64,000 nt of DNA from Gemmatimonadota bacterium (GTDB taxonomy: Bacteria > Gemmatimonadota > Gemmatimonadetes > Longimicrobiales > Gaopeijiaceae), in contig JAPPNO010000039.1 of NCBI GenBank assembly GCA_028873845.1, forward strand, positions 6,384-70,383, given 5' to 3'. Made by a program: the position numbers and the translations under genes. The notes under the pieces were generated by a model that saw only the letters and a list, made by a program, of their open reading frames with translations, searched no databases and was not told the origin of the DNA. Shown piece by piece: positions 1-64,000 of this stretch. Numbering within the stretch: position 1 is the first letter of the stretch; each line of letters opens with the position of its first letter.

Positions 1-2294
1 TGCGCAATCGCATCCGGCGCCGACAGCACCTTCTGCGCCCCCACCCCCACCGCGCGATCACACGAAATCCCCCGCAACTGATCCCGCACCGCCGTAATCG
101 GAATCCCCGACCTCAGCGACAGCGAGATCAGCCGCCCGATCGCCTCCGAGTCCGCCATCGCCGCGCCCCCCGCCTTCCCCACCGTGCAAAACACCTCGAA
201 CGGCTTCCCGTTGTCGTCCTCGTTGATGGTCACGTAAAGGTCGCCCAGGGGACATTCGACCTTCATCGTCCGGCCCTTCAGAATCGAGGGACGGCGGCGC
301 TTGTGGCGTGACGCAGCGGCCTCCCGGTCGTGCTCCTTCAGCTGCGCGCGCACCTCTTCCAGCTCGCCTTCCAGCTCGTGCTTTTCGGCCCGCGCGTCCG
401 CCAGCTGCGCCTTCAGAACTTCCATGCCGGCATCGTCTGCCCCGTCCCCCTCCTCCTGCCCCGTCTTCCCTGTCGACAGCACCTGCATGGGACGCGAGCC
501 GTCGCGGTACACGGTCACCCCCTTGCACCCCAGCTCGAAGGCCATCTCGTAGATCTTGCGGACGTCGTCGCGGGTGGCTTCGAAGGCGAAGTTGGTGGTC
601 TTGGAGATGGCGGAGTCGACGTGGTCCTGGAAGGCGCCCTGCATGCGCACGTGCCACCCGGGGGTGATGTCGTGGGCGGTGCGGAAGGTGTCCTGGACCT
701 CCCCGGGGACCTCTTCGAAGTGGATGTGGCCCTCTTCGGCGATGCGCTTCATGAGGTCGTCGGAGTGCCAGCCTTCGGCCTTGGCGCGGGCGACGAAGTC
801 CTCGTTGACGTCGGGCATCATCACGCCGGCCTGGTTGCGCATGAAGGCCACCGCGAAGAGCGGCTCGATGCCGCCGCTGCACCCGGCGATGATCGAGATG
901 GTGCCGGTGGGGGCGACGGTGGTGAGGTTGCAGTTGCGCAGGCGGCGGTGGTCGCGGATGCGGTTGCCGCCGGCGTCGCGGGCGCAGGTGTCGTCGGGGC
1001 CCCAGACGGACTCCTCCCACGCGGGGAAGACGCCGCGGGACTCGGCCAGCTTCTCCGACGCGACCCTCGTCTCCTCCTCGATGAAGGCCATGACGGTGCG
1101 GCCGAGCGCCACGCCCTCGTCCGAGTCGTAGCGCACGCCGAGGCGCACGAGCAGGTCGGCCCAGCCCATGATGCCGAGGCCGACGCGGCGGATCTTCTTG
1201 GCCAGGTCGTCGATCTCGCCGAGGGGGTAGCGGTTGGCGTCGATGACGTTGTCGAGGAAGTGGGTGGAGAGGTGCACGACACGGCGGAAGGCGTCCCAGT
1301 CGATCCCGTCCTCGGGGCGCTCGAAGTGCCCGTCGCGGGCGAAGGCGCCCACATTGATGCTGCCCAGGTTGCAGACGTCGTAGGCCAGGAGCGGCTGCTC
1401 GCCGCAGGGGTTGGTGGCCTCGTAGGAACCGAGCGCGGGCACGGGGTTGTGCTCGTTGGCGCGGTCGATGAAGAAGACGCCGGGCTCGCCGGTCTGCCAC
1501 GCGCCCTCGACGATCATGTCGAAGATCTCGTGCGCCTTCTCGCGTCCGACAACCTGGCCGCTGCGGGGGCTGATCAGGTCGTATTCCTCGCCGTCGCGCA
1601 CGGCGCGCATGAAGTCGTCGGTGATGGCGACCGAGATGTTGAAGTTGGTGACCTGCGACGTGTCGTTCTTGCAGGTGATGAACTCGCGGATGTCGGGGTG
1701 GTCGACGCGGAGGATCCCCATGTTGGCGCCGCGCCGCGTGCCGCCCTGTTTGACCACCTCCGTCGAGGCGTCGTAGAGGCGCATGAAGGAGACGGGACCC
1801 GAGGCCACGCCCATCGTGGACCGCACGGTGTCGCCCTCGGGGCGCAGGCGCGAGAAGGAGAAGCCGGTGCCGCCCCCGGACTGGTGCACGAGGGCCATGG
1901 CGCGCAGGGTGTCGTAGATGCCGCTGGAACCGTTGGAGAGCGCGTCCTCGACGGGCAGCACAAAGCACGCCGAGAGCTGGCCGAGCGGACGGCCCGCGTT
2001 CATGAGGGTCGGGGAGTTGGGCTCGAACTCGCCGGTGGTCATGAGTTCGTAGAAGCTCCGCGCGACCTCCTCGACGGCGGCCTCGGAGGCCCCGTAACGG
2101 CTGTCCTCGTCCGCGATGACCCGCGCGATGCGCCAGAACATGGTCTCCGCCTCCTCGGTGGGCTCGCCGGCCTCGTCCTTCTTGAGGTAGCGCTTGGCAA
2201 GGACGATGCGGGCGTTCTCCGAGAGCTTGGCCGGAGGCAGGTCCGGGGGGACGTGGTCGTCGAAGACACGGGGGTCCTGGGCTGGCGGAGTCAT
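1..2294 (-). CDS. nrdJ: Adenosylcobalamin-dependent (class II) ribonucleotide reductase, 3' end cut by window edge
   Basis: Reduces ribonucleotides to deoxyribonucleotides using adenosylcobalamin, so DNA precursor supply here needs B12 but not oxygen. From the ATG at 2294 about 764 codons are visible before the left edge. The N-terminal part has the substrate-site cysteine in LSACFVLP, the glycine-rich GGGTGFSFSRLRP segment, and the hallmark NPCGEQPLLAYDVCNLGSIN with the thiyl-radical cysteine region. Near the 3' end lies a TSCPD-type domain (MKVECPLGDLYVTINEDD, then GISCDRAVGVGAQKVLSAPD). The redox-active C-terminal cysteines expected in this family fall outside the window. A charged, coiled-coil-like linker of about 50 residues (roughly 290-450) separates catalytic core and C-terminal domain. 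The gene lies 115 bp downstream of the exported peptidase gene on the same strand. The family call is firm. Confidence 0.95.
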   Translation of the reverse strand, partial: MTPPAQDPRVFDDHVPPDLPPAKLSENARIVLAKRYLKKDEAGEPTEEAETMFWRIARVIADEDSRYGASEAAVEEVARSFYELMTTGEFEPNSPTLMNAGRPLGQLSACFVLPVEDALSNGSSGIYDTLRAMALVHQSGGGTGFSFSRLRPEGDTVRSTMGVASGPVSFMRLYDASTEVVKQGGTRRGANMGILRVDHPDIREFITCKNDTSQVTNFNISVAITDDFMRAVRDGEEYDLISPRSGQVVGREKAHEIFDMIVEGAWQTGEPGVFFIDRANEHNPVPALGSYEATNPCGEQPLLAYDVCNLGSINVGAFARDGHFERPEDGIDWDAFRRVVHLSTHFLDNVIDANRYPLGEIDDLAKKIRRVGLGIMGWADLLVRLGVRYDSDEGVALGRTVMAFIEEETRVASEKLAESRGVFPAWEESVWGPDDTCARDAGGNRIRDHRRLRNCNLTTVAPTGTISIIAGCSGGIEPLFAVAFMRNQAGVMMPDVNEDFVARAKAEGWHSDDLMKRIAEEGHIHFEEVPGEVQDTFRTAHDITPGWHVRMQGAFQDHVDSAISKTTNFAFEATRDDVRKIYEMAFELGCKGVTVYRDGSRPMQVLSTGKTGQEEGDGADDAGMEVLKAQLADARAEKHELEGELEEVRAQLKEHDREAAASRHKRRRPSILKGRTMKVECPLGDLYVTINEDDNGKPFEVFCTVGKAGGAAMADSEAIGRLISLSLRSGIPITAVRDQLRGISCDRAVGVGAQKVLSAPDAIA

Positions 2295-2409
2295 GGCGCG
2301 GATTCCCTTACGATGTGGTTGGGGCATACCAGATGTTGTGGGGCCCGGAGTTTAGCGCCCCTATGGCTTGTGGTCAAGGGCGGAGGGCCGATTGTGTCGG
2401 CGGTACCCG

Positions 2410-5400
2410 TCAGAAGGCGTTTCCGACCCGGACATGGTACCTGGGACCATCGCCGTCCACCAGCGGCACCCCCGCTCCGAAGCGGACCGTGAGACCGCCC
2501 TGGTAGACCGGCACCACGATCATCGAGGCCTCGGCGCCGAAGCTCATGATCGCGGACCGGCGCGGATTGTAGTAGTTCACCGTTTCCTCGCGCAGGACCG
2601 GGCCCCAGGCGTTGCCCGCGTCGAAGAACACCGAGCCGTAGAGGCGGTCGAAGAAGAGGGGGAGCGGGCCCACGCCGCGGTCGATCAGGGCGATGGGGAA
2701 GCGGTACTCGGCGGTCGTCGACCACGCGACCCGGCCGAAGCGCTTGTTCGCGCGATAGCCCCGAACGGGAAAGAGCTCCGGCGAACCTCCGAAGAGGGCG
2801 AAGCCGCTGATGCCCTCCGGCGTGCCCTCCGCCCCGCCGACGTCGAAATGGCCCTGGTGCGCACCAGCCCCCCCAGCTACGCCGCCCGACGCGCGCAGGG
2901 CCAGCACGTGGTTGGCGAATCCCCACACGCCGAGGCCCTTGTAGGCCGCCAGCTCTCCGGTCAGTTCGCCGAACCCCTGGTCCTCGTAGACCAATCCGCG
3001 CAGCGCGCGCTGGAGACCCGCCTCCCGCCGCCCTCGCGCGCTGATCCACGCGCTCATCCCGTCTTCACGGGAAACCGAAAAGGAACGCCGCTGCACGTTG
3101 GAGACCGACAGGGTGGTGCGCGTCTGCAGGAACGTGGTCCGGGGCGCGGGGCGCGAGAGTTCGGGACCCGGACTGCCCTGCAGATCCTGGAGCGTGAGGC
3201 GCTCCTGCACCAGGCTGCCGCTCAGCGAGAATCCCACGACGCTGCGGTAGCGGCGCCTCTGGGCCGACATCGACGCTCTTGCCCAGCGCTCCCTCTCCAG
3301 CAGGAAGTACTCGCGTGTCTCATCCTCGGCAACCAGAACCGGTATCGTACGCGGCAACGCATCGTGGCTCTGCCCGATGGAAAGCCCCAGCACGGGGTTG
3401 CCCAGGCCGTAGTAGCTGTACCCGAAGGAGCCGGTGAAGCGCTCGGCGTCCAGCGAAAGGCGACCCGAGAAGGAGTAGCGGTGTCGTCCGACCATGTCCT
3501 GGCCCTCGGTCGACATTCCCACGTACGGCTTGATGACGTCGTGCCAGGTGGAATCCAGGCTCATTCCCCTCTCCGCCGATCTGAAGAGCGGCCTCCAGTA
3601 GTAGGGGCGCAGCGTGGACCAGGGCCGGTAGCCGCGGCTGGCCTCCGTGGAGCCGGCCCGTGCGCCGGAAGCGACGGGCGCCTCGGCGAACCGGTCGCTG
3701 GGCGGCTGGGGCGTGAACCACTCGCCGGGCGCGAACGGGATGCGCTCGATGTGCCAGCCGTCGGCGTGGTACGAGGAGAAGTGGATCCAGCGGCCCTGCG
3801 GGTCCACCGAGGGGTGGGTTGCGCCCCCGAGGATATTGGTGACCTGGCGGACCTCGGGCGCCGCTCCCTCGCGCAGGGTGGCGGCGTAGAGGTTCGGTAT
3901 CCCCGTTCGGTCCGACGACCACACCACGGTGGAGCCGTCGGGGGTCCAGAAAGGGGTCATGTCGAGCGCGCGGTCACTCGTCAGCTCGGTGGTCACGCGG
4001 CCGTCCGGACCCAGGATGACGATGTCCATCGCGCCCCGCGACCACCGCGTTGCCGCGATGCGGTCATCTCCGGGAGACCAGCGCGGGTGCGCCCAGTGGA
4101 CGTTCGGGTCCGCGTCGGTGAGAGGCGTCACCGCACCGGTCCCGGGGTCGACCAGGACGAGCGTGTTGGTGCCCCCGCGTTCCTGTACGGCGACGATCCG
4201 CCGGCCGTCGCCCGACACGTCTGCGTAGGTCAGGCGCTGGCCGCGCGTGAGGCGCCGGACCGATCCGTCCAGCGTGGCGAGGTAGAGGTCGCTCGTGAGG
4301 TGGTAGCGGTCGGTGAAGTCGAGCTGGGAGAAGAGCAGCGTCCCGTCCGAGGCCCATGACACGGTGCCGTTCGCGCCGTTGAGACGGGTGAGCCGGCGGG
4401 ATCCGCTGCCGTCCGGCGCAGACACGCGTATCTGGGTCGCGTCCACCCCGTCCGAGCGGACCAGGGCGAGGGTCGCGCCGTCGGGCGATACCATGGCCTG
4501 CCGGGCCTGCCGACCCGACGTCTCCACGCTCTCGCCCGCGGTCAGCGGGGCCGACCCGGCCAGGGCGGCGGCCAGATCGCGGTACTCCTCGGTGGTTTGT
4601 GCGCTCCAGGCGTCCCAGCTCTCCGACACGCCGGCCCCGAAGGCATCGCGCGCGGCCATGTCGAGAAAGTACGGCGCCCACAGCCCGGCCACGGAGCGGG
4701 CGAAATCCCCCAGGGCCTCCTCGCCGTACGTTTCGGCGACGTGATCGAAGTAGCGGGCGCCGTACACGTACGCCCGATTGCCGCCCGGCCACACCGGCGA
4801 GTCTCCCGACGCCTGGTCCAGTCTGTCGAGGCCGCCTTCCAGTGCGGCGGTGCGGAGCACCATCTCCTGCCAGGTTCCCTTGACCCGCCCCGCCCCCGTG
4901 AACGCCGACTCGAAGTAGGTGGCCAGCCCCTCGAGCACCCAGGTCGGCGCGGCCCCGGAGGGGAAGATGGGCCACGTTCCCGGAGTCCTCCCGAAGATGG
5001 TCCGGATCACCTTGCCGATGAACCCGGTCATGTCGAGGTGGAAGGTGTGCACCAGCTCGTGCACGATGACCATGTCGAGCCAGTCGTCGAAGTACGAGAT
5101 GGCTCCCCCGTCCATGGGCGGCCGGACGAAGACGGTGACCTGGTTGTAGGGGAACGGCGTGGCCCAGCCGTTGGCCAGATCGGTGTGGTCGGAGAGGAGA
5201 AGCTGGATCCGGCCTTCGGGGGGGTCGACGAAACGGTCCGCGAGGAGCTCGTACGCCCGTTCGGCGCTCGTGGCGGCGCGCGCGCCCAGGTCCCGGAGTC
5301 CACCGGGATAGGTGATCACAAAGTGCTCGGTACTGATCTGGCGCCAGTCCCCGTTGGGTGGGACGGCCTGGGCGGCGGCGGGGCGGGCGGGGGTGAGGAG

Positions 5401-5436
5401 GAGGAGGGTGAGGAGGAGGAGGACTGTTGGTCTCAT
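2410..5436 (-). CDS. Exported gluzincin-type metallopeptidase with TolB-like propeller and C-terminal beta-barrel
   Basis: A protein of 1008 residues. The start chosen is the ATG that opens a clean signal peptide (MRPTVLLLLTLLLLTP, cleavage after AAAQA); a longer in-frame start at 5529 would run into murQ and lacks a signal. Residues 30-290 look like a peptidase-MA domain: HELVH at 126-130 supplies two zinc ligands and the catalytic Glu, and WVLEGLATYFE downstream is a likely third-ligand helix. Residues about 310-600 contain PD40/TolB-like propeller blades (for example SPDGATLALVRSDG, TPDGSTVVWSSDRTG). The last 350 residues are rich in alternating aromatic/polar strands and end in an aromatic (VGNAF), as outer-membrane barrels do. 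It probably acts at the cell envelope; the substrate is unknown. It follows murQ by 43 bp. Confidence 0.85.
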   Translation of the reverse strand: MRPTVLLLLTLLLLTPARPAAAQAVPPNGDWRQISTEHFVITYPGGLRDLGARAATSAERAYELLADRFVDPPEGRIQLLLSDHTDLANGWATPFPYNQVTVFVRPPMDGGAISYFDDWLDMVIVHELVHTFHLDMTGFIGKVIRTIFGRTPGTWPIFPSGAAPTWVLEGLATYFESAFTGAGRVKGTWQEMVLRTAALEGGLDRLDQASGDSPVWPGGNRAYVYGARYFDHVAETYGEEALGDFARSVAGLWAPYFLDMAARDAFGAGVSESWDAWSAQTTEEYRDLAAALAGSAPLTAGESVETSGRQARQAMVSPDGATLALVRSDGVDATQIRVSAPDGSGSRRLTRLNGANGTVSWASDGTLLFSQLDFTDRYHLTSDLYLATLDGSVRRLTRGQRLTYADVSGDGRRIVAVQERGGTNTLVLVDPGTGAVTPLTDADPNVHWAHPRWSPGDDRIAATRWSRGAMDIVILGPDGRVTTELTSDRALDMTPFWTPDGSTVVWSSDRTGIPNLYAATLREGAAPEVRQVTNILGGATHPSVDPQGRWIHFSSYHADGWHIERIPFAPGEWFTPQPPSDRFAEAPVASGARAGSTEASRGYRPWSTLRPYYWRPLFRSAERGMSLDSTWHDVIKPYVGMSTEGQDMVGRHRYSFSGRLSLDAERFTGSFGYSYYGLGNPVLGLSIGQSHDALPRTIPVLVAEDETREYFLLERERWARASMSAQRRRYRSVVGFSLSGSLVQERLTLQDLQGSPGPELSRPAPRTTFLQTRTTLSVSNVQRRSFSVSREDGMSAWISARGRREAGLQRALRGLVYEDQGFGELTGELAAYKGLGVWGFANHVLALRASGGVAGGAGAHQGHFDVGGAEGTPEGISGFALFGGSPELFPVRGYRANKRFGRVAWSTTAEYRFPIALIDRGVGPLPLFFDRLYGSVFFDAGNAWGPVLREETVNYYNPRRSAIMSFGAEASMIVVPVYQGGLTVRFGAGVPLVDGDGPRYHVRVGNAF

Positions 5437-5479
5437 GGTCGCCGGTCTGGTGGGTGAAGCTTCGGGCCGCCTGCCCGGA

Positions 5480-6403
5480 TTATCGGTCGCCGCCGCCCTC
5501 GCCGCCAGCCCGGGAGCCGGGAAGCGCACCGATCACCCCGTGCACGCGCTGCAGCGCCGTTCTCGCCTCGTCCGCCCCCACCCCCAGCCGCCGCATGGCC
5601 AGCGCCGTCTTGACGTGGCCGTCCGCATCCGCCAGCAGGCTCCGCGCTTCCCCGCGGCCGAGCCCGAGCGTCGTCATCAGGATGCGCTCGCCCCGGTCCT
5701 GCAGCTTCCGGCACGTTACCCGCAAGTCGACCATGAGGTTCCCGTGCACCTTCCCGAACCGCACCATCGCGGCCGTGGTGATCGTGTTCAGCACCATCTT
5801 GGTGGCGGTCCCCGCCTTCATGCGCGTGGATCCGGTGACGACCTCGGGGCCGGTCAGCGGCGCGATCACCACGTCGTGCCCGTCGAGCAGTTCCCGGCCC
5901 GGAGGAGTGCACAGGAGAAACCCGGTGCGGGCACCCCGCTCGCGGGCGCGGGCCAGTGCGCCGTGCACGTACGGCGTGGTGCCCGAGGTCGCGATCCCGA
6001 GCACGAAGTCGGCCGCGCCCACCTCCGTCTCGTCCATCGCCGCCACCCCGTCTTCGGGTCGGTCCTCCGCGCCTTCCCGCGACCGCACCAGCGCGCCGGG
6101 GCCACCGGCGATGACCCCCTGTACCATCGCCGGATCGGTCCCGTAGGTGGGGGGCATCTCGGCCGCGTCGAGCACGCCTAGCCGCCCCGATGTCCCCGCG
6201 CCGACGTAGATCAGGCGTCCTCCCGATCGAAACGTCTCCACCACGAAATCCACCGCCCGCGCGATCGCTTCCGCCTCCCGCCCCACCGCCTCCGCCACCG
6301 AGGCGTCCTCCCGGTTGATCACCCGCACGACATCGAGCGACGAGAGCCGGTCGATGGCTTCGCTGCGGGGGTTCCGTTGCTCAGTCAGCCGGTCATCCAG
6401 CAT
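5480..6403 (-). CDS. murQ: N-acetylmuramic acid 6-phosphate etherase
   Basis: Cleaves the D-lactyl ether of MurNAc-6-phosphate to give GlcNAc-6-phosphate and D-lactate during peptidoglycan recycling in the cytoplasm. The 307-residue length fits the family. The SIS fold shows in GRLIYVGAGTSGRLGVLDA with the sugar-phosphate-binding AGTSGR motif, in AEMPPTYG, and in the family signature GPEVVTGSTRMKAGTATK. The ATG at 6403 is favoured over a longer open frame because the conserved N-terminus (LTEQRNPRSEAID) starts right after it and an AGGTGG Shine-Dalgarno-like sequence precedes it. It heads a minus-strand pair with the exported metallopeptidase and is divergent from the methyltransferase gene. 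Confidence 0.93.
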   Translation of the reverse strand: MLDDRLTEQRNPRSEAIDRLSSLDVVRVINREDASVAEAVGREAEAIARAVDFVVETFRSGGRLIYVGAGTSGRLGVLDAAEMPPTYGTDPAMVQGVIAGGPGALVRSREGAEDRPEDGVAAMDETEVGAADFVLGIATSGTTPYVHGALARARERGARTGFLLCTPPGRELLDGHDVVIAPLTGPEVVTGSTRMKAGTATKMVLNTITTAAMVRFGKVHGNLMVDLRVTCRKLQDRGERILMTTLGLGRGEARSLLADADGHVKTALAMRRLGVGADEARTALQRVHGVIGALPGSRAGGEGGGDR

Positions 6404-6536
6404 CTTTAGCCACCTGGCAGTCCAATGGTTGAACCCGGCGCCGCATCGGGATCGGCAAGGCGCCGGGCTGCCGGGAGCGGGGAGGAACACACGGAAGCTA
6501 ACCATCTTCACGGGAACCGAAGGGAGAGCGGCGATC

Positions 6537-7454
6537 ATGCCGACCGCCTCGAACGGGCACGCTTGCGGATTCTGCGGCGGCGGGTCCGTCTTTGCCAGAT
6601 ACGACCTCGGAACCCACCGGATCCTCCGTTGCAAGAGCTGCACCTTCATGTGGCTTCATCCCCCGCCGTCCCAGGCCGAACTCCACGAGGTCTATGGAGA
6701 GGACTACTACCGCAACCGGCGGTTCTTCGACGGCGACGACAAGATCTACGGCTACTACGACTGCTTCTCCGAGCATCCGACCAAGGAACGGGACAACCAC
6801 CGCATTCTGGATCGGCTGTCGGGATTCCTCGATCCTCCCGTCACCCGGGGCCGGAGCTTTCTGGACATCGGGTGCGGACTGGGCTACCTGCTGAGCGCTG
6901 CCAGCGCCCGCGGCTTTCGCGTCAGGGGAATCGACTACAACCGTGCGGCGACCGACTGGGTCGCGAAGACGCACGGATTCCCCGTGTCCTGCGGCGACTT
7001 CATGGAATACGACGGCAAGGCCTGCGATGCGGTCACCATGCTGGACGTCGTGGAGCACCTGCCGCAACCCCTTGGTGCGCTGGCCAAAGCCCACTCCGTG
7101 ACCAGACCCGGCGGAGTCTTCGTGCTGTCCACCATGGACTCGGACTCGCTCGTGTCGCGTCTCGTCGGAAAGCGGCTGGAGGACTTCCGGCGAACTCGCG
7201 AGTACCTGTTCTTCTTCAACCGTGCAACCATCCGCCGGGCGCTGCAGCGAGCGGGTTTCGAGATCCTTCGGATCGACTCCTTCGGCCTCACCATCCAGAT
7301 GAACTTCCTGACCAGGCGGGCCAGGCTGGCCTACCCCCGCGCCGGAGCGGCGCTCGAGCGCCTCGTGCGCTGGCTGCGCCTGTCGGAGCGGAAGCTCCAT
7401 TTTGATCCGCGCACCAAGATGATCGTCTACGCGCGGAGGCCGGTCGTCTCATGA
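6537..7454 (+). CDS. Class I SAM-dependent methyltransferase with N-terminal zinc-ribbon
   Basis: A 305-residue protein. An N-terminal zinc-ribbon-like motif (CGFCGG, then CKSC about 22 residues later) precedes a Rossmann methyltransferase core with the SAM-binding loop FLDIGCGLGYLL and the acidic motif in AVTMLDVVEHLPQP. This arrangement is common in methyltransferases acting on sugar nucleotides or lipid-linked glycans in envelope polysaccharide loci. The ATG at 6537 is chosen because the zinc ribbon starts immediately after it and a GGGAG element lies upstream. Its stop overlaps the start of the membrane glycosyltransferase by 4 bp (ATGA), implying translational coupling and a joint role in glycan or glycolipid synthesis. 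The substrate cannot be read from sequence. Confidence 0.85.
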   Translation: MPTASNGHACGFCGGGSVFARYDLGTHRILRCKSCTFMWLHPPPSQAELHEVYGEDYYRNRRFFDGDDKIYGYYDCFSEHPTKERDNHRILDRLSGFLDPPVTRGRSFLDIGCGLGYLLSAASARGFRVRGIDYNRAATDWVAKTHGFPVSCGDFMEYDGKACDAVTMLDVVEHLPQPLGALAKAHSVTRPGGVFVLSTMDSDSLVSRLVGKRLEDFRRTREYLFFFNRATIRRALQRAGFEILRIDSFGLTIQMNFLTRRARLAYPRAGAALERLVRWLRLSERKLHFDPRTKMIVYARRPVVS

Positions 7455-9106
7455 GCAAGCGCAAGGTGAAACGGAAGAGCCGACGACGAGGACACAAGTC
7501 TCGGGCGTCCGGACCCGACCAGACATCGTCCGCTCCACCTGCATTCACCCGCTGGCTTCAGGAACGGATTCCACAGGTCACGGCCGGCATGGTGGCCCTT
7601 CACATCGTGCTCTGCGTGGCGCTCTTCGACCCCAAGATTCACACGGGCGGTGACAGTGCGACCTACGTCCTGTTGGCGGAGAGCCTCCTCACGCCGGGCG
7701 ATGGCTACTCCCACTCGTGGGAACCGGGGCCACCGCAGGCACACACCAAGTACCCTCCAGCCTACCCCGCGCTTCTCGCACCCCTGGTCGCGATCTTCGG
7801 GCGGAACTTCGTTGTGCTCAAGCTGCTTTCGGTCGTCTTCACGGCGGCGTCCGTGTTCCTCTTCTGCCGTTACGCGCGGCGCCGACGCAAGCCGATGCCC
7901 TGGCTCGTCCTGGCGTTGGCCTTCGCGGTCAGCCCCGGCGTCATCGACTACTCGCGCTGGATGCTCAGCGAAGCCCCGTTCCTTCTCTTCACCCTGCTCG
8001 CGCTCTGGCAACTCGACCGGGACCGCGACGAGGAGGGCATGGGCAGGCCCTACTGGCTGGCCCTGCTGGCCGCGGTCGCCTGCTTCTACGTACGGTCGAT
8101 CGGGGCGCTGCTGCTGGCCGCCGGTTCGCTTTCCTACCTGACACGGCGTCAATGGCGGAAGTTCCTGGTGCACGGTGTGGTCGGCGCAGGCCTGACCATC
8201 CCCTGGCTGGTCCGCAACCGCCTCGCAGAGGGAGCCGCCACCCCCTACCTGGAGGAGTTCCTGGTTGGCAACGTGTACAACCCCGAGGCAGGATACCTCG
8301 GCTTTTCGGGAATGGTGGGGCGGTTCTTCGAGAACGGCTGGCTGTATGCCTCGCGCGAGTTGCCCCGCGCCCTGGCAGGTTCCGACAGCACCTGGGCCGG
8401 CGCCCTCCCGGTGGTCGCCCTCGCCCTGGTCGTAACCTGCCTGGCGCTGATCGGCCTGGCTCGGGCCCTGCGCCGGCGCCCGGGCGCGCCGGAGCTGTAT
8501 TTCGTCCTGACCTGTGTGGCCATCATGCTCTTTCAGACCAGTGTGAACGATGTCCGGTACCTGGTGCCGCTCATTCCGCTGATTCTGATCTACGCGACCG
8601 ACGGCGCCTGCATCCTGGCGGGACACCTGCGGAGATTCCCACCATCGTTCGCACCGGTCCTCGTCACCGGTGTCCTGGCCGTGCTCGCCCTGGGGGCCCA
8701 GACCGCGCGGATCCCCGCGAACCTCGACATGATCACGCGCTACGCCGCCGGCGACCCCTACGCGGGATATCATTCCGCTTGGCGGCGCTTCTTCGAGGCT
8801 GCGGAGTGGGTGAAGACGAACGCACCGCCCGACGCGGTGGTCACCGTGCGCAAGCCCCGCCTCTTCAACGCGCTTACGGACCGGCGGGCCCTCGTCTACC
8901 CGTTCAGCTCCGAGCCGGACAGCGTGCTTCGGGTCGTGAAGACGACCGACTATGTGGTGATCGATGCCATACACCCCACAACATCGAGGTATCTGGTTCC
9001 GGCGCTGGAGCATGAACCCGACGGCTTCCAGCTCGTCCACCAGACGGAATCACCCTCCACCTTCGTTCTCGGAGTCCGCGATGCCCCTGAACCACCGAAT
9101 CCGTAG
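7451..9106 (+). CDS. GT39/ArnT-like polytopic membrane glycosyltransferase
   Basis: A 551-residue integral membrane protein with a lysine/arginine-rich N-terminus followed by about ten hydrophobic segments. The first periplasmic loop carries the acidic pair typical of lipid-phosphate-sugar glycosyltransferases (GGDSATYVLLAESLL), and a later loop has YSRWMLSEAPFLL, as in the GT39/GT83 superfamily. Such enzymes transfer a sugar from an undecaprenyl- or dolichyl-phosphate carrier to an acceptor outside the membrane. It overlaps the methyltransferase by 4 bp, and its own end overlaps the lipoprotein-type start of the gamma-glutamyltransferase by 26 bp, so the three may be co-transcribed. Donor and acceptor are unknown. 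Confidence 0.8.
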   Translation: MSKRKVKRKSRRRGHKSRASGPDQTSSAPPAFTRWLQERIPQVTAGMVALHIVLCVALFDPKIHTGGDSATYVLLAESLLTPGDGYSHSWEPGPPQAHTKYPPAYPALLAPLVAIFGRNFVVLKLLSVVFTAASVFLFCRYARRRRKPMPWLVLALAFAVSPGVIDYSRWMLSEAPFLLFTLLALWQLDRDRDEEGMGRPYWLALLAAVACFYVRSIGALLLAAGSLSYLTRRQWRKFLVHGVVGAGLTIPWLVRNRLAEGAATPYLEEFLVGNVYNPEAGYLGFSGMVGRFFENGWLYASRELPRALAGSDSTWAGALPVVALALVVTCLALIGLARALRRRPGAPELYFVLTCVAIMLFQTSVNDVRYLVPLIPLILIYATDGACILAGHLRRFPPSFAPVLVTGVLAVLALGAQTARIPANLDMITRYAAGDPYAGYHSAWRRFFEAAEWVKTNAPPDAVVTVRKPRLFNALTDRRALVYPFSSEPDSVLRVVKTTDYVVIDAIHPTTSRYLVPALEHEPDGFQLVHQTESPSTFVLGVRDAPEPPNP

Positions 9107-10898
9107 CCGCCCCACCCCCCTGCGTGGCGCGGCTCGCGCCCTCCTCCTCCTCGCCCTTCCCGGCTGCGAGCCCCCCGCCCCACCCAGCCCCTTCACCCAG
9201 TCGGGCGCCACCTTCCCCGACGGCTGGCCCTTCCCCCCCGCCACCCCGCCCGTCACGGCGCGCGGCGGCATGGTCTCGACCACCGACGAGTTCGCGACGC
9301 GGGTCGGTCTCGACATCCTCGCCGCGGGCGGCAACGCCATCGACGCGGCGATCGCCACCGGGCTGGCGCTGGCCGTGGTCAACCCCGAGGCGGGCAACCT
9401 GGGCGGCGGCGGCTTCATGATGGTGCGCCTCGCAGACGGGTCCGTCCACGCGCTCGACCACCGGGAGAAGGCGCCGCTCGCGGCCACGCACGACATGTAC
9501 CTGGACGAGGACGGCAACGTCACCGACAAGTCCATCGTGGGGCACCTTTCGGCGGGCGTGCCGGGGACCGTGGCCGGGCTCTGGGAGGCCCACCGCCGCT
9601 TCGGCACCATGGAGTGGGCCGACCTGGTGGAGCCGTCGATCCGGCTGGCCGGGGGATTCGAGGTTACGGGGCGGCTCGTCTCCACTCTCACGGCGGCCAG
9701 CGACCGCATCCTCGCCTTCCCGCGCAGCGCCCGCATTTTCCTGCCCGGCGGCGAGGTCCCCCCCGTCGGCGCCACCTTCGCGCAGCCAGACCTGGCCTCC
9801 GTCCTGGCGCGCCTCCGCGACCAGGGACCCGACGACTTCTACCGGGGCGAAACCGCCCGCCTCATCGCCGCCGAGATGTCGCGCGGCGGGGGCATCATCA
9901 CCCTCGACGACCTCGAGCAATACGAAGCCATCTGGCGCGAGCCCGTCGCCTTCGGCTATCGCGGCTACACCGCCTACTCCATGCCGCCACCCTCGTCGGG
10001 CGGGGTCACCATGGCGGCCATCGCGGGAATGGTGGAGCGATGGGACCTGGCCGGGCTGGGCTGGAACACCCCCGAAACGATCCATCTCATGGCCGAGTCG
10101 TTCCGGCGCGCCTACGCGGACCGCAACGAATACCTGGCGGATCCCGATTTCGTCGAGCTGCCCGTCGCCGAGCTGACCTCGGAGGCGTACGCGGAGGAGC
10201 GCGCCTCGACGATTTCAACGGAGCGCGCGACCCCCTCGGCCGAGGTGAGGCCCGGACTGGACGCGGTCATCGACGAGAGCCACACCACGCACTACGCGGT
10301 CGTGGACGCAGCCGGAAACGCGGTGGCGGTGACGACCAGCCTGAACTCGTGGTACGGCGGGAAGGTGGTGGTGGAGGGGGCGGGGTTCTTCCTCAACAAC
10401 ACCATGGACGACTTCTCGGCGAAGCCCGGCACCCCGAACCAGTTCGGGCTCGTGCAGGGTGAGCGCAACGCGGTCGCGCCGGGCAAGCGAATGCTGTCGG
10501 CCATGAGTCCCACGATCGTGGAGGACGCCGACGGCGCGCTCTTCCTCGTCAGCGGGACGCCGGGAGGCGCCACCATCATCACCACCGTGCTGCAGACCCT
10601 TTTCAACGTGATCGATCACGGCATGAACGTGGTCCAGGCGGTTCACGCCCCCCGCGTTCACCACCAGCATCTGCCCGACCAGGTCTTCTTCGAGCACGGC
10701 GGCCTGCCCGGGTCCACCGTACAGGCGCTGCGAGCGCTCGGCCACACCGTCGTCGAGCGCGACCCGGGACCCGCGGAGGCCTACTTCACCGGCGGCATGT
10801 CGGGCGACGTCCAGCTCATCATCGTCATGCCGGACGGGTCGCTGGCGGGATGGTCCGATCCGCGGCGCGGCGGACTGGCGCTGGGGTTTCGGGAGTAG
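9081..10898 (+). CDS. ggt: Gamma-glutamyltransferase, lipoprotein-type
   Basis: Hydrolyses or transfers the gamma-glutamyl group of glutathione and related peptides in the periplasm; the proenzyme self-cleaves into large and small subunits. From the ATG at 9081 the protein has 605 residues and begins with a lipobox-like segment ending LLLLALPGC, so it is probably membrane-anchored. Family motifs seen: AGGNAIDAAIATGLAL, NPEAGNLGGGGFM, the autocleavage site HTTHYAVVD with the nucleophilic Thr at about residue 402, LNNTMDDFS, and KRMLSAMSPTIV. The serine usually found in TTHYS is alanine here. The 3' end overlaps the convergent lipoprotein gene by 118 bp. Confidence 0.93.
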   Translation: MPLNHRIRSRPTPLRGAARALLLLALPGCEPPAPPSPFTQSGATFPDGWPFPPATPPVTARGGMVSTTDEFATRVGLDILAAGGNAIDAAIATGLALAVVNPEAGNLGGGGFMMVRLADGSVHALDHREKAPLAATHDMYLDEDGNVTDKSIVGHLSAGVPGTVAGLWEAHRRFGTMEWADLVEPSIRLAGGFEVTGRLVSTLTAASDRILAFPRSARIFLPGGEVPPVGATFAQPDLASVLARLRDQGPDDFYRGETARLIAAEMSRGGGIITLDDLEQYEAIWREPVAFGYRGYTAYSMPPPSSGGVTMAAIAGMVERWDLAGLGWNTPETIHLMAESFRRAYADRNEYLADPDFVELPVAELTSEAYAEERASTISTERATPSAEVRPGLDAVIDESHTTHYAVVDAAGNAVAVTTSLNSWYGGKVVVEGAGFFLNNTMDDFSAKPGTPNQFGLVQGERNAVAPGKRMLSAMSPTIVEDADGALFLVSGTPGGATIITTVLQTLFNVIDHGMNVVQAVHAPRVHHQHLPDQVFFEHGGLPGSTVQALRALGHTVVERDPGPAEAYFTGGMSGDVQLIIVMPDGSLAGWSDPRRGGLALGFRE

Positions 10899-11629
10899 GG
10901 GTCGGGCGGCGGCACGTACACCGGCGCCCGCAGCTCGACCAGGATGATCGTCCCGGCCATGATCAGCCCGGGAACCACGGTCATCCTCCGCGTCCGGCCG
11001 GATGCCGACCTGCGCCGCCGGTCCGCCACGGGGTCCGGACCCACCGGCCGGTTGACGACCGCTCCCTCGATCGGCCGCTCGTAGCGGTCGGCCGACAGCG
11101 TTTCGAAGTCGATCTCCAGGACGGGGTCCTCCCCTGGGCCCCCCGAGCCCATCGAGGCCCGGACGCGCCCCAGCAACCGCACGCCCTGCGGGAGGAGCAA
11201 CTCACCGTCCGGTCCCAGGACGTCGTGCATGACCGTCACGATCAGGGGGTCATCCACCCGATACTCCGCAGTCGAGATGTCCTCGTCGGAGGAGGTGCTG
11301 ATGCGCGTGCCCGCCGGGATGAGAATCGCGCGCAGCGGCTCGGGGACGGTGTCGCCGGCGAATTCTTCGTCCTCGAACCCCTCCACAACCCCGACTTCGC
11401 CCGGATCGACCCCCTCGAGCCCCTCGTCCGCCCCCGGATCGATCAGGTCGGTGCGGGGGGGAGCGCCCAGCGTGTCCTCCGCGCCCGCAACCGTATCCGC
11501 ATCCGTCGGCGACCCCCCCTCGCCCAACTCACCCGAAGGCTCGCCGTTGCCGCCGCAGGAGCCCGCCAGGACGCACGCCGACGCCGCAAGCACCGCCAGC
11601 TCCCAGCGCCGTCTTTTGGTCGCCGTCAT
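10781..11629 (-). CDS. Hypothetical lipoprotein with TrbI/VirB10-like fold segment
   Basis: A 282-residue frame starting at ATG 11629 with a lipoprotein signal (ELAVLAASACVLAGSC). After an acidic, low-complexity stretch, residues about 95-190 read AILIPAGTRI, then IVTVMHDVLGPDGELLLPQG and RLLGRV, a pattern resembling the beta-barrel of TrbI/VirB10 proteins. No other conjugation genes are nearby, so a transfer role is not implied. The last 40 or so residues are proline- and arginine-rich and overlap the 3' end of ggt, which is unusual; the true end may be earlier, with a frameshift close to 10900. It is divergent from the ABC exporter with 125 bp between them. Confidence 0.55.
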   Translation of the reverse strand: MTATKRRRWELAVLAASACVLAGSCGGNGEPSGELGEGGSPTDADTVAGAEDTLGAPPRTDLIDPGADEGLEGVDPGEVGVVEGFEDEEFAGDTVPEPLRAILIPAGTRISTSSDEDISTAEYRVDDPLIVTVMHDVLGPDGELLLPQGVRLLGRVRASMGSGGPGEDPVLEIDFETLSADRYERPIEGAVVNRPVGPDPVADRRRRSASGRTRRMTVVPGLIMAGTIILVELRAPVYVPPPDPYSRNPSASPPRRGSDHPASDPSGMTMMSWTSPDMPPVK

Positions 11630-11754
11630 TGCCAAGTCCCCCGGAGGTCGCCTCGCCCGGAATCCCGGACCCCGCCCTTGCCGCATTAATATACAGGTCA
11701 CCGCGCGAGCACCGCGCACGCGCCCACCCCCGCAACCCCGCTGCGCGACACCCC

Positions 11755-13590
11755 ATGCGCGAACTCCGGACCGTCCTTCCCTACTTCCGGCCCTACCGCA
11801 CGCCGATGCTCTGGGGCCTGGTCCTGGTGATCCTCGCCAACGCCTTCTCGCTGGCCAACCCTTACCTCCTCAAGCTCCCGATCGACGCGCTGACGGAGAA
11901 CACCGGGGCCGACCCCGACGCCATCGGCCGCACCGTCCTCACCTACGCCCTACTCATCGTCGGGGTCGGGCTCCTCGGCAACGCCGCCCGCTACGGCATG
12001 CGCGAAATCCTCAACGGCCTGAGCCGCCGCATCGAAGTGGACCTGCGCAACGACTTCCTGCGCCACCTGCTGCGCCTCGACGCGGGCTTCTACAACCGCA
12101 CCCGCACCGGCGACCTCATGAGCCTCGCCACCAACGACACCCTCGCCGTCCGCCAGGCGGCGGGCCCCGCGGTCATGTACTCGGCGAACACCATCGTGAA
12201 TTTCGTCCTGGGCCTCGGGGTCATGATCTGGATCAGCCCCAGCCTGACGCTGGCCGCGCTCGTCCCCATGACCCTGCTCCCGCCCATCGTGCTATGGTTC
12301 GGCCGCACCATCCACAACCGTTTCGAGCGCATCCAGGAGCAGTTCGCGGCGCTCTCGACGATGGTGCAGGAGAACCTGGCCGGCGTCCGCATCGTGCGGG
12401 CGTACGCGCAGGAGACCGCGCAGGCGCGCGAATTCGACGGCTTCAACCGGGGCTACCTGAAGCGCAACATGCACCTCGCATTCGTCTCGGGCGCCTTCCA
12501 TCCCGTCATGGGACTGCTGACCGGCGCGGCCATGGTGGTCGTGCTCTGGTACGGGGGCCGCCAGGTCATGACCGGCGCGATCACGACGGGCGACTTCGTG
12601 GCCTTCTCCTACTACCTGGTGCTGCTCGGCTGGCCGATCATCGCGCTGGGGTGGGTCGTCAACCTCTTCCAGCGCGGGGCCGCGTCGATGGGGCGCATCA
12701 ACCGGATCATGGCGACCCAGCCGGCCATTGCGCCGCCCAGGTCGCCGCATCCGCCGCCCACCGGCGCCGCGGCCATCGAGTTCCGCAACGTGAGTTTCCG
12801 TTACCCGGGGACGGGGGAGGAGGGGGAAGAGAGGGGGTTGGCCGATTCGGCGGCCTCCCCGCCGGAGCCGGACCGCCTCGTCCTCGACGACGTCTCCTTC
12901 ACCGCCGAACCGGGCCGCACCGTCGCGGTCGTGGGCCCCACCGGCTCCGGCAAGAGCACGCTCGTCTCCCTCATCGCGCGCGTCCACGACCCCACCTCCG
13001 GCGCGGTGCTGCTGGGCGGCGTCCCCCTCCCCCAATACGACCCGGCGGACATCCGGGCCCGCATCGGCTTCGCCCCCCAGGACACCTTCCTCTTCTCGGC
13101 GCGGCTGGGCCGCAACATCGCCCTGGGCCTCGATCCCTCCCTGCCCGAGCCGGCCCTCCACCAACGCGTCCGCGACGCCGCCGCGGCCGCCGACCTGCAC
13201 GAAACCGCCGAGGCCTTCCCCGAGGGCTACCGCACCCGCCTCGGCGAGCGCGGCATCAACCTCTCGGGCGGGCAGAAGCAGCGGGCCACCCTCGCGCGCG
13301 CCCTGGCCACCGATCCCCCCGTGCTGATCCTCGACGACGTGCTCAGCGCGGTCGACACGGCCACCGAATCACGCATCCTGCAGGGTCTGCGCGACGAGCT
13401 GGAGGGCCGCACCGCCTTCATCATCTCCCACCGCGTCACCGCCGTGAAGGACGCGGACCTGATCCTGGTGCTCGACGAGGGGCGGATCGTGGAGCGGGGA
13501 CGGCACGACGAGCTGGTGGCGCGGGGCGGCACCTATGCGTCGCTGCTCAGGCGGCAGCTGCTGGAGCAGGACCTGGCGGGGGCGGCCTGA
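11755..13590 (+). CDS. ABC exporter, fused permease and ATPase
   Basis: A 611-residue half-transporter of the MsbA/MdlB type. The N-terminal 320 residues contain six hydrophobic helices; the C-terminal nucleotide-binding domain has Walker A GPTGSGKSTLVSL, a Q-loop in GFAPQDTFLF, signature LSGGQKQRATLARAL, Walker B VLILDDVLSAVD and the H-loop FIISHRVTAV. It should act as a dimer in the inner membrane and export a lipid, peptide or drug; the substrate is unknown. The ATG at 11755 is chosen because the family N-terminus (LRTVLPYFRPYR) follows directly, although no clear Shine-Dalgarno sequence precedes it. The next gene starts 119 bp downstream. Confidence 0.9.
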   Translation: MRELRTVLPYFRPYRTPMLWGLVLVILANAFSLANPYLLKLPIDALTENTGADPDAIGRTVLTYALLIVGVGLLGNAARYGMREILNGLSRRIEVDLRNDFLRHLLRLDAGFYNRTRTGDLMSLATNDTLAVRQAAGPAVMYSANTIVNFVLGLGVMIWISPSLTLAALVPMTLLPPIVLWFGRTIHNRFERIQEQFAALSTMVQENLAGVRIVRAYAQETAQAREFDGFNRGYLKRNMHLAFVSGAFHPVMGLLTGAAMVVVLWYGGRQVMTGAITTGDFVAFSYYLVLLGWPIIALGWVVNLFQRGAASMGRINRIMATQPAIAPPRSPHPPPTGAAAIEFRNVSFRYPGTGEEGEERGLADSAASPPEPDRLVLDDVSFTAEPGRTVAVVGPTGSGKSTLVSLIARVHDPTSGAVLLGGVPLPQYDPADIRARIGFAPQDTFLFSARLGRNIALGLDPSLPEPALHQRVRDAAAAADLHETAEAFPEGYRTRLGERGINLSGGQKQRATLARALATDPPVLILDDVLSAVDTATESRILQGLRDELEGRTAFIISHRVTAVKDADLILVLDEGRIVERGRHDELVARGGTYASLLRRQLLEQDLAGAA

Positions 13591-13709
13591 GGGGGCACGC
13601 CAACCGGGCTCGGTCCCCACTTCGTGCAACCATTCAGCCTCAGATGGTGTCCTCGTGCCGGCCACATCGATTCCCACAGGGAGAACTCCACCCGCCGAAG
13701 GAGGATTCA

Positions 13710-14414
13710 GTGAGTACGAGTCCCGAACGCCTGACCCGCGCGATCCGTTGGCTCCAGGCCTACGCCGCCCTTCTGACCATTGCCCTGGCCGTCCTGTTCG
13801 TCCGGAGCGGGACGGGCGCGGACGGTGTGCTGCGGGTGCGCGGGCTGATCATCGAGGACGAAGCCGGGCGCGAACGGATCCTGATCGGCGCCCCGATTCC
13901 CGAGGCGGACAACCGCGTGCGCACCGACGAGGCCCGGGTGCGGGAGGTCTGGGCGTCCCGGTATGACGACGGGGAGGCCTACATGGGCTACTACCAGGAC
14001 TACGATCATGCGGCCAACGGCATCGTGATCCTCAGCGAGGACGGCTTCGACCGGGTTGTGCTGGGCGACCCGGTGCCCGACCCGAACATCGGCAGGCGGA
14101 TCGCGCCGAGCACGGGCCTGGTGATCAACGACGCCGAGGGATTCGAGCGGACGGGATACAGCGTGAAGGTCGTCGACGGCACCTATCGCGTGGGTTTGGG
14201 CCTCGACTCGAATCGCGGTGGGGAGGGCCTCGTGCTGACACTGGACGACGACGGCGTGGCGGGCGTGATCGTGGGCGAGGGGGATGACAGGCTTTATCTC
14301 GGCAAGCTGCCCGCCGGTCTCGGGTGGTGGGGCCTGGAGGAGGCGTTTCGAGGGCTGCTGATTGCGCGAGACGGCGAGATCGTCCACCAGCTGAATGGCG
14401 CTGGGGGCAGCTGA
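13710..14414 (+). CDS. Membrane-anchored protein of unknown function with internal repeats
   Basis: A 234-residue protein that I do not recognise. The GTG start at 13710 is strongly supported by a consensus AAGGAGG six bases upstream. One hydrophobic segment near the N-terminus (LQAYAALLTIALAVLFV) would act as an anchor, with the rest outside the cytoplasm. Two or three related units follow, each of the form G-hydrophobic-I-x-D/E-x-x-G-x-E/D-R-hydrophobic-G (GLIIEDEAGRERILIGAP, GIVILSEDGFDRVVLGDP, GLVINDAEGFERTGYSV), suggesting stacked beta-hairpins. The preceding gene on this strand is an ABC exporter, but the 119-bp gap and the good SD suggest independent expression. Confidence 0.75.
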   Translation: MSTSPERLTRAIRWLQAYAALLTIALAVLFVRSGTGADGVLRVRGLIIEDEAGRERILIGAPIPEADNRVRTDEARVREVWASRYDDGEAYMGYYQDYDHAANGIVILSEDGFDRVVLGDPVPDPNIGRRIAPSTGLVINDAEGFERTGYSVKVVDGTYRVGLGLDSNRGGEGLVLTLDDDGVAGVIVGEGDDRLYLGKLPAGLGWWGLEEAFRGLLIARDGEIVHQLNGAGGS

Positions 14415-14462
14415 CCTGGGTAGCCAAACACCTCCGACAGTGTCATCTACAGTTTCCAAAAA

Positions 14463-14483
14463 GTAAAGCCGAGATTACTTTAC
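14463..14483. repeat. Inverted repeat between converging genes
   Basis: GTAAAG and CTTTAC arms of 6 bp flank a 9-base spacer in AT-rich sequence between the stop codons of the plus-strand membrane protein and the minus-strand ankyrin gene. It could be a weak bidirectional terminator or a protein site; there is no clear T-tract. Confidence 0.35.
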
Positions 14484-14516
14484 GTGGAACTGAGCGACCG
14501 AGGGGCTGGTCCGGCG

Positions 14517-17500
14517 CTACCTCCCTGAAGAGGGCCCGGGATCGGGTGGTTTGACCGGCGTCCCGCGCAATCGCATCACGACTTCCAGCCCCTGCAGCGC
14601 GATGTTCTCCCTCGCGTGGTCCATCGGGGTTCTGCCGTTGTCGTCGAGCGCCGCGGGGTCGGCGCCCAACTCCAGCAGCATCTCGAAGGCTGCGGCGGCC
14701 CTCCTCGCCGCCACGTGCAGAGCGGTCTGGCCTCGCCGGTCGCGCGCTTCCAGGTCCGCACCCGCCCGCACCAGCGCCTCGATGATCCCCGGGTTTCCGC
14801 CGCGGCGAGCCGCCATGTGCAGCACTGTCGCACCCCGCTCCTCCGGGATCGTCATCGTGGCCGCCCCCTCCATCATCAGTGGAATCGACGCGCCGGTCAC
14901 CCGTGCGTCCACATCGGCCCCCGCATCGATAAGCGCGGTCACGATCGCCGGATCGCGGCTCACCCCGGCCGCTTCGAGCAGGGGCGTCCTGTTCCCGTAC
15001 GCCCAGTGCGAGTCCGGAAACTCTGCACGTGCCTCCAGTTCGGCTCCCGCGTCCAGCAGGACGGCGAGCACAGCCGGGTTCGAGGTCCGGCCGACCGCCT
15101 CGTGCAACACCGTCCATCCCGTCGACCCGCGGCGTGTACGTCGGCACCGGCCTCGAGCAGCAGGGCCGCGACCGCGGGGTTGTCGTTCCCCGCCGCCTGG
15201 GAGAGCGGGGTCTCTCCCTCGTAGCCGCGGGCGTGCAGGTCGGCGCCCGCTTCCAACAGGACCGCGGTGACCTCGGGGTCCGCGTTGTCGGCAGCCGCCA
15301 TGTGCAGCGGCGTCCAGTCCCAACCGTAGTGGATGTGATACCCTTTCGCCCGTGCGTCCACCTCCGCACCGGCCTGAAGCAGCATCCGCACCATGGCCGC
15401 ACTCCGGTGCTGAGCAGCCCGGTGGATGGGCTGGTAGTTGTCGCTATCGCGCGCGTGTATATCCGCCCCCGCCCGCAACAGCACCGGGATGACTGCGGTA
15501 TCACTGGCCACCACGAACGCCATATGCAAGGGTGTGGAGCCGTCCTCTACGGCGCGGGACCGTTCCGTCCTCGCATGGACGTCAGACCCGGCCGCGATGC
15601 AGCCGGAGACCTGTTCCGCGTCGGCGAGCGCGAAGAAAACCGGGGTGTTCCAGTGCTCGCAGCTGAACGGATCGGCCACCATGCCGGAATCGGTGCGCGC
15701 GGCCGGGTCCGCCCCCAGCTCCAGCAGGCGGGTGGTGACGGCTGGATTCTCTTCCCTCACGGCCAGGTGCAGCGGCGTTTCACCGCGCCCTGTTCGTGCG
15801 TTGACGTCGGCACCGGCCCGCACCAGCAGCGAGACCATGGCGTCGTTGTCGTTGGACCAGGAGGCCGCGGCGCTGTGGAGCGGCGTACGGCCCAGGTCGT
15901 TACGTGCGTTGACGTCGGCTCCCCGTTCCAGCAGGGCAGACGCGACGGCGTTCCCGGCAGGGGGCGTGTTCGCGGCTGAATGGAGCGGGGTCGATCCATG
16001 CTCGGTACGCTCGTTCACGTCCGCGCCGGCCTCCAGAAAGAGGCGCACCATGGCGATGGTCGCATCGCCGCGGAACCCCACGCCCAATCGATGCAACGGC
16101 GGATCACCGTATTCGTTCCTCGAATCCAGCGGGGTGCCTGCTTCGATGCATCCGCGGACGCTCTCCACTGTTGCTGCATCGAAGAAGCTGTAGTCGCTCC
16201 AGTCGCAGACCGGACCGGGAATCATCCCACGGTTGTTGCGGGCCTGCGCGTTGGCGCCCAGCGAGAGCAGCCGCTCGATGACGGCGGGGCTGTCGTGTTT
16301 CCATGCCGTGTGCAGGGGCGTATCACCCGCCTAGTTGTGGGCGTTCACATCCGCCCCGGCTTCCACGAGCGCGGACAGGATGGTCGCATCGGCGTGAGCC
16401 GTTGCCAGGTGGGACGGTGTGTCGCCCTGGCCGGTGCGCGCGTCGACGTTTGCGCCCGCCTCGATCAGTGCGGCCACATTGTCCACGCGACCCTTCCGGA
16501 CCGCCCAATGCAGCGGGGTCTCGCCGTCGTCGGTCGCGGCTTCGGGATCCGCGCCGATGTCCACCAATGCGGTGACGGTACGGGGTTGACCATACTCGGC
16601 CGCCACGTGGAGCGGCGACCGTCGCTCATAGCCCGGCAGACTCGGATCCGCCCCGGCCTCGACGAGCGCGCGAATCACGCCCGGGCCCGCTTCCCAGGCC
16701 GCCGTCTGCAGCGCGTTCCCCCCGTACCTGGTCTGGACGTTCGGATCCGCGCCATGCGCCAACAGCTTCCTGGTGAGCTCGCTCACCGTATCGGCCGCAT
16801 ACCCGCTCAGCGACAGGTGCAGGGGAGTCCTCGCGAAGAACGACTCCGGAATGTTGACGTTCGCCCCCGCCTCCAAGAGGACATCGATGACGACCGTGTT
16901 GGGGTGCCGGCCCATGATGCCCACCGCCAGAACAAGCGGCGTCACTCCATCCCCGCCTCGTGCGTTCACATCCGCGCCCGCCTCCAGCAGCATCCTGACA
17001 ATCGTCGCCTCGGTGTTCCGGGCGGCGGCGTGCAGCGGGGTGTTCCCTCCTTCGCTCACCGCGCCCGCGTCCGCGTCGGCTTCCAGCAAGGCCGTCACAA
17101 CGGCCACGTTCTCATGCGCGGCGGCGACGTGAAGCGGTGTGGTGCCGCCATCGTTCGCCACCCCAGCCGCCACGCCGGCATCCAGCAGGAGTGTGGTGAT
17201 GGCCGGATCCGGGTTGGAGGCCGCGTGGTGCAGGACGGTGGTGCCATAGGCGTTGGTCGTCGCAATTTCGGCGCCCGCGCTCATGCAGAAGCTGTACACG
17301 GCGAAGTCGGCCGCGAGCGGGAAGACCGGAGTCAGCCAGAGCTCGCAGTCGGCCGGATTCGCGATCAATCCATCATCGTTGCGCGCAAGCGGATCGGCGC
17401 CCGCACTCAGCAGTTCCTCCACCGCCGCCGGGTTGATCCGGGGATCCTGCCAGGGCATGTCGACGCCGGGGTTGCTCCAGGCGCTGTGCAGAGGCGTATT

Positions 17501-17923
17501 GCGGCGCGAGTCGCGGGCGTTCACGTCCGCACCGGCCTCCAGCAACGCGGCGATGATGCCCGGGTTCAGATTCCAGCGCGCGGCTTCGTGCAGTGGCGTG
17601 AGGCCGCTGAAGTCACGGGCGCTCACGTCTGCACCGGCCCGCACGAGTATGTCGATGACGGCCGCGTCCGGCGCCACCCGCGCGGCACGGTGCAAGGGAG
17701 TTCCACCGCTCTCGTCCACCGGAGCGGAAGGATCCGAGGCCGCGCCCAGGCAGGCCGCCACCGTGTCCGCCGAGGCCGTGCGGAAGAAACCGAAAGCGTC
17801 CCAGTCCCGGCAGGTGACGGGGCCGGGACCGGGCGGTGGCTGGGCGGCGGCAGTGTGATGCGCTGCGCTTGCCAGGACCACGCAGAGGAGGAAGAGGGGA
17901 CCGATCGATACGGGGTTCTTCAT
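14517..17923 (-). pseudogene. Large exported ankyrin-repeat protein, interrupted by amber stop and frameshift
   Basis: Read as one gene, this encodes about 1130 residues of tandem ankyrin repeats (TPLHxAA...LLxAGADVNAR) behind a signal peptide (MKNPVSIGPLFLLCVVLAS), with GGAGG just upstream of the ATG at 17923. The reading frame is broken twice. A TAG at 16331-16333 falls inside a repeat (VNAHN-stop-AGDTPLH) and the same frame continues for 420 residues of further repeats. At about 15128-15131 one base is missing: the repeat GADVHA in one frame continues as GSTGWTVLHEAV in another, ending at 14517. Four non-ankyrin modules with a C-x-x-W motif, an FF or FP pair and a second cysteine recur along the protein. 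It probably bound proteins in the periplasm or at the surface. The shorter 530-residue product could still be made; sequencing error is an alternative to decay. Confidence 0.8.
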
Positions 17924-18073
17924 CTCTCCTCCCGGTTCTTGCCGGAAGCCGCGTGTCGGCAACGGCCTCTACCCCAATTTGGAGTCACACCGCCGCTGTC
18001 ACCAGCGGCAATCGCCCGCGGGCCACAAACTTTGGCACCGCGTGGCGCATCATCACATCAGCGCATCACGTCA

Positions 18074-20689
18074 TCACCACTCCCATTCCACCACGTCCGG
18101 AAGACCCCGGCTGAACAGGATCTCGAGTCCGGATTCCGGCGACAGAGCGACCGCTTCCGCACGCGTCATGCCCGCGAGGAGACCGGTGAAGATCCCGCGG
18201 ATCCTCCCGGTCAGCGGATCCCGCACGATCACCCCCGCGCGCTCACTCTCCGCGTCCAGCGACACGCCGCCCTCGGGCCCCGTCAGCCGGATACGCACCA
18301 GGTCGCGTCCCCACGAGGTCTCCGCCGGCACGGCGAACACAAAGGACGAACCTCCTTCCCCATCGGCCGATTCCGTCATGGCAAAGCTCAGCGAGAACAG
18401 CTCGCGCCCGTCCGTGCCGATGCCCGTCAAGCGATACGGACCCGTCTCCCGCGGCAAGGTCACGGCACCATCCAGGACGAACGCCGGTTCGAGGAAGGGT
18501 GAGCCGTCCGGCCCCACACCACCCCATACGAGCAGCGAAGGCCCCGCGGCGACCGAGGCCGGCCCGTCGTCCAGATCTCCCAACTCGAACCGGTACCGGA
18601 ACATGTTCGAGAAGTAGAACTCGCTGACCCACACGTCGGGACCGCAGTACGACATGAAGTCGGGCTTGGTCGGCGGAACGAGGACGCCGCCGGCCATCCT
18701 GTATCCCCACGCTCCGATCTTTCCGTTGGGATCGGGAAACATCGGGTCGGCGTTCGTAAGATTGGGACCGCAACGGGCATGCAGCAGGCCCAGGTTGTGT
18801 CCGAGTTCGTGCACCATGACCCAGGCATCGGGAATGGAGAAGCTCGACCAGCCCGTGCCGATGGTGGAGACCCCCGGGTAGTTCGCCTGGCTCGCCGGCA
18901 GGGTTCCCATGAAGTATCCCCGGCCGCTTTCCGCGACCCGGATCGCTTCCGTCCGATTCATCATCAGAAGCGGAGAGGTCGTGTTGGTGGAAACCGGTTT
19001 GTGCACCGTCAGGTCCACCTCACGCACCGGCATGAGCGTCCGAATGCCCCACAACAACGTATCCTCCGCCGTCATCCCGTCGATCCGTTCCAGTAGTGAG
19101 GAGTCCGGGTCTGGGGCGTAGAGGAACGGGACCAGCGTAAGGGGGAGTACGGGCATCTCCCGCACGTCCAGGTCGATTCGGCCGGTTTCGGGGATCCGGG
19201 TGGCCACGCCGAGTTCGGGATCCATCGTGCCGTCCGGATCGATCTCGACCACCATCTCCAACCCGGGCTGAATCACAGACGCGGGAATGACCGCGTTGGC
19301 CGAAGAAGCGAGCTCGCTTTCGTCCACGACATTGCGGATGAAAGACGAATCAGGAGTCAACTCCACGACTTCCACCTGTGCTCCGTCCAGGTAGAAGGTC
19401 GCTCGGACAGGAGGCATGGGCTGTCCCTCCGCCCGGGGCGCAACCACGAAGACGCGCAGCAGCGCTTCCTCGTCTGCAACGAATGGAACGGGGAACTCCC
19501 TCGACTGTACCTGTTGCACCAGGTACGCGGCGGAAACGGCCTTCGGTCCCGTACAGGGGGCAACCCGTTGTTTCTGTACGCCCCTCAGCCAATGCCAGAA
19601 TCGCTCTTCGTCGGGGCCGCACAGTTCGGTTTCCCCCGTCAGAAGCGTATCCAGCCCCTCGATTTCGGTAAGGCCGAGGGGCAGAGTTCCCGACATGCCG
19701 GTCCCCGTCAGATTGAGACCGGTGAGTGTGGACAGGCGGCCGATGTCCTCGGGCAGGGAGCCGGTTACCTGATGGTTCTGCAGGAGACTCAGGTTGGCGA
19801 GGTGGGGCATCTCGACGATCCCGGGTGGAATCGTTCCCGTGAGTTGCGCCAACCCCAGATTCAGGTTGCGAAGCGCGGTATGACCGACCAGTTCCGGAGG
19901 CATGGGACCCGATACGCCGCTTCCGTAGAGATTCAGCGTTCGCAAACGGGGCAGTCCGAGGAAGTCGCTCAGCGTCTTGGCTCTCGTGTCAGTGTACGGG
20001 AGGTGGAGCTCCTCGAGCATCTCCATCTCGTAGAACCCGGGGGACAACGGTGCCACCACCTGGGGGTTGTAGCCGAGATCGAGCACCTTGAGCATCTCCA
20101 TGCGCCCGAGTTCGGGCGGCAGGGTGCCATTCATGTTGTTCCACGAAAGTTCCAGCCCTGTAACCCGCCCCTGCGCGTCGACCTCGACGCCGTCCCATTC
20201 GCCGAGCGGCGCGTCGGTCAGCCAATTCCGGCGCTGCACCCATTCGGGTCCGCCGGCGGCGTGGTACAGCGACATCAGACCCGCCCGGTCCCGATCGAGT
20301 ACCACCGTGATCGCGGACGTCGCGGAAACCGAATCCGCCGTAGCCCTGATCGTGGCTTCGCCCTCGCCGACGGCCCGCACGTAGCCTGATTCGCCCACCG
20401 TCGCCACCGCCCCGCTGCTGCTGGACCATGAGACCGGGAATCCGGCAATCACCCGCTGATACTCATCGAGGACCCGGGCCACCAGCCGGACGGTATCGCC
20501 CACGCTGGTCAGCAACGCCGCCTCCGGGGTTATGGTCACAGAGGCCGGTGGAGGGAATTGCGGAAGCGTGGGCTCGTCATCACACCCCGAGGTCGCGATC
20601 GTCGAGAATGCGACAGCAATGGCGATCGCCGGGACCGGCTGCGGGAGGGGCTGGGGTGATCTCCGACTTGCTCCATCGGTCGGTCGCAT
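18074..20689 (-). CDS. Lipoprotein metalloprotease with Ig-like and leucine-rich repeats (paralog 1)
   Basis: An 871-residue exported protein. The ATG at 20689 has AAGGAG eight bases upstream; a TTG ten codons earlier is less likely. Order of parts: lipobox-type signal (STIATSGC), a BIG2-like Ig domain (about 45-125), plant-type leucine-rich repeats of the LxGTIPPxI kind (about 160-360), then a zinc metalloprotease region with HELGHNLGLLH at residues 627-637 and a probable Met-turn, FMSYC. This matches the metzincin pattern HExxHxxGxxH. It presumably acts on proteins at the cell surface, with the repeats choosing the target. A paralog with the same architecture lies at 44194-47082. It lies 150 bp upstream of the broken ankyrin gene on the same strand. 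Confidence 0.85.
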   Translation of the reverse strand: MRPTDGASRRSPQPLPQPVPAIAIAVAFSTIATSGCDDEPTLPQFPPPASVTITPEAALLTSVGDTVRLVARVLDEYQRVIAGFPVSWSSSSGAVATVGESGYVRAVGEGEATIRATADSVSATSAITVVLDRDRAGLMSLYHAAGGPEWVQRRNWLTDAPLGEWDGVEVDAQGRVTGLELSWNNMNGTLPPELGRMEMLKVLDLGYNPQVVAPLSPGFYEMEMLEELHLPYTDTRAKTLSDFLGLPRLRTLNLYGSGVSGPMPPELVGHTALRNLNLGLAQLTGTIPPGIVEMPHLANLSLLQNHQVTGSLPEDIGRLSTLTGLNLTGTGMSGTLPLGLTEIEGLDTLLTGETELCGPDEERFWHWLRGVQKQRVAPCTGPKAVSAAYLVQQVQSREFPVPFVADEEALLRVFVVAPRAEGQPMPPVRATFYLDGAQVEVVELTPDSSFIRNVVDESELASSANAVIPASVIQPGLEMVVEIDPDGTMDPELGVATRIPETGRIDLDVREMPVLPLTLVPFLYAPDPDSSLLERIDGMTAEDTLLWGIRTLMPVREVDLTVHKPVSTNTTSPLLMMNRTEAIRVAESGRGYFMGTLPASQANYPGVSTIGTGWSSFSIPDAWVMVHELGHNLGLLHARCGPNLTNADPMFPDPNGKIGAWGYRMAGGVLVPPTKPDFMSYCGPDVWVSEFYFSNMFRYRFELGDLDDGPASVAAGPSLLVWGGVGPDGSPFLEPAFVLDGAVTLPRETGPYRLTGIGTDGRELFSLSFAMTESADGEGGSSFVFAVPAETSWGRDLVRIRLTGPEGGVSLDAESERAGVIVRDPLTGRIRGIFTGLLAGMTRAEAVALSPESGLEILFSRGLPDVVEWEW

Positions 20690-21074
20690 GACGCACTCTC
20701 CTTCGCGGTTGGCGTTCAACGCCGGGCCCTGTCGCGAAGAACAACGCGGACGAGGGCAGGATATACATGTTATAGCCGGGTTCGAAGGAAAGGTTACAAC
20801 GCGCTACGATCCAGGTTCATCCTCACGCTCGTTGTTTTCAGTGGGTAGCTTATTGTGGCCCAAAGTGTTGCGGCGAAATGCCGGACCGGTGATCCGGAGC
20901 CCTGAATCTCCACAGGGTCGTTCGTGCCGGCTTCGCATGTCCTCCGCGAGCCAATTGACCCTCGCGTCGGAACCGGCAGGCGTCTCGCTCCGCTCTCCCA
21001 CCCTTCTACGCTCCTCCTCGCCCACGAATGTCATCTGCAGATGACATAATGTCAAGCAGACTTTACATGCGCTG
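20690..21074. other. 385-bp intergenic region upstream of LRR metalloprotease 1
   Basis: No gene is visible. For the minus-strand gene a possible promoter lies around 20763-20802 (TTGTAA and TATAAC read on that strand, 19 bases apart), and a perfect 20-bp palindrome lies at 21028-21047, close to the end of the thioredoxin-like gene. Confidence 0.5.
21028..21047. promoter_or_regulatory. Perfect 20-bp palindrome, ATGTCA-N8-TGACAT operator-like site
   Basis: The sequence reads the same on both strands over all 20 bases. Its arms and 8-base spacing recur at 49865-49884, and an extra half-site ATGTCA follows at 21050. The geometry is that of a dimeric helix-turn-helix repressor site; the protein that binds it is not known. 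Confidence 0.6.
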
Positions 21075-21656
21075 TCACCCCCACCAATCCGGCTCGTTGC
21101 CCGCCCTCCACTTCACATTGCACCCGATGCTCGGGACCTGCTCCTCCGACGGCCTCTGCCCGGCCAGCACGGCCTTCATCGCCGCTCGCAAGTCCCGCCC
21201 CGTCACGATCTCCTTCGACCCCGGCCGGGTCGAATCGAACTGGCCGCGGTATGCGAGCCGCCGGTCCGCATCGAACAGGAAAAAGTCCGGCGTGCACGCC
21301 GCGCGATATGCCTTCGCCACCTCCTGGGACTCGTCGAAGAGATACGGGAAGGTGTAGCCGCGCCACTCCACCTCGCCTTTCATGTTGTCGGGGCTGTCGG
21401 CCGGGTGGGTGGTGACGTCGTTGGAGTTGATGCCCACCACCGCCGCGCCGTCCATCCGGAACCCGCCCGCCACCGCCGCGAAGTGGTCGGCGACGTGCTT
21501 GACGTACGGGCAGTGGTTGCAGAGGAATGCGACGAGCAGCGCGGGGGCGCCGTCGAAGTCCGAGAGCGAAACGGTACGGCCGGTGTAGGGCTCGGGAAGC
21601 GAGAAGTCGGGGGCGGGGGTGCCCAGCGGCAGCATGGTCGAGGGGACGAGAGCCAC
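21075..21656 (-). CDS. Thioredoxin-fold peroxiredoxin-like (AhpC/TSA, redoxin) protein
   Basis: A 193-residue thioredoxin-fold protein if started at GTG 21656, which has AAGGAG upstream; the ATG at 21635 gives 186 residues and cannot be excluded. It shows the redoxin N-terminus (GTPAPDFSLPEP), an active-site segment FLCNHCPYVKHV with the CxxC pair, and SNDVTTHPADSPDNM, which is typical of the AhpC/TSA-related subfamily. No signal peptide is evident, so it is probably cytoplasmic, or reduced by the preceding CcdA if exported by another route. It is the third gene of a minus-strand operon after the VPS10-like gene and ccdA, with a gap of 53 bp. Confidence 0.88.
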   Translation of the reverse strand: MALVPSTMLPLGTPAPDFSLPEPYTGRTVSLSDFDGAPALLVAFLCNHCPYVKHVADHFAAVAGGFRMDGAAVVGINSNDVTTHPADSPDNMKGEVEWRGYTFPYLFDESQEVAKAYRAACTPDFFLFDADRRLAYRGQFDSTRPGSKEIVTGRDLRAAMKAVLAGQRPSEEQVPSIGCNVKWRAGNEPDWWG

Positions 21657-21709
21657 TTGCGGGAAGTCTCCTTGGGGAAAGCGGTGGTGGGACGCTGGCC
21701 GGCGGCGCG

Positions 21710-22438
21710 CTACAGCCGGTCCACCAGGAACTCCGGGGTGAAGCGGTTCAGCCACGCGGCCAGCAGCACGAACGAGCCGGTGACCAGGAGCAGCCCCAGC
21801 ACGATCAGGAGCGCGCCGGCGAACTTCTGCACGGCCGGGAGGAAGCGGCGGAAGCGCGTGAACACGCGCAGGAAACGCTCGAGCGCGATCGCCGCCGCCA
21901 TGAACGGGACCGCCAGCCCCATCGCGTAGACGAAGAGGAGCAGCATCCCGGTCCCGAGGTGCTCCTGCGACGCGGCCATCGTCATGATCGCGCCCAGCAG
22001 CGGGCCGATGCACGGGGTCCATCCGGCGCCGAAGGCCACGCCCACCATGAGCGTACCGGCGTACCCGACCGGCTTGTCCGCCATGTGGACGCGCTTCTCG
22101 CTCAGCAGCGGCACCAGCTGAAACACCCCCATGAGGTGCAGCCCGAAGAGGATGATGATCACCCCACCGATCCGGGCGATCCAGTCGCTGTTGTAGAGGA
22201 GAAAGCTGCCGATGAAGCTCGCGCCCGCGCCCAGCAGCACGAAGATCAGGGTGAAGCCGGTCACGAAGAGGGCCGAGTGCACGAGGACCCGGCGGCGTTC
22301 GATGCCCTCCTGCATGTCCTCGAGCGACATCCCCGTCACAAAGGACAGGTAGCTGGGGACCAGGGGCAGGACGCAGGGGGACAGGAAGGACAGCACCCCC
22401 GCCATGAAGGCGGCGGGGAAGCCGACGGATTCGTTCAT
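21710..22438 (-). CDS. ccdA: CcdA-type cytochrome c biogenesis / thiol reductant transmembrane protein
   Basis: A 242-residue polytopic protein with six likely transmembrane helices. The first helix holds the conserved SFLSPCVLPLVPSYLSF motif and a later helix GWTPCIGPLLGAI, which carry the two cysteines of the DsbD/CcdA family that pass electrons from cytoplasmic thioredoxin to extracytoplasmic acceptors. The start ATG overlaps the stop of the VPS10-like gene (ATGA), so the two are translationally coupled. A thioredoxin-fold gene follows. Together they suggest delivery of reducing power to envelope proteins, perhaps for cytochrome c maturation or repair of oxidised thiols. Confidence 0.92.
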   Translation of the reverse strand: MNESVGFPAAFMAGVLSFLSPCVLPLVPSYLSFVTGMSLEDMQEGIERRRVLVHSALFVTGFTLIFVLLGAGASFIGSFLLYNSDWIARIGGVIIILFGLHLMGVFQLVPLLSEKRVHMADKPVGYAGTLMVGVAFGAGWTPCIGPLLGAIMTMAASQEHLGTGMLLLFVYAMGLAVPFMAAAIALERFLRVFTRFRRFLPAVQKFAGALLIVLGLLLVTGSFVLLAAWLNRFTPEFLVDRL

Positions 22439-25400
22439 GATTCTCCTGTTTCTCCCGGACGCTCCACGACCAGCGTCCGGGTCAGTTCAAGGTCTCCAAT
22501 CCTGACCGTGACAGTATAGCGCCCGGGCTCCACCGGTTCACCCTGCCCCCCACCACCCCGCCGCCCCCCGAACACCCCGCCCATCCCCACCCCGGGGCGG
22601 ATCAGCTCGGCCAGCTCCCGCATCTGATTGAAGTTGGGCGCGCCTCGCCGACCGCCACCTCGGCGGCCTCCCCCGCGTGTGCTCTCACCCGGCCGCTCCC
22701 GGAACGCCTCCGGATCGCGGCCCTGGCCGCCACCGCCGCCGAACCCGCCCCCGAATCCCCCGAACACCGACTGCGGACTGCTCTCGCCCGTAAACACCCC
22801 GATCATCCTGCGCAGCGGCTCTTCGTCCCACCCCACCTCGACCAGCGAATCGGCCACTACGCGCGCGCGCTCCGCGATCCGGATGCTGTCGCGCCTCTCG
22901 GACGGCGACAGCGGCTCCGCCTCCGGCGCGGGCCCGCGCATGTTCCAGGTCAACGTGTGGAGCCCGGCTCGCGCCGGACCGCTCAGCGTCTGGACCACTT
23001 CACCGCCGGCATCGGTGACGGTGATCTCGACCCGGGGCCCACCCCGCGCCATCATCGCGGCCGGACCGCCGCGCCGTCCCCCCGGACCCCCCGCCACCGC
23101 CTCCGCCTGCCCGGTTCGCACCTCTCCACCACCGGCCCCGACCCCGCCCTCGGCCCCCTCCGCGGCCCTCCGTTCCTCGGCCGCCGCTTCCGCCGCGGCC
23201 GCGACCGCCTCCGCCACATCCTCACCGATGTAGTAGCTGATCCGCGCGTTCGCGCCCGGCGTCGGCCGCGAGAACCACGCCTGCCCGTACGACTCGCCGC
23301 CGCGCGCCTCCTCGCCGAACCGGTACGCCGGCGCGGGCTCGAACGCCCCGGCCCCGTCGGCCAGCACCTGCGCCGTCAGGTCCTGGAGCGGCGCGATGTC
23401 CACGATCCAGATCGAGCGGCCGTGCGTGCCCGCGATCAGCTCGCGGTCGCGCGGGTGAATCCGCAGGTCGTGCACCGGCACCGCCGGCAGGCTCTCCATG
23501 AAGCGCCGCCAGGTCGCGCCCCGGTCGAGCGAAGCGTACACGCCCACGTCCGTCCCCACGAAGAGCAGGTCCTCGTTGCGCGGGTCCTCGCGCACCACGT
23601 GTACGAAGTCGGGGGCCCCGGTGGGCAGGCCCGCGGCGATCGAGCGGAAGGAGGCCCCGCCGTCGTCGGAGACGTGGACGTACGGCGTGAAGTCGTTGGT
23701 GCGGTGGCCGTCGAAGGAGACGTAGACGCGCCCGGGATCGTGGCGCGACGGCTCGATTCGGCTCACGTAGGTGCCCTCGGGGACCCCCTCGAAACGGTCG
23801 GTGAGCTCGACCCACTCCCCGCCGTCGTCCGGCGACATCCAGACGCGGCCGTCGTCGGTCCCGGCGTAGAGCAGTCCCTGCACGAGCGGCGACTCGGCCA
23901 GCGCGGTGATGGTGGCGTGGGTCTCCGCACCGGTCACGTCGGGAGTGATCCCGCCGGTGGTGCGCGTGCTCACCTCGATCTTCCCGGGGTCCGCGTAGGA
24001 GAGGTCCGGCGAGATAACCTTGAGTTTATCTCCGAACTCCGTGCTCTTGACGACACGGTTACCGGCAGCGTAGAAGTTGGTCCTGTCGTGAATCGACTGG
24101 AAGAAGGGGGTATTCCAGTTCCAGCGCATGATGTGGCTGGCGGAGTCGGCGGCGGCCTGCTCGCGCCAGGCCGCGATGCGGGGGTCGTCTTCGGCCGCGC
24201 CCGCTTCCAGCGCCAGCGCGATGCTGTCCTGCAGGGGGCGCCAGCCGTCTTCCCACGTGGGCTTTCGGAGAGAGGTGCTTTCGCGCGTGGCCAGGTTGAG
24301 CCGACGCATGTTGCCGCCCTGCGACTCGGCCCACACGAGGTTCGGGTCCTGCGGATCCTGCGCGGTCACGAAGCCGTCGCCGCCGCTGATCGTGGCCCAG
24401 TGATACTTGGAAATGTCGCCCCTTGACAGACGACTCGGACCACACCATGTGCCGTTGTCCTGCAACCCGCCGCAGACCCGGTACGGCTTCTCCATGTTGA
24501 ACGAAATGTCGTAGAACTGCCCCAGCGCCATCGTGTTCAGGTAGCGCCAGTTGCCGCCCTTGTCGTACGTGATCGCGACGCCGCCGTCGTTGCCGACCAC
24601 GATCCGTTCCGGGTCGACCGGGTCGATCCACATGGCGTGGTGGTCGACGTGGATGTTGACGGTGGTGCTCCCCGTGGTGCGTCCGCCGTCGTTGGAGAAC
24701 AGCACGGGAGTCGACGAGAAGTAGACCCGGTCGGGGTCCTGCGGGTCGACACGCACCTGCGAGTAGTAGAAGGGGCGCGTGTTGGCGTCGTTGGCCTTCT
24801 CCCACGTCTCGCCGCCGTCGGCGCTCCGGTAGAGGCCGTTGCCGCCGGCGGCGCGCTGCGGCTCGCCGGCTTCGGCCTCCTCCCCGGCCCCGGCTCGCTC
24901 CTCACCGGCCCCGCCACCCTCCTCGGCGGACCCGCCCTGCTCCTCCCCGGGCTCGGCATCCTCCTCCTCAGCCTCGACCATCGCGTACATCACATCCGGG
25001 TTGCTCTCGCTGATCGAAATCCCGATGCGGCCCTTCATCGCGGTCGGAAAACCGTTGCCGCTGACTTCCGTCCAGGTGTTTCCGCCGTCGCTCGACTTCC
25101 AGAGCGCGCTCCCGGGCCCGCCGCTGTTCAGGAACCAGGGGCCGCGCACCCGCTCCCAGCTGGCCGCGAAGAGCGTGTTGGGGTCGTCCGGCCGGAAGCC
25201 CACGTCCACGAACCCCGCCTTGTCGCTGATGAACTTGACCAGCTCCCACGTGTCGCCGCCGTCGGTGGTGCGGTAGAGGCCGCGCTCCGGGTTCGAGCCC
25301 CAGATGTGGCCCAGCGCCGCCACGAATACGATGTCGGGGTCGAGCGGATGCACCACGATCCGCCCGATGACCTGGGTCTCCCTCAAGCCCTTGAACTCCC

Positions 25401-25842
25401 AGCTCTCGCCCCCGTCGGTCGACTTGAAGATTCCGCCGCCCGGCGAGATCGAGTTGCGCGAGTCCTCTTCGCCGGTCCCGGCCCAGATCTGGCTCGGGTC
25501 GCTGGGCGCGATGGCTATGTCGCCCATCGACGCCACGCGCGGGTCGCCGAAGATGGAGCGGAAGGTGATCCCGTTGTTGGTTGTCTTCCAGATCCCCCCC
25601 GCCGCGGCCGCCACGTAGAAGGTCTTGGACGGGCTCGGCAGCCCCTCGACGTCGGTGACGCGGCCCCCCATGTTGACCGGGCCGACGGAGCGCCAGCGGA
25701 AGGTCTCCCAGATCTCTTCGGGGATCTGCCCGGTGAGCTGGGCGGACGCCGTGAACGGACCCGCCAGGGTCACTGCGGCGAGTACCGCGACCGCGGGGCG
25801 GAAGGTGCGGGCGCGCGGGAAACGGGGCGCAACGCGGGTCAT
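22435..25842 (-). CDS. Exported VPS10/sortilin-like BNR-repeat propeller protein
   Basis: A 1135-residue secreted protein beginning at ATG 25842 with AAGGAGG five bases upstream and a signal peptide ending FTASAQ. The first 850 residues contain many BNR/VPS10-type blades (GGIWKTTNNGITF, GGIFKSTDGGESW, GLYRSADGGETW), forming one or two large propellers like those annotated as glycosyl hydrolases or sortilins. An acidic low-complexity insert lies around residues 300-340, and a glycine/arginine-rich stretch precedes a C-terminal Ig-like fold (RYTVTVRIGDLELTRTLVVE). No catalytic residues can be assigned. It leads the operon with ccdA and the thioredoxin-fold gene. Confidence 0.85.
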   Translation of the reverse strand: MTRVAPRFPRARTFRPAVAVLAAVTLAGPFTASAQLTGQIPEEIWETFRWRSVGPVNMGGRVTDVEGLPSPSKTFYVAAAAGGIWKTTNNGITFRSIFGDPRVASMGDIAIAPSDPSQIWAGTGEEDSRNSISPGGGIFKSTDGGESWEFKGLRETQVIGRIVVHPLDPDIVFVAALGHIWGSNPERGLYRTTDGGDTWELVKFISDKAGFVDVGFRPDDPNTLFAASWERVRGPWFLNSGGPGSALWKSSDGGNTWTEVSGNGFPTAMKGRIGISISESNPDVMYAMVEAEEEDAEPGEEQGGSAEEGGGAGEERAGAGEEAEAGEPQRAAGGNGLYRSADGGETWEKANDANTRPFYYSQVRVDPQDPDRVYFSSTPVLFSNDGGRTTGSTTVNIHVDHHAMWIDPVDPERIVVGNDGGVAITYDKGGNWRYLNTMALGQFYDISFNMEKPYRVCGGLQDNGTWCGPSRLSRGDISKYHWATISGGDGFVTAQDPQDPNLVWAESQGGNMRRLNLATRESTSLRKPTWEDGWRPLQDSIALALEAGAAEDDPRIAAWREQAAADSASHIMRWNWNTPFFQSIHDRTNFYAAGNRVVKSTEFGDKLKVISPDLSYADPGKIEVSTRTTGGITPDVTGAETHATITALAESPLVQGLLYAGTDDGRVWMSPDDGGEWVELTDRFEGVPEGTYVSRIEPSRHDPGRVYVSFDGHRTNDFTPYVHVSDDGGASFRSIAAGLPTGAPDFVHVVREDPRNEDLLFVGTDVGVYASLDRGATWRRFMESLPAVPVHDLRIHPRDRELIAGTHGRSIWIVDIAPLQDLTAQVLADGAGAFEPAPAYRFGEEARGGESYGQAWFSRPTPGANARISYYIGEDVAEAVAAAAEAAAEERRAAEGAEGGVGAGGGEVRTGQAEAVAGGPGGRRGGPAAMMARGGPRVEITVTDAGGEVVQTLSGPARAGLHTLTWNMRGPAPEAEPLSPSERRDSIRIAERARVVADSLVEVGWDEEPLRRMIGVFTGESSPQSVFGGFGGGFGGGGGQGRDPEAFRERPGESTRGGGRRGGGRRGAPNFNQMRELAELIRPGVGMGGVFGGRRGGGGQGEPVEPGRYTVTVRIGDLELTRTLVVERPGETGES

Positions 25843-25969
25843 GATGTCCTCCTTGGATGGTGAAAGCGCCGGTCCTATCGTGGACACCCGATGGGGGGCC
25901 CACGTTGCCGGCGCCCGCATCCGTGCACGAGCCGCTCGGACGCCGGGGATCAGGCCTTCGATCTGCCGG

Positions 25970-26944
25970 TCAGGGCCGTGTCCCCGCGCCGCTCCAGTAC
26001 CCGATCATCTTGTACACCAGCCTGGCCACCAGGAAGTCCGGCGCCGCCATCCCGGGTATCGGCGCGTGCTCGACCACGTCGGCACCCACGACCCGCCGCT
26101 CGGCGAAGACGCGCCGGAGCAGCGCCAACGCGGTGTGCCAGTCCCCGCCACCCGGCTCGGGCGTCCCCGTCGAGGGCACCAGCGCGGGGTCGAAGAAGTC
26201 GACGTCGAAGGTGATGTACACGGGATCGCCGAGCGCATCGAGGGCGCGGTCCATCCAGTCCCCGGCGCGGGCGACCTCCTCGCCGGTGATCACGGTGACG
26301 TTGTCGCTCTGCCCGGCGATCTCCCACTCCTCGCCGCTGATCCCCCGGGCCCCCACCGTCACCAGGTCGACCCGGTCGACGACGCGCCCCATGGCGCAGG
26401 CGTGGGAGTAGGGACTGCCGTCGAGCGTCGCGCGCAGGTCGAGGTGCGCGTCGAGTTGCAGGACGCTCGGCCGCTGCGGGAGGCGGCGGGCGTGGGCCAG
26501 GATCGCCGGGGCCGAAACCGAGTGCTCGCCCCCGAGCATGATGACGCGCCGCCCGGCGGCCGCATCGAGGATCCGGGTGAAGGCGTCCTCGAGTTCGGCC
26601 ATGGCGCGGGCCGCGTCGCCGCGCGCGAGTTCCAGCGCGGGGAAGGTGTACACGCCCTCGATCGACGGGTCGCGGCCGAGTTCGTGGTCGTGGAGTTCGA
26701 TGTAGCGCGAAGCGTCGATGACGGCGCGGGGCCCCTGGCGCGTGCCCGAGCCCCAGCTGGTGGTGGCCTCGTAGGGGACGGGCAGGATCCATGTGGCCGC
26801 GCCCTCGGGGGTGGCCTGGGCGCCGTCCAGTCCCAGGAAGACGCGCGGGAGTTCCCAGGGCAGCCGTTCGAGTCCGGCGGGGAGCGCATGGATGGTGCGG
26901 GCGCCGGCGCGGGCGGGGGTGGTGGGGTCGGGTCGGTTGGGCAT
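25970..26944 (-). CDS. Agmatinase/arginase-family ureohydrolase
   Basis: A 324-residue cytoplasmic enzyme of the ureohydrolase family, which uses two manganese ions to hydrolyse a guanidino group, usually converting agmatine to putrescine plus urea. Metal-binding motifs are present in order: MLGGEHSVS, LQLDAHLDLRA (with the expected H and D ligands) and FDVDFFDPALVPSTGTPEPGG. The last motif is closer to agmatinase than to arginase, but related substrates such as guanidinobutyrate are possible. The gene follows a small unknown gene by 12 bp, so the two are probably co-expressed. Confidence 0.88.
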   Translation of the reverse strand: MPNRPDPTTPARAGARTIHALPAGLERLPWELPRVFLGLDGAQATPEGAATWILPVPYEATTSWGSGTRQGPRAVIDASRYIELHDHELGRDPSIEGVYTFPALELARGDAARAMAELEDAFTRILDAAAGRRVIMLGGEHSVSAPAILAHARRLPQRPSVLQLDAHLDLRATLDGSPYSHACAMGRVVDRVDLVTVGARGISGEEWEIAGQSDNVTVITGEEVARAGDWMDRALDALGDPVYITFDVDFFDPALVPSTGTPEPGGGDWHTALALLRRVFAERRVVGADVVEHAPIPGMAAPDFLVARLVYKMIGYWSGAGTRP

Positions 26945-26956
26945 GGGACGTACCGC

Positions 26957-27424
26957 TCAGCCCGCCGGGGGCGGCCCCAGTACGGCTTCCGCAAACAGCG
27001 CGCCGGGGTATTCGGCGACGAGCGACTCGAAGGCCTCCGCCACCCCGCCCAACTCGACCAGCCGCGGACTTCCCAGCGGCTCCGGCCCGCGCCGGACAAC
27101 CCCCTCCATCACCCGCGGCAGCCGGTCGGGCGGCGCCACGCCCTCGTCGAGCAGCCGGGTATCAAGGTAGAGGCCCTTGCCCGTGCGCTGTGCCGCGTAG
27201 CGGGCGGTGACGAGCCTGCGTGACCCCCGGCCATCGAAACACCCTGCCGCCACCAGACCCCACTCGCGGCGCCCGCGAACCAGAGGCGGAAAGATCCACA
27301 GGCAATCGATGGCGGCCGGGCCAAGACGCGTGCCGACTTCCCGCAGGGTCCGGGGAAGGGCCTCCGGGACGCCCGGGTCGTCGTCGGCTTCAGGGGTGGG
27401 CGGGATCGCCGGCATCCGGTGCAT
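26957..27424 (-). CDS. Hypothetical protein upstream of agmatinase-like gene
   Basis: A protein of about 155 residues that I do not recognise. Several close starts exist (GTG 27430, ATG 27424, ATG 27415). It has no signal peptide or membrane helix. The central part reads GPAAIDCLWIFPPLVRGRREWGLVAA and then RYAAQRTGKGLYLDTRLLDEG, suggesting a small alpha/beta domain. Its 12-bp distance from the ureohydrolase gene suggests a related metabolic or regulatory job. Confidence 0.65.
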   Translation of the reverse strand: MHRMPAIPPTPEADDDPGVPEALPRTLREVGTRLGPAAIDCLWIFPPLVRGRREWGLVAAGCFDGRGSRRLVTARYAAQRTGKGLYLDTRLLDEGVAPPDRLPRVMEGVVRRGPEPLGSPRLVELGGVAEAFESLVAEYPGALFAEAVLGPPPAG

Positions 27425-27472
27425 GTTCACGCCCTAATCTACCACCTCGGCGACGGACGGCCCCCGGGGTCG

Positions 27473-28498
27473 TCAACAGGCACCCAACCCCTCCTCCACC
27501 CGCCTCACCACACGCTCGACAGCGTCCCCCAGCGGCCCCTTCACCACCGCCGCCGCCGCCCGCACATGCCCCCCGCCCCCCAGCTCCACCGCGATCACGT
27601 TCACGTCCGCCGGCGCCACCGATCTCAGCGAAACCTTGATCCGCCCGTCGGCCGTGGTGCGAAACAGCATCGCCACCTCCACCCCAGCGACGTCCCGCGG
27701 CACATCGACGAACCCCTCCAGGTCCTCCACCGTGGCCCCCAGGCGATCGTACGCGTCCTTCGGCACGACGATCCACGCCAGGCGGCCGCTCTCGTGCACC
27801 GTCAGGGTGGCGAGCGACTCGCGCAACAGCTCGAAGCGGCGCGGGCGGAAGCTGCCGTACGCCGCGCGGTACAGTTCCTCCGGCCGGGCCCCCAGCTCCA
27901 CCAGCCGCGCCGCGACCCCGAGGCAGGCCGGGTTCGTGTTCGAGAAGCGGAAGCCCCCGGTATCCGTGAGCACCGCGATGTAGAGCGCCCGCGCGATGTC
28001 CTCGTTCCACGGACCGCCCGCCCGCTCGATCAGCTCGAAGACGAGCGCACCCGTCGCGCAGGCCGTCGTGTCGCGGAAGATCACACCTTCGATCGCGCGC
28101 CTGCCGGGAGGATGATGGTCGACCACCACCTTGGGAAGATCCCGGATCAGGCCCTTCACGCGCCCGATGCGAGGAACCTCGGCCGTGTCCAGCACCACGG
28201 CCAGGTCCGCCTCGCGGCAGCGGCGCGACGCCTCCTCACTCGGCGTCGGTATCGTCCAGGCGGGATCGGGGAGCAGGAAGGCGAAGCTGTCGGGGAAGGG
28301 CGTGGGATTCACGATCCAGGCCTCCACGCCGCGCGCCCGCAGGAAGGCCGCGAGCGCCACCTCGGACCCCGCCCCGTCCCCGTCCGCGTTCGCGTGCGTG
28401 GTGATCACCACCGACTGCGCTCCCGCAAGCAGCTCCAGGACGCGGTCCAGCCGGGCCCCGCGATCCGTGCCGCCCGCCTCTCCCCTGCCCGCCGTCAC
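27473..28498 (-). CDS. DHH-family phosphoesterase, NrnA-like oligoribonuclease / pAp phosphatase
   Basis: A 341-residue DHH/DHHA1 protein of the NrnA type, which degrades short RNA oligonucleotides and dephosphorylates 3'-phosphoadenosine 5'-phosphate. Motifs: THANADGDGAGSEVAL near the N-terminus (metal site), VDHHPPG (the DHH motif), and the DHHA1 signature GGGHVRAAAA close to the C-terminus. The GTG at 28498 overlaps the coaE stop as GTGA, suggesting coupling; a GTG four codons upstream is an alternative start. Confidence 0.88.
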   Translation of the reverse strand: MTAGRGEAGGTDRGARLDRVLELLAGAQSVVITTHANADGDGAGSEVALAAFLRARGVEAWIVNPTPFPDSFAFLLPDPAWTIPTPSEEASRRCREADLAVVLDTAEVPRIGRVKGLIRDLPKVVVDHHPPGRRAIEGVIFRDTTACATGALVFELIERAGGPWNEDIARALYIAVLTDTGGFRFSNTNPACLGVAARLVELGARPEELYRAAYGSFRPRRFELLRESLATLTVHESGRLAWIVVPKDAYDRLGATVEDLEGFVDVPRDVAGVEVAMLFRTTADGRIKVSLRSVAPADVNVIAVELGGGGHVRAAAAVVKGPLGDAVERVVRRVEEGLGAC

Positions 28499-29100
28499 GA
28501 GGACCTCCACCGTCTCAGCGAACGCAACACCTCCGCGGCCCGCCGGGCCAGCTCCTCGCGCGTCCCCCCGTTCTCCACCACCACATCCGCCCGCCGCCGC
28601 TTCTCTTCAGCCGCCATCTGCGCCTCCATGATCGCAACGGCCTCCTCGTCCCCGATCCCGCGCGTCTCCACGATCCGCCGCCGCCGCAACCCGGCCGGTG
28701 CATCCACCACCACCACCACATCCACCTCCCCGTCGGTCCCCGTCTCGAAGAGCAGCGGAATCTCCCACACCACCATCCCGGCCCCGTCCTCGCGCTGCCG
28801 CCGCGTCCACGCGTCCCGCAGCCGCCTCACCTCCGGGTGCACGATCGCCTCGAGGTGGCGCAGCGCATCCTCGTCGCGAAAGACGATCCGCCTGACCGCC
28901 CCACGGTCCAGCGCGCCGTCGGCCCGGATCACCTCCGGCCCGAACAACCCCTCGATCCGGGCCAGCGCCTCCGTCCCCGGTTCCACCGCCCTGCGCGCCA
29001 ACCGGTCCGCCGACACCACCGGCACGCCCGCCTCGCGCCACAGCTCCGCGACGGCGGACTTCCCCGCCGCGACGTTCCCGGTCAGCCCCACGATCAGCAT
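28495..29100 (-). CDS. coaE: Dephospho-CoA kinase
   Basis: Phosphorylates the 3'-hydroxyl of dephospho-CoA, the last step of coenzyme A synthesis. The 201-residue length is typical. A P-loop, GLTGNVAAGKSAV, begins at residue 5, followed by the conserved VVSADRLARRAV and later PEVRRLRDAW and EIPLLFETG, all family landmarks. The ATG at 29100 lies just past the stop of the VTT-domain gene; a GTG at 29109 would overlap that stop. The 3' end overlaps the DHH phosphoesterase start. Confidence 0.92.
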   Translation of the reverse strand: MLIVGLTGNVAAGKSAVAELWREAGVPVVSADRLARRAVEPGTEALARIEGLFGPEVIRADGALDRGAVRRIVFRDEDALRHLEAIVHPEVRRLRDAWTRRQREDGAGMVVWEIPLLFETGTDGEVDVVVVVDAPAGLRRRRIVETRGIGDEEAVAIMEAQMAAEEKRRRADVVVENGGTREELARRAAEVLRSLRRWRSS

Positions 29101-29101
29101 C

Positions 29102-29908
29102 TCAGCCACCAGCGCCGAAGATCCACGACAGGCCGAGGGCCCACATCGTGTTGAAGATCGCGTTGCCGAAGAGCACCGCCGTCATGACCGCGATCATGGA
29201 GTACCGCATGAACGCCATCGGGATCACCAGGAGCTCGTTGGGAAGGGGCACGAAGGCCGCGTACACGAACAGAAGCCCCAGGGGCAGGAAGCGGTGCCGG
29301 TCGTGCAGCGCCTCGGCGCGGGCACGGAAGCGGACCAGGCGGTATGACGATATGTTGCGAGTCGTATTACCGATCAGGTAGCCCATCAGGTCGCCCCCCG
29401 TCATGCCCACCGCGATCGTCGCAAGCGTGGGCACCGGTTCAAAACCCGCCTCGATGAAGAAGGGGTAGCCGGCCACGATCGGGATCGGCCACAACAGATT
29501 GAACCCGCTGATCACCGAGGCCAGGAGCAACCCGGGATAGCCCGCCGCCGCCGCCGCATCTCGCGCCCCCTCCATGTCCCCCGCGCGCAGGTTCACCCAC
29601 ACCATGAACGCGATCAGCGCGGCGATCGCCAGCAGCTTGACCGCCACAGGCACCCCCCCACCCGGCCGCATCCGCCGCCGCATGTCCGCCGACCAGGTCA
29701 CGAAGCGCGCGATCTCGTCCGCTGGGGGCGCCGCGTCCGGTTCGCCGTAGGCCGTTTCCAGGCGCCACCGCATGTACACCTTCGACGGCAGCGGCAGGAA
29801 CGGAGCCTTGCGGTACCAGTCCCTGGAGCGGAAGGCCCACGCGGCCGAGAGCAGCGCCGGCCAGAGCCGGGGGCGCCGGAGCGCCAGGAGCAGGAATGGG
29901 CGGTACAT
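29102..29908 (-). CDS. VTT/DedA-type membrane protein
   Basis: A 268-residue protein with an N-terminal cytoplasmic portion (about 90 residues, basic, with WYRKAPFLPLPSKVYMRWRLETAYGE) and four or five membrane segments after it. The segment VAGYPFFIEAGFEPVPTLA and the glycine-rich GMTGGDLMGYLIGN resemble the re-entrant loops of VTT/DedA proteins, which move or scramble lipids and support envelope integrity. It starts six bases after the Fic gene stop and ends at coaE, in a compact minus-strand series. Confidence 0.7.
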   Translation of the reverse strand: MYRPFLLLALRRPRLWPALLSAAWAFRSRDWYRKAPFLPLPSKVYMRWRLETAYGEPDAAPPADEIARFVTWSADMRRRMRPGGGVPVAVKLLAIAALIAFMVWVNLRAGDMEGARDAAAAAGYPGLLLASVISGFNLLWPIPIVAGYPFFIEAGFEPVPTLATIAVGMTGGDLMGYLIGNTTRNISSYRLVRFRARAEALHDRHRFLPLGLLFVYAAFVPLPNELLVIPMAFMRYSMIAVMTAVLFGNAIFNTMWALGLSWIFGAGG

Positions 29909-29914
29909 GCCCGC

Positions 29915-31465
29915 TCAGCGGAACTCCGTGTCCGCGAAGCACTTGGCGTAGAGCGCCTCCACGCGCTCCACTTCGGGCTCCGTCAGCAGTCGGAATTCGC
30001 CGCGGCGGGCCCGACCGGAGAGTCTTCCCCGGTTCTGCGCGAGGAAACGGGTCAGGAGATCGATCGTCCCATCGGGCATGTCGGCGATCTCCTCCTGTAC
30101 GCGGGCTGAGAACTCGTCATGCCTCTCAAGGTAATCGACTTCGCGCGGGAGATCTTCGCGTACGGTGCGCTCGACACACCGGTAGAGGAATTCGGCGTGG
30201 CGAGTCGCGTCGAAGTAGCGATAGTAGTCGGCAGTCTCGTTCAGCACCTTCACATTGCCCCGCCTCGTGGGACGCCAGTCGACCAGGGGCAACACCTGCG
30301 CGGAATGGCCGGCGAGCACGTCACGGTACTCGGCGACCTGCTCCAGTATCGGAACGCTGGCCGGGAACACCAGGCCCGGCGGACTGAACCCCGCCCGCGC
30401 GAGCGCATGGTGGACCAGCCAGCGATGGATGCGTCCGTTTCCGTCCTCGAAGGGATGGATGTACACGAATCCGAACGACAGGGCGGCTGCCGACACGACC
30501 GGATCCACGCCCGAACCCGCAGCCCGTGCACCGTATTCCACGACTCCCCGCATTAAATCGCCGAGGTCACCGGGACGTGCGCTGACATGCTCCGGAATAG
30601 GCGCCCCCGTCGCCCGGTCCCGTCTCCCGACCCAACCGCCTTTGGTCCGCAGGCCGAGCCGGGTGAACCTCCTGTCGCCGATCAGCGCCTCCTGCAGTCC
30701 CAGGAGTCTGTCGACGGTCAGGTCACCCCGCCCGGCCTCGCCGATCGCCCAACCCCAGCGCAGAGCCCGGTTGTGCGGGGGCCGCTCCCCCTCGAGTCCG
30801 AACGACGCCCGGCGGTCCGCGAGCACAAGAAACGCTGCGGCCCGGCGCATCACGTACGGGTGTGTCCGGCCGATGACCTCCCGCGCCCGCTCGTCCAGGC
30901 GCATGGCCACGAAGCGGTCGAGTTCGGGCGTTCGCCGGACGAGGGGGCAGAAGCTGCGGGTGCCCGGCAGGTTGTCGCGAACCCGGTGGCGCCTCGAGAG
31001 CGGGCCGGGCCGGGCCGCGAACTGCCGCCTCGGGTCGACGACCGGCACGGCGGTCACCTTGCCCGCGTCCGGAACGTCGACGCGGGTGTCCGTCAGCCAC
31101 TCATGGAGGAACCAGATGCGCCGGGCGTACCTGCCCGTGGGCTTGTCACGGACGATTTGCGCGATGTCGTCGGGATCGATCTCCCGGAAGAGTGCCGCGA
31201 GCACACCCGGGCTCACGCCCTCCCACTTCAAGGCGAACTCGAGGTGTCCCTGAAGGCTGTCGTCGGGAACGTGACTCGAGGGGAGCATCCGCCATTCGGC
31301 CGTGGACGCGGGGTGGTGCCGCTCGGCAATCGCCGTCAGGCGGGAAGGGAGGGGGACGCGGAGGTCGTACCGGGCCGCCAAGGCCGCGTATCCGGCGGGG
31401 CTTCCGGGTTCGGGAAGGGACCAGCGGAGCTGTCGCCAGAATCGTTCACGGCTGGTCAAGGACAT
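29915..31465 (-). CDS. Fic-domain AMP transferase with internal inhibitory motif
   Basis: A 516-residue Fic protein. The catalytic motif HPFEDGNGRIHR has its histidine at residue 337 and is complete, so transfer of AMP (or another nucleotide part) to a hydroxyl of a target protein is expected. Upstream at residues 221-226 lies SFGLEG, which fits the class II inhibitory pattern S/T-x-x-x-E-G/N whose glutamate blocks ATP binding until released. N- and C-terminal extensions without recognised domains make it longer than minimal Fic toxins. No separate antitoxin gene is adjacent. The promoter region to 31679 is AT-rich with inverted repeats, in contrast to the surrounding DNA. Confidence 0.88.
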   Translation of the reverse strand: MSLTSRERFWRQLRWSLPEPGSPAGYAALAARYDLRVPLPSRLTAIAERHHPASTAEWRMLPSSHVPDDSLQGHLEFALKWEGVSPGVLAALFREIDPDDIAQIVRDKPTGRYARRIWFLHEWLTDTRVDVPDAGKVTAVPVVDPRRQFAARPGPLSRRHRVRDNLPGTRSFCPLVRRTPELDRFVAMRLDERAREVIGRTHPYVMRRAAAFLVLADRRASFGLEGERPPHNRALRWGWAIGEAGRGDLTVDRLLGLQEALIGDRRFTRLGLRTKGGWVGRRDRATGAPIPEHVSARPGDLGDLMRGVVEYGARAAGSGVDPVVSAAALSFGFVYIHPFEDGNGRIHRWLVHHALARAGFSPPGLVFPASVPILEQVAEYRDVLAGHSAQVLPLVDWRPTRRGNVKVLNETADYYRYFDATRHAEFLYRCVERTVREDLPREVDYLERHDEFSARVQEEIADMPDGTIDLLTRFLAQNRGRLSGRARRGEFRLLTEPEVERVEALYAKCFADTEFR

Positions 31466-31495
31466 TCACGGATGGCCGATGGGCTGGAGATGACG

Positions 31496-31545
31496 TCACA
31501 AATCGTGATTAACGTTCACAAGTCATTGAATCTGTGAAATATTAT
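31496..31545. promoter_or_regulatory. AT-rich divergent promoter region with inverted repeats
   Basis: Between fic (minus) and the DUF255 gene (plus). It holds TCAC-N5-GTGA at 31496-31508, TTCACA-N12-TGTGAA at 31515-31538, and TATTAT at 31540. The repeated TCACA/TGTGA units suggest an operator that could control one or both genes. The binding protein is unknown. Confidence 0.4.
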
Positions 31546-31679
31546 CACCACGCCCAGAGCTGGTCAAGCTGACGACCCGGTATCGAAACACACCGAATCC
31601 GATCCATGCGTGACTCTCGGGAAAGCTGTATCCTTCCGATCCGTTTCTCACAACTCCGCCTGCGCCACCCCTCCCCCCC

Positions 31680-33740
31680 ATGCCCAACCGCCTCGCCTCC
31701 GAGACCAGCCCCTACCTGCTGCAGCACGCGCACAACCCGGTCGACTGGTACCCCTGGTGTGACGAGGCGCTCGCCCTGGCCCGCGACCACGACCGCCCCA
31801 TCCTCCTCTCGATCGGCTACTCGGCATGCCACTGGTGCCACGTCATGGAGCGCGAGTCCTTCGAGGACGACGAGACCGCCGCGCTCATGAACCGGTCCTT
31901 CGTCAACATCAAGGTCGACCGCGAGGAGCGGCCCGACGTGGACTCGATCTACATGCGCGCCGTGCAGGCGATGACCGGGCACGGGGGATGGCCGCTGACC
32001 GCTTTCCTCACGCCCGCGGGCGTCCCCTACTACGGCGGCACCTACTTCCCCCCCGAGCCCCGCCACGGCATGCCCTCCTTCCGGCAGGTTCTTGCCGCCG
32101 CCGCCAACGCCTACCACTCGCGGCGCGACGAGGTGGCGCGCGCCGGCGCCCAGCTGACCGAGGTTCTGGGTCGCAGCGCCACCGAACCGCAGCCCGCGAG
32201 CGGTCCCTTCGACCTGTCCGACGGCAGGCTCTTCGCCCACGCCGTCTCGGCCGCCGGACGCACCTTCGACCCCACCAACGGCGGCTTCGGCGGCGCGCCC
32301 AAGTTCCCCCAGCCGGACTTCCTGGATTTCCTCCTGCGGACGGGCGGGCCGGAGTCGCACGGGGTCTCCATGGCGTCGCACACGCTGTCGCGCATGGCGG
32401 CGGGCGGCATCCGCGACCACGCCGGCGGCGGCTTCCACCGCTACTCCGTCGACGCGCGCTGGCTGGTCCCCCACTTCGAGAAGATGCTCTACGACAACGC
32501 GCTGATCGCGCGGGCGCTGACGCGGGCGCACCTTCTGGGGGCGCGCCACCTGGGGGCGGTCGCGGAGGAGACGCTGGACTACGTGCTCGAGGACCTGACA
32601 TCGCCCGAAGGGGTGTTCCATTCGGCGCGCGACGCCGATTCGGAGGGGGAGGAGGGGCTCTTCTACCTGTGGACGCCCGCCCAGGTGGCCGCCGTGCTCG
32701 GCCGCGACGAGGCGCGCCTCCTGTCGCGGGTCTACGACGTGAGCGAGGCGGGGAACTTCGAGGGGCGGAACATCCTCCACCTGCCCCACGATCTGGACGC
32801 GGTCGCCCGCCAGGAGGGGGTCGGCCGGGTCGAGCTGGACGGGCGGTTGCGTGACTCGCTGGCCGCCCTGAAGGACCACCGCGCCGCGCGTCCCGAACCG
32901 CTACGCGACGAGAAGGTGCTCACCTCGTGGAACGGCTTCACCATCCGCGCGCTGGCGGAAGCCGGACCCGCGCTGGGGCGGCCCGACTACACGGCGGCGG
33001 GCGCGCGCGCGGCGTCGTTTCTGCTCCACACCATGCGGCGCGGCGATCGCCTGCTGCGCGTCTTCGCGGCGGGCCGCGCCCACATCGACGGCTTTCTGGA
33101 GGACTACGGCGCGCTCGGCAACGCCTGCCTGTCGCTCTACGAGGCCACGCTGGAGGCGCGCTGGCTCACGGAGGCGTCGTGGATCGCGGACGCCGTCGTC
33201 GCCCACTTCTGGTCCCCCGCCGAACAGCTCTTCCATGACGCCCCCGCCGACGGGGAGGCGCTGGTGGTCCGTCCCCGCGACATCATGGACAACGCCACGC
33301 CGTCCGGGAACTCGCTCGCGGTGGAGCTGCTGGTCCGCCTGGCGGCGACCACCGGGTCGGCCGCGCACGGCGAGATCGCCGAGGCCGTCTTCGCGCGGGA
33401 ACGCGGCACGATGGAGCGTTATCCCTCGGCGGTGGGCCGGCTTCTCACCGCGGCGGTCCAGCATGCGACCCCCCGCCTGGAGATCACGCTGGTGGGATCC
33501 CCGCCGTCGCTTTCGGGTATGCTGGACGTGGCTCACCGACACCCCCACCCGAACCGGGTCATCGCCGGTGGAGACCCGGAAGACCCGGCGGTCGCCGCGC
33601 TGCCCGCCATGGAGGGGCGGCTGGACCGCGCCGGACAGGCCTTCGTCTGCGTCGGAACGACCTGCCGGGAACCGGTGTCCACCCCACAGGCTCTGGACGC
33701 GGCGCTCACGCGGGCCCAATCTGATAGTCCTGCGGGCTGA
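31680..33740 (+). CDS. DUF255 thioredoxin-domain protein (YyaL / SPATA20 family)
   Basis: A 686-residue protein whose N-terminus is the conserved family opening [21 protein letters not shown], here [20 protein letters not shown], followed by the thioredoxin-like [18 protein letters not shown] with a CxxC pair. After about residue 180 comes an (alpha/alpha)6-barrel-like region with glycoside-hydrolase-like helices ([32 protein letters not shown]). The biochemical role of the family is not established. The ATG at 31680 sits after a pyrimidine-rich stretch without a Shine-Dalgarno sequence, so leaderless or unusual initiation is possible. It precedes the E1 dehydrogenase gene by 21 bp. Confidence 0.92.
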
Positions 33741-33761
33741 CCGGACACTCCAAGGGAGCAT

Positions 33762-35894
33762 ATGGCGACACGCGAAGACGACCTCGGCACGGACATCGAA
33801 GCCGACCTTCCAGGCCGGAAGAAACTCCTGGCGTGGTACCGGACGATGGTCACGGCGCGCGCCATTGATGATCGCGAAGTCAAGCTTTTCCGTCAGGGCA
33901 AGGTCTTCTTCCTGATCGCGGGCGCCGGCCACGAGGCGGTCCAGGTCGCGCTGGCCGATTTCCTTCGCCCCGGTTCGGACTGGTTCTGCCTCTACTACCG
34001 CGATCGCGCCCTCGCACTGTCGCTCGGCGTCTCGCCCATGGAGCAGCTCCTGCAGGGGATGGGCGCCGAAGCCGATCCGGCCAGCGGCGGGCGCCAGATG
34101 CCCGCCCACTACGGGGACACCCGATTCAACATCGTCTCGGCCTCGTCGCCCACGGGGACCCAGTTCCTGCACGCCGTCGGGGTGGCCGAAGCCGGTCTGC
34201 GCGCCACGGTCGCGCCGGAGCTGCAGCGGCACGTCGGCACCTTCGCCGAGGACGAGATCGTGGTGTGCACGGCCGGCGACGGCACCACGTCGGAGGGCGA
34301 GTTCTGGGAGGCGCTGAACACGGCGTGCAACCTGAAGCTGCCGGTGCTCTTCGTCATCGAGGACAACGAATACGCCATCTCGGTCCCGGTCGAGGTCCAG
34401 ACCGCGGGCGGCAACGTCTCGCGGCTCCTGACCGGATTTCCGGGGCTCAAGATCGTGGAGTGCGACGGCACGGATCTGCTCGAGAGCCGCCGCGCGGCGA
34501 GCGAGGTGGTCGAGTGGTGCCGCGGGCGGCGGGGGCCGGCGCTTCTCCATGCGCACACCACACGCCCCTACTCGCACTCCGGGTCCGACGACGAGTCAGC
34601 CTACCGCACCCCCGCCGAACGCGCCGCCCAGGACCGCCGTGACCCGATCCGGAGGGCGCGCCGCCTTCTGATCGACGAGGGGATGGCGACCGCGGCGGAG
34701 CTGGACCGTCTGGAGGCCGACGTGGGCGCGGCGGTCGCCGCGGCGAGCGATCAGGCGCTGGAGCATCCCCAGCCGGCCCCCGACACCGCCATGAAGTGGC
34801 TCTATTCCGAGACCGTGGACCCCTGCGGCCCCGACTTCGACACCGAGGAGCGCCCCATGTTCCGCGACGACAAGCCGCTCACCATGGTGGACCTCCTCAA
34901 CCGCTGCCTCCGCACCGAGATGGAGCGCGACCCCCGGATCGTCGTCTTCGGACAGGACGTGGCCGACGCGTCGCGCGAGGAGGCGCTGCACGAGGTGAAG
35001 GGCAAGGGGGGCGTCTTCAAGGTGACGCACGGGTTGCAGGGGCGCTTCGGGAGCAACCGCGTGTACAACTCCCCGCTCGCCGAGGCCAACATCATCGGGC
35101 GGGCGGTGGGGATGGCGGTGCGCGGACTGCGTCCCGTGGTGGAGATTCAGTTCGTCGACTACATCTGGCCGGGTTTCATGCAGATCAGGAACGAGCTGGC
35201 CACCATGCGGTACCGGTCGGCGGGGGCCTGGGCGGCGCCGGTTGTCGTGCGGGTGACGTACGGCGGCTACATCAAGGGCGGGATCTACCATTCGCAGACG
35301 GGGGCTTCGCTGTTCACGCACACGGCGGGGCTGCGCGTGGTGCTGCCCTCGAACGCGCTCGACGCGAACGGCCTGCTGCGCACCGCGATCCGCTGCGACG
35401 ATCCGGTCATCTTCCTCGAGCACAAGCACCTCTATCGCCAGGTGCACAACAAGGGCGCCGACCCCGGTCCCGGCTACATGGTCCCGTTCGGGAAGGCGAA
35501 GGTGGTGCGGCCGGGGCGCGATCTGACCGTGGTGACGTGCGGGGCCATGGTGAAGCGCTCGATGGACGCGGCGCGCGTGGCCGAGCAGCGGCACGGGATC
35601 AGCACCGAGGTGATCGATCTGCGCTGCCTGTCACCCCTCGACATGGAGACGATCGGGGACTCGGTGCGGCGCACCAACAAGGTGATGGTCGCGCACGAGG
35701 ACGCGCTCTCGTGGGGGATCGGGTCGGAGGTGGCGGCGCGGATCGCGGACGAACTGTTCCCGTGGCTGGACGGGCCGGTGCGCAGGGTGGCGGCGCTGGA
35801 TACGTGGGTGGCGTATTCGCCGCGGCTCGAGGAGGCGATTCTGCCGCAGAAGGGCGACGTGCTGGCGGGGATCCTGGGGCTGGCGGGGTACTGA
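33762..35894 (+). CDS. 2-oxoacid dehydrogenase E1, alpha and beta subunits fused
   Basis: A 710-residue thiamine-diphosphate enzyme that decarboxylates a 2-oxoacid (branched-chain or pyruvate) and feeds the acyl group to an E2 lipoyl protein. The alpha half has the ThDP motif [19 protein letters not shown]; the beta half, starting near residue 365 ([20 protein letters not shown]), has [20 protein letters not shown] and [18 protein letters not shown]. In most bacteria these are separate polypeptides, so this is the fused form. An AAGGGAG sequence four bases upstream supports the ATG. No E2 or E3 gene is in the window, so the partners are encoded elsewhere. Confidence 0.9.
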
Positions 35895-35911
35895 CGGGGG
35901 GGCTTCGCCTC

Positions 35912-37096
35912 TTAGAAGCGTACCTTCAGAAGCGGAACCTTCCAGACGAGGCCGCCGCGACCCTCGCTTCGCAGGGAGGGCTCCAGCAACGGGGTGGGGA
36001 GCGGGGTCGACAGCGCCCAGTTTCCCTGCGACCAGTTGAGGAGCGAGCCGGGCACCGACAGGGAGGCTGCGGATTCGAGGTTCTCGCTCGGGTCCGATTC
36101 GCCCCCGTCGTCGCGGGTCCCGGCCGCACCCGCCAACAGGCCGGCCGCGCTGCTCGCGAGGATTGTCGCCATGAACGTCTTGTCACTGTCGGGCTGAACG
36201 ATCAGGCTGATTCCCAGCCCGCCGAACGCTCCGATCAACCCACCCAGGCTGATGATGCGGGCGCGCCCTCGACTGAGCGGGATCCGGCCGGCCTGGGTAC
36301 CGAGCACCAGCCCGACGTTGCCGCCCAGCATCGCGGCCGCGGTGAGTCCGTCTCCCTCGACATCCGCCAGGTACGCCGTCGAGAAACCGAACCATGAGCC
36401 CCACAGGCTGCCGAGCATGGCCGAAGTGGCGGTCCCGGGGGTGATCTCGCGTCTTGCCAACGCCAGACCGCCAGCGATCCCGGCCGCCCCCCCGACGATC
36501 ATCGACGCCAGCGCCGCCTGGTCGGATTCGTCCTCGCCGTACACTCTGCCGCCGTAGGAGCGGTCGCCCTTGCCGAAGTCCAGCGCGCGCGCCCAACCCC
36601 ACCCCTGGATCGCGCCCCAGGTCCCGCCCCAGGTGATGGCCCTCGCCTGGCCCAGCGAACGCGGCCGGGACCGCGCGATCGCCCGACCGGTCAGAAACCC
36701 GGCCGGTCCGCCCACCAGGAGTCCAAGCCCATACACCTCCGGGCCGTCGGCGTCGGCTGCCAGCGGTATGGCGATTCCCTGCCAGAGTCCGTACAGCGTC
36801 GACCAGACCTTGAGTTCGACCTCGCCGCCCGCCCGGGATTGCCGACTCGTGACGGCCTCGAGCCGGGTGCGCGCGGTCTCGGCGGCGGCCGTCCCCGGGA
36901 AGCGCTCGAGGATGTGCCGGTACAGCGCTTCGGCGATGTCGTGCGAGCCGCGGTTTTCGAAATCCTCCGCGACGGCGAGCAGGGCCGCGGCGGTGTCCGT
37001 GCGGGTCAACTGGGCGGAGGCGGGGCGCGGGGCGGACAGGGCCGCGGCGGCGAGGGCCAGGAGAAGCAGGCCTCGGAGCATGGTGGGTGCGTTCAT
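35912..37096 (-). CDS. Exported glycine-rich protein of unknown function
   Basis: A 394-residue protein with a signal peptide (MLRGLLLLALAAAALS, cleavage after RPASAQ). The ATG at 37096 and another five codons later both keep the signal. Residues 30-75 look like a single helical repeat (LLAVAEDFENRGSHDIAEALYRHILERFPG, broken here as a TPR-like unit). Then follow long glycine/alanine-rich stretches of moderate hydrophobicity (GGTWGAIQGWGW, IVGGAAGIAGGLALA, ISLGGLIGAFGGLGISL) resembling glycine-zipper membrane segments. I do not recognise a family. It converges on the E1 gene with a 17-bp gap. Confidence 0.7.
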   Translation of the reverse strand: MNAPTMLRGLLLLALAAAALSAPRPASAQLTRTDTAAALLAVAEDFENRGSHDIAEALYRHILERFPGTAAAETARTRLEAVTSRQSRAGGEVELKVWSTLYGLWQGIAIPLAADADGPEVYGLGLLVGGPAGFLTGRAIARSRPRSLGQARAITWGGTWGAIQGWGWARALDFGKGDRSYGGRVYGEDESDQAALASMIVGGAAGIAGGLALARREITPGTATSAMLGSLWGSWFGFSTAYLADVEGDGLTAAAMLGGNVGLVLGTQAGRIPLSRGRARIISLGGLIGAFGGLGISLIVQPDSDKTFMATILASSAAGLLAGAAGTRDDGGESDPSENLESAASLSVPGSLLNWSQGNWALSTPLPTPLLEPSLRSEGRGGLVWKVPLLKVRF

Positions 37097-37152
37097 GGGA
37101 CGGACTACCCGCCATGGGGTGCGGAAGTTTCACCAGGAAATCGCGATAGCGT

Positions 37153-38067
37153 TCATCCTTGCTGCAACACGCGGTCCAGGTCCTCAACCGCCCTGCGCTC
37201 GGCGTCGGAACTCTCGATGATCCTGTCGGCCAGGTACTCGATGTTGTCGAGCGGGGCATCGCCCGCCAGCGACCTGATCTGGACGCGCGCGAGCCCGCCC
37301 AGCGCCCGTCCCACCGCCTGTGCCTCGCGCACGAACTGTTCCCCGATCGCGAGCAGGGTGTCTTCCGCGCCGGCGATCGCGACATCGGTTCTGCCGGACA
37401 GTTCCTCCAGGCGCCGGGTCTCCTCCATGTCCTGGTTGTAGCGGTCCATGAGGGACAGCCTTGCGTCGCAGTCGTTGTAGAACTTCAAGAGCGTCTCGGC
37501 CCGCGCGTCCAGCTTTGCCAGGGCGGAGCGGAGCTTGTCATCCAGACCCGAGGCGGTTCTGGACTGGCCGGCGGCCAGCTCGTTGTCGGGCTCCTGGCGT
37601 ACGCGGGCTTGCCAGTAGGCGACGGATCGCTGGGCCTCGTCGGCTGCCTCGGCGAGCGCCGCGCGCGCCGTCCCCCATTCGGAGTCCGCACCGAGCGTGC
37701 GCGCGCGATGCCTTCCGATCTGCAGGCGGAATTCGCGCGCGGCGAACCGGTGCACCCTGGCGACTGCGGTGGCGTCGCCGGCGCGGAAGGCGGAGAGGCC
37801 ACCTGCGACGCGCCTGCGCGACAGCAGGGACCTCGAAAGGGAGGAGGTCGCGAGAACGAGAAGCGGGAGTCCGAGCAGGAACGCCAACGCGTAGTCGGGC
37901 GGGAACATGGACGTCAGGTACGCGACTACGATCACCAGCATCATGAAAACCGCAACCCCTTTGCCGCTCACCGACTTTTCCCCCTCATCCCCCTCAAAGC
38001 ACCGCCGCGCCATGTCTTCCAGGGACCCGGTCAGCCGCACCCCCTCCCCACCCCCCTCCCCCTTCAC
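37153..38067 (-). CDS. Membrane-anchored coiled-coil protein of unknown function
   Basis: A 304-residue protein if started at the GTG that overlaps the moeB stop (GTGA); an ATG at 38013 gives 286 residues and leaves a small gap. Two adjacent hydrophobic segments (VAVFMMLVIVVAYLTS and YALAFLLGLPLLVLATS) form a hairpin anchor. The remaining 200 residues are highly charged, helical and coiled-coil-like (AEAADEAQRSVAYWQARV, DQ/E-rich heptads to the C-terminus), probably cytoplasmic. No family is recognised. It is the last gene of the three-gene outer-membrane protein, moeB operon. Confidence 0.65.
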   Translation of the reverse strand: MKGEGGGEGVRLTGSLEDMARRCFEGDEGEKSVSGKGVAVFMMLVIVVAYLTSMFPPDYALAFLLGLPLLVLATSSLSRSLLSRRRVAGGLSAFRAGDATAVARVHRFAAREFRLQIGRHRARTLGADSEWGTARAALAEAADEAQRSVAYWQARVRQEPDNELAAGQSRTASGLDDKLRSALAKLDARAETLLKFYNDCDARLSLMDRYNQDMEETRRLEELSGRTDVAIAGAEDTLLAIGEQFVREAQAVGRALGGLARVQIRSLAGDAPLDNIEYLADRIIESSDAERRAVEDLDRVLQQG

Positions 38068-39206
38068 CCCACCACCCCCGCGATGCCGCCCTCCAGGTTG
38101 CGCACATCCGCGTATCCCTCGGCGGCCAGCAGCTTCGCCACCTCGAGGCTCCTCACGCCGGTCTGGCAGTAGACCACAACGGGACGGTCGCGCGGGATCT
38201 CGTCCATGCGCCCGGGGACTTCGCGCATCGGCACCAGCACCGCACCCAGGTGCGCCAGGTTCAGGTTGTGCCACTCCATGACCTCGCGCACATCCAGCAG
38301 GAACGGACGCGGCTCTCCTTCCAGCACCTCGCCGAGTTCGTCCGCCTCCACGCGCCCGACCGTCATCCCCACTCCCTCCGGCTCGGCCTCCACGCCGCAG
38401 AACACCTCGTAGTCGATCAGCTCGGTCTGGGTGGGCTCGTCGCCGCAGACCGCACAGCCGGGATCACGGCGAATCTCCAGCTCCCTCCAGCGGTACGAAA
38501 GCGCGTCGAAGATCTGGAGCCGCCCCGCCAGCGCCTCGCCCACCCCCAGCAGCAGCTTGATCGTCTCCATCGCCTGGGCCGCGCCGATCACGCCGGGCAG
38601 TGCACCGAAGACCCCCGCTTCGGCGCAGTTGGGAATCAGCCCCGGCGGCGGCGGTTCGCGGAAGAGGCAGCGGTAGCAGGGCCCGTGCTGCGTCGCGAAG
38701 ACCGAAAGCTGCCCCTCCCAGCGGTACACCGACCCGTAGACGTTCGGCCGGCCCGTGAGCACGCAGGCGTCGTTGACCAGGTAGCGGGTGGGGAAGTTGT
38801 CGCTGCCGTCGACGACCACATCGTACCCGGCCACGATCTCCAGCGCATTCGCCGAGGTGAGGCGCACCGCGCCGGTCTCGACGGTGACGTGCGGGTTGAC
38901 GTCGTGCAGGCGGGCGCGCGCGGAATCGACCTTGGGCGCGCCCAGGCCGGCCGTGCCGTGCAGGATCTGGCGCTGCAGGTTGGTGACGTCGACCGCGTCA
39001 GGGTCCACGATGCCGAGCGTGCCGACGCCGGCCGCCGCCAGGTAGAGCGCCGCGGGGGAACCGAGCCCCCCCGCGCCCACGAGCAGGACGCGCGAGGCCT
39101 TCAGCCGCTCCTGTCCCGCCCTGCCGACCTCGGGCAGGACCAGGTGGCGGGCGTAGCGCGCCGCCTCGCGCGGGGTCAGACCGGAGCCGGGGCCGTCCGC
39201 CGTCAC
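38064..39206 (-). CDS. MoeB/ThiF-type adenylyltransferase with C-terminal rhodanese domain (MoeZ-like)
   Basis: A 380-residue E1-like enzyme that adenylates the C-terminal glycine of a small sulfur-carrier protein and, through its rhodanese domain, loads sulfur for molybdopterin, thiamine or cysteine synthesis. Seen: ATP-binding LVGAGGLGSPAALYLAAAG, the DLTNLQRQ-type motif as VTNLQRQILH, zinc-binding pairs CYRC and CAVC, and a rhodanese loop YCQTGVRS with the catalytic cysteine. The GTG start overlaps the preceding stop as GTGA, and its own stop overlaps the next start in the same way. A long upstream open frame antisense in character was ignored because it lacks conserved sequence. Confidence 0.9.
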   Translation of the reverse strand: MTADGPGSGLTPREAARYARHLVLPEVGRAGQERLKASRVLLVGAGGLGSPAALYLAAAGVGTLGIVDPDAVDVTNLQRQILHGTAGLGAPKVDSARARLHDVNPHVTVETGAVRLTSANALEIVAGYDVVVDGSDNFPTRYLVNDACVLTGRPNVYGSVYRWEGQLSVFATQHGPCYRCLFREPPPPGLIPNCAEAGVFGALPGVIGAAQAMETIKLLLGVGEALAGRLQIFDALSYRWRELEIRRDPGCAVCGDEPTQTELIDYEVFCGVEAEPEGVGMTVGRVEADELGEVLEGEPRPFLLDVREVMEWHNLNLAHLGAVLVPMREVPGRMDEIPRDRPVVVYCQTGVRSLEVAKLLAAEGYADVRNLEGGIAGVVG

Positions 39207-39904
39207 CGGACTCGTCCAGCTCCGGAGAGTCCGTACCGCACGCTCACGCTGATGACGGGCCAGTAGTTGACGAAACTGCCGAAGTCGTCGCGGGTCTCCT
39301 TCTCTTCCAGCGCCAGGTTGAGGACGAACTCGTTCGACTTGAGGAGCTGCTCGTCGCCGGTGGCGACCATGTTGAGTTCGGCATCGGCAAGGCGTGCCAC
39401 TCCGATGTCCGCAGTGATGCTCAGTCCCGACGTGGACTGGGAGCCGAATCCAAGGAGCAGATACGGAGCCCGGTCGCCCGAGGTGAGAGTCGTGGTGAGG
39501 GTCTTGACTTGGGGCTCGGTATACTTGCCCTCGCCGATGTCGATGGACGCGCCGCTGTCGAGCGTGACCAGGTAGGTCGGGTCCTTCGACTTGAAGAGGA
39601 TGCCCGCGCCGACGCGCAGGCTGGTGAGCTGGAAATCGGCGCCGAGCGTGTAGAACGCCTTCGGGAAGGTCAGCTTGGCGGTCCGTTCGTCGGCCAGTCC
39701 GAAGCGGCCGGTCAGGTTCATGTCGAAGCCCAGGAGGCCCGCGCCGCCGCGCAGCGTCACCTGGTCGTTGAGTGCGATCGCGGCCTCCGGGCCGATCCCG
39801 AGGGTTCCCGCGCGCGCGCCCACCATGATCCCCTGCATGGCCAGGGCGGGGGGGGCCGCGGCGGTGAGCAGCGCGAGGACCAGGGGAAACAGGGCTTTTC
39901 TCAT
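39203..39904 (-). CDS. Putative outer-membrane beta-barrel protein
   Basis: A 233-residue exported protein: signal peptide MRKALFPLVLALLTAAAPPALA, then alternating hydrophobic/polar strands (ITADIGVARLADAELNMVAT, VISVSVRYGL) consistent with an eight-stranded barrel. The start ATG at 39904 has AAGGAG six bases upstream. No specific family is recognised. It opens an operon with the MoeB-rhodanese gene, with stop and start overlapping by 4 bp, an unexpected pairing of an envelope protein with a sulfur-transfer enzyme. Confidence 0.7.
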   Translation of the reverse strand: MRKALFPLVLALLTAAAPPALAMQGIMVGARAGTLGIGPEAAIALNDQVTLRGGAGLLGFDMNLTGRFGLADERTAKLTFPKAFYTLGADFQLTSLRVGAGILFKSKDPTYLVTLDSGASIDIGEGKYTEPQVKTLTTTLTSGDRAPYLLLGFGSQSTSGLSITADIGVARLADAELNMVATGDEQLLKSNEFVLNLALEEKETRDDFGSFVNYWPVISVSVRYGLSGAGRVR

Positions 39905-40044
39905 GGTGGGCTCCTTTTGGCGGGAAACAGTGTTCGATGGCGGGTGTGGAACCCGCCGCCGTACCCCGATCCTGAACGGGCGTTCCGGGCGTCTCGTCCA
40001 ACTACTGTAACGCCGCTCGGGCGGAGGTGCCGGGGGGTAGGGTC

Positions 40045-40088
40045 TTACGAAGCTTGTCGTTGACATTCGCCGCGTCGGATTATACCCT
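40045..40088 (+). promoter_or_regulatory. Promoter/operator element shared with blaI region
   Basis: A 25-base segment at 40045-40069 matches 49974-49998 in 23 positions. It contains an ACGA-N6-TCGT dyad directly overlapping a perfect -35 hexamer, TTGACA, at 40060-40065. A -10 candidate is TATACC at 40081 (15-base spacer) or TACCCT at 40083 (17-base spacer). It faces the propeller lipoprotein gene that starts at 40123. Confidence 0.65.
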
Positions 40089-40122
40089 TGAAAACGAAGC
40101 TCCATCCCCATTCCGACACTCC

Positions 40123-41397
40123 ATGACCCGTATGAGGTTTTTCGCCAGTGCCCTGGCAACCTGCGCCGCCGCGGTCGCCGCCGCCTGCGGAACCGACGCG
40201 GTTTCCACCGGCACGGGTCCCGAGGTGGTGGTCGAAACAATCGGCGACACCACCGTCGTGCGTACGCTCTCGGGAAGCGTGTGGGACGGTGACGCCGCCC
40301 TCGTCCCCGAAGTCACCATCGGCGAGCTGGAAGGCCCGGAGGAGTACCTCTTCGGCCGCATCTCGTCGATCACGGTGGACGCGAACGGACGGGTGTTCGT
40401 CATGGACGGACAGGCCGGGGACATCCGTGTCTTCGACCCCGGGGGGACCTACGTCGAGACGGTGGCGAGGCGCGGCGAGGGTCCGGGCGAGTTGGGCAAC
40501 GCCACGTCGGTAGCGGTCCTGGCCGACGGTCGCGTCCTGGCGCATGAGGCGGGGGAGATGCTCGTCAAGGTCGTGGGTCCCGCACCCGCGGACCACGAGC
40601 TTTGGACGTACCCGCAGGGCGCCATCGTGGTCCCCGTCAAGCCGCTCCGCATCGACCGAAGCGGCCGAATCCAGGTGCCCGCGGCCTCATATTCGGGCGG
40701 CGACTTCGTCCAGTACCTGTACGTGATGGATTCGCGCGGTGAAATCGTGGACTCTCTCGCCCCTCCCGCCAGCGGGTTCGAGCCGCCTGCCGTGGAAGTT
40801 CGCCTCCGCATGCCGGTCGCGGGCCGTTCCACGGCACCGGTGAGCGTCCCCCTGACCGCCCGCCGCTACTGGACCATGCATCCCAACGGCCGCTTTCTGT
40901 CCGGCATCTCCACCGACTACCGAATCGACCTGGGACTCGACGACGGTGTCCTGAGGATCGAGAACGCATACGAACCGGTCCCCACGTCGGAGGCTGAACG
41001 GGAGTACCATCGGGAACGCACCACGCGGAGCCTGCGGCGCACACAGTCCGACTGGAGTTGGAACGGACCCCCGGTCCCCGACGCCAAACCGCCCTTCAGG
41101 GGACTGGTTGCCGGGCGGGACGGGCGCATATGGGTGCTGCTCTGGACCGAAGCGCACCCGGTCGACAATGAGAACCACAACCCGGACAACCCGTTTTCGG
41201 ACCCGGTGATCTGGGAGTCGCCGGTGCGCTACGATGCGTTCGAGCAGGACGGCACCCATCTTGGGACACTCGCGGCTCCGGACGGGTTCCGCGTCTGGCC
41301 GGAGCCCATCTTCGACGGCGATCAGGTGTGGGCGGTGACCGGGGACGAATTGGGCGTCGAGCGCGTGGTTCGCTACCGGATCGCGGTGGGCGGCTGA
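40123..41397 (+). CDS. 6-bladed beta-propeller lipoprotein
   Basis: A 424-residue protein starting at ATG 40123 with a lipobox-like signal (FFASALATCAAAVAAACG). The body contains 6-bladed/NHL-type propeller units: ISSITVDANGRVFVMDGQAG with VFDPGGTYVETVARRGEGPGE (read as two pieces), LRIDRSGRIQVPA, and GLVAGRDGRIWVLLW. Such proteins bind ligands or partner proteins on the envelope in Gemmatimonadota and Bacteroidota; no enzymatic residues are evident. Its promoter carries the same dyad/-35 element as the BlaI-type repressor at 50100, so it is a candidate member of that regulon. It is divergent from the outer-membrane protein operon. Confidence 0.82.
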   Translation: MTRMRFFASALATCAAAVAAACGTDAVSTGTGPEVVVETIGDTTVVRTLSGSVWDGDAALVPEVTIGELEGPEEYLFGRISSITVDANGRVFVMDGQAGDIRVFDPGGTYVETVARRGEGPGELGNATSVAVLADGRVLAHEAGEMLVKVVGPAPADHELWTYPQGAIVVPVKPLRIDRSGRIQVPAASYSGGDFVQYLYVMDSRGEIVDSLAPPASGFEPPAVEVRLRMPVAGRSTAPVSVPLTARRYWTMHPNGRFLSGISTDYRIDLGLDDGVLRIENAYEPVPTSEAEREYHRERTTRSLRRTQSDWSWNGPPVPDAKPPFRGLVAGRDGRIWVLLWTEAHPVDNENHNPDNPFSDPVIWESPVRYDAFEQDGTHLGTLAAPDGFRVWPEPIFDGDQVWAVTGDELGVERVVRYRIAVGG

Positions 41398-41437
41398 GGG
41401 GGACCCGCTCCGGGACCCGCCCCCGGACCCGAGCGGC

Positions 41438-42685
41438 TCACACCCTCATGGGCTGCCGTTTCATGTAGGTGAGCGAACGCCATAGCCATTCGAGCGGCCC
41501 GAACCGGAAGCGCGCCAGCCACCATGGCGACCAGAGCAGCTGCAGCGTCCAGATCCCCGCCACGATCGCCACCTGGCCCGGTCCCCCGACGCGCTCGAAC
41601 AGTGCCAGCCCGTGACCGTAGAAGACGAGCGAACAGATCAGGCTCTGGGTGATGTAGTTGGTCAGCGCCATGCGGCCGGTCGCGGCCAGGCGCCGTTGCA
41701 GCCGGGGCAGCCGGCCGCTTTTCACGATCAGCATGACCAGGCCGAGGTAGCCGAGGAACACGCCGATCGAGCCCACGTAGTTGAGCAGCCCACCCTGGAA
41801 CATCGCGCGCTCCCACGCGAAGTCCACGTGGATCTTGTACGCGGTTCCGGCGGCGGCGAGAGGCAGTCCGGCCGCCAGGCCCACGACCGCCAGCCGGCGG
41901 TAGAAGGCCGTCGAGCGCTTTGCCGACAGGACACCCAGTCTGTAGAGCGCCATCCCCACCAGCATCATCCCACCTGCCCGCCACAGCAGCATGCCAAGCA
42001 GCGCCGTCGTCTGCAGCGCCAGCGCAATGGGCGCCCGGGCCGCGATCTGGTCCCCGGGTCCACCCCGAAAGGCGGCGATCTCGGCGTCGAGGGCGTCACG
42101 GGGCGGCGCCCACTCCGCCACCGCCGCCACACGGTCCGCCTCGGGCCAGTACTGGATCGAGAGCTGCGCCATGCCCCACAGCAGGACGACGAACCCCACC
42201 GCACATCCCCCGATCCGGAGCAGCCTGCGCGGCTCCAGGTTGCGGAGCGGATAGATCAGGAAACCGCAGAGCGCGTAGGCGACCAGGATGTCTCCGTGCC
42301 AGATCAGGTAGGCGTGCACGAGTCCGAAGACGAGCAGCCAGGCGTTGCGCCGGTAGTGGAGGCCGGTTCCGGACACCCCGCGCTGCGCCATGCGTTCGCT
42401 CATCATCGCGATCCCCGCGCCGAACAGCAGCGAGAAGATCGAGATGAACTTGGTGTCGGCGAAGAGGTAGACCGCGGCCCAGGTCCACAGGTCGGCGCTC
42501 TCGAGTACCCGCCCCGAGGTCGGATTCATGAAGGCGGACGCCACCCGCGCGAATCCCTGGATGTTGACGATCAGGATGCCGAGCACGGCGAAGCCGCGCA
42601 GCACGTCGATCGCGACGATGCGTTCGGATTGGGCGACGGGTGTGCGGATCGGAGTCTCCGGGCCGGATCGAGAAGGCGGCGGCAT
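41438..42685 (-). CDS. DUF418-family polytopic membrane protein
   Basis: A 415-residue protein with about ten membrane helices. The opening ERIVAIDVLRGFAVLGILIVN is the family hallmark, and the C-terminal segment GRMALTNYITQSLICSLVFYG, shown here as GRMALTNYITQSL, marks the DUF418 domain. The function of the family is not known; it is often near acyltransferase-like or envelope genes. The ATG at 42685 is chosen because the hallmark begins 20 residues later; the open frame continues far upstream but encodes nothing recognisable. It converges with the propeller lipoprotein gene. Confidence 0.88.
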   Translation of the reverse strand: MPPPSRSGPETPIRTPVAQSERIVAIDVLRGFAVLGILIVNIQGFARVASAFMNPTSGRVLESADLWTWAAVYLFADTKFISIFSLLFGAGIAMMSERMAQRGVSGTGLHYRRNAWLLVFGLVHAYLIWHGDILVAYALCGFLIYPLRNLEPRRLLRIGGCAVGFVVLLWGMAQLSIQYWPEADRVAAVAEWAPPRDALDAEIAAFRGGPGDQIAARAPIALALQTTALLGMLLWRAGGMMLVGMALYRLGVLSAKRSTAFYRRLAVVGLAAGLPLAAAGTAYKIHVDFAWERAMFQGGLLNYVGSIGVFLGYLGLVMLIVKSGRLPRLQRRLAATGRMALTNYITQSLICSLVFYGHGLALFERVGGPGQVAIVAGIWTLQLLWSPWWLARFRFGPLEWLWRSLTYMKRQPMRV

Positions 42686-42799
42686 GAAGAGTACACACCG
42701 GTTGGCCCTGCCGCGAGACGGCCGAAGCCGTATGATGGGTGACGGCACCGTGCACACCGCACCATGCCTCACATCATCCCGCCACGGGGGACGAAAACC

Positions 42800-44167
42800 A
42801 TGAAGACGTTGCGACTTGCGGTTCTGGCAACGATCGCGATCACCACAACCGCGTGCGAGGCACAGACGGTCCCCGGCCTGTTTGCATTCACCAACGTGAC
42901 CGCCCTGCCCATGACCACGGACGCGGCCCTGCCCGGCCAGACCGTCGTGGTCCGGGACGGGGTGATCACCGCGGCCGGACCGGCGGGAGACGTCGACGTG
43001 CCCCGGGGGGCCACCGTCATCGATGGCGACGGCCGGTTCCTCATGCCCGGCCTGGCCGAGATGCACGCGCATGTGCCCCCGGGAGAGAATCCTCCCCGGG
43101 AAGAGGTCGAGGACATCCTCTTCCTCTATGTCGCCAACGGCATTACCACGATCCGGGGCATGCTCGGATCGGCCTACCAGATCCCGCTCGCGGCGGAGAT
43201 CGAACGCGGCGAGGTGCTCGGCCCGAACTTCTACGTCGGCGCGCCCTCGCTCAACGGCGGAACCGCGCGCACCCCCGAGGAGGCGGAGGCCCTGATCCGC
43301 GCGCATGCGGAAGCCGGGTACCACCTGCAGAAGATTCACCCGGGCGTGCCGCTGGCTGCGTGGGACCGGATGGTGGAGGTCGCCGAGGAGGTGGGCATCA
43401 CCTGGTCCGGACACGTCCCCGCCGATGTCGGACTCGTGCATGCGGTCGAGACCGGCATGTCGACGGTGGACCACCTGGACGGCTACGTACAGGCGATCGC
43501 GTCCGATGACGTGCAGGCGCAGGTGAACGCCGGCACCATCAGCCTCGGAGGACTCGCGCGCGGGGTGGACGACGCGAGGCTGGCGGAGATCGTCCAGCTC
43601 ACCATCGATCACGAAGTCTACGTGGTGCCGACGATGTACCTGTGGGAGAATCTGTACGGTGCGCCGGACGCGGACCGCATCCTGCAGCAGCCCGAGATGA
43701 AGTACGTGTCGCCCCGGACCCGCGAGAGGTGGCGGTTGCGCGCCGGGGCGGGCCGGGAGGGCGCCGACGTGTACCTGGCTCTGCGCAAGCGCGTTTTGAA
43801 GGAGCTCTCCGACGCGGGGGCCGGGATCCTCATGGGGACGGATTCACCCCAGCTCTTCAACGTGCCGGGGTTCGCGCTGCACCGGGAGCTGCAGGTGATG
43901 TCCGACGCCGGGATGTCCAACTACGAGATCCTGAAGAGCGGGACGGCCACCGTCGGCGAGTACGTGGCCTCGCACCTGGGACTCGACGGCAACTTCGGGA
44001 CGATCGCACCGGGCCAGCGCGCCGACCTGGTGCTGCTCGGGTCCAATCCCCTTGACGACCTGGCCAACCTCTTCGACCGCGTGGGGGTGATGGTGGGGGG
44101 ACGGTGGGTGGGCCGCGCGGAGATCGACGCCGGATTGGAGGCGCTGGCGGCGAAGCACGCGGGGTAG
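42800..44167 (+). CDS. Exported amidohydrolase (imidazolonepropionase-like)
   Basis: A 455-residue metal-dependent hydrolase of the amidohydrolase superfamily with a signal sequence (LRLAVLATIAITTTAC) whose final cysteine may be lipidated. The metal site begins with MPGLAEMHAHVPP, continues with K in YHLQKIHPG and a histidine in TWSGHVPAD, and ends with the aspartate in LMGTDSPQ. Substrates in this exported subgroup are usually small amides or dipeptides, and cannot be named here. The ATG at 42800 follows a GGGGGAC sequence. Divergent from the DUF418 gene with 114 bp between starts. Confidence 0.85.
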   Translation: MKTLRLAVLATIAITTTACEAQTVPGLFAFTNVTALPMTTDAALPGQTVVVRDGVITAAGPAGDVDVPRGATVIDGDGRFLMPGLAEMHAHVPPGENPPREEVEDILFLYVANGITTIRGMLGSAYQIPLAAEIERGEVLGPNFYVGAPSLNGGTARTPEEAEALIRAHAEAGYHLQKIHPGVPLAAWDRMVEVAEEVGITWSGHVPADVGLVHAVETGMSTVDHLDGYVQAIASDDVQAQVNAGTISLGGLARGVDDARLAEIVQLTIDHEVYVVPTMYLWENLYGAPDADRILQQPEMKYVSPRTRERWRLRAGAGREGADVYLALRKRVLKELSDAGAGILMGTDSPQLFNVPGFALHRELQVMSDAGMSNYEILKSGTATVGEYVASHLGLDGNFGTIAPGQRADLVLLGSNPLDDLANLFDRVGVMVGGRWVGRAEIDAGLEALAAKHAG

Positions 44168-44193
44168 GCGCCGCGCACCCGCGGTCACCGCAA

Positions 44194-47082
44194 TCAGCGC
44201 CTCCACGCCGCCGCGTCGGGGATTCCGCGGCTAAGGAGCATCTCCAGACCAGGCCCGACGGGGACCACGCCACCGCGCACGTCCGCCGCCGTCGCACCCG
44301 GCGGCAGATCGGTGAAGAAGCCACGCACCCTCCCGGTCCGCAGGTCCCGCAGGATCACGGCGGGACGGTCGGTGTCGGCATCCAGGGCGAAGGATCCGTC
44401 CGGTCCCGAGAGGGTGATCCGGGCAAGCTCATTCGCCCACGGTACCTGCGCGGGCACGGTGAACGCGAATGAACTGCGATCCTCCTCGCCCGCGATGACG
44501 GGCATTTCGAAGTGGAAACTGAAAAGCTCGGTGCCGCCGGCCGCGGTCCCCCTCAAGCGATATGCGCCGCTTGAGCGAGGCAGCGACGGCGGCGCGTCGA
44601 TCACGAACGCCGGCCGCAGGTAGGGGCGCCCGGCGGAGCCGACCCCACCGGTTATCAGAAGCGACAATGTAGGCGCGGCCGGACGCACCGAACGCTCGGC
44701 AGCCTCCCACACCAGCCGATGACGCAGCGAGTTGGTGAAATAGAACTCGCTGACCCAGGTCGGATTGCAGTAGGACATGAGGTCGCTGATCGAGGGATCC
44801 ACCAGCATGCCCGTGGAGAAGTCGTATCCCCATGCTCCGATCGATCCGTCCGACTGCGGAAACGAAATGTCCGGCCCACCCGCACCGCAGCCGGGCGCGT
44901 GATAGAGGCTCAGGTTGTGTCCGAGTTCGTGGGACATGACCCACGGGTCCGGAATCGAGAAGCTGTTCCAGCCGGGCACGTACGCGACGCCGCGGGCACC
45001 GGTGACCGACCCCGACATCGTACCCATGAAGTACCCCGTTCCACCCTCGGCCGCGCGGATGGCCCCGGTCTGTTCCAGCATCGAGAAGGCACTGTTCGAG
45101 TTCGTCACCACGGGCTCATGGATGCTCAGGTCGATCTCCGCCACAGGGAGCAGATACCGGATGTCCCGAAGCAGCGGGTCGCCGGGCGACAGATCCCCGG
45201 TGATGTCGAGGATCGCGGAGTCCGGGTTCTCGCTCCACAGGAACGGAATCAGCGTGAATCCCAGGTCCGGCATCGCACGCACATCCACCGCCGTCCGCCC
45301 CGTCTCGGGGATGCGCTTCGTCACGCCCAGCTCCGAGGCCACCGTACCCTCCGGATCGATCTCCACAACCATCTCCAGGCCTGGCCGGATCACCGACGCG
45401 GGAATGCGCACGTTGGCCGACGAATTCAGCGATCCTTCGCCGATCCGGTCGCCGATGATCGAGGTCCCCCGCGGGATCTCCACCACCTCCTCCTCCTGTC
45501 CATCCACGAAGATCGTGGCGCGGACCAGCGGAATCGTGTCGCCGGCAGCCGCCGGGGCCACCACGAACACCCGCAGGAGCGCCTCCTCCCCGGCGACCAG
45601 CGGCACCGGGTATTCAATGGACTGCACCGCCTGCGTGAGATAGGCTGCCGACCCCTCGACGGGACCCTCACATGAAGGGATCCGCCTCTTGGTCACACCC
45701 TCCAGCCACGCCTGGAACTCGTCATCGTCGGGTGCACACAGGCCCGTCCCCTGGAGCATGAGTTCGGAGAGTTCCTGCAGCCGGGTCAGGCCCGGCGGGA
45801 GCAGGCCGGAAAGATCGGAGTCGGTCAGGAGGAGCCGCGTCAGGCTCGCCATATCTCCGATCTCCTCGGGCAACGGGCCACTAAACCCGCTCCCGTGGAG
45901 CACGAGCCTGTCGATGCTCGGCAGGCGCGTCAGCGCCACCGGAAACGGTCCGCCGAAGTCGTTGCCGCCCATCCACAGGTCGGTCAGGCTCACAAGGTTG
46001 CCGAACTCATCGGGAAGATCGCCGGAGAGCTTGTTGTTGTGCAGGTACATGCGGTCGAGACTCGTCAAGCCGCCCAATTCACCGGGGATGGCGCCGGTCA
46101 GGTCGTTGTTGTAAAGCGCCAGTCTTTCAAGACTCGCCAGGTTCCCCAGTTCCGGGGGGATGGACCCGCTCAATTCGTTGCTGTGCAGCCACAACAGTAT
46201 CAGTTCCGTCAGGTTGCCGATCTCGGGCGGAATGGTCCCGGACAGACGGTTGGCTTCGAGGTACAGGGTACCCAGTTGCACGAGATTCCCGATCTCGGGT
46301 GGAATGGTACCCGTAAGGTCGTTGTAGGAGAGGTCCAGGTCGGTCAGCCGGGTGAGGTCACCGAGCACGGGCGGGATGGTGCCGGAAAACCCGTCCCTGT
46401 ACAGTTGCAGATCAAGCAACCGTGTGAGGTTCCCGATCTCGAGCGGGATCGTCCCGGAAAGGTCGTTGTAGTGGAGGTGCAAAACTCGCAACTCCGTAAG
46501 GTCCCCGATCTCGGGTGGAAGGGTGCCGGAAAGGCTGTTGAACCTGAGGTTGAGCCCCGTTACTCGTCCGTCCACGCCGGTTTCGACCCCGTACCAGCTC
46601 TCGAGTGGCGCCTCCGAAAGCCATCGACTGTTGTCAGCCCAGTTTTCCCCGTCCGTGGCGTTGTAGATGGCGGTCAGCGCCAGCCTGTCCGCCTCGAGGA
46701 TCACCGTAACCGCCGCGGAGGCCGATGCCGTTCCTGCCGTTGCAGTGATTCTCGCCATCCCCGCCCCCTCGGCGCGTACCAGCCCGGTCTGGCTGACCGA
46801 CGCGACCGTGCTGGCGCTGGTCGACCACGAAACGGTCTGGCCCGCCATCGGCTGCCCGTTCTGGTCATACACCTGGGCCGTCAGCTGGGCGGTTTCTCCC
46901 GCGGACGTAAACGTCAACTCGGTCAGGTTGAGGGTGATCGACGTGGGCTCGGGCGGCGGGACCGGATCCCCGCAGCCGAAGTTGGCCGCGAGAATGGCAG
47001 CGGCCAACACGATGACACGGCGGAAACCGAGGCGCGTCGTGGAGGTGGTAAGGCAGGCGGAGGAGGAAGTCGAGATCGGCAC
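44194..47082 (-). CDS. Lipoprotein metalloprotease with Ig-like and leucine-rich repeats (paralog 2)
   Basis: A 962-residue paralog of the protein at 18074-20689. The GTG start at 47082 has AAGGAG six bases upstream. A lipobox-type signal ends at Cys37 (LAANFGC). A BIG2-like domain is followed by about ten 24-residue plant-type leucine-rich repeats (LSGTIPPEIGNLTEL units, about 165-430), then the protease region with HELGHNLSLYH at 718-728 and LMSYC as the Met-turn. In the HExxHxxGxxH pattern the glycine is serine here, unlike paralog 1. Repeats are more regular than in paralog 1, suggesting recent expansion. Likely a surface-anchored protease or protease-like binder. Confidence 0.85.
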   Translation of the reverse strand: MPISTSSSACLTTSTTRLGFRRVIVLAAAILAANFGCGDPVPPPEPTSITLNLTELTFTSAGETAQLTAQVYDQNGQPMAGQTVSWSTSASTVASVSQTGLVRAEGAGMARITATAGTASASAAVTVILEADRLALTAIYNATDGENWADNSRWLSEAPLESWYGVETGVDGRVTGLNLRFNSLSGTLPPEIGDLTELRVLHLHYNDLSGTIPLEIGNLTRLLDLQLYRDGFSGTIPPVLGDLTRLTDLDLSYNDLTGTIPPEIGNLVQLGTLYLEANRLSGTIPPEIGNLTELILLWLHSNELSGSIPPELGNLASLERLALYNNDLTGAIPGELGGLTSLDRMYLHNNKLSGDLPDEFGNLVSLTDLWMGGNDFGGPFPVALTRLPSIDRLVLHGSGFSGPLPEEIGDMASLTRLLLTDSDLSGLLPPGLTRLQELSELMLQGTGLCAPDDDEFQAWLEGVTKRRIPSCEGPVEGSAAYLTQAVQSIEYPVPLVAGEEALLRVFVVAPAAAGDTIPLVRATIFVDGQEEEVVEIPRGTSIIGDRIGEGSLNSSANVRIPASVIRPGLEMVVEIDPEGTVASELGVTKRIPETGRTAVDVRAMPDLGFTLIPFLWSENPDSAILDITGDLSPGDPLLRDIRYLLPVAEIDLSIHEPVVTNSNSAFSMLEQTGAIRAAEGGTGYFMGTMSGSVTGARGVAYVPGWNSFSIPDPWVMSHELGHNLSLYHAPGCGAGGPDISFPQSDGSIGAWGYDFSTGMLVDPSISDLMSYCNPTWVSEFYFTNSLRHRLVWEAAERSVRPAAPTLSLLITGGVGSAGRPYLRPAFVIDAPPSLPRSSGAYRLRGTAAGGTELFSFHFEMPVIAGEEDRSSFAFTVPAQVPWANELARITLSGPDGSFALDADTDRPAVILRDLRTGRVRGFFTDLPPGATAADVRGGVVPVGPGLEMLLSRGIPDAAAWRR

Positions 47083-47413
47083 TGCATGCTCCTTTGCGCG
47101 TTGTTGGTCTTCGAAAAACCGCTTTCAACCACGAGAACCCCGGATCGGCCAACGCCGCCCTTCAGAGCGACCTCGCATGTCACGGGCCGCCGGATGACCG
47201 GAACACCCGATTAATTGAATGGTAACCCGCCACGGCGGAATCGGTCCACTCCGTATTGACTGTGGGTATCTTGTACGGACTTGACAGACGGGGAGCCTCA
47301 GCCTTCAAAACCCAATACCGGCATAGGGATACCTGTCTTTCCGCCGGGAATCCGCCATCGTAGCCATGAAATCCGGAGCGCATACCAATCGACTCCAAGG
47401 CCTCTATCGGGCT
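47083..47413. other. 331-bp intergenic region upstream of LRR metalloprotease 2
   Basis: No gene is visible. It is less GC-rich than its surroundings and contains ATTAATTGAATGG around 47210-47222, which could be part of the promoter for the minus-strand protease gene. No palindrome like that at 21028 was found here. Confidence 0.4.
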
Positions 47414-47941
47414 TCAGTGTGACCCCGTATCACGCTCCGGAAACGGCACCGGTGGAACCTCGAGGCTGAAGGCGCCCGGAAAGTCCTCCGAAACCTCCTT
47501 CTGTTTCCCGCTCCAGGTCTCTATGTCGATTCGGTAGACCGCGGTCCGCCGCAGCTCGTCGTTGGTGGTGGCCCGGTAGTCGACGCCCGGCCTCAGGTGT
47601 GGCGCGTATTTGTCCAGGAGCATCTGCAGAGCAGCCCGTGCTTCCTGGCGGTCCTCGACGACACGTCCCCTGCCGAAGGCGACCACCCCGGCATACTCGA
47701 CGGAGAACTCGAGGGCCTCGGGAGCGGGAAGGAGCCGACCCATCGCCACGGCGCTGAACGCGACCTTCTCGTCGCCTTCCAGGTTGTCGCGCGTACGCCC
47801 GGTGCGGTGCGTGTGGAGGTAGACGCGCCGCCCCCCGCCCGTGTCGTCGAAAACAAACAGATTCGAATTCAGGAACGGCTGCCCCCCCTTTCCCACGGTC
47901 GCCAGGAATCCGTAGGCTGCCCTCTTGAGGAAGGCCGCCAC
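47414..47941 (-). CDS. Pyridoxamine 5'-phosphate oxidase-like FMN-binding protein, 5' end uncertain
   Basis: From the first in-frame start, GTG 47941, the protein has 175 residues with the split-barrel flavin-binding pattern: AAYGFLATVGKGGQPFLNSN near the N-terminus and DNLEGDEKVAFSAVA after it. The conserved family opening (R-R-x-D-R, then DDAWV) lies in the same frame upstream of that GTG but has no start codon before a stop at about 48043. An ATG at 48044 would join it if one base were lost from the run of six Cs at 48020-48025, so the annotated start is probably too short or the gene is damaged. Likely a cytoplasmic flavin- or heme-binding enzyme. Confidence 0.75.
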   Translation of the reverse strand: MAAFLKRAAYGFLATVGKGGQPFLNSNLFVFDDTGGGRRVYLHTHRTGRTRDNLEGDEKVAFSAVAMGRLLPAPEALEFSVEYAGVVAFGRGRVVEDRQEARAALQMLLDKYAPHLRPGVDYRATTNDELRRTAVYRIDIETWSGKQKEVSEDFPGAFSLEVPPVPFPERDTGSH

Positions 47942-48304
47942 CCAGGCGTCGTCCTTGCCGCGGTCACGTCGGCGAAGCGAACTGCGGGGGTCGTCACGCC
48001 CGGCGTGCGTGGCGCCGAACCCCCCTTCGATGTGCTGGCGTCATGGCTCTCGACGCCCGGCTCGGCGTCAGTTGGAGTTCCCTCTCGTGAACTCCGGTGA
48101 CCCTCCCAAGTCGACAGGACCGGGCCGGAGCCCGAATTGAGCCCAAATGTCCGGCTTTTCCCACCGCCCGTCCACCCGGTCGGAACATCCGCCGTCGCCG
48201 GCCCGGCAACCGTCCCATGGAGGCACCGATGTTGAAAACGACGCACGCGACCGGATACCATTCAGTGGTCGCCGACACGCTACCCCTGCCCTTCAAGGCA
48301 TCAC
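47942..48304. other. Region between FMN-binding gene and amidohydrolase, with probable lost 5' coding sequence
   Basis: The first 100 bases (to 48044) probably encode the N-terminus of the FMN-binding protein, out of frame because of the C6 tract at 48020-48025. The rest is high-GC DNA without recognisable genes and presumably carries both promoters of this divergent pair. Confidence 0.45.
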
Positions 48305-49795
48305 ATGGCTCCTCGGGCTCTTCGCAACCGTCCCCGGTCCCGCGCCACACCACCCCCCGCGCGGCTCACGGTCCTACCCCTGTTGATTCTCATGGGATGC
48401 GGCGACAACCGCACTTCCTCGACCGAAGACCACGACACCACCCCCACCCACGACGACGGCCCCCTCCTCATCGATGGCGGTACCGTCGTCGTCATGGACG
48501 AGTCCGGCCTGATCCTCGAGGGTGCGGCGGTGGTCGTCGAGGGCGACCGCATCTCGGCGATCATCGCGCAGGGCGGCCCCCGCCCCGACGCCGCCCGCGT
48601 CATCGACGCCACCGGCCAGCTCGTCATCCCCGGCCTGGTCAACACGCACGGCCACGCCGCCATGTCGCTCCTCCGCGGCCTCGCCGACGACCTCCCGCTC
48701 ATGACCTGGCTGAACGACCACATCTTTCCGGCCGAAGCCGCGCTCGTCGCCCCCGACTTCGTCTACTGGGGCACCCTGCTCTCCTCGGTCGAGATGCTCA
48801 AGGGCGGTACGACCACCTTCGCCGACATGTACTACTTCCGCGACGACATGGCCCGCGCCGCGATCGACGCCGGGATCCGCGCGGTCACCGGGCCCCACGT
48901 CATCGGCTTCCCCACCCCCGACTTCGCCACCCCCGAGGCCTCGCTCGCTGACGCCGCGGAGTTCATGGAGCGGTACCGGGACCACCCCACCATCGTCCCC
49001 GCCGTCGCCGCCCACGCTCTCTACACCACGCCGCTGGAGGCCGTCGAGGCCGCCTTCCGCCTGGCCGAGCGGTACGACGCCCCCTTCCAGATCCACGCCG
49101 TCGAGGACCCCTCCGAGGACGTGACCGCGCGTGAACAGACCGGCATGGGGGTGATCGAGGCGCTCGGTTCCATCGGAGCGCTCCGGCCCGGGACCGTGCT
49201 CGCCCACTCCATCTACCTGTCTGACGAGGACATCGAGCGCATCGCGGCAAGCGGGGCGGGGATCGCGCACAATCCGCAGAGCAACATGAAGCTGGGGGTC
49301 GCGCGGGCTGCCCCGGTGGCGAGGGCGCTGGCGGCCGGGATTCCGGTCGGGTTGGGGACCGACGGGCCCGCGAGCAACAACGACCTCGACATGTTCGACG
49401 AGATGGACGCCGCCGCCAAGGTGCAGAAGTTCATGCTGGGCGATCCGGCGGCGCTTCCGGCGGAGACGGTGTTCCGCATGGCCACCATGGGCGGTGCGCG
49501 CGTGCTCAACCTCCACGAGGAGATCGGGTCGCTGGAGCCGTGGAAGCGCGCCGACATCGTTCTGGTGGACACGCGGCGACCTGGGCTGACGCCGCTCTAC
49601 AACGTCTATTCCCACCTGGTGTACGCGGCGCGCGGCAGCGACGTGACCACCGTAATCGTGAACGGGCGCGTGGTGGTGGAGGACGGCGAGATCCTCACGG
49701 TGGACGAGGAGGAGGTGATGGAACGGGCGCGGGGGTTCGGGGCGCGGGTGCGTGAGGTGATGGAGGAGGTGGCGGCGGGGAGGGAGGGGGGCTGA
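48305..49795 (+). CDS. Lipoprotein-anchored MTA/SAH-deaminase-like amidohydrolase
   Basis: A 496-residue member of the amidohydrolase superfamily closest in pattern to 5'-methylthioadenosine/S-adenosylhomocysteine deaminases: VIPGLVNTHGHAAMSLLRG with the HxH metal site, KGGTTTFADMYYF, a histidine in FQIHAVED, another in GTVLAHSIYL, and GLGTDGPASNNDLDMF with the catalytic aspartate. Such enzymes are normally cytoplasmic, but this one begins with a basic stretch and a lipobox-like segment (LTVLPLLILMGC), so it should be exported and lipid-anchored. The substrate may therefore be an extracellular nucleoside, s-triazine-like or other heterocyclic compound. The ATG at 48305 is the only start that keeps the signal. 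Confidence 0.85.
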   Translation: MAPRALRNRPRSRATPPPARLTVLPLLILMGCGDNRTSSTEDHDTTPTHDDGPLLIDGGTVVVMDESGLILEGAAVVVEGDRISAIIAQGGPRPDAARVIDATGQLVIPGLVNTHGHAAMSLLRGLADDLPLMTWLNDHIFPAEAALVAPDFVYWGTLLSSVEMLKGGTTTFADMYYFRDDMARAAIDAGIRAVTGPHVIGFPTPDFATPEASLADAAEFMERYRDHPTIVPAVAAHALYTTPLEAVEAAFRLAERYDAPFQIHAVEDPSEDVTAREQTGMGVIEALGSIGALRPGTVLAHSIYLSDEDIERIAASGAGIAHNPQSNMKLGVARAAPVARALAAGIPVGLGTDGPASNNDLDMFDEMDAAAKVQKFMLGDPAALPAETVFRMATMGGARVLNLHEEIGSLEPWKRADIVLVDTRRPGLTPLYNVYSHLVYAARGSDVTTVIVNGRVVVEDGEILTVDEEEVMERARGFGARVREVMEEVAAGREGG

Positions 49796-49864
49796 GGGGG
49801 GAGCCCGGGTATTGCGGCCTGCACCCCTTTGGAATGCCCTGCGCGGGGCTGATTCTCGATGGAC

Positions 49865-49884
49865 ATGTCAACTGTGAGTGACAT
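49865..49884. promoter_or_regulatory. ATGTCA-N8-TGACAT operator-like inverted repeat
   Basis: Perfect 6-bp arms with the same 8-base spacing as the palindrome at 21028-21047; the spacer sequence differs. A further half-site (TTGTCAT) lies at about 49899. It is 105 bp upstream of the predicted -35 of the BlaI-type gene. Confidence 0.55.
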
Positions 49885-49973
49885 TCTGTAAACCAGAGTT
49901 GTCATTCCGCATCGCTGGTCCGATTCGCCGGGTGGTTCCGTCCGGTCGCCGTGGGCCGCCCGATGCCGACGGA

Positions 49974-50017
49974 TTACGAAGTTTGTCGTTGACAATCGGA
50001 TCCCTCGCCCCTAATGT
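49974..50017 (+). promoter_or_regulatory. Predicted promoter and operator of blaI-M56 operon
   Basis: TTGACA at 49989-49994 and TAATGT at 50012-50017 are separated by 17 bases, a good sigma-70-type promoter. The dyad ACGA-N6-TCGT at 49976-49989 abuts the -35, where a repressor would block polymerase. The element is a near copy of 40045-40069, and self-repression by the BlaI-type protein is the simplest reading. Confidence 0.65.
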
Positions 50018-50099
50018 GGGTATCAAGAGCATTACGAGAATCTTCGTGAACGCTCCCGGGGGGTTACCGGAGCGACGGCAAAACGGGAGAAAAGGACGA

Positions 50100-50501
50100 A
50101 TGACCGGCCAGCGAGGGAAGCGTGAGCCGAGGGGTTTCACCGACCGCGAACTCGACATCATGAGCGTGCTGTGGCGGGAAGGGTCGGGCACCGTCACCGA
50201 GGTCCGCGAGGCACTCGGCGAGGAGGTCGGCTACACGACCGTCCTCAAGATGCTGCAGATCCTGGAGGAGAAGGGCGCGGTGAGCCACGAGCAGGAGGGA
50301 CGCGCCTACCGCTATTTCCCGCTGGTGGAGTCGGTGCGGGCGGGCGGGCGGGCGCTCTCGCGGATCGTCAACAAGATCTTCCACGGGTCGGCCGAGCGGC
50401 TCCTGGCCACCCTGGTGGAGGACCGGGAGTTCACCGCCGAGGAGATCGAGCGGATGCGTTCGATCCTGGACCGGGCGGAGCGCCGGGGGGATGAAGGATG
50501 A
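50100..50501 (+). CDS. BlaI/MecI/CopY-family transcriptional repressor
   Basis: A 133-residue winged-helix repressor: FTDRELDIMSVLWREGSG, then VGYTTVLKMLQILEEKGAV (recognition helix) and AYRYFPLV (wing), followed by a helical dimerisation tail. In the known Bla/Mec pathway an M56 membrane protease activated by an external signal causes cleavage of such a repressor. Here two M56 genes follow directly; the first overlaps the repressor stop by 4 bp (ATGA), making this a complete repressor-protease operon. The ATG at 50100 follows AAGGA and starts the conserved domain. Confidence 0.92.
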   Translation: MTGQRGKREPRGFTDRELDIMSVLWREGSGTVTEVREALGEEVGYTTVLKMLQILEEKGAVSHEQEGRAYRYFPLVESVRAGGRALSRIVNKIFHGSAERLLATLVEDREFTAEEIERMRSILDRAERRGDEG

Positions 50502-52294
50502 TCGCGTGGATGGCCTACGCCGCCCTGGTCGGAGCGATCGTCGCGGTTGCCGGGCTGGCGATGGAGCGTCTCGCGGCCGCGGTGGGCCGGCCGCGGCGAA
50601 TCGCGTGGCTGGTGGCGCTGCCGCTGGCGGTCGCGATCCCGCTGACGGGCGGATGGGACGGGTCGGCGCAGCCGGCGGCGGACTCCGCCGCCACACCCGT
50701 GGTGATCGACGGCGCCGTGGTCGTGGACTTACGGAGTGCGACCCCTCCTCTCCCCGTTCCGCAGGGACGGGCAACCGGCAGGATCGCGCTGCTCGGGTGG
50801 GTCGCGGGTTCCCTGGCGTCCCTGGCCGTTCTGGGCAGCGTGCTTGTGATGGTTGCGCGTGGACGCCGCCGCTGGGAGCGCAGGAGGGTGAACGGCGCCG
50901 ACTTCTACGTGTCGCGCCGCTTCGGCCCCGCCCTGGTCGGCGTCGCCCGGCCGGAAGTGGTGATCCCCTCCTGGGTGTTGCAGCTGGAGCCGGGCGCCCG
51001 CGACGCGATCATCCGGCACGAAGCCGAGCATGCCCGCGCCCGCGACCACCTCGTCCTCCTCTACGGCGGACTGTTGGCGGCAGCGTTCCCGTGGAGCCCG
51101 GCGATCTGGTGGATGTACCGGCGCCTTCGCGCCGCCGTGGAACTGGACTGCGACCAGCGGGTCCTGGCGTCAGGAATCGGGGTCGCAGAGTACGGCGACG
51201 TCCTCCTGAGCGCGGGGGCCCGTTCCCGTGCCCGCTGGGGATTCGCCCCGGCCATGGGTCAACCCGAAAGTCTGCTTGAACGGAGGCTGAAGACGATGAG
51301 CGAGAAAGGAAGGAAACCGAGCGGGGGATACGCGGCGCTGCTCGTGGCGGTGGCTGCGGGGGCGCTGGTGGTGGCGTGCGATACCCCGGTGCCGACGGAA
51401 GTCAGGGAGGCGTTCGCCGAAGCAATGGCGGAAGACGAGGCGCAAGGGGCGGATGCGGAGCAGGAGGACTGGATCGAGCGGTTCCTGGGAGCCACCGCGT
51501 TCGGCAAGAACCCCGCGCCGCTCCTGTACGTGGACGGTATCCGGGTCCAGTCGGAGGAGGACCTGCTTGCCATGGAGCTCTTCCTCGCGGATGCGGGGAC
51601 GGGGGAGCTCCGGAAGCTGGTCGAGCGGATCGAGCGGGTCGAAGTGCTGAAGGGGGCGGCCGCCGCAAAGCTCTACGGCGAAGAGGGGGCAGGCGGAGTG
51701 ATCCAGCTCTTCACGGACATCGGGTCCGACGTGGAGTTCATCATCGTGCCGCCGGCCCGGGAAATCGTGGTGACGGGACAGCTGATCGATACGGTCATCG
51801 CCCTGCCATCCGTCGGTCTCGTGGCGACGGGACGGACGGACGAATCGGGACAGGCAGCCATCGGGGCAATCACGGTGACGGGAGTTGCGGGACAGGAGCC
51901 CGAAGTCGACGTCATCGAGAAACCGGTGGTCAGGCAGTTCGTGATGGCGAGACAGGGGAGGGCGGCGGACCAGGCAATGGACTGGGACAAGTGGTTCACC
52001 GAAAACGTCGTGGCGAAGGCACCCCCGCGCTGGAAGCCGGTCATCTATGTCGACGGCGTGCGCGTGGACGGCGGCGCCGCCGGGCTGAACGACGTGCTCC
52101 CGGCGCTGGACCCCGGCAGCATCGCCCGCATCGAGGTGGGGAAGGGCGAGGTGGCGGCGAAGCGCTACGGCAAGGAAGGGGCGCACGGGGTGATCCACAT
52201 CTTCACCAGGAAGAAGTCCTCGGAGGAGCCGTTCCCCGAAGCCGGGAAGGGCGGCAAAGGGTCCTCGAAACGCTCTCCGGCCGGCTCCCCGTGA
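50498..52294 (+). CDS. M56 (BlaR1-type) membrane peptidase fused to TonB-plug-like repeats, copy 1
   Basis: A 598-residue fusion. Residues 1-270 are an M56 peptidase with membrane helices near 1-22, 35-53 and 107-128; the zinc site is HEAEH at 174-178, followed by FPWSPAIWWMYRRLRAAVEL and the DCDQRVL ligand region. A fifth hydrophobic segment (AALLVAVAAGALVVAC) resembles a lipoprotein signal ending in cysteine. The extracytoplasmic part has two plug-like units at about 340-405 and 513-570, with YVDGIRV then IERVEVLKGAAAAKLYG and GVIQLFT in the first, as in SusC-type TonB receptors. It likely senses an envelope signal and triggers loss of the BlaI-type repressor; the signal is unknown. Confidence 0.88.
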   Translation: MIAWMAYAALVGAIVAVAGLAMERLAAAVGRPRRIAWLVALPLAVAIPLTGGWDGSAQPAADSAATPVVIDGAVVVDLRSATPPLPVPQGRATGRIALLGWVAGSLASLAVLGSVLVMVARGRRRWERRRVNGADFYVSRRFGPALVGVARPEVVIPSWVLQLEPGARDAIIRHEAEHARARDHLVLLYGGLLAAAFPWSPAIWWMYRRLRAAVELDCDQRVLASGIGVAEYGDVLLSAGARSRARWGFAPAMGQPESLLERRLKTMSEKGRKPSGGYAALLVAVAAGALVVACDTPVPTEVREAFAEAMAEDEAQGADAEQEDWIERFLGATAFGKNPAPLLYVDGIRVQSEEDLLAMELFLADAGTGELRKLVERIERVEVLKGAAAAKLYGEEGAGGVIQLFTDIGSDVEFIIVPPAREIVVTGQLIDTVIALPSVGLVATGRTDESGQAAIGAITVTGVAGQEPEVDVIEKPVVRQFVMARQGRAADQAMDWDKWFTENVVAKAPPRWKPVIYVDGVRVDGGAAGLNDVLPALDPGSIARIEVGKGEVAAKRYGKEGAHGVIHIFTRKKSSEEPFPEAGKGGKGSSKRSPAGSP

Positions 52295-52369
52295 TCCCGG
52301 TCAGCTCCGCCCCGGAGAAGTCCGCCAGGATCCCGGCGCCGGCCGGTTAGCGCACGGAGGGTTTGACGC

Positions 52370-53872
52370 ATGATCGCCTGGATGGTGTACGCGGCTCTGG
52401 TCGCGGTGCTGATCGCGGCGGGCGGACTTGCGCTCGAGCGGCTGGCAGCCTCGGCCGGGTGGCCGCGCCGGTTCGCCTGGCTGGCGGCGTTGACGCTGGC
52501 GGTGGCAATCCCTCTGGCGGGGAGGACGCCCGACCCGGTCGCGCCTCCGGTGCAGGAGGCCGCATCGGCCGTCTCTGCGCTGGTCGGCGGGACACCCGTG
52601 GCGGAGGGGTGGAGCGTGATTCCGGTCCTTCCCGTCCCCGTGGGCACCGATGCGGACAGGATCGCGGCCATGGCCTGGGGCGCCGCGTCCATGGCGGCCC
52701 TGCTCGTTTTCGGCTGCGTGCTGCTGGTCGTGACCTTGCGGCGACGCCGCTGGGAACGCAGAAGGGTGGCCGGAACGCAGGTCTACGTGTCGCGCCGCTT
52801 CGGCCCGGCTCTGGTCGGCGTGGCCAGGGCGAAGGTGGTCGTCCCCGCATGGGTGCCGGAGCTGGAGCCGGGTGCCCGCCACGCGATCGTCCGGCACGAG
52901 GAGGAACATGCGCGTGCGCGCGACCACCTCGCGCTGCTCTACGGCGGACTCGTGCTGGCGGCATTCCCCTGGAGCCCGGCGATCTGGTGGATGTGCCGGC
53001 GGCTTCGTGCCGCGGTGGAAATGGATTGCGATGAACGGGTCCTTGCGTCGGGGATCGGAGTCGCCCACTACGGCGCCGTCCTCCTGAACGCGGGAACCCG
53101 GTCACATGGCTGGTGGGGATTCGCCCCCGCGATGGGGCAACCCGGGAGTCTGCTCGAAAGGAGATTGAGGATGATGAGCGGGAAGCGGAAGAAGCTGGGC
53201 GCGGGCCGCGCGGCCGTGCTCGCCTCCATGGCGGTGGGCACGCTGGTGGCGGCGTGCGACGCGCCGTTGCCGACGGAACTCCGTGACGCGATCGCCGAAG
53301 CCATCGACGTCCAGGCCCGCGAGGCCCGGGACGGCGCACCGGCCGACAGGGCCAGGGACTCCAATCTGGCCAAGTGGTTCGTCTCGGACCCGGCTCCGCT
53401 CGTGTTCGTGGACGGTTTGCGCGTCGGGCGTTACGAGGAGCTGCCCGAATCGGTCCGGCTCTGGTCCGAGAGCGGCCTCAGGATGGACGGGCTGGTCGAC
53501 AGGGTCGAAGTGGTCAAGGGTCCGAGATCCGGAGAGCTCTACGGCGAGGAGGGCGCCAACGGAGCGATCCGGATCTTCACGATGGAACGGCCCGCGGACG
53601 AGGAGATGGTCGAATCCGTTGCCGAAAGCCCGGTGGAGTCGGACCGGGACAACCTGTGGGGGGGCAAATTCTCAGGGTTGGACGGGTCGCAAGCGCTTCC
53701 AATCATATTCATCGACGGCGTCCGCGCGGACTACCGGGCGGACGGCGAAGCGCTGCCCTGGGCGGATGCCGAGGCCATCGACAGAATCGAGGTGATCAAG
53801 GGTGCAGCGGCGGCGAAGCTCTACGGCAACGAGGCCGCCTCCGGGGTGATCCTGGTTTACACGAAGATCTGA
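52370..53872 (+). CDS. M56 (BlaR1-type) membrane peptidase fused to TonB-plug-like repeats, copy 2
   Basis: A 500-residue tandem paralog of the preceding gene, 75 bp downstream. The peptidase half is close to copy 1 (HEEEH at 176-180, FPWSPAIWWMCRRLRAAVEM, the DCDERVL region) and the last hydrophobic segment again ends in a cysteine (VGTLVAAC). Two plug-like units lie at about 342-405 (FVDGLRV, VDRVEVVKG, GANGAIRIFT) and 444-500 (FIDGVRA, IDRIEVIKGAAAAKLYG, SGVILVYT). The second repeat forms the very C-terminus. The plug regions differ more between copies than the proteases do, as expected if they recognise different signals or partners. Confidence 0.88.
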   Translation: MIAWMVYAALVAVLIAAGGLALERLAASAGWPRRFAWLAALTLAVAIPLAGRTPDPVAPPVQEAASAVSALVGGTPVAEGWSVIPVLPVPVGTDADRIAAMAWGAASMAALLVFGCVLLVVTLRRRRWERRRVAGTQVYVSRRFGPALVGVARAKVVVPAWVPELEPGARHAIVRHEEEHARARDHLALLYGGLVLAAFPWSPAIWWMCRRLRAAVEMDCDERVLASGIGVAHYGAVLLNAGTRSHGWWGFAPAMGQPGSLLERRLRMMSGKRKKLGAGRAAVLASMAVGTLVAACDAPLPTELRDAIAEAIDVQAREARDGAPADRARDSNLAKWFVSDPAPLVFVDGLRVGRYEELPESVRLWSESGLRMDGLVDRVEVVKGPRSGELYGEEGANGAIRIFTMERPADEEMVESVAESPVESDRDNLWGGKFSGLDGSQALPIIFIDGVRADYRADGEALPWADAEAIDRIEVIKGAAAAKLYGNEAASGVILVYTKI

Positions 53873-53953
53873 TCGCTCGCTGGAAGTCCTCGGATGAGGA
53901 GGAAGGGTAGGCATCAGGGACCGTGTGCCATCACCCCGCGGACTCCTGACCCT

Positions 53954-56185
53954 TCACCCCGACCCCCCACCCCCCTGACTGCGTTCCCGCACCGCCTCCG
54001 TCCCCCCGAAATACACCTGCACGAAGTCCTTGGCCATCTCCTGGTAGCGCACGCTCGTCTCCGTGTCGCCGTCGACCTCGGCAAGCGCGGCCAGCAGCGC
54101 CGTCAGCCGGTAGTACCCGTAGACGATGCTCTTAGTCGAATAGTCCGGCCAGATCTCGCGCGCCCGGAGTCCCCGGTAGCCGTATACCTCGTCCACGAGA
54201 TGCCGTGATCGCGGGTAGTTGAACCACTCCGCTCCCAGCCCCGTGCCGGTCTGGCGATACGTTTCCGGCTGCTCGCCGTCCAGATCCCGCATGTGGAGCC
54301 GGACCGCGAGTCCCTCCGAGACTCCCCACGCGCTGAGCCCCATGTCCCGCATCTCTCCGTCCCGCGACGCGAAGTAGACGGGCCTCTCGGCGGACGAGGC
54401 ATCGATGATCGCAAGCGCGAGCCGATGGCCGCTGCGAACGTCCATTCCCCTCGGGTACTGGACCGTCATGCCGCCCATTCGCACGGCCATGTCGTCCGGA
54501 AGCGGACCGTCCCCCACCGTCTCGATCTGCTCGTCCGTGAGCGTGATCACCGGCCCGGCGGGCGGTTCACGGTCCGCGTACGGCAGTCCCTCCACCGGCA
54601 CGAAGGGCCGCTGCCAACCCGGTTCGGTCCGCTCGCGCAACTGCTTGGCGTACCACTCGGTGAACAGGTACTGAACCACCACCACGGTCACGTCCTGGCG
54701 GATCTCCTCGACCTCCTGCAGGTACCACAGCGGAAAGGTGTCGTTGTCGCCGTTGGTGAAGATCACTCCGTACGGCTCCATGCTGTTCAGCAGGTCGTAG
54801 GCCCAGTCGCGGGCGGCGTAGTCTCCGGCCCGGTTGGCCCAGCTCAGGTTCAGGAAGAACGGGATGGCCGCCACCGCGAGCACCGGCGACGCATTGCGCA
54901 GACTCCCCATGCGGTCCCCCAGCCACAGCCAGCAACGCGCCACCCCCAGCCCCGCCATCGCCCCCCACAGCGCGAAGAAGAGCAGGAAGAAGTAGTCGCG
55001 TTCGCGCACCTCGTGGGTGCGGTGGCCGGTTATTTCCGGCGCGAGCGAGTACCCATAGCGGAAATTCAGGTAGAAGACGAGCGCCACCGACAGTGTGGCC
55101 GCGAAGACGCCGAAATAGGCGCCCGTCCGGCCGTCCCCCCGCCAGACGGTAAACAAGCCGACCCCGCCCAGGGCCAGGAACAGCAGGCTGAAGGGGAGGC
55201 GCTTTCGGCTCGGGGGTTCGTCCGGATCGAGTCCGCGCGACCACTGCCAGTCGAAGTACTGGAAGAAGTTGGCGAGCTGGTGGGAGAAAGGCGCCATGCG
55301 GGTTGTGACCGGGGGCTTCGCATACTGCTCGCGCCTGAGCGAGGCGGCCAGAGCCGGGCATCCGGCGGCCCCGTTCGTGTAGACCGCAACGGCCGTCTCC
55401 ACCACTCCTCCGCACAGAGGATCCCCCTCGTTGATCGCGGGACGCTCGGCCGCGCGGATCGGCAGAAAGAAGTTGAAGGAAAGTCCGACGACGACGGCTC
55501 CCACGCACCACGACAGAAACCGCGCGTGTACCAGCAGCCTCGGCCGGGTCAGGCCGATGAAGACCAGCACCGCGCCCGCCGGGAGTACCGACATGAGGTG
55601 ATTGGTGGCGCCCAGCGCCATCAGGTAGACGGCCAGGACCACCAGGGTGACGCTGTGCGGGTCGTGCCTCCGGTCCCACCAGCGAAGCATCAGCCAGCTC
55701 ACGGCCGCGGCGATCAGCAGGGAGATCGTATACACCTTTTCGTTGGTGTTGCTCTGGCTCCAGACCGTGAAGGCCGTGGCCGACACCACGACCGCGGTCC
55801 CCGCGCCGATCAGCGCCTCGCGGCCCGCTCCCCGCAGCTGCACCAGCGTACGGTGCGCAATCAGAAAGAAGAAGAACGACGCGCCCGCGGACGTCGCCGC
55901 CGCCAGAAGGTTGATCCGAACGGCGGGTGACAGTCCCAGCGGCGCCAGCAACACGGACCATGTCCGCCCGACCGCCACAAAGAGCGGATTGCCCGGCGGA
56001 TGGGGCAGGCCCAGCGTGTGGGCGGTGGCGATGTACTCGCTGGTGTCCCACCAGGAAGTCGAGGGAGCCAGGGTCAGGACGTACAGCAGGAAGACGCCCG
56101 CCGCGGCGCATGCGGCGACGAGGTACGGCGGCTTCGGCAGACCGCCATCGGGGTGTCCGGATTTCGATGCCATGCATCTGATCAT
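53954..56185 (-). CDS. DUF2723-family membrane glycosyltransferase-like protein
   Basis: A 743-residue polytopic protein with about ten membrane helices. The first loop after helix one has the family motif APSTSWWDTSEYIATAHTLG, followed by LPHPPGNPLFVAVGR, as in DUF2723 proteins, which are related to protein O-mannosyltransferases. A large C-terminal soluble part contains FTNGDNDTFPLWYLQEVEEI, common in this family. It probably transfers a sugar from a lipid carrier to an extracytoplasmic protein. Start at ATG 56185 or 56173; both are close to the first helix. Divergent from the alpha/beta hydrolase gene with 80 bp between starts. Confidence 0.85.
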   Translation of the reverse strand: MIRCMASKSGHPDGGLPKPPYLVAACAAAGVFLLYVLTLAPSTSWWDTSEYIATAHTLGLPHPPGNPLFVAVGRTWSVLLAPLGLSPAVRINLLAAATSAGASFFFFLIAHRTLVQLRGAGREALIGAGTAVVVSATAFTVWSQSNTNEKVYTISLLIAAAVSWLMLRWWDRRHDPHSVTLVVLAVYLMALGATNHLMSVLPAGAVLVFIGLTRPRLLVHARFLSWCVGAVVVGLSFNFFLPIRAAERPAINEGDPLCGGVVETAVAVYTNGAAGCPALAASLRREQYAKPPVTTRMAPFSHQLANFFQYFDWQWSRGLDPDEPPSRKRLPFSLLFLALGGVGLFTVWRGDGRTGAYFGVFAATLSVALVFYLNFRYGYSLAPEITGHRTHEVRERDYFFLLFFALWGAMAGLGVARCWLWLGDRMGSLRNASPVLAVAAIPFFLNLSWANRAGDYAARDWAYDLLNSMEPYGVIFTNGDNDTFPLWYLQEVEEIRQDVTVVVVQYLFTEWYAKQLRERTEPGWQRPFVPVEGLPYADREPPAGPVITLTDEQIETVGDGPLPDDMAVRMGGMTVQYPRGMDVRSGHRLALAIIDASSAERPVYFASRDGEMRDMGLSAWGVSEGLAVRLHMRDLDGEQPETYRQTGTGLGAEWFNYPRSRHLVDEVYGYRGLRAREIWPDYSTKSIVYGYYRLTALLAALAEVDGDTETSVRYQEMAKDFVQVYFGGTEAVRERSQGGGGSG

Positions 56186-56265
56186 GACGAAGTGCGGTAG
56201 ATTGGCAAGGTGCCGCACCCGCGAGGGACCACCCCTTCGCTGCATTCGAGAGCCGGGAAGCAGCC

Positions 56266-57426
56266 ATGCCCAGTCCAACCCGTGACACCGTCCGATTCAT
56301 TCGGGGCTGGATCGGCGGACGGCACCTGTCCGAGCGCGACGGCTCCCCCGTCACCTCCGGAAGTTTCCTCGAGACCGGGGTCGCGGGAGTACGCACCCGG
56401 GAGGTCGTGATCGGCAGCGGCACCTCCGCACTCCACGCCCGGTGGTACGGCCCGCGGTTCGGGAGGTTCCCGGCCCCCGGCTGGGTGCTGCTGCACGGCG
56501 TGACCCTCCCGGGACCCGACCACCCGGCCATCGTGCGCTTCGCCGCGGCGCTTGCCCGGTCCGGAGCCGTGGTACTGGTGCCGGACATTCCCACGTGGCG
56601 CCGGCTGGATCTGGATCCCCGGCCCGCCCAGACGGCTCTGGCCCGCGCCGCGGAGCAGCTGGCCACCGACCCGCGGGTGAGGCCGGGGGGCGTCGTGCTG
56701 GTGGGACTCTCCTTCGGCTTCCCGCAGGTTCTCCGCGTGGGGGCCGAGCTGGCCCGGAAGGGATTCGTGCGGGGACTGGGAGGGTTCGGCAGCTACTGCC
56801 GTCTTGCGAACACACTCCGATTCGGGCTGACGGGTCAGTTCCGTTGGCGCGGCCGGACGCACTATCTGCGGCCGGACCCATATGGGCGATGGGTCGTCGC
56901 CGCCAACTATCTCCACCGGGTCCCGGGGTGCGAGGATGCCGAATGCGTGTCTCGCGCGCTTCACCGCCTGGCCGTCCTGGCGGGCGAACGCAGGATCCTG
57001 TCGTGGGATCCGGGCTACGATGTCGCCAAGGACGACCTGGAAAGGTCGATTCCGGCAGCACATCGACCCCTGTTCCGTCTCTTTGCGCCTCCCGCCGACC
57101 GCGAGCCCAGGCCGGATCCCGCCCGCGAAATGACCGGCCTGCTCGCCGACGCCGCCCACCGGACCCATCCGGAGCTGGCGCCGACCGGTCCCCACGGCGT
57201 TCCTCCTCCCCCCGTTCGGCTGCTGCATGGCCGCCGCGACCACCTCATCCCTTTCACCGAGACCCTGGCCCTGGAGCGCCTCCTCCGGAAGAGGGCCGAT
57301 GTCTCCGCCACGATCACGGGCCTTTTCGCCCACTCCCGTGAATCCGGACCCACAGCCTCCCGAATACGCGAGTCCGCCGGTTTCTTCAAGGGGCTGAAGG
57401 AGATGATGGCCCTCCAATACCGCTGA
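56266..57426 (+). CDS. Alpha/beta-hydrolase family protein
   Basis: A 386-residue hydrolase of the alpha/beta fold. The oxyanion-hole strand WVLLHGVTLPGPDHP, the nucleophile elbow GLSFG (serine in VGLSFGFPQ), a late acid region GRRDHLIPF and a final histidine in LFAHS are in canonical order, so all catalytic residues appear present. No signal peptide is seen, so it is probably cytoplasmic or membrane-associated. The substrate is unknown; an esterase or thioesterase role is plausible. Confidence 0.8.
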   Translation: MPSPTRDTVRFIRGWIGGRHLSERDGSPVTSGSFLETGVAGVRTREVVIGSGTSALHARWYGPRFGRFPAPGWVLLHGVTLPGPDHPAIVRFAAALARSGAVVLVPDIPTWRRLDLDPRPAQTALARAAEQLATDPRVRPGGVVLVGLSFGFPQVLRVGAELARKGFVRGLGGFGSYCRLANTLRFGLTGQFRWRGRTHYLRPDPYGRWVVAANYLHRVPGCEDAECVSRALHRLAVLAGERRILSWDPGYDVAKDDLERSIPAAHRPLFRLFAPPADREPRPDPAREMTGLLADAAHRTHPELAPTGPHGVPPPPVRLLHGRRDHLIPFTETLALERLLRKRADVSATITGLFAHSRESGPTASRIRESAGFFKGLKEMMALQYR

Positions 57427-57513
57427 TTCCGCTCACCGCGGACATCACCGCGAACCCCGAGTGCGAAGCCCGAGTCTTGCGCTCCGGGGGTTTCCATGGG
57501 ACTTTTTGAGCAT

Positions 57514-57527
57514 ATTGTATGAACAAT
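57514..57527. promoter_or_regulatory. Inverted repeat ATTGT-N4-ACAAT before unknown gene
   Basis: Five-base arms in a short AT-rich island 17 bases upstream of the ATG at 57545. It could be an operator overlapping the promoter of the unknown gene. Confidence 0.35.
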
Positions 57528-57544
57528 GGGTATTGGGGGCGACT

Positions 57545-59266
57545 ATGGGACAACGACCGGAGCGTGCCGACGCCGGGCCGCCGGAACACCTTGCACGGAT
57601 CGACGGATCCGGTTTGGGCGTTACGGTCAGGGTTGCACCCCACGCCGATCCCTCCGCGGCGCATGAATGCCGCAGGATCGCCATCGATTGGCTCCAGGAC
57701 CGGATGGACACTCCTCTGCCGCGCAGAGCCATGGCTCATCGCTCCTTTACTCATGCCGGCGCCGATGCGGTGTGCCGGGCCATACGGACGCGGGACGGGC
57801 GCGGCGACTACTGGGCCGCCCAGTTGGAGCGCACCCCTCACAAGAACCAGGCCACCGTCACGGAAGTCGCGGTCGCGCATCCGGAAGGACGTTCACCTCA
57901 TGTCAGCATCAGCGTGTTCGACCGGTCGGTCGTTCCCGCCGATCCCGCCGGTCAATACCCGGCCGAAATGCTCGCCGGGATGGCCGATCGGATACCCTTG
58001 CTGCTTGGCGGCCGGACCCTCAGCCATACCCCGATCGTGGTGGACTCGCCGGAAACGATGGCGGGGTTCCATCGCATGCTTGTGGATCCCGGGCGCAGGA
58101 TGCCGTTCGCGGTAGTTTCGGTACCGCCCGACATCGAAGATCCTGTTCTGCTGCGAGAACAGTGGGAACGGCTGGCCCGCATGCTTACCGGCCTTGCAAT
58201 CGTCTGGGTGCTGCCCCCGAAAATGACCTACCGCCTGAGCGACCAGGTGTCCAAGTCCCTCTCGGTCTTCCTCGGTGCGTGGCGGTTCTATCGGCCCGGC
58301 TTCAACCATCTTGCGGATCGCACCCACCATCTACTGTTCCTGAAGAACAGGATGGAGGACGAGCGCGGAGTGGAGGAAACGGCACGCCAGTTCCTGGCAA
58401 TGGCCATCGAGGAGCGGATGCGAGCCGGCTCCGACGCCCATCCTTCCGTCGGCTATGACGACCTGGCCCGGGAAGAGGCTGCGGCAGGACGTGCTCCAGC
58501 CAGGTTGGTCGCGCGACTCCGCGACTCGCTGCGGAGCACTTCCGCCGAGGCACCGCGAGCCGGGGACGCCCGGTATGGCCAGTCGGGGGACACGCAGGCC
58601 AGCGTTCACGAACCTGCCCCGGCAACATCGGAGACCGTCGCCGCCATCGGCGAACGGGCCGCAACGGACGGGCACGGGCCGCGGATCGCCGCCGAAGGAG
58701 CCGAGATCCGGGAGCACCGGTACAAAGAGGTGCTGCGGCGGGCCGATCGAGCAGAGCGTGAACGCGATGAAGCCCGGCAAAGGGTCGCCCGGTTGACGGA
58801 ACTGGTTCGGGCGTTGGGGGGGGACCCCGATGCCGCAACTCCCTTTCCGACGGCGTGGGAGCAGTTCGCGCCCTGGTGCGATGAGAATCTGGGAGAGTGC
58901 GTCTCGCTGGCCGGCGCCGTGCGGCGGGATCTGAGAGGCGCCGAGTTCGAGGATGTGGCCCTGGCGGCGCGGTGCATCCACTGGCTCGCCCACGAGTATC
59001 GCGAAGAATGTCTCCGCGGCGGGAATCCGCATGTGCACGGGTGCATTCACGAGATCGACGAGAGCGTCTACAACCTCCCCTGCGACGAGGACTGCGTCGA
59101 TTGCAAGTGGCGAGGCCGGCGGCATCGCGTCGAGTGGCACCTCCAATGCGGTGCCGACCGGCACGACCCGCGCCGCTGTCTCTGCATCTACTATTTCTGG
59201 GACGCGGACACGCAACGCGTGGTCGTCGCCTCGATGCCCTCGCACCAGGAGACAACCCTGAACTGA
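57545..59266 (+). CDS. Unrecognised three-part protein next to VapBC
   Basis: A 573-residue protein that I cannot assign to a family. Residues 1-290 look like an alpha/beta domain (HVSISVFDRSVVPAD, RMPFAVVSVPPDIEDP, MLTGLAIVWVLPPKMTYRLS, SLSVFLGAWRFYRPGF). Residues about 385-440 are charged and coiled-coil-like (VLRRADRAERERDEARQRVA). The last 130 residues form a separate domain rich in Cys and His (HVHGCIHEID, PCDEDCVDCKWRG) ending RCLCIYYFWDADTQRVVVAS. The ATG at 57545 lies after an AT-rich stretch with an inverted repeat; a GTG at 57461 is possible but precedes no conserved sequence. A CCGGCC/GGCCGG hairpin follows the stop. It sits 96 bp before a toxin-antitoxin pair, suggesting an accessory or defence locus, by context only. 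Confidence 0.7.
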   Translation: MGQRPERADAGPPEHLARIDGSGLGVTVRVAPHADPSAAHECRRIAIDWLQDRMDTPLPRRAMAHRSFTHAGADAVCRAIRTRDGRGDYWAAQLERTPHKNQATVTEVAVAHPEGRSPHVSISVFDRSVVPADPAGQYPAEMLAGMADRIPLLLGGRTLSHTPIVVDSPETMAGFHRMLVDPGRRMPFAVVSVPPDIEDPVLLREQWERLARMLTGLAIVWVLPPKMTYRLSDQVSKSLSVFLGAWRFYRPGFNHLADRTHHLLFLKNRMEDERGVEETARQFLAMAIEERMRAGSDAHPSVGYDDLAREEAAAGRAPARLVARLRDSLRSTSAEAPRAGDARYGQSGDTQASVHEPAPATSETVAAIGERAATDGHGPRIAAEGAEIREHRYKEVLRRADRAERERDEARQRVARLTELVRALGGDPDAATPFPTAWEQFAPWCDENLGECVSLAGAVRRDLRGAEFEDVALAARCIHWLAHEYREECLRGGNPHVHGCIHEIDESVYNLPCDEDCVDCKWRGRRHRVEWHLQCGADRHDPRRCLCIYYFWDADTQRVVVASMPSHQETTLN

Positions 59267-59269
59267 GGG

Positions 59270-59286
59270 CCGGCCGGGGTGGCCGG
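59270..59286 (+). terminator. Hairpin after unknown gene
   Basis: CCGGCC and GGCCGG arms with a 5-base loop begin four bases after the stop codon. There is no T-tract, so rho-independent termination is uncertain. Confidence 0.4.
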
Positions 59287-59308
59287 GAGGTGCCGTAGCT
59301 CCGAAAGT

Positions 59309-59347
59309 TGTGTATATTGGATGTGATTGTGTATGTATGATGTGTAT
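59309..59347 (+). promoter_or_regulatory. Three TGTGTAT direct repeats upstream of vapB-like gene
   Basis: Copies start at 59309, 59328 and 59341 in an AT-rich stretch that ends 16 bases before the antitoxin start. Toxin-antitoxin operons usually repress themselves through such repeats. Confidence 0.5.
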
Positions 59348-59362
59348 TCCCCGGACCCGTTG

Positions 59363-59638
59363 ATGCCGCGAATCCACCTGGTCGTTTCCGAGCCGGACCG
59401 CGCCCGCTACGCGGCCGCCGCACATCGCGAGGGGCTGACCCTGAGCGCGTGGCTCCGCGCCGCTGCCGCCGACCGGCTGGACCGGCGTGCGGACGCCGAA
59501 CCGTTTCGCACCGAGGATGACGTGTGGCGGTTCTTCGCGGACCGCGACGCAGAGACGGACTGCGGCACCGAGCCGGAATGGGAGCAGCACCTGGCCGTCA
59601 TGCGCGCGTCGCGGAAGCGTGGCGCAACCGGAACCTGA
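59363..59638 (+). CDS. VapB-type antitoxin (predicted ribbon-helix-helix)
   Basis: A 91-residue protein from ATG 59363. The N-terminus PRIHLVVSEPDRARYAAAA, then GLTLSAWLRAAAADRL, fits the ribbon-helix-helix antitoxin pattern (strand, helix, turn, helix), and the acidic C-terminal half would wrap around the toxin. The PIN-domain gene follows by 12 bp, the typical order of a VapBC module. Earlier in-frame starts at 59327 and just after would add residues from the repeat region and are less likely. Confidence 0.75.
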   Translation: MPRIHLVVSEPDRARYAAAAHREGLTLSAWLRAAAADRLDRRADAEPFRTEDDVWRFFADRDAETDCGTEPEWEQHLAVMRASRKRGATGT

Positions 59639-59650
59639 CGCATTCGAGCC

Positions 59651-60046
59651 ATGGTTTTCGTCGACACCAGCGTGCTGATGTTCGCGGTGGGAAGAGATCA
59701 TCCGCTCCGCTCGCCCGCCCGTCGCTTCTTCGCTGCGGCGACGGCCGACCGGCAACCGCTCGCAACGTCGTCCGAAGTCCTTCAGGAGCTGGCCCACGCC
59801 TACCTGCCCGTGGAGCGCATGCAGGCCCTGGCCGCCGCGTTGCGGATCGTCGACCGGACCCGGATGGAGGTGTGGCCGCTGGAGCGCGACGACGTGATTC
59901 TCGGCATCGACCTCGCCACCCGGCATCCTGCGCTCGGGGCGCGCGACCTGTGTCACCTCGCCAGTTGTCAGCGGCGCGGCGTCACCCGCATCCAGACCTT
60001 CGACCGGGCCCTGAGAGCCGCCGCGGACTCCCTGCGCCGACGGTAG
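59651..60046 (+). CDS. VapC-type PIN-domain toxin
   Basis: A 131-residue PIN-domain ribonuclease. The four acidic active-site residues can be placed: D in MVFVDTSVLM, E in SSEVLQELAHAY, D in GARDLCHLASC, and D in IQTFDRALR. It is expected to cleave RNA, often tRNA or rRNA, when freed from its antitoxin. It ends 28 bp before the convergent cyclodeaminase-family gene. Confidence 0.85.
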   Translation: MVFVDTSVLMFAVGRDHPLRSPARRFFAAATADRQPLATSSEVLQELAHAYLPVERMQALAAALRIVDRTRMEVWPLERDDVILGIDLATRHPALGARDLCHLASCQRRGVTRIQTFDRALRAAADSLRRR

Positions 60047-60074
60047 CGTGAGGCTACCCGTGGCCGCGCCTCGC

Positions 60075-61043
60075 CTACAACCCCACCACCCTCCCCACCC
60101 CCGCCGCCTCGGCGCGGCGCAGCACCTCGGCCCCGATCGCCACATCCTGCACCGCCGTGCCGACCGACTTGAAGAAGGTCAGCTCCCGTCCCGCGTTCCC
60201 GCCGGGGGCGTCCCCGTTGACGATCTCCCCCAGGTCCGCGTCGATCACGTCGGTGGTCACCAGCCCTTCACCGATCGGGATGACCAGGTCGCCGGCCTCC
60301 TCCAGCGCCGCTTCCCGCTCCTCGACCACCACCCGCGCCCGCGTCACCACCTCGCTGCCCACCTCGCGCATGTGAGGCATGAAGCTCCCACTGCCACTCA
60401 CGTGCGTGCCGGCGGGGAGCGCGGAGCCGTCGAAGACGGGCGTACCCGATGTGGTCACCGCGACAATGATGTCGGCCCCGTCGACCGCCTCGGCCGGGTC
60501 GGAGACCGCCCGCGCCCCGACCCCTTTCAGCGAAGACGCCAGCCGCCGCGCGGAATCGGGCCCGCGCGAGACCACCCGCACCTCTTCGATCGGCCGCACC
60601 GTGCGCATGGCTTCGATCTGGCGGGGTGCCTGAACGCCCGCCCCGAAGATGGCCAGCACCCGCGAATCGGGGCGGCTGAGCAGCCTGGCCGCCAGCCCCG
60701 CCGCCGCGGCGGTCCGAATCGCGGTCAGCTCCCCCCCGTCCATCAGCGCCACGGGCAATCCGGTTTCGTCGTCCAGCATGAGGATGACGCCGTTGATGCT
60801 CGGCAATCCCCGGGCTCGGTTTTCCCCGAAGACCGATACCACCTTCGCGCCCCGCTCCCCCGCCCCGCCCAGGCGCGCCGGCATGAACAGGGAGATGCCC
60901 CCTCCGGTGGCCAGTGCGACCCGTACCGGCATCTCGGCCGATCCCGCGGAGAGCTGCCCGAAGGCGCGAGCCATGGCGTCGATGGCGTCGCTCATGGTGA
61001 TCAGCGACAGGATCTCGGCGCGGGAGACGATGCGGACGTTCAT
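60075..61043 (-). CDS. Ornithine cyclodeaminase / mu-crystallin family protein
   Basis: A 322-residue NAD(P)-binding protein of the OCD/mu-crystallin family. It shows GAKVVSVFGENRARGLPSIN, LMDGGELTAIRTAAAAGLAA (substrate-binding region) and the dinucleotide loop LAIFGAGVQAPRQIEAM. Family members include ornithine cyclodeaminase, alanine dehydrogenase and ketimine reductase; the sequence does not decide among these. The ATG at 61043 fits the family N-terminus. It follows the DinB-like gene by 25 bp on the same strand and is probably co-transcribed. Confidence 0.88.
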   Translation of the reverse strand: MNVRIVSRAEILSLITMSDAIDAMARAFGQLSAGSAEMPVRVALATGGGISLFMPARLGGAGERGAKVVSVFGENRARGLPSINGVILMLDDETGLPVALMDGGELTAIRTAAAAGLAARLLSRPDSRVLAIFGAGVQAPRQIEAMRTVRPIEEVRVVSRGPDSARRLASSLKGVGARAVSDPAEAVDGADIIVAVTTSGTPVFDGSALPAGTHVSGSGSFMPHMREVGSEVVTRARVVVEEREAALEEAGDLVIPIGEGLVTTDVIDADLGEIVNGDAPGGNAGRELTFFKSVGTAVQDVAIGAEVLRRAEAAGVGRVVGL

Positions 61044-61068
61044 GTGGGTGCACCCGGTCGGAAGGTCG

Positions 61069-61593
61069 CTATCGCTCCAGATACCTCTCCACCAGCACCC
61101 TCCGGTGATGCCGCGAGTGCCCCGCCATGATCCATGCCAGGCTCCTCACCGTGAACACGTACCCGCTGGCCGTCCCCCTCCGGTCCCAGATCTCCTCGCC
61201 GAAGCTCTTCAGCAACAGCAGCGTCGCCGTGCGCACCGCCGAGAGCTCCCCGGCCAGGTCGGCGAGGGGTCTCCGGCCGGCTCCGGAGGCCGCGGCGTAG
61301 GCGTTCTCGTCGAATGAGGGAAAGTGCGACCGGTCCCCGCGCGCGAAGGCCATGGCCCGCACGCTGAACATCCGTTCGGCGTCGATGACGTGTCCCACCA
61401 CCTCCCGGACGGACCACTTCCCGGGCGCATAGCGGTGTCTCTCCCGGTCGGCGGGCACGGCAGCGAGGATGGCCCGCCACTCGTGGGAGTCGCGATCGAA
61501 CGCCTCCAGCAGCGGCCCGTCCACCTCCGCGATGTACGCGCCGTAGAAGTCGGCGTATTCGTCGGGCCGGGGTCTTGCGGGTGACTGCGGCAT
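61069..61593 (-). CDS. DinB-family (four-helix bundle) protein
   Basis: A 174-residue protein of the DinB/YfiT-like metal-binding fold: YAPGKWSVREVVGHVIDAERMF holds the first conserved histidine, and WIMAGHSRHHRRVLVE the C-terminal histidine pair. Many relatives are thiol-dependent transferases or have unknown roles. The ATG at 61593 follows AGGAG at 13 bases; an ATG at 61626 is an alternative. Co-oriented with the cyclodeaminase-family gene. Confidence 0.82.
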   Translation of the reverse strand: MPQSPARPRPDEYADFYGAYIAEVDGPLLEAFDRDSHEWRAILAAVPADRERHRYAPGKWSVREVVGHVIDAERMFSVRAMAFARGDRSHFPSFDENAYAAASGAGRRPLADLAGELSAVRTATLLLLKSFGEEIWDRRGTASGYVFTVRSLAWIMAGHSRHHRRVLVERYLER

Positions 61594-61812
61594 CGGTGTC
61601 TCGAATCTCCTGTCCCGATAGTTCATCCATCGTCCGCCAGCGTCACAAACCGGCGGGTAGCCGGTTTTCAAGATACTCTCCGGGGGGAATTGAACCAATC
61701 CGGACGGCGCGTTTCCACGTCCCGCCCGCTCGCCGCTTGCGCCGGCGCGCGCCGTCAAACCCGCCGGCGACCGGGTGTGGACACGCGGCCCCGCCGGGCG
61801 GATATTCTCCGC

Positions 61813-62826
61813 ATGATCTTCCGGGGCTCACAGGTGGCTGTCGTGGTCGCTTTCGTCGTCGTCCTGGTCGTCGTGGGAACCATCGGCTACGTGTGGATCG
61901 AGGGCTGGAGCTGGGCCGACTCGTTCTATATGACGATCATCACCATCACCGCCGTCGGGTATCACGAAGTGCATCCGCTCGGTGAGACGGGCCGCATCTT
62001 CACGGTGTTCATGCTCGTCGGCGGCCTGACCGCGCTCGGGGCCTGGTTCGCACTGATCACAGCGTCGCTGGTCCGGATGGACCTCCGCAAAACCTACGAG
62101 AGGCGCAGCACCATGAAGAAGGCCGGCCGCATGAAGGACCACGTGATCATCTGCGGCGGGGGGAACATGGGTCAGCAGATCATGCGGGAGCTGGGCGGTG
62201 CCGGGACTCCGTGCGTGGTCATCGAGCGTGACCGGGACGCGACCGAGTCGCTGCGGGAGATCAACTCCGATGCGGCCATCGTCACGGAGGACGCCACCCG
62301 CGACCGGGTGCTCCGGCAGGCCGGCATCGGGCGGGCGATGGGACTCGTGGCCTGCCTTTCGTCGGACACGGACAACCTCTTCGTGTGCCTGTCCGCGCGC
62401 GACCTGAGCGACCGGCTGGTCATCGTGACCCGCGCCGAGGGCAAGTCGACCACGGCGAAGATGTACCGGGCCGGGGCCGATCACGTCGTGAGCCCGAACA
62501 GGACCGGCGCCGTGTGGGTGGCGTCGGTCCTAGTGCGCCCCTCGGTGGCATCGTTCATGGACGCGTCCGAGAAGGGCCGCCATCTGTCGCGCCACATCGA
62601 CCAGGCGACGGTGGGCGAGGGGTCGCAGGTGGTCGGCGTGACTCTGGGCGAGGCGCGCGTCCTGCACGAGACCGGCCTGCTCGTGATCGCGATTCGCAAG
62701 CCGGGCCAGCCGTACGAGGAGGCGACCTTCAACCCCGACGCCTCCATCCGGCTCGAGGCCGGGGACGACCTGATCGTGCTGGGCGACGACGAGCAGGTGG
62801 AGCGGCTGCGGGCATATGTGGGTTGA
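61813..62826 (+). CDS. Potassium channel with RCK (TrkA-N/TrkA-C) domains, altered filter
   Basis: A 337-residue two-helix ion channel subunit: TM1 (VAVVVAFVVVLVVVGTIGY), pore with filter segment TITAVGYHEVHPL, TM2 (FTVFMLVGGLTALGAWFAL), then a cytoplasmic RCK domain with the Rossmann motif VIICGGGNMGQQIM and the acidic VVIERD, and a TrkA-C domain ending in DDLIVLGDDEQVERL. Four subunits would form a gated cation channel in the inner membrane. Compared with the canonical TTVGYGD filter, a threonine is alanine and the last glycine is histidine. The ATG at 61813 starts directly before TM1. Confidence 0.88.
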   Translation: MIFRGSQVAVVVAFVVVLVVVGTIGYVWIEGWSWADSFYMTIITITAVGYHEVHPLGETGRIFTVFMLVGGLTALGAWFALITASLVRMDLRKTYERRSTMKKAGRMKDHVIICGGGNMGQQIMRELGGAGTPCVVIERDRDATESLREINSDAAIVTEDATRDRVLRQAGIGRAMGLVACLSSDTDNLFVCLSARDLSDRLVIVTRAEGKSTTAKMYRAGADHVVSPNRTGAVWVASVLVRPSVASFMDASEKGRHLSRHIDQATVGEGSQVVGVTLGEARVLHETGLLVIAIRKPGQPYEEATFNPDASIRLEAGDDLIVLGDDEQVERLRAYVG

Positions 62827-62883
62827 ATCGATCCGGCACCCTGGCCGATACGGGCCCCGGGAGGCCCTTCCGCGGGCCGTCGG

Positions 62884-64000
62884 TTAGTGGAAGTTCCCGA
62901 AGTCCACCCGCACCCGGTCTCCCGTACTCCAGTCCACCTCGTAGGCCAGCGACGTCTCGATCCCCGCGACCTCCAGGATGTAGTCGTACAGTGCCGTCAC
63001 CCGCGCGTACGCTGCCGGGATTTCGCCGCAAGTCTGCCGGTTCACGGCGAAGCTCGTGATCCCCACCTCCAGCCAGGAATCCCGGTACGGCACCATGAGC
63101 GGGCCACCGCTGTCGCCGAAGCAGACCCCCCGGTTGAGTCTCAGGTCCCCGGCGCAGATGACCCTGGCGGTGATCGCGCCGAAATAGATTCCGGCGATCG
63201 CGTCGCATTTCCTGTTGCTGATGATCGGGACCGTCGTCTTGAGAAGGAACTGCGATCCCTCGCCCTCCTCGGTCTGGCCCCAGCCGATGGCCGTGGCGGT
63301 GTCTCCGGGCTCCGAATACGCCCACTGGATGGGTTCCTGCACGTAGATCCGCGGATACATGAGCGGCTCCGTCAACCTCAGCAGGGCCACATCCCAGTCG
63401 ATGGTCTGACCGAAGTTCGAATGCCAGTAGACGCGGTCCACATCGATTTCCTCACCGCCCTCCTCGAGGTCGACCGTCCCGATCAGGACCTTGATCGACT
63501 CGGGCTGGCTCCCCGCGACACAGTGTGCGGCCGTGAGCACGTAGCGGCTGCTGATCAGCGTCCCGCCACAGTATTGGAATCCGCCCGTGGTGCGCAGCGC
63601 GACCATGAAGGGGAACTCGTTCTCGAGGGCCTCCTCTCCGTTGATGATCGCGGCAACCCGCGGATCGGATGCGGCCGCGACCCCCGCGAAGGTGCTGGTC
63701 CACCCGAGCTGGAGCGTCTGGGTCACCGTGTAGGTCCGGTCCGCCTCCAGTCCCCTGATCTCGTAGGTCCCGTCCTCGCCCGAGAACCCGACGATCTCAC
63801 CCGCCTCGAGCTGCCCATTGCCGTTGTCGTCCAGAAACACCATGAACCGGTCCAGCTTCTCCTCGTCATGGTCCATGACTTCATCGAGGTTGCGGTCGAA
63901 CCAGATTCCGCCGTGGATCGAGTTGGGCCCGCTCCCCACCGGCGTCGAGACGTTGATGTAGCCACCCATCCACCCCTCTCCGTTCCGGTCGTCGGTGACG
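62884..64000 (-). CDS. Trypsin-like serine protease with N-terminal Ig-like/SdrD-type region, 5' end cut
   Basis: The reading frame is open to the right edge, so the N-terminus, including any signal peptide, is missing. About 370 residues are visible. A first part (GIWFDRNLDEVMDHDEEK, then DDNGNGQLEAGEIVGFSG) looks like an SdrD B-like or dockerin-like calcium-binding domain. The protease domain has the three catalytic regions in order: VLTAAHCV, DWDVALLRL and CFGDSGGPL. The S1 region is trypsin-like in layout. A secreted or surface protease is likely. It converges with the K+ channel gene with a 57-bp gap. Confidence 0.9.
   Translation of the reverse strand, partial: VTDDRNGEGWMGGYINVSTPVGSGPNSIHGGIWFDRNLDEVMDHDEEKLDRFMVFLDDNGNGQLEAGEIVGFSGEDGTYEIRGLEADRTYTVTQTLQLGWTSTFAGVAAASDPRVAAIINGEEALENEFPFMVALRTTGGFQYCGGTLISSRYVLTAAHCVAGSQPESIKVLIGTVDLEEGGEEIDVDRVYWHSNFGQTIDWDVALLRLTEPLMYPRIYVQEPIQWAYSEPGDTATAIGWGQTEEGEGSQFLLKTTVPIISNRKCDAIAGIYFGAITARVICAGDLRLNRGVCFGDSGGPLMVPYRDSWLEVGITSFAVNRQTCGEIPAAYARVTALYDYILEVAGIETSLAYEVDWSTGDRVRVDFGNFH

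Follow-up and report, generated by a model that had tools for sequence, protein, structure and literature searches.

BlaR1 and MecR1 serve as the standard examples of M56 sensors, and penicillin resistance in staphylococci is switched on by a related repressor-protease system. How M56 proteins that carry no penicillin sensor work is, to our knowledge, largely open. A locus in a Gemmatimonadota MAG, where a BlaI-type repressor gene is linked to M56 protease genes of this kind, raises the question of what forms the sensor end of such a protease and which genes the repressor might control. We analysed a window of 64,000 nucleotides (the whole stretch of DNA studied), to which all coordinates refer; all features lie on the forward strand.

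The core of the locus consists of three genes. The first, blaI (50100..50501), encodes P0001, a BlaI/MecI-family repressor of 133 residues that matched Penicillinase_R (E = 8.6e-30) and the MecI structure 1sd6 (7e-10). Its stop codon overlaps, at 50498-50501, the start of M56a (50498..52294), which encodes a membrane metallopeptidase of 598 residues (P0002), and this is followed by M56b (52370..53872), encoding a second metallopeptidase of 500 residues (P0003). P0002 and P0003 matched Peptidase_M56 (E = 7.6e-15 and 6.6e-13, respectively) and, in two stretches each, Plug (E = 5.9e-13 and 4.7e-13). All the Pfam matches were above their cut-offs, in agreement with the first-pass annotation, which had read the locus as a BlaI-type repressor followed by two tandem M56 peptidases. 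Profile comparison also linked P0002 to BlaR1 (8exp; 2.3e-5), and its structure model showed four membrane helices and two half-plugs. The zinc motif (HEAEH/HEEEH with E215/E217) aligned with the BlaR1 zinc site and, as that annotation had held, both zinc sites and repressor are intact. M56 and Plug were the sole domains found in the two proteases, with no penicillin-binding domain detected by Pfam at E<=1, which bears out the proposal that plug-derived units replace the penicillin sensor. BlaI-M56 linkage recurs in relatives. Upstream of blaI lies a gene for an amidohydrolase lipoprotein (48305..49795; Amidohydro_1, 4.3e-70), and synteny showed that in relatives this gene is joined directly to blaI, behind the same operators as those described below.

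The reading of these genes as a repressor-protease operon gained candidate operators. An ACGA-N6-TCGT dyad (O1, 49976..49989) that is conserved upstream of related operons abuts a TTGACA sequence (49989-49994), the proposed -35 element of the blaI promoter. The possible -10 element, TAATGT (50012-50017), is weak, and the promoter was not recovered by a consensus promoter scan. A second dyad (O2, 50034..50047) lies between the proposed -10 and blaI, and the O1-O2 pairing is found at similar spacing in relatives. The pattern ACGAN6TCGT occurred at 70 sites, against 5 expected, in 581 kb of loci selected around M56 genes, and the extended form ACGAN6TCGTTGAC gave 31 matches against 2 for the control in 23 genomes of the genus. 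The same paired operators are carried by M56 genes without an adjacent blaI and, in the genome of the window, by a half-plug gene that has no protease. Since sites for ACGAN6TCGT alone are too frequent across the genome (66 sites), only extended forms were used to define a regulon. Motif scans identified a further operator (TTACGAAGCTTGTCGTTGACA, 40047..40060), a probable regulon member, as a single dyad rather than a pair ahead of the gene for P0004 (40123..41397), a six-bladed beta-propeller lipoprotein (DUF5128, 1.7e-8). Additional matches in the same genome include C18 and C42, which match nothing beyond the shorter pattern and may have arisen by chance (6 matches against 2 for the control). 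Behind the operators we found blaI/M56 itself, half-plug lipoproteins, beta-propeller proteins and an amidohydrolase. We propose, from these sequence patterns, that the ACGA-N6-TCGT sites are the operators of a small BlaI regulon.

We then considered what the sensor end could recognise. Each protease carries two plug-derived units, at 51509..51715 and 52028..52213 in M56a (Pfam Plug and structure model) and at 53393..53584 and 53699..53869 in M56b (Pfam Plug). The last of these bears the SusC/RagA signature TIGR04057, which scored 52.5 bits in M56b, above the cut-off of 46.2, and 41.9 bits in M56a, just under it. The earlier description of the units as plug-like applies to the C-terminal half of the domain, as they cover only positions ~55-107 of the 107 in the Plug profile; neither the profile matches nor the model contained a whole plug domain or a beta-barrel receptor. 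The leading Foldseek matches of the half-plugs were SusC/RagA and BtuB/Cir-type TonB-dependent receptors. By Z score, the fold matches of the half-plugs were weak (<=4.3).

The first-pass annotation had suggested that the system senses the state of TonB or of SusC-type transporters and adjusts the response accordingly. Clear sequence descent of the units from SusC/BtuB-type plugs, the many TonB-dependent receptor genes of this genome (36 plug matches), related M56 proteins with a TonB_C domain, and one locus (L189/L090) in which a TonB_C frame overlaps a plug M56 gene all speak for such a role. However, the N-terminal half of the plug is absent, no TonB-dependent receptor or transporter gene lay behind any of the operators examined, and the ectodomains carried on the same M56 chassis differ widely (TonB_C, beta-propeller and unrelated sequences). 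We therefore consider sensing of TonB or of transporter state improbable. A better candidate, though still a tentative one, is that the half-plug serves as a handy alpha/beta binding module outside TonB biology, with each tandem M56 protein recognising a ligand of its own. Consistent with this, tandem arrays contain up to five M56-type genes whose ectodomains diverge fast, and the linker and the number of units vary strongly; the plug signature residues, however, have been kept with little change, which points to a retained surface. Both suggestions fit either reading of the internal start discussed below.

The last membrane helix provided a second feature. TM4 ends in a lipobox, with Cys294 in M56a (51377..51379; VVAC-D) and Cys296 in M56b (53255..53257; VAAC-D). 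A lipobox closes this helix in 41 of 41 plug-bearing M56 proteins, in every case preceded by a basic and then a hydrophobic stretch, and A293-C294 was as invariant as the zinc ligands in alignments of 20 and of 41 sequences. Aspartate or glutamate follows the cysteine (+2) in 57 of 70 M56 proteins, while aspartate occupied this position in none of nine beta-propeller lipoproteins, a small sample; Asp at +2 was considered as an inner-membrane retention signal. One way to account for the lipobox is that each gene yields a single product, and that signal peptidase II cuts the full-length M56 protein at TM4 to give a half-plug lipoprotein and an untethered protease. The position and orientation of the lipobox, the preceding positive residues and the invariant Ala-Cys would suit such a cut, but removal of the sensor would break a BlaR1-type relay, and the codon-level constraint described next would be left unexplained; we regard this processing as quite unlikely. 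The lipobox would be truly N-terminal only in the proposed nested form or in protease-less forms of the protein.

Just ahead of TM4, the genes contain a synonymously conserved element, GGAG nine bases 5' of an in-frame ATG. In M56a the proposed nested ribosome-binding site and start (51281..51298) comprise GGAGG at 51282-51286 and, after 9 nt, ATG at 51296 (Met267), and in M56b (53157..53176) AAAGGAG at 53157-53163 and ATGATG at 53171-53176. Statistics were taken over 66 representatives. The codon for R263 is AGA or AGG in 60 of the 66; for six further arginines that are also conserved, the figure is 25 of 364. A start codon lies within two codons in 65, and GC3 reaches its minimum at the element. 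Shine-Dalgarno (SD) energy at the site was -8.2 against -3.6 in synonymous shuffles (mean z -1.95) and mRNA folding nearby was weaker than in the shuffles (z +1.04); at six control positions there was neither stronger SD pairing nor weaker folding. We rejected rare-codon pausing as the sole cause, since the arginine codon before R263 is also constrained, ending in GG (CGG/AGG in 55 of 59) and so making GGAG.

The whole GGAG-N9-ATG element might still do no more than pause ribosomes before the last helix, leaving one product per gene with a helix-tethered C-terminal domain as in BlaR1, which is known as a single polypeptide (PMC9834060). In keeping with pausing, the AGR codon extends to M56 genes without a lipobox (7 of 10 in Gemmatimonadota and 8 of 15 in Proteobacteria), and the distant paralogue L014 has GGAG with no start codon nearby. 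The element is also missing from a few lipobox-bearing M56 genes (L080 and one copy in L085), and when the nested start was tested in Proteobacteria, enrichment was only partial (8 of 20). On the other hand, initiation accounts better than pausing for the requirement that GG precede AG, for a conserved start codon at constant distance and for the looser RNA structure nearby, and pausing leaves the invariant Ala-Cys unexplained. Further evidence against pausing came from paralogues without the protease: at least three sequence types of these retain GGAG-N9-ATG, in L155 and L164 even though the upstream reading frame has changed, and appear to use it as their start. A protease-less locus in the genome of the window, syntenic with a complete M56-plug locus in G013 (87-93% flanks), lacks ~880 bp covering the protease; its operators, lipobox and half-plugs are kept. 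We regard pausing as a less likely explanation.

Our preferred reading, to which we assign a probability of about one half, is a circuit of the BlaR1/BlaI kind whose sensor end is new and in which each sensor gene yields both a protease-sensor and a free half-plug lipoprotein. BlaI would bind the two dyads and repress its own operon together with dispersed targets. The M56 proteins are predicted to be four-helix membrane metalloproteases with the catalytic site towards the cytoplasm, and a signal at the extracytoplasmic half-plug units would cause them to cleave BlaI. From the putative second ribosome-binding site and ATG inside each M56 gene, the half-plug end may also be made alone, with the last helix serving as a lipoprotein signal peptide. 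On derepression, protease-sensors, free half-plug lipoproteins and beta-propeller lipoproteins would therefore rise together. For the free lipoprotein, the likeliest role is to compete for the ligand of the tethered copy, or to present it, as a form of feedback; this is the least certain step. With slightly less confidence, we suggest that M56/BlaR1-type sensor genes of Gemmatimonadota generally specify both a full-length protease-sensor and a separately translated, exported sensor copy, which would be a lipoprotein at this locus and a plain secreted protein where TM4 ends like a signal peptidase I site, and that the same repressor wires stand-alone copies and beta-propeller lipoproteins.

The operator pair with its small regulon, the TM4 lipobox and the proposed nested start are new relative to the first-pass annotation. 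Searches of the open-access literature on M56 proteins with a plug, TonB or a lipobox, and on internal starts in BlaR1/MecR1, gave no account of this arrangement; a BlaI/M56 pair of Porphyromonas gingivalis is merely listed in one paper. The locus thus supplies a non-penicillin M56 system with a proposed operator, a small regulon, an ectodomain of defined origin and a conserved nested start. If the two-product reading is true, decoy or partner sensor copies must join the scheme of M56 signalling, and annotation pipelines overlook a whole kind of lipoprotein encoded within genes for membrane proteases.

With the plugs of SusC/RagA and BtuB/Cir receptors (PF07715, TIGR04057), the units share the C-terminal half with I-E-V-x-K-G, YG and G-V-I-x-x-T, but the N-terminal half and the beta-barrel of the receptors are missing, and unlike receptor plugs the units are predicted to be periplasmic, either attached to a protease or in lipoprotein form. 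The TonB_C-bearing M56 loci (L019, L020, L080, L087 and L091) have the same chassis, an adjacent blaI and a modular C-terminal domain; there, TonB_C replaces the plug and blaI has no ACGA-N6-TCGT pair, and the two TonB_C proteases in the genome of the window are without lipobox, nested SD and Met.

A close parallel is with BlaR1-BlaI and MecR1-MecI of Staphylococcus aureus and Bacillus licheniformis, which likewise link a repressor to an M56 gluzincin with an HExxH...E zinc site, place an extracytoplasmic domain C-terminal to the last helix, and have dyad operators in the promoter of the repressor itself (here identified in silico). The likeness extends to the BlaR1 autocleavage region, with its conserved loop and its RRL segment, where the S283|F284 bond (PMC9834060) aligned here with A|M just before a conserved LLERRL; the MecI cleavage site N101|F102 aligned with T|L in P0001. 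In contrast to BlaR1 and MecR1, the proteases described here have half-plugs instead of a penicillin-binding domain, a lipobox ending TM4 and a proposed nested start; the sequence and the targets of the operators differ, and loci of this type contain tandem M56 arrays.

Three genes on the forward strand make up the operon, namely blaI (50100-50501), M56a (50498-52294), whose first bases are shared with the 3' end of blaI, and then M56b (52370-53872). The product of blaI matched Penicillinase_R, and both tandem membrane proteases matched Peptidase_M56 and Plug, all above the Pfam cut-off; no further domain was found in either protease at E<=1 in this search. The top Plug match covered only positions 55-107 of the 107 in the profile, in two stretches per protein, and by this measure the extracytoplasmic units are therefore half-plugs. 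NCBIfam named the SusC/RagA signature, and a profile of the M56 ectodomains matched the structures of SusC, Cir, BtuB and FepA at 1e-8 to 1e-7. The AlphaFold model of M56a showed membrane helices at residues 2-29, 34-50, 91-123 and 276-295 (TM4), followed by half-plugs at 342-406 and 515-570 with a disordered linker. For the M56b ectodomain modelled alone, model quality was modest (pLDDT 62.6 overall, about 75-82 within the half-plugs), and the top fold matches were TonB-dependent receptors (Foldseek probability up to 1.00, Z <=4.3). Nearby, on the reverse strand, lie a downstream gene for a TMEM260-like membrane protein of a protein O-mannosyltransferase-like family (53954-56278) and one for a 962-aa protein that combines leucine-rich repeats with a bacterial Ig-like domain and weakly matches the M66 peptidases (44194-47082).

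TM4 ended in Ala-Cys in 41 of 41 plug-bearing M56 proteins compared, and also in most other Gemmatimonadota members of the subfamily. Proteobacterial M56 proteins lacked it and usually had FAAQ or a similar, signal peptidase I-like ending. At three Luteibacter and Dyella loci (L181, L175 and L183), TM4 resembles a signal-peptidase-I signal peptide (MLSKPKKW...MAVFAAQ) and is preceded by CGGAGG and ATG. Since the cysteine is residue 294 of full-length M56a, it is predicted to form a working lipobox only if TM4 serves as a signal peptide.

Directly before TM4 the genes encode L-E-R-R-(L/I)-x-x-M. Among 66 representatives (pairwise identity under 85%; counts that, even after thinning, do not equal independent events), the R263 codon was AGA or AGG in 60, compared with 25 of 364 codons for six other conserved arginines; the R262 codon ended in GG in 55/59 and E261 was GAA in 47/60. 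These biased codons place GGAG nine bases before ATG267, and a start codon lay at most two codons from this nested point in 65 of the 66. Anti-Shine-Dalgarno energy was -8.2 at the site versus -3.6 in synonymous shuffles, and local mRNA folding was weaker (-7.0 versus -10.0), as measured on the same data that had suggested the nested start; neither shift was seen at six control positions within these genes. Such a site could also cause pausing; the reduced folding and the fixed spacing of the start codon speak more for initiation, but are not proof. The semi-independent checks of nested initiation consisted only of distant M56 paralogues in the window's genome, with AGR at the site in 7 of 8, and of Proteobacteria, which gave partial support.

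Short genes with the same TM4 helix, lipobox and half-plugs, but no protease, occur inside or after the arrays of loci L141, L144-L147 and L155-L166 and on contig C133 of the window's genome. Sorted by their best matches, they represent at least three types. At L155 and L164 the reading frame upstream had changed, yet GGAG-N9-ATG, or something close to it, was retained. Synteny links the C133 locus to a complete M56-plug locus in a related genome, G013, with flanks aligning at 87-93%; about 880 bases spanning the protease are gone, and the operators and lipobox-plug part are kept. As read from this locus, the C-terminal part can apparently exist as a lipoprotein gene of its own under operator control. 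MAGs labelled Gammaproteobacteria (loci L161, L162, L164 and L166) carry the blaI-M56-plug-lipoprotein cluster of the BD2-11 Gemmatimonadota clade, by transfer or through a binning or labelling error. A one-helix protein with a single half-plug unit is encoded on contig C106 of the window's genome (L131:3161-3814, reverse strand), with no lipobox or operator seen.

Comparison of blaI upstream regions revealed paired ACGA-N6-TCGT dyads, the first abutting the TTGACA -35 and the second about 45-60 bases downstream. The pair also precedes the plug-M56 operons found in the genus and in two more genera (L076, L090), scattered M56 genes without blaI, and amidohydrolase-blaI-M56 operons in other species; the order's TonB_C-type M56 loci lack it upstream. 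In 23 genomes of the genus, ACGAN6TCGTTGAC gave 31 matches versus 2 for the reversed control, mostly before M56, blaI or amidohydrolase genes, with a few that look like chance. In the window's genome, TTACGAN6TCGT gave 6 matches versus 2 for the control: two before blaI, one before the beta-propeller lipoprotein gene at 40123, one before the protease-less gene on C133 and, less certainly, two before beta-propeller genes on contigs C18 and C42. No TonB-dependent receptor was among the operator targets in either set of motif matches. In the 40047-41397 region, 10 kb off the operon, the operator-like site ahead of the 40123 gene, whose product belongs to the DUF5128 beta-propeller family, has a core identical to that of the M56 operators. 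The amidohydrolase lipoprotein gene at 48305-49795 is, in several relatives, joined to blaI and bears operators. The DUF5128 family had at least 89 matches in the window's 4 Mb genome, many adjoining blaI-M56 pairs; abundant as they are, beta-propeller genes come directly after M56 genes at many loci read. At L133 (genome G012, contig C51), an operator pair precedes an M56 remnant and then, directly, a beta-propeller lipoprotein gene.

The window's genome had 12 M56 matches, besides many TonB-dependent receptors, and only the window's pair carries a plug. In the two nearest paralogues there is a TonB_C domain instead, which Pfam confirmed for one of them; two further M56 proteins have beta-propeller-like C-termini. 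At L189/L090 a TonB_C frame overlaps the M56-plug frame, reflecting either a frameshift or a plug + TonB_C sensor. The first-pass annotation had proposed that the half-plugs sense TonB or the state of outer-membrane transporters, with a response through repressor cleavage. Since the ectodomain descends from a plug, a partner in outer-membrane transport is plausible, but with ectodomains that vary and no transporter gene seen in the regulon, the proposal stays unproven.

The simplest account of these genes, as read from the sequences of uncultured organisms, would be a BlaR1-type relay carrying a new ectodomain that is additionally produced alone. HExxH (174-178) and E215 are invariant in the M56 proteins compared, and in the alignment they fall on the BlaR1 zinc ligands. 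BlaR1 cleaves itself at S283|F284 (PMC9834060), and the aligned M56 position is A|M, immediately N-terminal to LLERRL. For the BlaI-family repressor of the operon, the closest solved structure is MecI.
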